A stretch of DNA of 28,264 nucleotides from a virus. Both the position numbers and the translations under genes were made by a program. This document shows positions 1-28,264 of this stretch, in pieces. Each line of letters opens with the position of its first letter. Position 1 is the stretch's first letter. Location: the IMG/VR virus record IMGVR_UViG_3300044627_001907, positions 1 through 28,264 of that record; one strand, written 5' to 3'. The notes under the pieces are model-generated. The model worked only from the letters and a program-made list of their open reading frames with translations, searched no databases and had not been told where the DNA came from.

Positions 1-1
1 C

Positions 2-118
2 ATGGATTACGAGACTCAGTACCTGCCGTGGAGTTTTATTGAGGAACTCATGGATTATTTGCAGGGGTTGGGTTACGAGTGGTGTAAGATTGCTTATGTA
101 GAGCAGGTGGCTCTGTGA
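2..118 (+). CDS. Small hypothetical protein, possibly 5' truncated
   Basis: An open frame from ATG at position 2 encodes 38 residues (starting MDYETQYLPW) and ends in TGA at 116-118. The frame is still open at the window edge, so the true start may lie upstream. The TGA overlaps the GTG start of the next gene, a spacing typical of translational coupling in phage operons. The peptide is acidic and rich in aromatics (Y, W), like its neighbours. No family recognised. Confidence 0.5.
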   Translation: MDYETQYLPWSFIEELMDYLQGLGYEWCKIAYVEQVAL

Positions 119-345
119 GCGAGAATCTTTGGCGTGAGTACGTGGTGTGGGAGAATCTTGAGTATGTACGTATCTGGCGTGATGGTGATGTTTTCACGGT
201 GGATCATGTGTTCGGAAACGAGGAGCCGAGGATTCTTTGTACGTTTGATCTTAGTTCGGAGGCTGAGTTTCATGCTGAGGTGTATTACGAGAAACTGGTG
301 GATTGGTACGAGAACAATCTTTATGATGCTGAGGTAAGTGTGTAG
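115..345 (+). CDS. Hypothetical acidic protein (76 aa)
   Basis: GTG start overlapping the previous stop, with a purine-rich stretch (gagcaggtgg) just upstream as ribosome binding site. The product is acidic and aromatic-rich (several W and Y residues), with no membrane segment and no recognisable catalytic motif. It is a typical small accessory phage protein, and its function cannot be assigned from sequence. The frame has no stop until TAG at 343-345. Confidence 0.6.
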   Translation: MSENLWREYVVWENLEYVRIWRDGDVFTVDHVFGNEEPRILCTFDLSSEAEFHAEVYYEKLVDWYENNLYDAEVSV

Positions 346-429
346 CGTCCCTTGTAAGGTGTGTAGCGTGGCTTCTAAGCCGCGTTGCGTATGGTAGGAA
401 TACTACCCCACATGGTGTGGGTGTAGAAT
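335..429 (+). promoter_or_regulatory. Intergenic region with direct repeats and two small hairpins
   Basis: Between the genes ending at 345 and starting at 450 there is a near-exact direct repeat (TAAG, optional G, TGTGTAGCGT) at 335-348 and 355-369, about two helical turns apart. Two abutting inverted repeats follow: GGTAG/CTACC (393-397, 403-407) and CCCAC/GTGGG (407-411, 417-421), each with a 5-nt loop. A -10-like TAGAAT is at 424-429 but has no convincing -35. This looks like a control region for the gene at 450; the exact role is not determinable. Confidence 0.3.
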
Positions 430-449
430 GCTTAGAGAGGCTGTAAAAT

Positions 450-671
450 ATGAACGACTTGAATGGTGACGATCTGTGCTTGCTCGGGGCTGCATTGCGA
501 GCCTTTATGCACAACTCTGACAAATCCATTGCCTACTACGTAGACGAGAACGATGCCGCGATGCTGCTAGTCTCCGCGAAGGAGAAGAAGGCTGCTCACG
601 AGTTGCTGACCCGCGTGTTGGCTGCGGAGGACATGTTCTACGCCGAGGGCAGTTTGCAGGAGTGGGAGTAG
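450..671 (+). CDS. Hypothetical protein (73 aa)
   Basis: ATG start preceded by a GAGAGG-type ribosome site about 10 nt upstream. The product is a small soluble protein with an Ala/Leu/Glu-rich, probably helical C-terminal half. It weakly resembles the 102-residue protein at 12500-12808: both have a Y-x-(x)-D-(D/E)-x-(D/S) stretch followed by an Ala-rich helix and an acidic tail, so they could share a fold. No function assigned. Confidence 0.6.
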   Translation: MNDLNGDDLCLLGAALRAFMHNSDKSIAYYVDENDAAMLLVSAKEKKAAHELLTRVLAAEDMFYAEGSLQEWE

Positions 672-672
672 C

Positions 673-753
673 ATGGAAGCCGTATTCTACATCGCAATAC
701 TACCAGTATTAGCAATGCTTATAGCCGTGTACATTATTGAAAGGTGTTGGTAA
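673..753 (+). CDS. Tiny predicted membrane protein (26 aa)
   Basis: A 26-residue ORF starting MEAVFYIAIL and ending ERCW. It is a single hydrophobic transmembrane segment (residues about 4-22) with a short charged tail. A good ribosome site (GGGAG) sits a few bases upstream of ATG 673. It starts one base after the preceding stop and ends one base before the next ATG (755), so it fits the tight operon spacing. A real but uncharacterised small phage membrane peptide is the likely reading. Confidence 0.5.
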   Translation: MEAVFYIAILPVLAMLIAVYIIERCW

Positions 754-754
754 A

Positions 755-931
755 ATGTTGAAGATTATCACAGACGATTACGTTGTCTACGAGATTTGGG
801 AGTGTGATGATAATGGTATGCCTGACGCATTCATTGACCACTTCGATTCGCTCATGGATGCGGAGTACGAGTTGCTCGTACTAAATTGTGGTACAATGCT
901 AGGTGATCCAGCCGGAGACTATACTCTCTAA
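755..931 (+). CDS. Hypothetical acidic protein (58 aa)
   Basis: I chose ATG 755 (MLKIITDDYVV) over the in-frame TTG at 737, because 737 lies inside the preceding 26-residue gene and ATG 755 has an AAAGG site upstream. The protein is acidic with no identifiable domain. Its last codons (ending TAA at 929-931) overlap the 5' arm of the hairpin element at about 921-974, so translation of this gene could disturb or help fold the hairpin. Confidence 0.55.
   Translation: MLKIITDDYVVYEIWECDDNGMPDAFIDHFDSLMDAEYELLVLNCGTMLGDPAGDYTL
889..897 (+). promoter_or_regulatory. Possible extended -10 promoter
   Basis: TGGTACAAT matches the extended -10 pattern TGnTATAAT at 8 of 9 positions. The -35 region is weak (GAGTTG 17 nt upstream). 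If real, a transcript would begin near 904 and carry the whole hairpin (921-974) as leader for the genes at 990 and 1253. It lies inside the coding end of the upstream gene, so chance is possible. Confidence 0.25.
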
Positions 932-974
932 TATTCTTTCTGAACGAAGTGAAGAAAGAATATATAGAGAGATA
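921..974 (+). promoter_or_regulatory. Structured leader hairpin, copy 1
   Basis: Inner stem ATATTCTTTCT (931-941) pairs perfectly over 11 bp with AGAAAGAATAT (953-963), enclosing the loop GAACGAAGTGA (942-952). An outer 7-bp stem CTCTCTA (924-930) pairs with TAGAGAG (965-971), and a single bulged A (964) separates the two. The hairpin ends 15-19 nt before ATG 990, next to the ribosome site (GATAAGGGAG). The second copy at 2176-2230 has the same loop, bulge and outer stem but a different, fully compensated inner stem. There is no T-tract after the hairpin, so it is not a classical terminator. Confidence 0.75.
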
Positions 975-989
975 AGGGAGAAAGAAATA

Positions 990-1250
990 ATGTTTGTTAA
1001 GCCGATGATTACTGTCCTGAGTGAAGGTTCTAGTGCTGAGGATGATTATGTTTGCCTTGAGATTGGTTGCACTTGTTGTGATAAAGAGTACCTACTTGGT
1101 ACTAGCCTCACGGGTTACATGAGTTGGCGAGCAGGAGCGCTTGTGCAGGATGCCTTCCCCGAGGTACCTAAAGAGTATCGTGAAATGTTTATTTCTGGTA
1201 CTTGCCCTAAATGCTGGGATGATATGTTCAACAACGAGGATGAGGTATAA
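990..1250 (+). CDS. Small Cys-rich, possibly zinc-binding protein (86 aa)
   Basis: Start ATG 990 was chosen for its GGGAG ribosome site; the longer frame from 903 would translate the hairpin and is unlikely. The protein carries two cysteine clusters: C-x-C-C-D near residue 30 and C-P-K-C-W-D near residue 77, suitable for binding one zinc ion. The middle resembles small actinophage proteins with the pattern W-x-x-GALVQDAFP-x(n)-REM. No catalytic function is known to me. It is 2 bp upstream of the ArdC-like gene and probably co-expressed with it. Confidence 0.6.
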   Translation: MFVKPMITVLSEGSSAEDDYVCLEIGCTCCDKEYLLGTSLTGYMSWRAGALVQDAFPEVPKEYREMFISGTCPKCWDDMFNNEDEV

Positions 1251-1252
1251 CA

Positions 1253-2161
1253 ATGACTAAGAAAAAGTTTGACATTGCAGAGGTTCACACTCAGATTACT
1301 GAGGGTTTGATTGCTATGATGGAGCAGGGTGTTGCACCGTGGAGTAGGCCGTGGATTGTACGTGGTATCAACGATGCTATGGCACCGAAGAATGGTATCA
1401 GCAATCGTAGGTACACTGGCTTCAATAGCCTTTACCTATCGTTCCTCATGGAAGAGAACAAGTGGGATGACCCACGATTCTACACGATGAGCAGCCTGCC
1501 CGAGGATGCTAAGGTAATCAAGGGTAGTAAGTCTACGATTGTTATTTATAACAAGAAGATTGAGCGTGAGGTTGAGGATGATAACGGTGAGGCTGAGGTG
1601 CAGACTTCATGGTTTCAGCGTTACTATCGTGTGTTCAATGGTGCTCAGATTGAGGGTCTGCCTGCATTTGAGAAGCCTGAGCCTAACACTGAGGGTTATA
1701 CTCACGAGGATGAGGGTTATCCTGAGGCTGACTTGATTGCTACTGAGTGGTGTGATAATCTTGCAGACTTTAGTCATGGTGGTGACCGTGCCTACTACGT
1801 TCCTAGCATGGATAGCATCACGATGCCTGACCTTGACCAGTTCCCCACACTAGCGGGTTACTACCAGACACTGTTCCACGAGATTGCTCATAGCACAGGA
1901 CACAAGTCTCGTGCTAATCGTATTGAGACTACAACTTTTGGTACTGATAGGTACGCTAAGGAGGAGTTGGTTGCAGAGTTTGCTGCCGCATTCCTTTGTG
2001 CTAACACTGAGGTGCCGTTGAATGAGGAGCAGTCGGCTGCTTACTTGAAGGGATGGGCGAAGCGTTGCAAGGATGAGCCTAAGTTGCTATACTCTGCTGC
2101 TAATGCTGCTCAGTTTGCTGCTAGTATGGTGATGGAAAATACTTACGCTATGGTTGCATAA
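1253..2161 (+). CDS. ardC: ArdC-like antirestriction/zincin metalloprotein
   Basis: 302 residues, ATG start 2 bp after the previous stop. The N-terminal part (about 1-140, with TEGLIAMMEQGVAPWSRPW) matches the ArdC N-terminal ssDNA-binding domain found in plasmid and phage antirestriction proteins. The C-terminal part holds a zincin metallopeptidase motif HEIAHSTGH (residues 209-217: H209 and H213 as zinc ligands, E210 catalytic), followed by an E-E-L-V-A-E helix (about 237-242) that can supply the third ligand. Length matches ArdC-type proteins. By family knowledge it may protect incoming DNA from restriction. The gene, with its small Cys-rich partner, lies between the two hairpin copies. 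Confidence 0.8.
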   Translation: MTKKKFDIAEVHTQITEGLIAMMEQGVAPWSRPWIVRGINDAMAPKNGISNRRYTGFNSLYLSFLMEENKWDDPRFYTMSSLPEDAKVIKGSKSTIVIYNKKIEREVEDDNGEAEVQTSWFQRYYRVFNGAQIEGLPAFEKPEPNTEGYTHEDEGYPEADLIATEWCDNLADFSHGGDRAYYVPSMDSITMPDLDQFPTLAGYYQTLFHEIAHSTGHKSRANRIETTTFGTDRYAKEELVAEFAAAFLCANTEVPLNEEQSAAYLKGWAKRCKDEPKLLYSAANAAQFAASMVMENTYAMVA

Positions 2162-2175
2162 AAGAATGGAGACTA

Positions 2176-2230
2176 TATACTCTCTAAGATAATCTCTGAA
2201 CGAAGTGAAGAGATTATCTATAGAGAGATA
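2176..2230 (+). promoter_or_regulatory. Structured leader hairpin, copy 2
   Basis: Inner stem AGATAATCTCT (2187-2197) pairs perfectly with AGAGATTATCT (2209-2219) around the loop GAACGAAGTGA (2198-2208), identical to copy 1. Bulged A2220 and the 7-bp outer stem CTCTCTA/TAGAGAG (2180-2186, 2221-2227) are also the same. It is followed by GATAAGGAAG, the ribosome site of the gene at 2241. A possible promoter TTGCAT-N16-TATACT (2154-2159, 2176-2181) overlaps the 5' side; copy 1 has the same TATACT but no matching -35. Confidence 0.75.
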
Positions 2231-2240
2231 AGGAAGAAGA

Positions 2241-2471
2241 ATGATTGAAAGAATTAGTATGACTACTAGGAATTATGTGAATATGATTAGTGATGATGAG
2301 GATGTTCCGTTTGAGACTGCGAATCCGGATAGTTTGTTGGTGACTTGGATGGTGTATGATCCTGAGTATGATAGGATCCCCGAGGAACCACCGTGGGAGT
2401 CGCATGATTGGACTAATGATTATGATTATCCCGATGATTATGCACCTGAGCATGATGAGGAGTTTGAGTGA
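2241..2471 (+). CDS. Hypothetical highly acidic protein (76 aa)
   Basis: ATG 2241 follows hairpin copy 2 and a GGAAGAAGA ribosome site. The product is strikingly acidic, with a D/E/Y/P/W-rich C-terminal half that is probably disordered. Very acidic small phage proteins sometimes mimic DNA or sequester host DNA-binding proteins, but nothing here shows that directly. The stop TGA overlaps the GTG start of the next gene. Confidence 0.6.
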   Translation: MIERISMTTRNYVNMISDDEDVPFETANPDSLLVTWMVYDPEYDRIPEEPPWESHDWTNDYDYPDDYAPEHDEEFE

Positions 2472-2701
2472 ACAAAGATAAAGTATATCTTGATAATGCT
2501 GCTAAGTACCTTGCTGCTGCTGTAAAACAGTTGGAGTTTGCTGAGGCTTCGGTGGATGCTGCGTTTGATGATGGGCCGGGTTATCCTGCACCTGATAGTC
2601 AGGATGCTAGGGCTTGGGATTATCTTGAGGCTATTTGTGAGGCGAGGAAAGCACTAGGGCATAGGTTGAATACTTGGGATAAAGGGGATTATGATGAGTA
2701 A
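2468..2701 (+). CDS. Hypothetical helical protein (77 aa)
   Basis: GTG start overlapping the previous stop (GTGA), no separate ribosome site needed if coupled. The sequence is Ala/Glu/Asp-rich and probably two helices (residues 6-32 and 47-68) linked by a Pro/Gly segment. No motif recognised. It continues the run of small acidic genes at this end of the window. Confidence 0.6.
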   Translation: MNKDKVYLDNAAKYLAAAVKQLEFAEASVDAAFDDGPGYPAPDSQDARAWDYLEAICEARKALGHRLNTWDKGDYDE

Positions 2702-2760
2702 GAGTTGTGAGGTTGGTTCTAATGATGTATATGTGTAAGCAAATCAAGAAGGAGAATATT

Positions 2761-3231
2761 GTGACGATGTACGATGAGCGTGTTGCTGAACTAGAGTCTT
2801 TGCTTGAGGCTAGTGATGCTCGGTATGCTGAGGTTAAGGCAGAGTTAGATCGTCAAGTATCGTTGTTGGTGATTCGTGAGGAGCGGTATGTAAGTCAGAC
2901 TGATATCCTTGCTCGTATGTTGAATTATACTTACGATACTTTTGGTCTAGAAAAGCAGCATTTGGATGATGCTATTGCTAACATGCCAGAGCACACGGAT
3001 AGGGTACGTGATGTGTTGGAGTATCATGATGCTGTACCTTCTAGGTTGCTGAAGCGTGAGTATGAGGTTAGTGTCACTGTCCCGGTGACTGTGTGTATTA
3101 GCGTTGAGGCAGTCGATGAGGATACGGCAGAAGAGTTGGCTCGTGATGAGGTGGAATCCAACGGGATTGAGTATTACGGGATGGAATATGATATTTACTA
3201 TGACGCTGAGTACAGCGTGACGGAGGCGTAA
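2761..3231 (+). CDS. Coiled-coil protein with DpnD/PcfM-like C-terminus
   Basis: I chose GTG 2761 because AAGGAG lies 7 nt upstream; the in-frame start at 2707 adds residues without a good ribosome site. The N-terminal half (about 1-55 of 156) is a predicted coiled coil starting VTMYDERVAELESLL. The C-terminal 55 residues have the pattern YEV-x(n)-V-x-V-x-V-E-A-x-D-E-D-x-A-E-E-L-A, which resembles the small DpnD/PcfM-like domain; the next gene has a similar stretch. Role unknown. Its stop overlaps the next ATG (TAATG). Confidence 0.6.
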   Translation: MTMYDERVAELESLLEASDARYAEVKAELDRQVSLLVIREERYVSQTDILARMLNYTYDTFGLEKQHLDDAIANMPEHTDRVRDVLEYHDAVPSRLLKREYEVSVTVPVTVCISVEAVDEDTAEELARDEVESNGIEYYGMEYDIYYDAEYSVTEA

Positions 3232-3401
3232 TGACTAGATACGAAGTGTTTTGGGACGAAGTTGTAACATATCGTGTGTTTATTGAGGCTGATAATGAAG
3301 ATGAAGCACGATTGCGTTGGAGTGACCCAGCCTATTGGGATAGTGATCCTGAAATTTCTAGTTCGGATATTACTAATGATGTCGAAATTTACGAGGTATA
3401 A
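3231..3401 (+). CDS. Small DpnD/PcfM-like protein (56 aa)
   Basis: ATG 3231 sits directly on the preceding stop (GGAGGCGTAATG), with GGAGG as ribosome site. The 56-residue product begins MTRYEVFWDE and contains V-F-I-E-A-D-N-E-D-E-A-R, the same arrangement as the C-terminus of the preceding protein and of the DpnD/PcfM-like domain (YEV..., then V-x-A-x-(D/N)-E-(D/E)-x-A). Stop TAA 3399-3401 is one base before the next ATG. Probably a paralogous domain; function unknown. Confidence 0.6.
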   Translation: MTRYEVFWDEVVTYRVFIEADNEDEARLRWSDPAYWDSDPEISSSDITNDVEIYEV

Positions 3402-3402
3402 T

Positions 3403-3954
3403 ATGACTACTGCAAATAAGTTCTACAAGGTGCTTGACTCGTTCGGTATTGACGAGGCTATCAGCGAGGGCGTGGCTTGGTATCCTAATGCTTGGCAGCA
3501 TTGCCTAGATATTAGTAAGGATTATCCTGTCACTCCTCAGCGTGTCGCTGCTATCATGGCAGTAACCTCGCCTCGTGCTAGGTGGAATAAGAATATTGAG
3601 GCTACGTATAATATTGTTGCTGACTCGTTCGTGCCGGATCATCGTCGCCGCGCATCGTATGGTATTCTAAATGCTAATGCGTTGAAGGGTATGATCGTGG
3701 CTAATGATCGGTATTATTCTCGTCATGTTACTGGTCCCAAGGTTAGTAACTTCTACTTGAATATTGTGGGACATACGGATCCTATTACTACTGATAGTCT
3801 TATGAGTAAGGCTGCTGGTTATGGTAGTGATGTTAGTACTAGGATTCGTAGTGAGGTTGAGCAGGGTGTACGTACCCTAGCCGACGTGTTTAGTCTTTCT
3901 CCCCGTGATATGCAGGCTGCAATCTGGGTTGCTTACAGGGGGAGTGCTATTTAG
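3403..3954 (+). CDS. HhH-GPD-like phage protein (DUF7178-type)
   Basis: ATG 3403 was chosen because it begins immediately after the previous stop; the longer frame from 3274 overlaps that gene entirely. The 183-residue protein is all-helical with P-x-R-V-A-A-I-M-A-V-T-S-P around residue 46, GPKVSNFYLNIVG near 110 and D-P-I-T-T-D-S-L-M after it. This layout (a helix-hairpin-helix-like GPKV segment followed by an aspartate) resembles phage HhH DNA-glycosylase-like proteins annotated as DUF7178. DNA binding or base-excision activity is inference only. Last protein gene before the tRNA cluster. Confidence 0.6.
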   Translation: MTTANKFYKVLDSFGIDEAISEGVAWYPNAWQHCLDISKDYPVTPQRVAAIMAVTSPRARWNKNIEATYNIVADSFVPDHRRRASYGILNANALKGMIVANDRYYSRHVTGPKVSNFYLNIVGHTDPITTDSLMSKAAGYGSDVSTRIRSEVEQGVRTLADVFSLSPRDMQAAIWVAYRGSAI

Positions 3955-3962
3955 TAGGTTTA

Positions 3963-4036
3963 GGGGGTGTAGTTCAGTTGGTTAGAACGCTTGCCTGTCA
4001 CGCAAGAGGTCGCCGGTTCAAGTCCGGTCACTCCCG
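3963..4036 (+). tRNA. tRNA-Asp (GTC)
   Basis: Acceptor stem GGGGGTG/CACTCCC (one G-T pair), anticodon arm CTTGC-CTGTCAC-GCAAG with anticodon GTC, TPsiC arm with GGTTCAAGTCC. No encoded CCA. First of a twelve-tRNA array. Confidence 0.93.
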
Positions 4037-4040
4037 TTAG

Positions 4041-4122
4041 GCCAGAGTGGTGGAATTGGTAGACACACTAGACTCAAAATCTAGCGCCGCGAGGTGTGAG
4101 GGTTCGAATCCCTCCTCTGGTA
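4041..4122 (+). tRNA. tRNA-Leu (CAA)
   Basis: Acceptor GCCAGAG/CTCTGGT, anticodon loop CTCAAAA on stem CTAGA/TCTAG gives anticodon CAA (codon UUG). The long variable arm typical of leucine tRNAs is present. CCA not encoded. Confidence 0.93.
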
Positions 4123-4126
4123 CTTC

Positions 4127-4208
4127 GCATGGTTATCCAAGTGGCTAAAGGGTGCGGGCTGTAAACCCGTCGTCTAAGACTTCGTAGGTTCGAATCCTAC
4201 ACCATGCA
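4127..4208 (+). tRNA. tRNA-Tyr (GTA)
   Basis: Acceptor GCATGGT/ACCATGC, anticodon loop CTGTAAA gives GTA. A long variable arm (as in bacterial class II tRNA-Tyr) and a TPsiC arm with GGTTCGAATCC are present. Confidence 0.93.
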
Positions 4209-4279
4209 TCGGGGATCGTCTAAAGGCAAGACAAACGACTGTTAATCGTTGAATCAAGGTTCGAATCCTTGTCCCCGAG
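4209..4279 (+). tRNA. tRNA-Asn (GTT)
   Basis: Acceptor TCGGGGA/TCCCCGA, anticodon arm AACGA-CTGTTAA-TCGTT with anticodon GTT. It abuts the tRNA-Tyr gene without spacer, so the ends are produced by processing of a common precursor. Confidence 0.92.
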
Positions 4280-4282
4280 TGA

Positions 4283-4354
4283 GGTTCCATAGCGTAATGG
4301 TAGCGCAGCAGACTCTTAATCTGTCAAGTCTAAGTTCGAATCTTAGTGGAACCA
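4283..4354 (+). tRNA. tRNA-Lys (CTT)
   Basis: Acceptor GGTTCCA/TGGAACC, anticodon loop CTCTTAA gives CTT (codon AAG). TPsiC arm AGTTCGAATCT. A second lysine tRNA (TTT) lies two genes downstream. Confidence 0.92.
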
Positions 4355-4355
4355 T

Positions 4356-4427
4356 AGCCCTTTAGCATAATGGATAGTGCATCTGGTTTCTACCCGGATT
4401 GTATAGGTTCGATTCCTATAAGGGCTG
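4356..4427 (+). tRNA. tRNA-Arg (TCT)
   Basis: Acceptor AGCCCTT/AAGGGCT, anticodon loop TTTCTAC gives TCT (codon AGA, rare in high-GC hosts). TPsiC arm GGTTCGATTCC. Confidence 0.92.
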
Positions 4428-4429
4428 TT

Positions 4430-4501
4430 GGCTTTATAGCGTAAAGGTAGCGCACAGGACTTTTAATCCTTGAGGTCTAGGTTCGATCCCTAGTGAAGCC
4501 A
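4430..4501 (+). tRNA. tRNA-Lys (TTT)
   Basis: Acceptor GGCTTTA/TGAAGCC (one G-T), anticodon loop CTTTTAA gives TTT. The outermost pair of the anticodon stem is a C-T mismatch; the other four pair. TPsiC arm GGTTCGATCCC. Confidence 0.9.
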
Positions 4502-4502
4502 T

Positions 4503-4573
4503 GCCGAGTTAGCATAGTGGTAATGCCCCAGTCTTGTAAACTGGTGACAACAGTTCGATTCTGTTACTCGGCT
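4503..4573 (+). tRNA. tRNA-Thr (TGT)
   Basis: Acceptor GCCGAGT/ACTCGGC, anticodon arm CCAGT-CTTGTAA-ACTGG with anticodon TGT (codon ACA). Confidence 0.93.
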
Positions 4574-4574
4574 T

Positions 4575-4646
4575 GCGAGTATAGCATAACGGTTAATGCT
4601 CCACGTTGCCAACGTGGTGATGACAGTTCGATTCTGTCTACTCGCT
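4575..4646 (+). tRNA. tRNA-Gly (GCC)
   Basis: Acceptor GCGAGTA/TACTCGC, anticodon arm CCACG-TTGCCAA-CGTGG with anticodon GCC. Confidence 0.93.
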
Positions 4647-4648
4647 CT

Positions 4649-4733
4649 GGAGGGTTGTCAGAGAGGCTTATTGTACTTGACTAGAAATCAAGTGTATGGT
4701 AACATACCGGGGGTTCAAATCCCTCACCCTCCG
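4649..4733 (+). tRNA. tRNA-Ser (AGA)
   Basis: Acceptor GGAGGGT/ACCCTCC, anticodon arm CTTGA-CTAGAAA-TCAAG, long variable arm (TGTATGG.../CCATAC type) as in serine tRNAs. The 7-nt loop places AGA at positions 34-36 (codon UCU). A34 is rare in bacterial tRNAs outside tRNA-Arg(ACG). Confidence 0.88.
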
Positions 4734-4736
4734 TTC

Positions 4737-4807
4737 GGGCGGTTAGTTTAACGGGAAAACCTCGCTTTTGCATAGCGAAGATAACAGTTCGATTCTGTTA
4801 CCGTCCA
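4737..4807 (+). tRNA. tRNA-Ala (TGC)
   Basis: Acceptor GGGCGGT/ACCGTCC (one G-T), anticodon arm TCGCT-TTTGCAT-AGCGA with anticodon TGC. Identity rests on the anticodon; it lacks the G3-T70 pair in the usual position orientation check beyond G3-T, which is in fact present here. Confidence 0.88.
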
Positions 4808-4808
4808 T

Positions 4809-4879
4809 TGGGAGATCGTCTAACGGTAGGACAACAGGTTTTGGTCCTGTGAATGTGGGTTCGATTCCTACTCTCCCAG
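4809..4879 (+). tRNA. tRNA-Gln (TTG)
   Basis: Acceptor TGGGAGA/TCTCCCA, anticodon arm ACAGG-TTTTGGT-CCTGT with anticodon TTG (codon CAA). Last of the twelve-gene array; a promoter follows within 20 bp. Confidence 0.92.
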
Positions 4880-4890
4880 TCCTTACAATA

Positions 4891-4926
4891 TCCTTACTTG
4901 ACATAAGGAATAATGTATGGTAGTAT
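4891..4926 (+). promoter_or_regulatory. Strong sigma70-type promoter with overlapping inverted repeat
   Basis: TTGACA (4898-4903), 17-nt spacer, TAGTAT (4921-4926), with TG at the extended -10 position (TGGTAGTAT). An exact inverted repeat TCCTTA/TAAGGA (4891-4896 and 4904-4909) brackets the -35 box, a layout that suits a repressor or activator site. It lies between the tRNA array and the replication operon and points into the latter; the first ATG is at 4958. Confidence 0.75.
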
Positions 4927-4957
4927 AGCGTTACTATTAGTAAGAGAAAGGAACAGT

Positions 4958-5050
4958 ATGAATAATACTCCTATGACATACGAAGAGTATATTGAATGGG
5001 ATAGAGAGTATAGGTATATTGAGTTTCTTATGGAGTTGTATTATGGGTGA
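4958..5050 (+). CDS. Small hypothetical protein (30 aa)
   Basis: First ORF after the promoter at 4898-4926: ATG 4958 with AGAAAGGA ribosome site, ending TGA 5048-5050 and overlapping the next gene by 8 bp. The product begins MNNTPMTYEE and is acidic and aromatic-rich. No family recognised. Position and ribosome site are the main evidence; it could also act as a leader peptide. Confidence 0.5.
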   Translation: MNNTPMTYEEYIEWDREYRYIEFLMELYYG

Positions 5051-5270
5051 GAAGAAACTAGCAGAGGCTAGTATTGTGTATAAAAAGGGTGCTTGGTCTG
5101 TTACTGTTGATGGTAATATGATTGGTCGTAGCCCTAGTCTTAGTCTTGCTACTGAGATGCTTTATGAGCAGGGTTATAAGGTTCATACTTATCGTCGGTC
5201 TAAGACTGCTAGTGATAAGGTTAAGTTTGATGCTACTGTATTGTGTTTTACACCTAAAGAAGAAGAGTAA
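5043..5270 (+). CDS. Hypothetical protein (75 aa)
   Basis: ATG 5043 is preferred over the in-frame 4992 because GGAG lies about 10 nt upstream and the longer form would cover most of the preceding small gene. The product begins MGEKKLAEAS, is lysine-rich, and looks like a small alpha/beta protein (a strand V-Y-K-K-G-A-W-S-V-T-V-D-G-N followed by an amphipathic helix). No function known. Its TAA shares a base with the next ATG (TAATG). Confidence 0.6.
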   Translation: MGEKKLAEASIVYKKGAWSVTVDGNMIGRSPSLSLATEMLYEQGYKVHTYRRSKTASDKVKFDATVLCFTPKEEE

Positions 5271-5404
5271 TGGCTGTTCCGTCTAGTATTAAAAAGAATA
5301 AGTTGGCTGCTAAGAAGCAGGTTCGTGAGGATCGTGGCGCTAAGAAGATGAAGGCTAAGGCTCTTCGTGCTGAACGTAAACTAAAGGAACAGAATCGTGT
5401 ATAA
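5270..5404 (+). CDS. Small very basic protein (44 aa)
   Basis: ATG 5270 overlaps the preceding stop. The 44-residue product (MAVPSSIKKN...) is about 40 percent Lys/Arg with regularly spaced Ala and Leu, giving a long basic helix. Such peptides usually bind nucleic acid or a partner acidic protein; many neighbouring phage products are very acidic. Start of the next gene (GTG 5397) overlaps its 3' end. Confidence 0.5.
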   Translation: MAVPSSIKKNKLAAKKQVREDRGAKKMKAKALRAERKLKEQNRV

Positions 5405-5576
5405 GTTTGTAAGCAAGGGAACTAAGAATGACTTTGATGCAGCCGTATTCTACAATGGTCAGAAACTAATCCATATTTATATGGGTAAGCATTTTGATAG
5501 TGTTGAGGTACAGGTTGAGGATGGTAGTGGTAAGTTTGTTTGTGAGTGGGAGGATATTCTTGAAGAGTCTGATTGA
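5397..5576 (+). CDS. Hypothetical protein (59 aa)
   Basis: GTG 5397 has AAAGGAACAG upstream as ribosome site and overlaps the previous gene by 8 bp. The product begins MYKFVSKGTK, is predicted to be mostly beta-strand, and ends acidic (EWEDILEESD). It overlaps the start of the nuclease gene at 5560. No family recognised. Confidence 0.5.
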   Translation: MYKFVSKGTKNDFDAAVFYNGQKLIHIYMGKHFDSVEVQVEDGSGKFVCEWEDILEESD

Positions 5577-6378
5577 CGCAATCAAGTTAGCGGTAAATAC
5601 TCCACGAGTGGATGATTATCTGCATTTCTCTACAGATTTGCAGAATGCTAGGCATACTTGTATCTCTTGGGTACATGGTGTCCCTTTTGTTGATAAGCCT
5701 TGGATGAATACGTTCCCTCTGCTGCAGGGTACTGCTGTGCATGAGTATGTTCATACAGTGATGCTTAACGAAGAGTGGTGGGATTATATTAGTGAGAAGT
5801 CTATTACTATTAGTGATAGGCATTATCCTTGGACGGGTACTGCTGATGCTTACTTAGTTAATCCTGACGGTGAAGAGTGGCTAGTAGATTATAAGACTGC
5901 TAGTGGTGTGAGTCTGTCGTTTATGGATGGGCCGAAGCCGGATCATATCATGCAAGTAAGTGCGTACTATCATTTTGGTCCTACTATTCCTGATCTTCGT
6001 GTTGGTATTCTCTACTTGCCTAGTAGTCCTGATTATAAGCGTCGTTGGGCAGAGCCAATATTCTACGAGATTGAACCTCTCAGCCTAGAAAAGGTCACTA
6101 AGCAGATGGATTATATTGAAGAGTCTATCTACTTGTATACTAAGTATGAAGTGTTGCCTAAGCCTCTTAAGGGAGAGTATTCTTGGAAGGTTAATAAGAA
6201 GAATAAGAATTGGGAGCATTGGTACAAGCCGCACTACACTAGTATGTATTGTCCTTGGAAAGATCAAGAGATTGACTTGTGTGGTTGCTCCACAGAAAAG
6301 GCTTACATTGTAGAGACTAGTGACATTGATCCAGCAGAATTGTGTGATACAATTAAAGAAAACGAGGAGAAGAAGTGA
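5560..6378 (+). CDS. Cas4/RecB-like PD-(D/E)XK nuclease with putative Fe-S cluster
   Basis: TTG 5560 was chosen because GGGAGG lies 6 nt upstream; the 5494 frame start has no such site. The 272-residue protein carries the PD-(D/E)XK signatures: QGTAVHEYVH (about 50-60), TGTADAYLV and W-L-V-D-Y-K-T (D and K of the catalytic core) and Q-V-S-A-Y-Y (QxxxY motif). Cys34 plus Cys231, Cys241 and Cys243 form the one-plus-three cysteine layout seen in Cas4 and AddB-type nucleases that hold a 4Fe-4S cluster. By family it resects DNA ends to produce 3' single strands, and it sits directly before a Rad52-like annealing protein. Confidence 0.8.
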   Translation: MKSLIDAIKLAVNTPRVDDYLHFSTDLQNARHTCISWVHGVPFVDKPWMNTFPLLQGTAVHEYVHTVMLNEEWWDYISEKSITISDRHYPWTGTADAYLVNPDGEEWLVDYKTASGVSLSFMDGPKPDHIMQVSAYYHFGPTIPDLRVGILYLPSSPDYKRRWAEPIFYEIEPLSLEKVTKQMDYIEESIYLYTKYEVLPKPLKGEYSWKVNKKNKNWEHWYKPHYTSMYCPWKDQEIDLCGCSTEKAYIVETSDIDPAELCDTIKENEEKK

Positions 6379-7016
6379 TGTTTCCAAAAGAACTTACAGC
6401 AAAGTTTCATCCCAGTCTAGTTAAGAAGAATCAGAGTGGGCAAGCATACGTTTCGATTGATGATTATATTAATCGTCTTAACGAGGTGCTTGGTCATGCT
6501 TGGGCTTGGCAGATTAATGATTGGAAGTTGTATCCTGACGCTGCCAGCAATACTAGTACGGGTAAGAAGCAGTATGTTGCTGTTGTCCAAGGCTCGCTGA
6601 GTATTTTTCTTAGTGACATTGGTGTCATTAGTATTGGTGCTGAGGATGATGACGATGCTTTCCTTACTACTCAGAAGGCTGTTGTTGTTCGTGATGGTAT
6701 TGGTGGTGACATTGGTTTTGATCCTGATAAGGCTCTTAAGACTGCTCAGGCTGAGGCTTTGAAGAAGGCGTGTCACCAGTTTGGTATTGCTCTCTACTTG
6801 TGGAAAGAGGCTGAGCGAGACTTCATTGTTCTTCAGAAGTCTGCTGCTAGTAATGATGTTGCTTTGAAACAACTTGTGGTGGCTTATACTCAGCGTGTGC
6901 TAGAGTTGGAGCCGGGTACTGTTCCTGAGAAGGAGCAAATGTGTGAGGTTCTTGGTGTTGAAGAGTTGACTATTCCTGCTATTCGAGAGTCGTTGTCCAA
7001 CAAAGGAGTGTTGTAA
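6378..7016 (+). CDS. Rad52/Rad22-like single-strand annealing protein
   Basis: ATG 6378 overlaps the nuclease stop (GTGATG) with GAGGAG 8 nt upstream; GTG 6375 is an alternative. The 212-residue protein begins MFPKELTAKFHPSLVKK and contains the Rad52-family pattern Y-x-x-I-x-D-Y-I-N-R-L-N-E-V-L-G-x-x-W near residue 25-45, and A-L-K-T-A-Q-A-E-A-L-K-K-A-C-x-Q-F-G near 135. The family binds ssDNA and anneals complementary strands. Pairing with a 5'-3' type nuclease is the usual phage recombination module. Confidence 0.8.
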   Translation: MFPKELTAKFHPSLVKKNQSGQAYVSIDDYINRLNEVLGHAWAWQINDWKLYPDAASNTSTGKKQYVAVVQGSLSIFLSDIGVISIGAEDDDDAFLTTQKAVVVRDGIGGDIGFDPDKALKTAQAEALKKACHQFGIALYLWKEAERDFIVLQKSAASNDVALKQLVVAYTQRVLELEPGTVPEKEQMCEVLGVEELTIPAIRESLSNKGVL

Positions 7017-7372
7017 TGCGTTCGACGGATCGTGATTTTTATATGAGTACTATTAGTGTTCTTCAGTCCCAGCGTCGTATGATTCAGAGTATTGCTGATG
7101 ATATGTGTATGCGTCTTGACGAGTTGGAGGGTCAGATTACTATGCAGTATGATCAGTCGGAGGATTGGGAGACAGAAGAGTTGCTTGATTCTGCTTGGCA
7201 GTCCGGGTATGATTATAATAAGTTGCAGGAGGAAGAGGCTATGCTTGACTACGAGGAGGATGCTATCATTTATGATACGCTTCGTAACAAGGTAAAGTAT
7301 TGTACTTGTGATGATTGTTGGGATGTGAAGTATCCTGAGATGAGCGATAAGTATGAACACCGGATGGACTAA
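7016..7372 (+). CDS. Hypothetical coiled-coil protein (118 aa)
   Basis: ATG 7016 overlaps the previous stop (TAATG). The N-terminal two thirds is a heptad-rich, acidic helical region; the C-terminus has C-T-C-D-D-C-W-D, a possible metal site. It lies between the annealing protein and dUTPase, so it is expressed with the recombination genes and could be an accessory factor, but no family is recognised. Its TAA again overlaps the next ATG. Confidence 0.6.
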   Translation: MRSTDRDFYMSTISVLQSQRRMIQSIADDMCMRLDELEGQITMQYDQSEDWETEELLDSAWQSGYDYNKLQEEEAMLDYEEDAIIYDTLRNKVKYCTCDDCWDVKYPEMSDKYEHRMD

Positions 7373-7803
7373 TGCTAGTACACTATAAACACCTCAGTAA
7401 GTACGCTCATAGTCCTATCAAGGCTCACGCTGCTGACGCTTGTTATGATCTTCGTGCCAGTAGTAAGGCTACCGTACCCGCTGGTGGTACCATTGTCATT
7501 CGTACTGATCTGGCTATTCGTGTACCGACAGGACACGTTGGTCTTATCATGAGCCGCAGCGGTCTAGCCTCTAAGCATAGTGTGTTCGTACTAAATGCGC
7601 CGGGTATTATTGACGCTGAGTATAGTGGTGAAATTAAGATTGTCCTTGGTAATATGAGTCCTAATAATTATCTTGTGGAGAAGGGAGATAAGGTGGCACA
7701 GTTTACTATGTTTCCTCTTATGCAGTTGAATCTTCTTCGCGGTGATAATATGGTATGGACTGGAATGAGGGGCGAACGTGGCTTTGGATCTTCTGGCTAT
7801 TGA
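7372..7803 (+). CDS. dut: dUTP pyrophosphatase (trimeric dUTPase)
   Basis: 143 residues with all five trimeric dUTPase motifs: A-A-D-A-C-Y-D-L-R-A (20-29; Cys where Gly is usual), S-R-S-G-L-A-S (substrate phosphate binding), N-A-P-G-I-I-D-A-E-Y-S-G-E-I (uracil binding and catalytic Asp), K-G-D-K-V-A-Q-F and the C-terminal R-G-x-R-G-F-G-S-S-G-Y arm that closes over the site. It hydrolyses dUTP to dUMP and pyrophosphate, keeping uracil out of phage DNA. The last 26 bp overlap the start of the DNA polymerase gene. Confidence 0.95.
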   Translation: MLVHYKHLSKYAHSPIKAHAADACYDLRASSKATVPAGGTIVIRTDLAIRVPTGHVGLIMSRSGLASKHSVFVLNAPGIIDAEYSGEIKIVLGNMSPNNYLVEKGDKVAQFTMFPLMQLNLLRGDNMVWTGMRGERGFGSSGY

Positions 7804-8728
7804 TACTGAAACAACTGGTGTGGGTTGGCATGATGAAGCCTTCATGATTAGTGTTGCGTGGCATAATGATGGTTTGCGTACGCTTGTTATTGATGAGCGT
7901 GATCTTTCTGAGGATATGTGGTATCGTGAAGTTGATGGTATTATTGAGATGCTGCAAGAAACAGATAAGATTATCATGCATAATGCTAAGTTTGATATCC
8001 AGAAATTGTGTCGGCTAGGTGTCCCACTCAGCGTATTTAAAGACAAGTTTGAAGATACACAAGCACTAGCCCATCTTATCAACGAACAACAATCTACCAG
8101 CCTCAAGTACCTTGCTCGTACCGTACTAGGTGAAGAGACTGATGAGGATGAAGTACTAAAGGTATGGCGTAGAAAAAATAAGATTAAGAAAGATGAAGGT
8201 TATGAGCCTATCCCCAATGAGATTCTTGCACCGTATGCAGCAAAGGATGCTGAGTTCACGCTGCGGCTTTACGAAGTATTATGGAATCGAATGCCCAAGG
8301 ACTTGCACCCGTTGTATCAAATTGAGAAAAACCTAACCCTTAGCCTGCTAGGTATTGAGGCTAGAGGATTACAGATCGACCGAGCGTATGTTAAACTACA
8401 AAGAAAAGAGTATGGTGATCGGATTTACAAACTTAAGCAGCGTATTGGGGAACTTGCTGGCGAAGAATTCAACCCACAGTCCCCTAAGCAACTCATCGAA
8501 GTCTTTGCACAGCGTGGAGTACGAATCGCAGCAACGGACAAGGCAACGCTTGCCAGCGTGGATGACGAACTTGCGGCGCTAATCGTAGAATTACGAGAGG
8601 CTAACAAGATTAAGTCTACTTATCTTGACGCTCTTGCTGAGGAGGCTAAAGATGGTATACTTCATCCTAGTTTCCGTCAGCACGGCACTAGGACTGGTCG
8701 CATGTCGTCAGGAGCAGCAGAAGTATGA
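7778..8728 (+). CDS. DNA polymerase family A, N-terminal half (3'-5' exonuclease and thumb)
   Basis: GTG 7778 with GAGGGG upstream, inside the dUTPase end. 316 residues: ExoI D9-T-E11, ExoII N-A-K-F-D73, ExoIII Y153-A-A-K-D157, all catalytic residues present, so proofreading should be active. The thumb region follows. The frame ends inside the conserved T-G-R-x-S-S-x(5)-Q-N-I-P motif: it reads RTGRMSSGAAEV and then TGA. The rest of the polymerase is encoded at 9489-10232, beyond an inserted glycosyltransferase gene whose ATG overlaps this TGA (ATGA). The N-half alone cannot polymerise; it must assemble with the C-half. Confidence 0.9.
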   Translation: MALDLLAIDTETTGVGWHDEAFMISVAWHNDGLRTLVIDERDLSEDMWYREVDGIIEMLQETDKIIMHNAKFDIQKLCRLGVPLSVFKDKFEDTQALAHLINEQQSTSLKYLARTVLGEETDEDEVLKVWRRKNKIKKDEGYEPIPNEILAPYAAKDAEFTLRLYEVLWNRMPKDLHPLYQIEKNLTLSLLGIEARGLQIDRAYVKLQRKEYGDRIYKLKQRIGELAGEEFNPQSPKQLIEVFAQRGVRIAATDKATLASVDDELAALIVELREANKIKSTYLDALAEEAKDGILHPSFRQHGTRTGRMSSGAAEV

Positions 8729-9492
8729 TTAGTGTAATTACCCCTACTTACGAGACAAGCCCCGAGGTCCTTGCTCGTACATGGTCTAGCCTAAAGAATC
8801 AAACTCATACTGATTGGGAGTGGGTTGTATGGGACGATTCTACTAGCGAGAATGTTTATCGTCAGATGTATGGTTATTGTAATGATGAGCGATATAAGAT
8901 TCAATTGCATCGTTCTAATAAAAACATTGGTAACATTGGCGCAGTTAAATTGTGTGCGTTTATGCAAGGCAATGGTGATCTTCTTGTAGAGTTAGATCAT
9001 GATGATGAGTTGGTTCCTAACGCTCTTGAAGAATTGTGGCTCGCTTATATGGATAATAATGCAGAATTCTTTTATTCTAATTGTTGCGAAATTAATGAGC
9101 AGAATCAGTCGTGTCGTTATCCCGAAGGCTGGGCGTTTGGTTACGGCTCTGATTATTGGGATGATGAGTATAATGTGTGGGTCATGCGCTCACCAGAAAT
9201 CAACGCTACTACTATGAGTCATATTGTTAGTATGCCTAATCATGTTCGTGCTTGGGATCGTAGTGCTTATCGTGATATTGGTGGTCATAATCCGTCTTAT
9301 AAAGTCGCAGATGATTATGAGTTAATGGTTCGCACCATGCTCGCCTATAAGTATCATCATATTGACCAATTATTGTATAAACAGTATATTAGTTCTAGCA
9401 CGGCTCAACGAGTGCATAATGCTGAGATTCAACAGCGCGTAGCAGAAATCTCTGCTAAGTATTATCCTAAAATTCAGGAGAAATTTGCATGA
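8725..9492 (+). CDS. Family 2 glycosyltransferase inserted in the polymerase gene
   Basis: 255 residues of GT-A fold: N-terminal I-S-V-I-T-P-T-Y-E-T-S, DxD-type metal/nucleotide-sugar motif D91-H-D93-D-E, and acidic D-D-Y-E-L-M-V-R (196-203) at the usual catalytic-base position. ATG overlaps the polymerase-N stop and its TGA overlaps the polymerase-C start (ATGA at both ends). GGAG sits 10 nt before the start. Sequence style is G/T-rich compared with the flanking polymerase, by eye. Possible roles are glycosylation of phage DNA, virion or host surface; no base-hydroxymethylating enzyme is visible in the window. No intein or intron features surround it. Confidence 0.9.
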   Translation: MISVITPTYETSPEVLARTWSSLKNQTHTDWEWVVWDDSTSENVYRQMYGYCNDERYKIQLHRSNKNIGNIGAVKLCAFMQGNGDLLVELDHDDELVPNALEELWLAYMDNNAEFFYSNCCEINEQNQSCRYPEGWAFGYGSDYWDDEYNVWVMRSPEINATTMSHIVSMPNHVRAWDRSAYRDIGGHNPSYKVADDYELMVRTMLAYKYHHIDQLLYKQYISSSTAQRVHNAEIQQRVAEISAKYYPKIQEKFA

Positions 9493-10232
9493 ATGTGCAG
9501 AATATTCCAAGGAGTCAGAAAGATGTTAAACGAGCATTTGTCCCCAAATTCGATGCATTCTTATTCTTCGACTACAAAGCAATCGAAGTCAGGCTGCTCG
9601 CATACTACTTGGCAAGGGGAATCAGCGATTATTCATTGGCGACCGAAATCAACAATGGATCGGATCCGCATCTTGTCACAGCGCAAGGATTGTATAACCA
9701 AGAAAAAGTAGATGATGAGCAGAGGCAAGTAGGTAAGACCCTAAACTTTAGTATCATCTATGGTGGTGGAGCACCGACTATCATGCGTCAACTTAGCGTC
9801 GATTTTAAGGAGGCTAAGAGGCTCCTAGCGGCGTATCACACTACTCGTCCGGGGATTAAGATCCTTAACGAGCAGATCGCTCAGACAATCCAACAGAAGG
9901 GTTACATCACGAACCTGTATGGTCGTCGCTTGCATGTAGAATCAGAGCACAAAGCCCTCAATGCTCTCATTCAAGGCAGCGCAGCAGACCTAATGAGAGA
10001 ATCCGTAGTACGAGTCAGCAATCTACTAGATGCGAAATATGCTACACATATAGTAAATATCGTGCATGATGAGATTATCCTAGACGCTGTAACAAGCGAG
10101 ATTAGTAGACTCGTTAACACAATCCCTAACCTTATGGGGAATAAAACCGTAGAGAAATTCGTTAGTATAGAAACAGACTGCGAAATTTCTACTACAAACT
10201 GGGCAGAGAAGGAGGCGTATAGTGGCAATTGA
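9489..10232 (+). CDS. DNA polymerase family A, C-terminal half (palm and fingers)
   Basis: ATG 9489 with CAGGAG 8 nt upstream. 247 residues beginning MNVQNIPR, the second part of the motif cut at 8728. Motif A D28-Y-K-A-I-E33-V-R, motif B R79-x3-K83-x3-F87-x3-Y91-G, motif C H193-D194-E195: all polymerase catalytic residues are here. Phe at the K+4 position is the E. coli F762 equivalent. Together with the N-half it makes about 560 residues, close to a Klenow-sized phage polymerase. It should be produced by termination-reinitiation after the glycosyltransferase. Confidence 0.9.
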   Translation: MNVQNIPRSQKDVKRAFVPKFDAFLFFDYKAIEVRLLAYYLARGISDYSLATEINNGSDPHLVTAQGLYNQEKVDDEQRQVGKTLNFSIIYGGGAPTIMRQLSVDFKEAKRLLAAYHTTRPGIKILNEQIAQTIQQKGYITNLYGRRLHVESEHKALNALIQGSAADLMRESVVRVSNLLDAKYATHIVNIVHDEIILDAVTSEISRLVNTIPNLMGNKTVEKFVSIETDCEISTTNWAEKEAYSGN

Positions 10233-10458
10233 TGATCCAGTAAACAGTCCCAAGCATTACACCCAAGGAGATATGGAAGTCATCACAGCCATTGAAGGCT
10301 TAGGGCTTGACTATCACCAAGGTAATGTGCTAAAGTATATTGCTAGGTATCGTCACAAGAATGGTATGGAGGACCTACTTAAAGCAAAATGGTACGTTGA
10401 TCGGCTCATCTATATTTATGAGCAAGAACAAACTAAACTACAGAGGAGTATGGTATGA
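10222..10458 (+). CDS. DUF3310 family protein
   Basis: GTG 10222 with GGAGG upstream, overlapping the polymerase end by 11 bp. 78 residues containing V-N-S-P-K-H-Y-T-Q-G (about 7-16), G-N-V-L-K-Y-I-A-R-Y-R-H-K-N-G and L-L-K-A-K-W-Y-V-D-R-L-I, the complete signature of the small phage DUF3310 family (annotated in places as nucleotide kinase-like). Its molecular role is not settled. It overlaps the endolysin start by 4 bp. Confidence 0.85.
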   Translation: MAIDDPVNSPKHYTQGDMEVITAIEGLGLDYHQGNVLKYIARYRHKNGMEDLLKAKWYVDRLIYIYEQEQTKLQRSMV

Positions 10459-11195
10459 GAGCACTAGTATTGACTAGTCCGAACATGAAGGGTGCTGACG
10501 TTAGTGCAGCACAAACTCTCTTGAAGAAGCAGGGTTACTACACTGATAAGATTGACGCATTGTATGGTCCTAACACGGCTGCTGCTACTAAGGCTGCTAA
10601 GTGGGACATTGGTTATGCTGAGAAGAATGTTGATAGCGAGTTTAATGATACGCTGTCCCTGCTGCTTAGTGGTAAGACTAAGCCTACGCTTCTGATGAAG
10701 CAGCGAGCCAAGTCTCGTAGCAAGCAGCGGTATGTTGGCGCTGACGCTCTTGATATTGCTAGTCGTTTTATTGGCGTTAGTGAGCAGCCGCCGGGATCTA
10801 ACATCTGCCTATTCAGTAATTGGTATGGTATGCGTGGCCCGTGGTGCGCTATGTTTGTCACGTATTGTTTTAGTCAGGCCAAGAGCAAGTCGTTTGTTAA
10901 GGGCAGTAAGTATGCTTATTGTCCCTACATGCTCGCTGATGCTAAGGCAATGCGTAACGGACTGAAGATCGTTAAGGTTGCTGACGTACAGGTTGGTGAC
11001 ATTGTACTCTTCGACTGGAAGAAGGATGGTGTCCCTGATCATGTTGGCATTGTAAATATTGTCCCCGGTAAGCGTAAGACGTTTACAAGCATTGAAGGTA
11101 ACACGAGTGGTTCTAATCCTAGTGATGGTGGTATGGTCGCTCTTATGGAGCGTCGGGTTGCTGACGTTAGTGCTTTTATCCGAGTAATGAACTAA
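10455..11195 (+). CDS. Endolysin: peptidoglycan-binding domain plus CHAP amidase/peptidase
   Basis: 246 residues. N-terminal PG_binding_1-type repeat (about 10-52, with A-D-V-S-A-A-Q-T-L-L-K-K-Q-G-Y-Y and Y-G-P-N-T-A-A-A-T-K). Linker rich in K/R (75-90). C-terminal CHAP domain: catalytic Cys131 in G-P-W-C-A-M-F, His196 in P-D-H-V-G-I-V, acidic/Asn partner in I-E-G-N (213-216). It cleaves peptide bonds or the amide in peptidoglycan. No signal peptide, so release needs the holin. Unusually it lies inside the replication operon rather than beside the late-strand membrane proteins. Confidence 0.88.
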   Translation: MRALVLTSPNMKGADVSAAQTLLKKQGYYTDKIDALYGPNTAAATKAAKWDIGYAEKNVDSEFNDTLSLLLSGKTKPTLLMKQRAKSRSKQRYVGADALDIASRFIGVSEQPPGSNICLFSNWYGMRGPWCAMFVTYCFSQAKSKSFVKGSKYAYCPYMLADAKAMRNGLKIVKVADVQVGDIVLFDWKKDGVPDHVGIVNIVPGKRKTFTSIEGNTSGSNPSDGGMVALMERRVADVSAFIRVMN

Positions 11196-11205
11196 GGAGA
11201 ATACA

Positions 11206-12486
11206 ATGATTAACGAGTCGCATAAGAATTGGTTTGAGAATGAGCGTGGTATCACAGGTGAGACTCTAGAAGCATTCGGCGTGTTCTCCAACTCTGACGA
11301 GTGGATGACATTCCCATACGATACTGGTGAGCGGTATCGTAAGATGGGTGAGAATCGAGAGTTCCGATTCAGCAAGGACGCTAAGGTCTGCTTGTATCAC
11401 GCACAACTCATGCCAGAAGATACGTCTTATTGTTTCCTTGTAGAAGGAGAGTCAGATACTATGCGTGTCTGGCAAGAAGGTTATCATAATGTGTATGGTA
11501 TCCCCGGCTTTAATACTTTCCGAGAGGAGATGCTCAAGCCGCTAGATAAGTATGATCGTATCTTTGTTGTCCTTGACAATGATCAGACGTATAATGTTCG
11601 TAGTACGGTGGATGCTGCTTGGGGTAGGATGCGTGGAATGCTAGGCAGCAAGGCTCGTCGTGTCGTTCTCCCAGATAATGTAAAAGATATTTGTGAGTTC
11701 TTCGCAGAGTACACTAACGATACCTTCAAAGATATTGTAAAGAAAAGCCTTGACGGTAATTATCATTACAAGGCTCTTGATCTTAACATGCCGCCTCCTG
11801 ATTACGAGTGGCTCGTGAAGGGCCTTATCTGTAAGGGAGACACTACTCTAATTGTTGGTGAACCCAATGTAGGCAAGTCGTGGATCAGCCTTAGCCTAGC
11901 CGTAGCAATGGCTAACGAGCATAAAACTTGGGTTGGTCACGAGTTGAATCATCATGGTAAAGTCTTGTACGTCGATGAAGAGAATCCGCATGACGTTGTG
12001 TATCATCGCCTCAAGCAACTAGGCGCTGACAATGTTGATAATCTTCGATACTTGCATCGTCAGGGCGTTCGCCTTGACCGTAACTTTGATCGTCTGCTAG
12101 ACGAGGCTATCACATACGAGCCTACCATGATCGTGCTAGACTCTCTTACACGATTCCATACCAAGGATGAGAATAATGCTGGCGAAATGGCTAGCCTATT
12201 CAACGATAGTATCAACGTGCTATGTCGTGAGACTGGCGCAGCAGTACTAATCCTACACCACACAAACAAGAGTGAGTCTAACTCGTCGTACGTCAGGACG
12301 AGAGGCTCGTCAGACATTGGTGCCGCAATTGATTGTGGCATTGAAGCCCGTAAAACGGGTGCTAGTACGTTCAACCTAGTCCACTTCAAGAGTAGACGAA
12401 CACAGGCTGGCGGCTTGACAAAAGTCGAAATCTGTGATACTATTGATGGGCGAGTTGAATTGGTAACAACAACTGATGCTTTCTAA
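11206..12486 (+). CDS. TOPRIM primase-helicase (RepA/DnaB-like)
   Basis: 426 residues, ATG with AAGGAG. TOPRIM domain: E80-G-E-S-D84 and D124-N-D126. RecA-fold ATPase: Walker A G218-E-P-N-V-G-K-S225, Walker B M-I-V-L-D312, sensor-like L-H-H-T-N-K-S further on. The order TOPRIM then RecA resembles T7 gp4 and actinophage AAA_25-type proteins, but no N-terminal zinc finger is visible, so the primase may rely on another recognition element or be helicase only. It should unwind DNA and perhaps prime synthesis for the split polymerase. Confidence 0.85.
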   Translation: MINESHKNWFENERGITGETLEAFGVFSNSDEWMTFPYDTGERYRKMGENREFRFSKDAKVCLYHAQLMPEDTSYCFLVEGESDTMRVWQEGYHNVYGIPGFNTFREEMLKPLDKYDRIFVVLDNDQTYNVRSTVDAAWGRMRGMLGSKARRVVLPDNVKDICEFFAEYTNDTFKDIVKKSLDGNYHYKALDLNMPPPDYEWLVKGLICKGDTTLIVGEPNVGKSWISLSLAVAMANEHKTWVGHELNHHGKVLYVDEENPHDVVYHRLKQLGADNVDNLRYLHRQGVRLDRNFDRLLDEAITYEPTMIVLDSLTRFHTKDENNAGEMASLFNDSINVLCRETGAAVLILHHTNKSESNSSYVRTRGSSDIGAAIDCGIEARKTGASTFNLVHFKSRRTQAGGLTKVEICDTIDGRVELVTTTDAF

Positions 12487-12499
12487 GGAGGTGAATTTT

Positions 12500-12808
12500 A
12501 TGACTGATAAACCTATTGAGTATGATTCGGCTATGCATAAGTTAATTGCAGAGCAGCAGGAAGATAATCTTGGACACACCATTGCTGGTGTGTTGGAGTT
12601 CCTTACCGCTCGTTCTGTGGTAGACGCTCCCTATTACATCAGTACAGACGATAAGTCTGCTGTGGCAGTGTTTGCTGCTAACGAGGATGCTAAGGCTCTG
12701 CTGGCTATCCTTCCCGACACTTACAAGAGTTGGGAGGAGGAGATGAGTGGGCCAGAGTTCTTAACTGATACAGATCCGGGGGACGAGCAAGGTGACGAAG
12801 CAGAGTAA
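12500..12808 (+). CDS. Hypothetical acidic protein (102 aa)
   Basis: ATG 12500 preceded by TAAGGAGGTG, a near-perfect Shine-Dalgarno that fixes this start over the in-frame 12476 and predicts strong expression. The protein has an Ala-rich central part and a very acidic C-terminus (PGDEQGDEAE). A weak similarity to the protein at 450-671 is visible. No function assigned. It lies between helicase and resolvase-like nuclease. Confidence 0.65.
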   Translation: MTDKPIEYDSAMHKLIAEQQEDNLGHTIAGVLEFLTARSVVDAPYYISTDDKSAVAVFAANEDAKALLAILPDTYKSWEEEMSGPEFLTDTDPGDEQGDEAE

Positions 12809-13118
12809 ACAATGGAAGGATTGGGAGAGAGAAGTCGCTAGGGACCTAGGCGGTACCCGTACTGGGCCTAGAGGCTTTGATGTTCCAGATGTAATTGACC
12901 TTCCAGACGGATTCGCTCCTGAATGCAAGTACCAGAAACGATTATCGCTCAAGAATGCAGACCTAGAACAAGCCGCTCATAATGCGAGAGGTAAAGAATG
13001 GGCATTATTTTTGCGAGAAGCACACACTGGTAGAAGGTTCGTAGTAGTACCATATAATACATACACAAAAATGTGGAATGAGATCCACGCCGAAGATAAG
13101 GAAGATACAAATGAGTGA
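12792..13118 (+). CDS. Holliday-junction-resolvase-like PD-(D/E)XK nuclease
   Basis: 108 residues, GTG start within the preceding gene. Motifs: K-x-W-E-R-E-V-A near 9-16 (first Glu), P-D-V-I-D (catalytic Asp, about 31-35) and E-C-K (43-45, ExK), with R-x-G-P-R-G-F-D before them. Size and order match small phage resolvase or VRR-type nucleases that act on branched DNA or recombination intermediates. The 3' end overlaps the SSB start by 8 bp. Exact substrate is not readable from sequence. Confidence 0.7.
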   Translation: MTKQSKQWKDWEREVARDLGGTRTGPRGFDVPDVIDLPDGFAPECKYQKRLSLKNADLEQAAHNARGKEWALFLREAHTGRRFVVVPYNTYTKMWNEIHAEDKEDTNE

Positions 13119-13458
13119 GTACATTACTATTGCAGGAATTGTTCAGTTCGACCCGCGTCAGCGCACCGCTGGTGATAAACAGGTTCGCGACGTTGTGATC
13201 CGTGCTATTGGTTCTAACAAGAATTTTAGTGTTACGCTGTGGCCTGACAAGGATAACATTCCTGTTGCCAAGGGTGACTTTCTTGTTTGTGACGGCAAGC
13301 ATTCGCAGAGCGCCGGTCAGAACAAGGATGGTGAGCAGGTGACGTATAATAACCTGTCTGCCACGACTATCATTCGTATCGCTGGAGATAACACGGCACA
13401 GGCTCCCAAGGCCGCTGCCGCTGCTCCGGCTGCTACTGGGGACGACTTCCCCTTCTAA
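13111..13458 (+). CDS. ssb: Single-stranded DNA-binding protein
   Basis: ATG 13111 with AAGGAAG upstream; the longer frame from 13078 lacks a site. 115 residues: an OB-fold-like beta region (1-90), an Ala/Pro-rich linker (A-P-K-A-A-A-A-A-P-A-A) and the C-terminal tip DDFPF, almost the classical bacterial SSB tip DDIPF that docks partner proteins. It coats ssDNA at forks and recombination intermediates. The N-terminal part is too divergent to call by motif, so the assignment leans on the tip, the size and the neighbours. Confidence 0.85.
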   Translation: MSEYITIAGIVQFDPRQRTAGDKQVRDVVIRAIGSNKNFSVTLWPDKDNIPVAKGDFLVCDGKHSQSAGQNKDGEQVTYNNLSATTIIRIAGDNTAQAPKAAAAAPAATGDDFPF

Positions 13459-13721
13459 TGTTAGATCCCGACAATATTAGAGTCGGGGAATACGAGAAGG
13501 TTATTGCTAATGCTGCGTACAAGTTTCGAAAAGCAGCAGAATATGATGATTTGTATCAGGAGGGCATGATCGCAGTTTGGTTGTGTCCTCCTGACGCAGA
13601 TCCTCAATACGTTAGTCAAGCCGTATACAATAGATTAAAGAATTGGGTTCGTTATGTAAAACGATTAAGGCACTTTCAGAGTGTTAGTTATGAGGTAATG
13701 GTCGATGAGTTACACAAATAG
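13458..13721 (+). CDS. Sigma-factor region 2-like protein (first half of split sigma)
   Basis: ATG 13458 overlaps the SSB stop (TAATG). 87 residues. The segment E-Y-D-D-L-Y-Q-E-G-M-I-A-V-W (about 28-41) matches sigma70 region 2.1/2.2, which contacts the RNA polymerase beta-prime coiled coil. The following A-V-Y-N-R-L-K-N-W-V-R-Y-V-K-R-L-R-H-F fits region 2.3/2.4 (basic, aromatic). The protein ends there, before any region 3 or 4. The next ORF, overlapping by 17 bp in the +1 frame, carries a region 4-like helix-turn-helix. Confidence 0.65.
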   Translation: MLDPDNIRVGEYEKVIANAAYKFRKAAEYDDLYQEGMIAVWLCPPDADPQYVSQAVYNRLKNWVRYVKRLRHFQSVSYEVMVDELHK

Positions 13722-13992
13722 TATGGTAGAGAACTTATTGAGAAGTTATTATACATTACAACAACACCCTGATTCGACGTTCTCGTTTTATAAGATGGAT
13801 CTTGAGATTGGTTTAAAGGCTTTAAAGCGGCAGAGTGCAGTCTTGTATTTCACGGTTGTAAACGTGTTTGTTAATGGTGTTCCTATCCAAGAGCAAGCAG
13901 AGAAAGATAGTGTAACAACTCGTCAAGTTAATCGTAGGTTGCATGATGGGCTTTACGCTTTGACACTAATTATGAATGGAGAGTCTGTATGA
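13705..13992 (+). CDS. Sigma-factor region 4-like protein (second half of split sigma)
   Basis: 95 residues, ATG 13705 with GAGGTAAT upstream. The C-terminal part A-L-K-R-Q-S-A-V-L-Y-F (about 45-55), then P-I-Q-E-Q-A-E-K-D-S-V-T-T-R-Q-V-N-R-R-L-H-D-G-L, has the order of region 4: entry helix, helix-turn-helix with V-T-T-R-Q-V as recognition helix, and a final helix. It would bind -35 DNA. Encoded in a different frame from the region 2-like ORF. Joint function is inferred, comparable to the SigO/RsoA two-subunit sigma of Bacillus. Confidence 0.6.
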   Translation: MSYTNSMVENLLRSYYTLQQHPDSTFSFYKMDLEIGLKALKRQSAVLYFTVVNVFVNGVPIQEQAEKDSVTTRQVNRRLHDGLYALTLIMNGESV

Positions 13993-14756
13993 GAGTAGAT
14001 ATGAATGATGCTAGTAGGTTTGAGTTTGGGCTTGATAAGCCGCTAGAGTTGAAAGGTGATTGGGCTGTTACCGCTGATTGGCATGTACCTTTGTATGATG
14101 CTAAACTTGTTAATATGTTCCTTGACGAGGCAGAGTCGTATTCTAACCTGCTAATCGCAGGAGACTTCCTTAACGGTGACTCGCTTAGTCAGTATTATCC
14201 TAAGCAGAAGAGTGCTGGAATTAAGAAGGAACTTGAAGAGGCTCGTAACCTCATGGAGATCCTATGCAATAATTTTAAGAACATTGTGTTCCTAAAAGGC
14301 AATCATGATTATAGGTTTACTAAGACGACAGAGTACCGCGAGTCATTTGTAGAATCTATGGATAATGTGTTTGCTGGTATTAATCGTAATGGTACTAGGA
14401 TCAAGTTTAGTAACCTAGATAATTGTTACTTGACGAGTAATAAGCAGCGTTACTTTATTGCTCATCCTACAACGTACTCGCGTAATCCTCTTAATAATCC
14501 GCTAGCGATTAGTGAGACTAAGAAGTGTCATACGCTTACTGCTCATACGCATCATTGTGCTATGGGCTGGTCGCCTTGTGGGGAGTACATCGTAGGAGAA
14601 CTAGGTGGTTTCTTTAACATTCCTCAGACAGAGTACTTGCAAGGCACAACTACCTTCCCTAACTGGTGCAATGGTTACTGGTTTATTACTGGTGGTAAGC
14701 CGCATATGGTATCTTATGGTTCTCGTTTGTTGAGAGCCACTAGTTTTGGTAAATAA
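13989..14756 (+). CDS. Calcineurin-like metallophosphoesterase
   Basis: 255 residues, ATG overlapping the previous TGA (ATGA). Metal-binding motifs in canonical order: D30-W-H32, G-D-F-L-N-G-D (about 58-64), G104-N-H-D107, a lone His in A-H-P, and H186-T-H188. It hydrolyses phosphomono- or diesters using two metals. No capping or Rad50-partner domain is present, so an Mre11-type complex is not obvious; a nucleotide or DNA-end phosphatase is as likely. It ends 4 bp before a tRNA gene. Confidence 0.85.
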   Translation: MRVDMNDASRFEFGLDKPLELKGDWAVTADWHVPLYDAKLVNMFLDEAESYSNLLIAGDFLNGDSLSQYYPKQKSAGIKKELEEARNLMEILCNNFKNIVFLKGNHDYRFTKTTEYRESFVESMDNVFAGINRNGTRIKFSNLDNCYLTSNKQRYFIAHPTTYSRNPLNNPLAISETKKCHTLTAHTHHCAMGWSPCGEYIVGELGGFFNIPQTEYLQGTTTFPNWCNGYWFITGGKPHMVSYGSRLLRATSFGK

Positions 14757-14760
14757 TAAT

Positions 14761-14842
14761 GGGGCTGTGGCGGAATTGGTAGACGCGCCGGACTTAAAAT
14801 CCGTTACCCTTGGGTGTGAGAGTTCGATTCTCTCCAGCCCTA
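14761..14842 (+). tRNA. tRNA-Leu (TAA)
   Basis: Acceptor GGGGCTG/CAGCCCT, anticodon arm CCGGA-CTTAAAA-TCCGT with anticodon TAA (codon UUA), long variable arm, TPsiC AGTTCGATTCT. It stands apart from the 12-gene array, between phosphoesterase and ribonucleotide reductase. The frame of the downstream gene runs through it by chance. Confidence 0.93.
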
Positions 14843-14880
14843 CTAGTAATAATATAGAAGAATTTATAGAAAGGTTAAAT

Positions 14881-16800
14881 ATGATGGGTTTGCCAACTGA
14901 TTATCAGACGTTCATTGCTACGAGTCGTTATGCTCGCTGGCTTGACTCTGAGAATCGTAGAGAGTACTGGCCCGAAACGGTCAGTCGTTATGTAGAGTTT
15001 ATGGATCAGCACTTGCGAGTTAATAATAATTATAAGATGCCAGCAGAGTTGAAGGCAGAGTTGCTTGACGCTATCCTTAGCCTAGAAGTTATGCCTAGTA
15101 TGCGAGCACTAATGACTGCTGGTCCCGCATTGACTCGTGAGAATGTGGCTGGGTATAATTGTTCTTACACTCCAATCAATCATCCCCGATGCTTTGACGA
15201 GATCTTGTATATCCTCATGAATGGTGTGGGTGTAGGCTTCTCGGTAGAGCGTGATGATATTAATCAGTTGCCCGTAGTGAATGAGCACTTCGAAGATAGT
15301 ACCACTATCATTACTGTTGCTGATTCTAAGGCTGGTTGGGCGCGATCACTACGAGAGTTGATCGCTATGCTCTATGCTGGTCAAAAGCCTAGCGTTGATT
15401 ACTCTCAAGTACGACCGTCTGGTGCTCGTCTTAAGACGTTTGGTGGGCGAGCATCTGGCCCTGCACCACTAGAGGACTTGTTTAAGTTTACTACTAGATT
15501 ATTTGAGAGTGCTGCTGGACGTAAGTTAACTAGTTTGGAGTGTCATGATCTTGTATGTAAGATTGCTGAAGTGGTCGTGGTTGGTGGAGTTAGGCGCTCA
15601 GCCCTCATTAGTCTATCCAATCTATCCGATGGACGTATGCGTAACGCGAAGTCTGGGCAATGGTGGGAAGACAATCAGCAACGGGCGCTTGCAAATAATA
15701 GTGTTGCGTACTCTGAGAAGCCGGGTATGGATGCGTTCATGGAAGAATGGTTAAGTCTCTACCAGTCTAAGTCTGGTGAGCGTGGTATCTTTAATCGTGA
15801 GGCTGCAATCAAGCAGGCTGCTAAGAATGGGAGGCGTGACACTGAGTATGCGTTTGGCACTAATCCATGCTCTGAGATTATTCTACGTCCGCACCAGTTT
15901 TGTAATCTTACTGAGGTTGTGGTTCGTGCATCAGATAATCTTGATGACCTTAAGCGTAAGGTTCGGTTGGCTACAATTCTTGGCACGTTTCAGGCTACCC
16001 TCACAGATTTTAAGTATCTGCGTAAAGTGTGGCGGCAGAACACAGAAGAAGAGCGTCTGCTCGGCGTGTCGCTCACAGGTATCTTCGACTCCAAGTGGAT
16101 GACAGGTAATGGTACCATGCAGATTGCACCCAACCTCAAGGAGATGCGAGAAGTTGCTATTAAAACCAATAAGGACTTCGCTAAGGCACTTAAGATTCCA
16201 CAGTCAACAGCGATTACTTGCGTTAAGCCTAGTGGTACTGTCTCACAATTGGTTGATTCCGCTAGTGGTATTCATCCTCGTTACGCTCCTTATTACATTA
16301 GGCGTGTCCGTGGAGACATCAAGGATCCTCTCACACGCTTCTTAGAAGCCTCTGGAGTGCCATGTGAGGCGGATGTAACTAATCCAGAGATTATGGTATT
16401 TTCTTTCCCACAGAAGGCTCCTACGACTCGTAAGAAGGCTCTAACAGCCATTGATCACTTAGAGTTGTGGAAAGCGTATCAGGATGCTTGGTGCGAGCAC
16501 AAGCCTAGTATCACAGTTAGTGTCGAAGAGGATGAGTGGATGGAAGTAGGCGCTTGGGTATACGAGAACTTTGATAGTGTCTCTGGTATCTCATTCCTAC
16601 CCAAGTCTGATCATTCTTATCGTCAAGCCCCTTATGAGGAGATCACTAAGGATGAGTACGAGGCTCTGACTGCTGCTAGTCCTACTAGTATTAATTGGGC
16701 TGGACTCAGCGAGTACGAGTTAGAAGACAATACTGATTCTAGTCAGACACTAGCGTGTACTGCGGACGGATGCGAGGTAGTAAACATTGGCAACTCTTAG
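14881..16800 (+). CDS. nrdJ: Adenosylcobalamin-dependent ribonucleotide reductase (class II, monomeric RTPR type)
   Basis: Start ATG 14881 (MMGLPTDYQ) was chosen: AAAGG lies just upstream, while the longer frame from 14746 would translate tRNA-Leu. 639 residues. N328-P-C330-S-E332 is the thiyl-radical Cys and Glu, Cys94 and Cys341 the substrate-reducing pair; the +11 spacing from 330 to 341 equals that of C408/C419 in Lactobacillus RTPR. The C-terminal C-x4-C pair (CTADGCE) is the shuttle. It reduces ribonucleoside triphosphates using vitamin B12 and needs no second subunit, matching the absence of nrdB or nrdD. Host thioredoxin must re-reduce it. Confidence 0.93.
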   Translation: MMGLPTDYQTFIATSRYARWLDSENRREYWPETVSRYVEFMDQHLRVNNNYKMPAELKAELLDAILSLEVMPSMRALMTAGPALTRENVAGYNCSYTPINHPRCFDEILYILMNGVGVGFSVERDDINQLPVVNEHFEDSTTIITVADSKAGWARSLRELIAMLYAGQKPSVDYSQVRPSGARLKTFGGRASGPAPLEDLFKFTTRLFESAAGRKLTSLECHDLVCKIAEVVVVGGVRRSALISLSNLSDGRMRNAKSGQWWEDNQQRALANNSVAYSEKPGMDAFMEEWLSLYQSKSGERGIFNREAAIKQAAKNGRRDTEYAFGTNPCSEIILRPHQFCNLTEVVVRASDNLDDLKRKVRLATILGTFQATLTDFKYLRKVWRQNTEEERLLGVSLTGIFDSKWMTGNGTMQIAPNLKEMREVAIKTNKDFAKALKIPQSTAITCVKPSGTVSQLVDSASGIHPRYAPYYIRRVRGDIKDPLTRFLEASGVPCEADVTNPEIMVFSFPQKAPTTRKKALTAIDHLELWKAYQDAWCEHKPSITVSVEEDEWMEVGAWVYENFDSVSGISFLPKSDHSYRQAPYEEITKDEYEALTAASPTSINWAGLSEYELEDNTDSSQTLACTADGCEVVNIGNS

Positions 16801-16870
16801 CGCTGTTATTGTAGCCGCCTCTTTACTAATCCCTATGCCTAGAATGGCACCAGAATACCCTCCAACTTGA
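16787..16870 (+). CDS. Short signal-peptide-like ORF ahead of the Rpf-like enzyme
   Basis: TTG 16787, inside the reductase 3' end, with GAGGT about 10 nt upstream. It encodes 27 residues with a hydrophobic core (A-V-I-V-A-A-S-L-L-I-P) followed by P-M-P-R-M-A-P-E-Y-P-P-T and TGA 16868-16870. The downstream Rpf-like ORF is in exactly the same frame, starting two codons later (16874). This looks like the export signal of a formerly single secreted enzyme, now cut by the TGA, or like a coupled small membrane peptide. Confidence 0.45.
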   Translation: MATLSAVIVAASLLIPMPRMAPEYPPT

Positions 16871-16873
16871 AGG

Positions 16874-17146
16874 ATGCTAGTAAAGATTGGGCAGTGTGAA
16901 CAGCCCGGAAAGGGCTGGAAGGGTATCGCTTGGAAACAGAATTATAATTATAGTTTCGCTGGAGGAATGGGTATGACAACCCGTAACTGGGATGACTTTA
17001 AACGTAAAGGCCAGCCTGATAGTATGCACCATGCTAGTATCAAAGAACAATTATGGGCTGCTCATAGACTAGCAATGTGGGTCAAACGAGAATATGGTAA
17101 TCCTTGGCTAGCATGGGATTGTTACACTAATGGACACATGAAATAA
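16874..17146 (+). CDS. Rpf/lysozyme-like transglycosylase domain protein
   Basis: 90 residues: I-G-Q-C-E9 with the putative catalytic Glu, an aromatic stretch F-A-G-G-M-G-M-T-T-R-N-W (like the Y-G-G-L-Q-F-S-x-x-T-W of Rpf domains), E-Q-L-W-A-A-H-R-L-A helix, and a closing P-W-L-A-W-D-C. Two cysteines lie at the places bridged in Rpf. The Rpf fold cleaves peptidoglycan and is characteristic of Actinobacteria. ATG 16874 has its AGG directly adjacent (poor spacing), and an in-frame TGA lies just upstream. Last gene of the plus-strand unit, 4 bp before the terminator. It could aid lysis or entry. Confidence 0.7.
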   Translation: MLVKIGQCEQPGKGWKGIAWKQNYNYSFAGGMGMTTRNWDDFKRKGQPDSMHHASIKEQLWAAHRLAMWVKREYGNPWLAWDCYTNGHMK

Positions 17147-17150
17147 AAAA

Positions 17151-17177
17151 AAGACCCCCGGCTTAGCCGGGGGTCTT
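17151..17177. terminator. Bidirectional intrinsic terminator between convergent units
   Basis: Perfect 12-bp stem AAGACCCCCGGC (17151-17162) / GCCGGGGGTCTT (17166-17177) with loop TTA. On the minus strand it runs directly into a long T-tract (complement of A-rich 17141-17152), giving a strong terminator for the late unit. On the plus strand only AGTTTAATT follows, weaker but sufficient to back-stop the early unit. Confidence 0.93.
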
Positions 17178-17184
17178 AGTTTAA

Positions 17185-19422
17185 TTAAAACAATACCTCT
17201 TGAGAACTAGGAATTTTAGAACTAGATCTAGAAGTTCCAGAAACTTCTTTAATCCTTGAAAATACGTTTTCAATTTCTTTATTAGACATCCCAGTTTCTT
17301 TTAATTGCGCTCTTAACATAGAAAAAGCCGAATCAATTTTTTGCTGATAAAAGCCCGGAGTATCTCCTTTTTTACCAATATCAAAATTAGGATCATCGGG
17401 AAACGCCCTTTGCTGCTCTTTAAGCCAGTCGTGAGGCCACAACCCTTTTTTATTATACCTATTTTGATCCCATACAAGAGGTTGAAAATTATCTTTGCTA
17501 TTAATAAAATTAAACAATACTTTAGCCGCATCAGGTTTAGTATCTAATAACTCTATCCCCACAATACTACTAGCCGATTGTGGAATAATATGGTCGGGGT
17601 CTGGTTTAAATGATTTATAGATTTTTTTATTAGGATCCTTTTTACTAGCGCTAATAATATTAATCGTTAAATCCTCTGACTGACCTGTAGGTCCAGCCAA
17701 AAGATCCGTAATAGACCCCCTAAGAGCAGACCGCTGCTGACTAATAATGTCATCAACTTCGTCTGAAGTATACAACCCTGCTTTAACTAAAGCATCTTTA
17801 AATTCTACAAAACGTTTTCTACCAACTTGACTTGAAACATTTTCTGTTTGCCTAATATTAGAAATTCTAAAAGTAATAGGTTTTGTTAAATCAACATCAT
17901 CAAGTAACGTAGCAGCGTCCCCAACGGTACCTCCGGCTAATTGCTTTAACATGTCTTCTGTAACACCCGAAACATTATCAAACGTATGCTCTGCAAAAAA
18001 CTGGCTTTTTGCATTTTCATATTCTGCTTTTAAATCTTTTAACTGTAATTTTTTCTCAGGCGTAACATCCGTTTTTCCTAAACTTTTAATTTCTTCTTCT
18101 AACATTTTAATTTCTTTGTCTTGAGACTTTAAATCATCCCATTTCGCCGAAGCGTGAGAAAACACTTTTGCTAATTCTTCTTGAGGATTTTCAGAAAGAC
18201 TTTTTGGAGTAACGCCATGAGAAACAGGAATAGACATATCTGCTGGCGGTTGATCTAAGTCTTCCATAATAGTTTTTACCCAATCATCTGCCTCTCCGCC
18301 TTTTTTAGTATTACGCGCAGCATCAGCCGCTCTTTGTGCCTTGCCGATATTATACATACCGCCCATACCACCGGCGCTTAGCACAGTGCCAGCAAGCGCA
18401 CCACTAGCGTCCCTAACATTACCCGCAGCCCTAGCAGTCTTCTCAGAAGTAGCAACAGCCTTACCAGCCTTCAAAAGTTTACTCGTCACAGGAAACGCTC
18501 CAGTAACACCACCAGTAGCAAGACTAAGACCAGTCAAAGCAGGATCAATATAACTAGTAAGAGTAGGATCAGCCAACCAATCGCCCCTAACAGTTTCCTT
18601 AGCAGCATCCGAAACGGGAGCATTAGCAAGAGTAAACTGCATAATACTCTTATTCAAATCCTTACCCATTTCCGTATTAGCCAACGCAGCCCCACCCGGA
18701 ACAGCATTAGCAGCAATAGGCAAAGCAGTCTTAACATAATCCTGAGCAAGACTCATACCAACAATCTCAGCCATAAGTTTAGGATCCTCTTCAAAAGCAG
18801 CCTTAATATCCTTAAACTGTTGGTTAAACGTATTAGCATTATACGGAGTATCAACACGACCAAGATCAGCATCACCAGCAATACGATACCTATTCGGAGC
18901 ATTAGGATCCGACACAGCACGACCAGCATTAGTAGTAGACAAAAAGCCTTCCATACCAACACCCTGCTTAAAATAAGGATTCTCACTAACAACGCCACCC
19001 TCAGTAGGAGTAATCATATCAGTCAAAGACCTAGCAGACTCGGACCCCGGCGACTCGCGCTTAGAAGTAAAAAGCGTATCCAAATTATACTTATTACCAA
19101 TAAAAGAAGCCCTCTTAGCAGTCTCATCCCGCTTCTGCTGATACGGAACCAGTACATCCTCATACGCAGCCCTAGCCTCATCATACGGCATCTTATACTT
19201 ATCCATGATAAGATTAGTTACCATAGTACGCTGATTATCCTTAGCGCGAAGTTCAGGACTAGTCTGTCGAATAGTACTATTCATACCCTCTTTAATATTA
19301 AACGGCAAAGGATACTTTTCTTTATCCTTCTTAATTTTTTCTGCTCGTTTTCTAGCAAGAGTATTCCGATTAGACTGCTTAACCATTGTCTTACTAAGAT
19401 TACCCTCGTAAATAGAAGGCAT
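17185..19422 (-). CDS. Virion-associated protein with C-terminal HNH nuclease domain
   Basis: 745 residues; ATG with AAGGAGGT, whose TAA is the previous gene's stop. Residues 1-about 365: basic N-terminus, then Ala/Gly-rich hydrophobic helices (about 215-350), like internal virion or ejection proteins. Residues 365-745: a helical coiled-coil linker (405-455) and an HNH-type core with D-P-D-H611-I-I-P-Q, then N-F-x-P-L-V-W-D-Q-N and N-K-K-G, the ordered His and Asn residues of a beta-beta-alpha-metal nuclease. The C-terminal half is A-rich on the sense strand, unlike the G/T-rich N-terminal half. Last gene of the late unit. A DNase delivered with or carried in the virion is inference. Confidence 0.7.
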   Translation of the reverse strand: MPSIYEGNLSKTMVKQSNRNTLARKRAEKIKKDKEKYPLPFNIKEGMNSTIRQTSPELRAKDNQRTMVTNLIMDKYKMPYDEARAAYEDVLVPYQQKRDETAKRASFIGNKYNLDTLFTSKRESPGSESARSLTDMITPTEGGVVSENPYFKQGVGMEGFLSTTNAGRAVSDPNAPNRYRIAGDADLGRVDTPYNANTFNQQFKDIKAAFEEDPKLMAEIVGMSLAQDYVKTALPIAANAVPGGAALANTEMGKDLNKSIMQFTLANAPVSDAAKETVRGDWLADPTLTSYIDPALTGLSLATGGVTGAFPVTSKLLKAGKAVATSEKTARAAGNVRDASGALAGTVLSAGGMGGMYNIGKAQRAADAARNTKKGGEADDWVKTIMEDLDQPPADMSIPVSHGVTPKSLSENPQEELAKVFSHASAKWDDLKSQDKEIKMLEEEIKSLGKTDVTPEKKLQLKDLKAEYENAKSQFFAEHTFDNVSGVTEDMLKQLAGGTVGDAATLLDDVDLTKPITFRISNIRQTENVSSQVGRKRFVEFKDALVKAGLYTSDEVDDIISQQRSALRGSITDLLAGPTGQSEDLTINIISASKKDPNKKIYKSFKPDPDHIIPQSASSIVGIELLDTKPDAAKVLFNFINSKDNFQPLVWDQNRYNKKGLWPHDWLKEQQRAFPDDPNFDIGKKGDTPGFYQQKIDSAFSMLRAQLKETGMSNKEIENVFSRIKEVSGTSRSSSKIPSSQEVLF

Positions 19423-19433
19423 ACTCTACCTCC

Positions 19434-19916
19434 TTATCGGATGGTTTTAATAATATTAGCGACTGTTTTACCAGCCTTAACACTGTTCTTAGGGAGTTTA
19501 GGACGAAGAACAGGCTTATTACCATACCCTAGTTCAGTACCAAGACGCTGACCAAACTCGCCAATAATCTCGCCCTTCATAGTATTGTACGTGCCACGGG
19601 CTGTACTTGCAAAACGACCACTGCGGTCACCGTCTTGAAGGCGACTAGCAAGCGCCGTCAAGCCCCGACTAACATTACGCTGTCCCTGCGAACCCATACC
19701 GTACTCCGTATCAACCGCAGCGCGAGTAGTTTCACTAAGAGCCTTAGTAGCCTTAATAGGACTGATACCCTTACGCCTAGCAAACTGACGAGCAGCCATA
19801 CTAGCGCGACGATACTTAGCCTTATTCACCTTAGTATCATCAATATCCGCCTCTTTATCAGAACCATAACCCGGCATATCCATCTCACTATGAGTATAGT
19901 CGTACTTCTTAGTCAT
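19434..19916 (-). CDS. Basic helical protein, probably virion-associated (160 aa)
   Basis: ATG overlaps the stop of the upstream holin-like gene (TAATG). Acidic N-terminus (1-30) followed by a strongly basic, Ala/Gly/Arg-rich body; no membrane segment or catalytic motif. The segment R-R-A-S-M-A-A-R-Q-F-A-R-R-K-G suggests nucleic-acid binding. Position between the membrane proteins and the HNH-containing virion protein suggests a structural or packaged DNA-binding role, unproven. Confidence 0.6.
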   Translation of the reverse strand: MTKKYDYTHSEMDMPGYGSDKEADIDDTKVNKAKYRRASMAARQFARRKGISPIKATKALSETTRAAVDTEYGMGSQGQRNVSRGLTALASRLQDGDRSGRFASTARGTYNTMKGEIIGEFGQRLGTELGYGNKPVLRPKLPKNSVKAGKTVANIIKTIR

Positions 19917-20110
19917 TACATGCCCTCTTTCTTAACCATTTGGTTAACAATATTATAAACAAACGATAACAAGGCTGCAACAGCAGCCACACCAGCAGGC
20001 TTCAAAGAATCCCACGAGCCTAGATTCTCAACACCAGTAACAATAATTACAGCAAGAAACGCCTGCAAAAACGTCAACACACCACGAGTAATAATACTCT
20101 TCCAATTCAT
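19916..20110 (-). CDS. Putative holin, two transmembrane segments (64 aa)
   Basis: Start ATG 20110 is fixed by GGAGG 7 nt upstream; the longer frame to 20248 overlaps the neighbouring gene and is unlikely. It begins MNWKSIITRG and has two hydrophobic segments (about 11-27 and 38-55) joined by a short polar turn, with a basic C-terminus (M-V-K-K-E-G-M). Size and topology fit class II holins of actinophages. It follows another small membrane protein, a usual pairing. The endolysins are on the other strand. Confidence 0.65.
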   Translation of the reverse strand: MNWKSIITRGVLTFLQAFLAVIIVTGVENLGSWDSLKPAGVAAVAALLSFVYNIVNQMVKKEGM

Positions 20111-20120
20111 AACAATCCTC

Positions 20121-20357
20121 CTAAATAGCCTGAGTAACAAACCAAACAACAGCAGCAAGAATACCACCACTAATAACACTCGTCGCAATAACAGTCTGCA
20201 TACGCTTACCCTCCGCGACACCATCCCACTTAGCATTATCCATCTCAAGTTCAGTCACGCGCCCATTAGTGCGCCTAACCTCCTCATGAATAGAAGTCAT
20301 CATACTTTCAAGATGCTCTAACTTTACAAGAATAACATTAATATCAGAACTAGTCAT
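20121..20357 (-). CDS. Small membrane protein with coiled coil, XhlA/holin-accessory-like (78 aa)
   Basis: Residues 5-50 form a predicted coiled coil with polar heptads (L-E-H-L-E-S-M-M-T-S-I-H-E-E-V), followed by a single C-terminal transmembrane segment (about 56-76, I-A-T-S-V-I-S-G-G-I-L-A-A-V-V-W-F-V). This layout matches XhlA-type proteins and other holin-associated phage membrane proteins. It lies 10 bp upstream of the two-segment holin candidate. Either could be the pore-former or the antiholin. Confidence 0.65.
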   Translation of the reverse strand: MTSSDINVILVKLEHLESMMTSIHEEVRRTNGRVTELEMDNAKWDGVAEGKRMQTVIATSVISGGILAAVVWFVTQAI

Positions 20358-20363
20358 TACATC

Positions 20364-23300
20364 CTAACCCTCCATCATAGATAATTGTTTAGCAATACCA
20401 GTCTTAGGCCGCTCATCCCGAATCTTATTAATAACAAACTGGATTTGTGCCTCACTCATACCCTGAGCGCGAGCAGCAGGAACCCAAACAGTCTCTACAT
20501 ACTCTTTACGACGCTTCCACTCCTGAGCCGCCTCCAAACCCTTCATAGACTGCTCAGTACGCTTAGAATCATTAATATACTTAAGTACAATAGCACCAAC
20601 AGCATCCTGCCTAACACTAGGCGGAAGAGTACTAGGATTAAGCCTATACGATTTAATACCCAAAGCACTAAACAAACGCTGAGTAGGATCAGCAGCCTCA
20701 GCCGCTTTCATATTAGGAATACTAAGCCGCCAAGGATCCTTAGGATTAGTAGGATCATAATTCTTAATAATATCAGGAGCATTCTCAATAGTTGCATATT
20801 TATTCTGAAGCGCATCAGCCTCATACTCACTATACTTAGCCAACTCTGCAATCTTATAAGGATAAGTAGCCTTCATAACACTACTACCCAAATCCTTACC
20901 CATACCAAAAACTCCACCAGCCTGAGTACCATCCTTCTGTAATCGCGACCAATCAATATTACCATTACGCGGATCAACACCAAGCGTATCCTTAATAAGC
21001 GCATTAAAATAAGGGTTACCAAACTCAAGAACATTAGCATGAGTCTCGCCACCAAATAAAGCACTAAAAGCAGCCATAGCCATATCACCACTAGTACCAA
21101 AAGGACTAAGAGCATTACCGTCAATACGGAAATCCGAATCAGTAATGCCAAACATATCCTTAATAACTTGTGGAACAGGAATAGTCTGCATCATCCAATC
21201 CTCCACACCTTGCTCTAGATTCTGCTGATACCCTTGCTGACCAATATGGTACAAAGCATTACTAGTAATAGGACGATCAACAAGCATACGATACGAGAAC
21301 GTAGCAGAGTGACGCTGCCAAGCATAGAATGGCATAACAACATTACGCATAAGTTGCTCAGCCGCACTAAAATTATGATAATTACCAGACACCGTATTCG
21401 TCATATAACGCATACGATGCTTAAGATTAGCATTAAAATAATCCGAACTACGATCTAACAAGAGGTCACTAGCAGCCTCAAACGGAGTCATAGCATCATC
21501 TCCCGACCGCGCATTACCATTCCAGTCAGTACCATTATCAATATATGCTTGAACCTCTGGGCCACGCATAAACGATTGGAAACCAGCATCATTACGCAGG
21601 AACTGCATAGCAACATTACGACGCATCATCGCTTCCCAAGCGCTCACAGTAGTATAACCACCATGCCAAATATACTTCTTAGCCCACTTCGCTTTAGTCG
21701 TAGCCGGATTACTAAAATCAGAAAGACTCTGCGGATTAGCCGCAATACTCTGAATACCAGCATCCTGCCTATAAACATTACTTTCAGTTTCATAATTTAT
21801 TTGACGAGCAACAGCCTCAGACTCGGCCTTAAAATTAGTAAGTTGAGCCGTAAACCAATCATTATTAATGCCACGCCGCATAGATTCCCTAGCAATCTTC
21901 TCAATCACAGTACTAAGAATAAGAGGAGCAACACTAGGATTAAACATCATCATCATTGCCAAACCACCAATAATATTATTAGAAATAAAACCGGGATTAG
22001 CATTTAGCACAAAGAATTTAAACAAGTTACCCCAACCCTTAACACCCTTAGAGTTAAGAAGTTGTGCTGCCCTTGTATCAGCCTCAATAGTCATCTCAGC
22101 AAGATCCCTATACGCTTGATTAGGAATAGCAAGCACAAAACCATTATCAGGAATTTGATTAGGATCAGAGAACTCTCTAGCAATCCACGCCTTAGTTGTA
22201 GAATGCGTAGTCAAATCTTCTTGAAGAGCCTCATTAAGCCAATCATGCAAACCACCACGAACAATAAACTGTGGCTCACCATTAACCATTCTAACTCCCA
22301 TACCAGAATTAACATCAAGAGTAGAATTAATAGGTTCGAGAGTACCATCTAAGTAACTAGCAAACGCATCCTCTGCTTCGGCACCAACGCCACGCATCCT
22401 AGCAAAATCAAGCGCCTCATCAGCAGTCTCAAAAACACCAACATTATGCATCGTATGATAACCAGAATCAGCAGCAGTCCTACCAGTAACTTGACTAGCC
22501 GGAATAAGCACAGCAGCAGTCTCAGCAAGAGTACGAAGATCCCGTTCAATACGATTCTTCATAAAATTAACTCGCGACTGAATAATGCGACTAAGAGCAT
22601 GTTGACGCATACCAGATAGAGCAACACGATTCTCATTACCAATAATCTGCTCATTCTGCCTAACACCAGTACGACCCGTATCATTAACTTTCTGCGAATA
22701 AAAACGAGCCTCAGGATACACACTAGCCATACCATTAAGAGCACCCTCATACAAGAGTTTACGACCAACATCAATATCTTCTAGAATAGGCGCACCAGCA
22801 CCCTTATTCTTAGCATTAAAGAAAACCTTAGGCAGAACAAAAACCTCATTATTATCTACCAACTTGCCTTCATAAACGGTACCACCACCAACCTCGTGCC
22901 TAAGAGTAGGAATATGAAAAGCCACAAAGTCCTTGCCAACATTATCTTTCGCCTTAATAAGGACAGGACGACCCGGTACACCATAAGAACCCAGACCATC
23001 AGTAAAGACACCTATTCGCTCTAACGCTTCAACAGCAGCAACCATCTGATCCTCACGCTGCTTACGAATAATCGGATCCTTAATATCATCAAACACTGTA
23101 CCAGCCTCATCAGCCTTCTGAGCAATATTAATAAGAGCCTCACGGTTACCACGCGCAGCCAAACCAGTAAGCAATAGATTAGTATTAACCTGTAGAATAC
23201 GATTAGCAAAACGACCAAGACGACCCTTAGTACCACTCTTACCAAACAAACGATAAGGATTAAGACCAAGACCTTCCATAGCCTCCTTATACAATAATTC

Positions 23301-25928
23301 TAATTGCTTAAGAGTACGAGGCGTAGTATCATCATGCGCGATACGCGAACGAGTCGCTTGATCCTGACGATCAAGACGATTATACAAATCAACAGCCTTA
23401 TCTAAATCAAGATTACCAGCCTCATAAGTAGAATCCGCAAGTCGCATATCAAGATCCGTAAGATTCTTATCAAACAAATCATCAAAAGAAGCCGCTGCCT
23501 CTTCAATATCATTAATCGTCTCGTCTAATAATTCTGTTAACTTTAACTCTAAGTTAGCAAGAGTCTTACGAGCACTAGGAATAATCTCTCCCGTATCCTT
23601 ATCACGAGGAAGTTTATCAATCTTATCACGAACCTGTTGGCGCTGAATAGCGGGATTTTGCAAAGGACTAGGACCCGAGCCACCCATAAGCCGCGCCTCA
23701 ATAGCCGCTCGCATAGGAGCACTCAACTCAGTCTCATTATTAATACGCAACAACCTAGCCGCTCGTTGCAACTCAGTAGCAACATCACCCCACTCATACA
23801 CAGCAGCATTCTTAACAGCCTTAGTATAATTATAACGATACGACAATAAAGGCATATCCACTAGTTTACCCGCGAGTTTACCCGTAAGAGTAGGACTAGC
23901 AGACGCATTAATAGTAGCCTTATCAACACCACGACCCACCCAGAAGAACGCCTCTTTTAAGCCCCTTACAATAGGGCTAGCAGGCAATCGATACACAGCA
24001 TTAGGGTTAGCCTCTAATACGCTCTCAGGCTTCTCTAAGACCTTCGTACGAGGCTCAAACAGCGCCGTAGCGCGTACACCCCACCCAGTCTCCAAACCAT
24101 TAAACTCTAAACCAAGCGCCTGCCAACGAGACAACTCTGCCGCAGCAAGATCATCACCATTATAAGCAGCACGAACAGTTTTACGCCAAGTACGAGCATT
24201 CGGAGCCGCATCAAACTTAGAAGCATTAACAGCAGCCTCCGCAGCATTAATAGTAGACTCATCAACAGTACCAAAGATTCGTTGCAAACCCTCAACATTA
24301 TTAAGCCTATCATTAGCAACCTCAGGAGTAAGAATCTCCCTACTAGCATTACGCGCAGCATTAAACGCAGCACGATCAGAAGCCTCAACGCCCATCCGAC
24401 CAGCACCACCAAAAATACGCGCAGACCTACCAGTAGTACCAAACGCAACACCAGCCTTAGCCGTAAAACCCATAATAGGGGCCAGATCAAGAACATCCAA
24501 CGCATACGCAGCCGGATCCTTATTAATCTCCTCACCAAAACGATCATAAGAAGTAGGATCACTCAAACCATCAAGCCACGAACGATCCTTACCACTACCA
24601 TCCTTAGCAAAAGGATCATAATAACGAGTAGAAAAATCCTTCCAAATAGCATCACCCATCTGAAAATCTACATCATCACCCCAACTATAATTATCATTAG
24701 TAGCCCACTTAAACGTTTCTTTACCCGCAATATAAGACTCGTCACCAGCCATAGCAAGACCAGCAGGCAAACCAAGACCCATACGCGCAAAACCACGAAG
24801 AGCATTACCAGTAAAACCAATAAGCCCCTTTTGACTAAGAGGCACATTCTGACCAGACCAGTACGTTTTACGAGCACGAAGAACATCAGAATCAGCCTGA
24901 CCATTCATATACTCAATAGCATCACCAGCCAGTTTATTACCACCAGCACTAGCACCAAAATTATAAGCGCTAGCCACACTACCAACATTACCACTAAAAG
25001 CCGCAGCAGTAGCCGCAACTAGACCAGTACCCACACTAGTAAACCGAGACTGCTCCTCACCACCAACAGCCCTAGCAACAGAACCATCCATGCTAATAGC
25101 GTCAGAAAAAGCATCCTCCATCTCTTTTACTTTCTCAGGATTATACTCACCACGCGAAGACTTAACAAGATAATCCTTATACGCCATATACTGCAAACCA
25201 ACAGCCTTAAGTGCATCATTATTAGTCTTCTCACCATCTTTAAACAATGCTTGCCCATACTTAAACAAGCCTTGAGCATTATTATTCTGATAAGTTACAT
25301 CAACATCATCTTTACGGATCTTCTTATTATCAGTATTAAAAAGAATACCATACTTAGATCCTACTTCAGGCTTATGACCATAACGATCCACATACTTAGA
25401 GCCATTAGTTCCATACTTATCACCAAACGTAGTATACAAATCCGCAAGACGATTAAACTTTTTATCGCCCGGAACAAGTTGAGTAGCCGCACTAACATCC
25501 TTAAGAACACTAGGACTAGTATTACTCATAATACTAAAAGCAAGCATATCCTTATTTTTACGCAAACGATCAAGCGCATAAGCACGTTGCCACTCTTCTC
25601 CCATAAGGCCAAGTGTTTGTTTCTTCTCAGTACGACCATAAATACCAGTATATCCGCGCTGAGACAAATTCATAGCCTCAGTAAACGAGTACTTAGGCTC
25701 ATTAGTATTAGGATTATACGAAGAATAGAATTGGTTACGCGCACTAATAAGTTTATCTTGCTTAGCATAATACTTAGTACGCATTTTTTCGAAAGGACGA
25801 TCAGCCTTTACAGCCTTTTGAAAAGCATTACTAGAAAAGTAATTTGGTTTCTTCTCAGTACTGCCTGCTTGCCACCAACGCAAACCCGTTCCACCAACTC
25901 CACCAGAAGTATTTCGCCCCTCAGCCAT
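20364..25928 (-). CDS. Giant virion protein, likely internal/ejection protein (1854 aa)
   Basis: ATG 25928 with TTGGAGAATAGTT upstream; TAG stop at 20366-20364. By far the largest gene. N-terminal 300 residues polar and repeat-poor, then several Ala/Gly-rich hydrophobic stretches (about 305-345, 375-395), a long coiled-coil region (around 750-880) and a segment near 1370 reading F-K-F-F-V-L-N-A-N-P-G-F-I-S-N-N-I-I-G-G-L-A with a following helix, which resembles the conserved R-N-x-x-G element of large phage internal proteins. No peptidase, transglycosylase or RNA polymerase motif was seen. Likely part of the DNA-ejection apparatus; this is inference from size and place. Confidence 0.6.
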   Translation of the reverse strand: MAEGRNTSGGVGGTGLRWWQAGSTEKKPNYFSSNAFQKAVKADRPFEKMRTKYYAKQDKLISARNQFYSSYNPNTNEPKYSFTEAMNLSQRGYTGIYGRTEKKQTLGLMGEEWQRAYALDRLRKNKDMLAFSIMSNTSPSVLKDVSAATQLVPGDKKFNRLADLYTTFGDKYGTNGSKYVDRYGHKPEVGSKYGILFNTDNKKIRKDDVDVTYQNNNAQGLFKYGQALFKDGEKTNNDALKAVGLQYMAYKDYLVKSSRGEYNPEKVKEMEDAFSDAISMDGSVARAVGGEEQSRFTSVGTGLVAATAAAFSGNVGSVASAYNFGASAGGNKLAGDAIEYMNGQADSDVLRARKTYWSGQNVPLSQKGLIGFTGNALRGFARMGLGLPAGLAMAGDESYIAGKETFKWATNDNYSWGDDVDFQMGDAIWKDFSTRYYDPFAKDGSGKDRSWLDGLSDPTSYDRFGEEINKDPAAYALDVLDLAPIMGFTAKAGVAFGTTGRSARIFGGAGRMGVEASDRAAFNAARNASREILTPEVANDRLNNVEGLQRIFGTVDESTINAAEAAVNASKFDAAPNARTWRKTVRAAYNGDDLAAAELSRWQALGLEFNGLETGWGVRATALFEPRTKVLEKPESVLEANPNAVYRLPASPIVRGLKEAFFWVGRGVDKATINASASPTLTGKLAGKLVDMPLLSYRYNYTKAVKNAAVYEWGDVATELQRAARLLRINNETELSAPMRAAIEARLMGGSGPSPLQNPAIQRQQVRDKIDKLPRDKDTGEIIPSARKTLANLELKLTELLDETINDIEEAAASFDDLFDKNLTDLDMRLADSTYEAGNLDLDKAVDLYNRLDRQDQATRSRIAHDDTTPRTLKQLELLYKEAMEGLGLNPYRLFGKSGTKGRLGRFANRILQVNTNLLLTGLAARGNREALINIAQKADEAGTVFDDIKDPIIRKQREDQMVAAVEALERIGVFTDGLGSYGVPGRPVLIKAKDNVGKDFVAFHIPTLRHEVGGGTVYEGKLVDNNEVFVLPKVFFNAKNKGAGAPILEDIDVGRKLLYEGALNGMASVYPEARFYSQKVNDTGRTGVRQNEQIIGNENRVALSGMRQHALSRIIQSRVNFMKNRIERDLRTLAETAAVLIPASQVTGRTAADSGYHTMHNVGVFETADEALDFARMRGVGAEAEDAFASYLDGTLEPINSTLDVNSGMGVRMVNGEPQFIVRGGLHDWLNEALQEDLTTHSTTKAWIAREFSDPNQIPDNGFVLAIPNQAYRDLAEMTIEADTRAAQLLNSKGVKGWGNLFKFFVLNANPGFISNNIIGGLAMMMMFNPSVAPLILSTVIEKIARESMRRGINNDWFTAQLTNFKAESEAVARQINYETESNVYRQDAGIQSIAANPQSLSDFSNPATTKAKWAKKYIWHGGYTTVSAWEAMMRRNVAMQFLRNDAGFQSFMRGPEVQAYIDNGTDWNGNARSGDDAMTPFEAASDLLLDRSSDYFNANLKHRMRYMTNTVSGNYHNFSAAEQLMRNVVMPFYAWQRHSATFSYRMLVDRPITSNALYHIGQQGYQQNLEQGVEDWMMQTIPVPQVIKDMFGITDSDFRIDGNALSPFGTSGDMAMAAFSALFGGETHANVLEFGNPYFNALIKDTLGVDPRNGNIDWSRLQKDGTQAGGVFGMGKDLGSSVMKATYPYKIAELAKYSEYEADALQNKYATIENAPDIIKNYDPTNPKDPWRLSIPNMKAAEAADPTQRLFSALGIKSYRLNPSTLPPSVRQDAVGAIVLKYINDSKRTEQSMKGLEAAQEWKRRKEYVETVWVPAARAQGMSEAQIQFVINKIRDERPKTGIAKQLSMMEG

Positions 25929-25980
25929 AACTATTCTCCAATCTAATACGCCGGAACATCGTCAAAAGACGGCCTAAGTA

Positions 25981-26652
25981 TTATTTATTACCAATAATAT
26001 TATTCAAACCACCAGAAACGCCTTTAACACCCGTAGTAAGAAGCGCAGCATCCGTGTTGCTCTTCCTAAGAAGATCCTTATACATCTGCTCCCACATAGT
26101 ACTACCACTACCGCCACTACCGCCGCCACTACCACCACCGCTAGGAATTAAACTATTCATACTACTAAACGTAGACAAATAATCCGCCATAGTCTTACGA
26201 CGATTAGCCTTAGTAGTCGCAGCACCCTCACGAGCAGCCGAACGCCTAGTATCAGCACTCTGTTGAGCAGCAAGCATAGTATTAGACTTCTCAACACCAA
26301 GACTAGCCAACAAATCCGCAACATTCTCATTCTGAAGATTAACCATACCACCAATATTAGCATTAGCATCCTCAGAAGCAGAAGAAGACAAACCACCAAG
26401 CATATTCTGAACATTAGCAGCCGCACCACCAACCCTACTAGCAGCCTGAGGAATAGCCGCATAAGCAGGATCATAATACTCTCCAACCTGCGCCTCTAAC
26501 TCCTTCTTCGTAGGCACCCTACCAGCCTCACGCTTATAAAAACGCTCTAAACCAAGATCAGCATTAGCAATACCACGCTGATACAGTTTAGCCATAGCCA
26601 TAGCCTCTTTCTGATTAGTAGGAACCTTAAAACCCTTATCCTTCTTAGCCAT
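25981..26652 (-). CDS. Putative internal virion protein with Gly-Ser linker (223 aa)
   Basis: ATG 26652 two bases after the previous stop, with AGGTTAAT upstream. Lys-rich N-terminus, long Ala/Asn/Ser-rich helical middle, a low-complexity linker of Gly and Ser near 172-184, then a short basic C-terminal part (M-Y-K-D-L-L-R-K-S) and a Gly/Asn tail. No enzyme motif. Its pairing with the similar 213-residue protein and the 1854-residue protein suggests a set of internal or ejected proteins. Confidence 0.55.
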   Translation of the reverse strand: MAKKDKGFKVPTNQKEAMAMAKLYQRGIANADLGLERFYKREAGRVPTKKELEAQVGEYYDPAYAAIPQAASRVGGAAANVQNMLGGLSSSASEDANANIGGMVNLQNENVADLLASLGVEKSNTMLAAQQSADTRRSAAREGAATTKANRRKTMADYLSTFSSMNSLIPSGGGSGGGSGGSGSTMWEQMYKDLLRKSNTDAALLTTGVKGVSGGLNNIIGNK

Positions 26653-26653
26653 A

Positions 26654-27295
26654 TTAACCTACTTTCTTTTTCCAGCCCTTGCCGTCATAAACCCAATTAA
26701 CGCCACCCGGACCCTTATACGGAGTATTTTTCTTAGGATTCTTAGGAGGCTTACCCCCCGGCTTACCATAACCACCCTGTCGCTCAATAGAAGTAGGATT
26801 AGCCGCATAACTCTCAGCCGTCCTATCAGCCGCCGCCTGAGTATTAGCCTGCACAGCATTAGTCATACTAGTATAACTACCAAGATACCCAGCCTGAGTA
26901 TTAGCAAGAGCCGTTTCAAAGTCCCTTTTAGCCGTATCAGCACCAGCAGAAGTCTTATACTCGGCAACCTGCCTACGCTGTGCAGCCAAACCACCAGTAA
27001 GGCCAGCCTGAGCCGACTGCTCAACAGCCATCATCTCTGCATCACTACCAGCCCTACGAATATCAGCAAGAGCACCAACAGAACCCTCCTGCATAAGGCC
27101 ACCACCCTGACCCTGAAGAATCTTCTGAGGATCCCAAGCGCTAGAAGCAGCACTAGTAGTATAATTACCAGAACCATCATTCATAGTATACCCGTACTGC
27201 CTAAATAAGTCTCGCGTAGTCTGTGATGCTTGCATACCAGCCAAAGCAAAAGCATCCCTTGCAATACGATTTTGTTCAATAAGATTATCAGCCAT
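26654..27295 (-). CDS. Putative internal virion protein, Ala/Gln-rich (213 aa)
   Basis: ATG 27295 with AAGGATT upstream, 8 bp after the tail-fibre stop. Residues 1-160 are Ala/Gln/Thr-rich helices without Cys; the C-terminus (175-213) is Gly/Pro/Lys-rich (Y-G-K-P-G-G-K-P-P-K-N-P-K-K) and ends in a basic W-V-Y-D-G-K-G-W-K-K-K-V-G. Composition resembles internal core proteins of podoviruses. No defined family recognised. Confidence 0.55.
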   Translation of the reverse strand: MADNLIEQNRIARDAFALAGMQASQTTRDLFRQYGYTMNDGSGNYTTSAASSAWDPQKILQGQGGGLMQEGSVGALADIRRAGSDAEMMAVEQSAQAGLTGGLAAQRRQVAEYKTSAGADTAKRDFETALANTQAGYLGSYTSMTNAVQANTQAAADRTAESYAANPTSIERQGGYGKPGGKPPKNPKKNTPYKGPGGVNWVYDGKGWKKKVG

Positions 27296-27303
27296 AATAA
27301 TCC

Positions 27304-28264
27304 TTAAAACTTAATGATATAGTTAAGAGTAATATAAGGCTGGAGATTATTGTGTGCAGTAGAAGCATTAGTATTTGCTTTAGTATCAATAACTACATTA
27401 TGTGTATGACCGTTATTCGTTAAAGTATGCGTGTGAGTAGCGTTTTGTCCGTCCGTAGTATGCGCGTGATTAGCACTAATACCACCACTAGTATAGGTAG
27501 TAGTGTCATCATATGCTTGACTAGGGCCAACAAGAGCAAAAACACCACCACTAGCAACAGTTGACACACGTTTCTGCCTAAAACCAGTAGTATGAGTATG
27601 ATTAGCATTCTCAACACCAGTACCATGCGTGTGATAAGCATTACCATTATCAACCGAATATCCCGGCGTATTATTATTACCACTAACACCAGTATTACTT
27701 CCAACAGTATGCGTATGAGCAGCAATACCAGACTCTTCACCCGTAAGTTGAACAGTCTTACTACCACCCTTTTCATTAAGAGCATCGAACTCTGTATCAG
27801 CAGACTTACCAACAGGCACACGACCATTCATATCAGGCAGAAGAAACGTAGTAGAACCATTACCAGCACCATAAGTCTCACCAATAATATCAAACAAACC
27901 ATTATAAGTAGTACGACTAACCGCAGCACCATTACACAACAACCAACCACTAGGCGCAGTACTACCCGCAAAAGGAGCAATCATACCAGCAGGAAGAATC
28001 TGAGTAGTCAAACCAGCATCAAGTTTAGCCGCCGTAACCTGACCATCAAGAATACTAGCCGTAGTAACACTATCATCAGCCAACTTAGCAGCAGTAACAC
28101 TATCATCAGCCAACTTAGCCGTAGTAACAGCACCAGCATTAATCTTACTCGTAGTAACCGCATTATTAATAATCTTAGCCTCAATAATAGCATCAGACGC
28201 AATATTAGCAGCCGCAACTAAACCAGCCTTCCAATAACCATCAGTACCCCAACTACCAGTAAAA
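27304..28264 (-). CDS. Tail-fibre protein with collar domain and His-rich receptor-binding tip (5' end outside window)
   Basis: Open to the window edge on the minus strand (319 residues visible; the TTG at 28113 is internal, not the start). Order: heptad-like repeats (A-K-L-A-D-D-S-V-T), then a phage collar domain with L-P-A-G-M-I-A-P-F-A-G and P-S-G-W-L-L-C-N-G, G-x-x-Y-G-A-G-N-G-S-T-T-F-L-L-P-D-M-N-G-R-V-P-V-G. The C-terminal 150 residues hold many H-T-H/H-x-H motifs, as in T4 gp37-type fibres where they chelate iron in a beta-needle. It should bind the host surface. First visible late gene; the operon starts beyond the window. Confidence 0.88.
   Translation of the reverse strand, partial: FTGSWGTDGYWKAGLVAAANIASDAIIEAKIINNAVTTSKINAGAVTTAKLADDSVTAAKLADDSVTTASILDGQVTAAKLDAGLTTQILPAGMIAPFAGSTAPSGWLLCNGAAVSRTTYNGLFDIIGETYGAGNGSTTFLLPDMNGRVPVGKSADTEFDALNEKGGSKTVQLTGEESGIAAHTHTVGSNTGVSGNNNTPGYSVDNGNAYHTHGTGVENANHTHTTGFRQKRVSTVASGGVFALVGPSQAYDDTTTYTSGGISANHAHTTDGQNATHTHTLTNNGHTHNVVIDTKANTNASTAHNNLQPYITLNYIIKF
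28063..28122 (-). repeat. Two tandem 30-bp repeats in the tail-fibre gene
   Basis: Two near-identical 30-bp units (28063-28092 and 28093-28122, differing at the unit ends) encode successive A-K-L-A-D-D-S-V-T-type decapeptides. The upstream and downstream flanks carry more diverged versions. In-frame unit loss or gain would change fibre shaft length. Confidence 0.8.

Follow-up and report, generated by a model that had tools for sequence, protein, structure and literature searches.

What do two hairpins do that carry the same 11-nt loop on different stems, lie on either side of a phage anti-restriction gene, and each stand directly in front of a ribosome site and a start codon? The window, i.e., the whole stretch of DNA that was analysed, is a 28,264-base IMG/VR phage fragment of an incomplete genome. 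Its rightward early genes, which extend to ~17.1 kb, comprise ardC, 12 tRNAs, a DNA polymerase, a primase/helicase, and a ribonucleotide reductase (RNR), and the virion genes beyond ~17.1 kb are directed leftward. A DNA-level search of the phage collection with the window returned no near relative. The closest relatives of its RNR are those of Streptomyces phages, with 62–64% identity; among the matches listed, ardC is at most ~36% identical to cultured relatives, and terminase is <27% identical. The evidence assembled below points to the hairpin as a small, exchangeable element of gene-expression control.

Structure and Gene Setting of the Two Hairpins

The features of the region, all on the plus strand, are as follows.

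920–975, plus strand: hairpin B (copy 1); covariance-model match at 917–981, 80.6 bits
924–930 and 965–971, plus strand: outer arms of copy 1, CTCTCTA and TAGAGAG
931–941 and 953–963, plus strand: inner arms of copy 1, ATATTCTTTCT and AGAAAGAATAT
942–952, plus strand: loop of copy 1, GAACGAAGTGA, with a putative G·A/A·G tandem, A-U, C-G, and GAA triloop
964, plus strand: bulged A of copy 1, followed by the 3′ flank ATAAGG at 972–977
973–980, plus strand: SD region AAGGGAG 3′ of hairpin B, with the start ATG at 991
991–1250, plus strand: small gene lying behind hairpin B and ahead of ardC; 86 aa when read from ATG 991, with a weak match to phrog_20898
1253–2161, plus strand: ardC, anti-restriction (ArdcN and MPTase-PolyVal), between hairpins B and C
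2176–2231, plus strand: hairpin C (copy 2); covariance-model match at 2173–2237, 82.6 bits
2180–2186 and 2221–2227, plus strand: outer arms of copy 2
2187–2197 and 2209–2219, plus strand: inner arms of copy 2
2198–2208, plus strand: loop of copy 2, GAACGAAGTGA
2220, plus strand: bulged A of copy 2, followed by the 3′ flank ATAAGG at 2228–2233
2229–2236, plus strand: SD region AAGGAAG 3′ of hairpin C, with the start ATG at 2241
2241–2471, plus strand: gene C, small acidic protein of 76 aa, behind hairpin C

The preliminary description of this DNA had reported two hairpins with an identical 11-nt loop, a bulged A, and a 7-bp outer stem, in which the inner stems differ at four positions that are all compensated; a re-reading of both copies bears this out. 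The loop GAACGAAGTGA is present twice in the window, each time capping a perfect 11-bp stem. The extents given earlier, 921–974 and 2176–2230, place the hairpins correctly and end slightly too soon, since the TAT/ATA flanks of both copies form three extra basal pairs past a second bulged A, which lengthens the elements to ~920–975 and 2176–2231. When folded as RNA, the copies reach z-scores of −4.0 and −5.3 relative to shuffles, with 0/200 shuffles equally stable. Their position directly before an SD and a start, with no T-tract, is likewise as first reported. An intrinsic terminator is rejected for the hairpins, as no T-tract lies behind any copy and the SD directly follows the stem.

A Family of Start-Linked Hairpins

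A covariance-model search for further copies had been proposed at the outset, with their lack in related genomes to count against the element; a first pattern scan of viral contigs returned 26 stretches, and those of them that form the hairpin, together with finds from later scans and from the covariance model R1, brought the family to 29 distinct start-linked hairpins in related uncultured phage contigs, including the window pair. These copies come from related phages and are not fully independent, and L006:2932, counted among the 29, is not closely followed by a start codon. A chance repeat is ruled out by the 27 further distinct copies found elsewhere. The covariance model so obtained can be used to find additional family members.

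Where the region is complete, it usually holds three hairpins, A, B, and C. Hairpin A precedes the first early gene, which encodes a basic zinc-ribbon protein (CxxC..CxxC), in 11/11 genomes compared; no close cultured relative of this protein was found. Hairpin B is located before ardC or before a small gene inserted ahead of ardC, and hairpin C is located before the gene that follows ardC. Of these, B and C lie in the window; A falls just outside it and is seen in the related contig L029, the ardC of which is identical to that of the window. All copies are in the sense orientation, with the loop on the coding strand. The distance from the loop end to the start codon is about 28–37 nt in nearly all copies, the SD comes directly after the stem, and the 3′ flank reads ATAAGG or ATAAAGG. 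The total helix measures 18–21 bp in class 1 and ~25 bp in class 3, with single-nucleotide bulges, the position and side of which vary between hairpin classes.

Searches outside this family were negative within their scope. At the gathering score, Rfam 15 matched only tRNAs in the window and its relatives and no hairpin family, and the best match of a permissive Rfam search was chance-level and antisense. Bacterial chromosomes and prophages yielded 49 pattern matches, none with a stem longer than 5 bp; none of the eight matches to the loop variant GAGCGWAGCGA was such a hairpin in this phage context, and a pattern with an AGAAAGG outer arm found nothing. A literature search for the loop sequence returned only matches that are, by title, seemingly unrelated.

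The 5′ foot of the class 1 copies includes TATACT, which could be taken for a sigma-70 −10 box, and TATACTCTCTA is conserved among them. However, such a promoter is highly improbable: none scored above threshold on the coding strand at 880–930 or 2140–2185, there is no −35 element, and TATACT is missing from class 3 and becomes TATACC in L073, along with a compensating change in the stem. Moreover, the bases of TATACT pair with ATA.

Stem Covariation and the Absence of G-U Pairs

Among 19 aligned copies, 12/12 inner-helix pairs are changed on both sides, with 83 cells over the whole structure. The covariation score is 0.585, compared with 0.206 for shuffled and 0.158–0.233 for slid controls, and 0/500 shuffles score as high. 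Strong selection acts on the folded shape of the hairpins; the selection on structure proposed from the window pair is thus strongly supported by covariation, although, with G-U pairs absent, selection acting solely on RNA is one reading among others. The inner helix of the 19 copies displays no one-sided G-U change, and the 22 unique inner arms contain 0/232 G-U among standard inner pairs, compared with 60/757 in 35 tRNAs from the same contigs (Fisher 1e-7), an imperfect control given the higher G+C of the tRNAs and the relatedness of the copies. The finder permitted G-U, and the absence is therefore not built in. The loop-closing pair is always pyrimidine–purine (16 T-A and 6 C-G). Within one genome, the inner arms differ at 1–9 of 11 positions and are never identical (eight genomes compared), a divergence that would limit cross-pairing and repeat deletion.

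The lack of any G-U pair is unexpected if the sense RNA alone matters, which leaves a place for a DNA-level or mutational explanation. In this alternative, the palindrome would form a cruciform or, in single-stranded DNA, a hairpin, and would serve as a recombination boundary, in priming, or as a hairpin promoter of the phage N4 type, in which a virion RNA polymerase encoded by the phage uses DNA hairpins; or template-switch copying would keep the arms perfect. As DNA, either strand folds, in agreement with such a role, for which we nevertheless consider the overall probability low. The single orientation and fixed SD distance in every copy point instead to the transcript, the tRNAs that serve as the control differ in composition, and no phage RNA polymerase was recognised among the large unknown ORFs of the window, the genome being incomplete.

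The Conserved Loop

The loop follows the consensus GAACGWAGTGA and is nearly constant across the copies, the only variation being A or T at the middle base or a single-base insertion (GAACGTTAGTGA, GTAACGAAGTGA). It is best read as GA-AC-GWA-GT-GA, in which tandem G·A pairs, an A-U pair, and a C-G pair would support a GWA triloop; both the one-base-inserted and the A/T variants support this predicted fold. The invariance is partly a matter of ascertainment, since the scans used the loop sequence; however, nearly all A copies in records that were caught through B or C, which are unbiased in this regard, retain the loop. Position A of G021 (L180:3548–3617) retains its flanks and outer stem but has an unrelated apical hairpin where the inner stem and loop would be. 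Among DNA mini-hairpins, C(GNA)G flanked by Py-GA-Pu is known to be very stable, and the resemblance of the phage loop to this type is a further point in favour of action at the DNA level.

The same loop occurs on ~5-bp stems as a dispersed repeat in bacterial genomes, with 29 vs. 1 and 26 vs. 0 control matches in two of them. Loop positions 3 and 9 of this chromosomal repeat covary (A-T 38, G-C 32, A-C 11, and G-T 5, as tallied by hand; Fisher 4e-9), indicating that the loop fold is general. In G035 and G037, the genomes behind L121 and L125, the repeat TGTCATTCTGARCGWAGYGAAGAATCT carries the phage loop, often as inverted pairs 30–90 nt apart. This repeat is similar to the phage hairpin in its 11-nt loop fold and the A/T variation of its triloop, whereas its stem of ~5 bp, its 3–9 pair of A-T or G-C, and the lack of a tie to start codons in the copies read set it apart.

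Two other phages, both apparently unrelated, also bear the loop. G004 contains two loop hairpins, one of which lies directly before an SD; loop hairpins were not seen in its readable relatives, most of the records of which do not cover the region. In L210 (G057:28000–47900), three genes have the loop, on stems of 4–6 bp, ahead of their SD; these leaders run from a terminator through the GAACGAAGTGA hairpin and a second hairpin to the SD and the ATG, with copies at 35924, 38148, and 45956. A promoter-like TCCACTCCTATAATGAAACG is repeated in G057.

A conserved loop may also be a protein target. As a translational operator, comparable to those of T4 gp43 or of coat proteins, the GAACGWAGUGA loop would be read by a phage or host RNA-binding protein that represses or activates the three cistrons, and the zinc-ribbon protein, the gene of which stands behind hairpin A in every genome compared, is a candidate ligand. 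The loop is present in the start-linked hairpins and absent from the hairpins of an upstream array in the same genomes, which also speaks for an operator. Nevertheless, we judge this quite improbable, considering that the 49-kb contig of G004, which has two loop hairpins, yielded no homologue of the zinc-ribbon protein, that the loop is common among bacterial chromosomal repeats, and that it is substituted at A in G021.

Exchange between Modules

Several homology breaks between the related phages coincide with the hairpins. L029 and L030 have common sequence to just past hairpin B (3538), followed by different small genes, with ardC common again from 3802. Between L029 and L184, a 69-nt hairpin alone is conserved (94%), and its flanks are unrelated. 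Additionally, hairpin B of L029 is 95% identical to hairpin C of L182 and 77% identical to its positional counterpart. The small gene at 991–1250 of the window is missing or substituted in relatives, and the hairpin is kept in front of the non-homologous small genes that follow B; in G010, G016, and G053, the gene behind C is without clear homology to gene C of the window, and the hairpin is still there. These comparisons give signs that hairpin copies have been exchanged between positions and modules, as would also be consistent with a DNA-level role.

Proposed Function in the Early Operon

The constant sense orientation and SD distance make the transcript the more probable acting form, and, given module exchange, the simplest fitting function is a self-contained leader with an open SD and a boundary for the mRNA 5′ end. 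We tentatively regard the hairpins as start-associated leader elements of the early operon, which would keep the SD exposed and protect or define mRNA 5′ ends, and hold this reading at somewhat less than even probability. The hairpin and SD would travel as one unit at the head of a gene module. Within the early mRNA, which is polycistronic, self-pairing of the long perfect stem would prevent the sequence of a swapped neighbour from sequestering the SD; the stem would also furnish the cistron behind it with a structured 5′ boundary, at which nucleolytic attack may be slowed or defined. The loop would cap the stem through the tandem G·A pairs and the C(GWA)G triloop, probably with an added role in recognition. 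Several points count against the leader reading: the inner pairs include no G-U, a generic insulator need not retain one 11-nt loop, the loop has been replaced at A in G021, and the copies stem from related phages. The roles listed in the preliminary description (mRNA stabiliser, RNase III-type site, protein-binding leader, and riboregulator) all stay candidates.

The early RNase III (R) sites of T7 are bulged ~20-bp hairpins located between early cistrons, just before starts. The anatomy of the phage hairpins is close to that of such processing sites, at which the host enzyme would cleave close to the bulged A of the stem, splitting the early polycistronic mRNA into units, an alternative that we regard as possible, albeit unlikely. 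Their bulged helices of 18–21 or ~25 bp match the size of classical substrates, they are placed between the early cistrons, immediately ahead of start codons, and the pairing of their stems is strictly Watson–Crick. RNase III cleavage of mRNA exists in actinobacteria (PMC2936110), which also counts for processing. However, the enzyme does not need a fixed 11-nt loop, and the position and side of the bulge depend on the hairpin class; the invariant structured loop and the strictly covarying stem distinguish the hairpins from the T7 R sites.

The Upstream Hairpin Array

In the relatives, an array of ~8–10 tandem hairpins, counted at stems of at least 8 bp (mononucleotide shuffles give 2.6–5.5), occupies the divergent stretch upstream of copy A, from which the terminase side points leftward and the early genes rightward. 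The array sites are as follows.

L029, 1290–1700: array
L182, 6545–6980, minus strand: array
L184, 4765–5180, minus strand: array
L179, 2310–2735: array
L077, 9100–9515: array
L181, 1890–2335: array

The triloops are mostly C-NNN-G, and the stems covary, with 40/61 predicted pairs changed on both sides when hairpin A is counted in. The array hairpins have no Rfam match, and such an array at the divergence of late and early genes is described by no RNA library. G004 has eight stems of 10–26 bp, perfect up to 26 bp, in the same kind of place. The GC skew of L029 rises from ~−0.3 to ~+0.3 near 1500, in the array region; this possibly marks a replication origin or merely the switch of the coding strand.

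The location of perfect hairpins at a GC-skew flip, together with the missing G-U pairs, keeps a DNA-level role alive. A broader form, in which the start-linked hairpins and the array constitute one phage element that works through palindromic DNA (origin, priming, and recombination hairpins; module joints), would account both for stems free of G-U and for copies that move between positions; we consider it rather unlikely.

Relation to Known Phage Elements

Start-associated repeats are common in phage genomes. The Start-Associated Sequences and Extended SAS (SAS/ESAS; PMC3203893) and the analogous repeats of cluster EF Microbacterium phages (PMC7302621) have in common with the hairpins that they lie directly upstream of the starts of non-structural genes, in one orientation, with the SD inside or adjacent and an inverted repeat just 5′ of it, and that they serve non-homologous genes. 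The placement that characterises SAS, namely adjacency to the start, overlap with the SD, and a single orientation, is found in the hairpins; the 13-bp GGGATAGGAGCCC-type repeat of SAS at the SD is absent, and the ATAAGG/ATAAAGG flank stands there instead. ESAS are 17-bp inverted repeats with conserved arms, a variable spacer, and no covariation, whereas the hairpins display covarying arms and a conserved loop, and there are three copies here vs. 11–19 in SAS/ESAS. Among the ESAS of cluster K mycobacteriophages, base-pairing finds no support in the departures, and DNA-binding sites are the reading preferred by the authors of that study (PMC3203893). Clear covariation, an invariant structured loop, three sites in a constant layout that surrounds an anti-restriction gene, and signs of exchange distinguish the family from ESAS, the best known of these repeats.

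Like the hairpins, the gene 43 operator of T4 (PMC3014915) is positioned 5′ of the SD and has a conserved loop, but it serves one gene, and its stem is short and its ligand known. The extrahelical bases are the one feature that suggested a comparison with integron attC sites, which have RYYYAAC/GTTRRRY core boxes and a cassette integrase. A second group of elements bears on the module boundaries. The promoter early stem-loops (PeSLs) of T4-like phages (Arbiol 2010 and Comeau 2014, as cited in PMC4503421) are cassettes of an early promoter and a terminator hairpin at the boundaries of shuffled modules. The hairpins share with them the form of intergenic stem-loops that flank shuffled modules and, in contrast to them, have no sigma-70-like promoter at 880–930 or 2140–2185 and no terminator T-tract. 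The hairpins therefore resemble both SAS/ESAS and PeSLs yet lack defining features of each. Short reporter constructs can address whether the hairpin is a translation insulator, a processing site, an operator, or a DNA hairpin.

Other Features of the Window

Several short palindromes lie within ~100 nt at 345–450, before a 73-aa ORF, and the region folds only mildly better than its shuffles (z −2.0). The ORFs at 7778–8725 and 9489–10232 match consecutive parts of the phrog_17 DNA polymerase (671–978 and 981–1238) and are separated by an unrelated, weakly GtrB-like ORF at 8725–9492. The tRNA-Leu(taa) at 14761–14843 lies within the called 5′ end of the RNR ORF (14746–16800), and the true RNR start must thus be downstream of the tRNA. 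The 1854-aa ORF at 20364–25928 on the minus strand has no match in Pfam, PHROG, or PDB, and its product is probably an internal virion protein. A strong, terminator-like bidirectional palindrome is located at 17142–17186, where the early and late genes converge.
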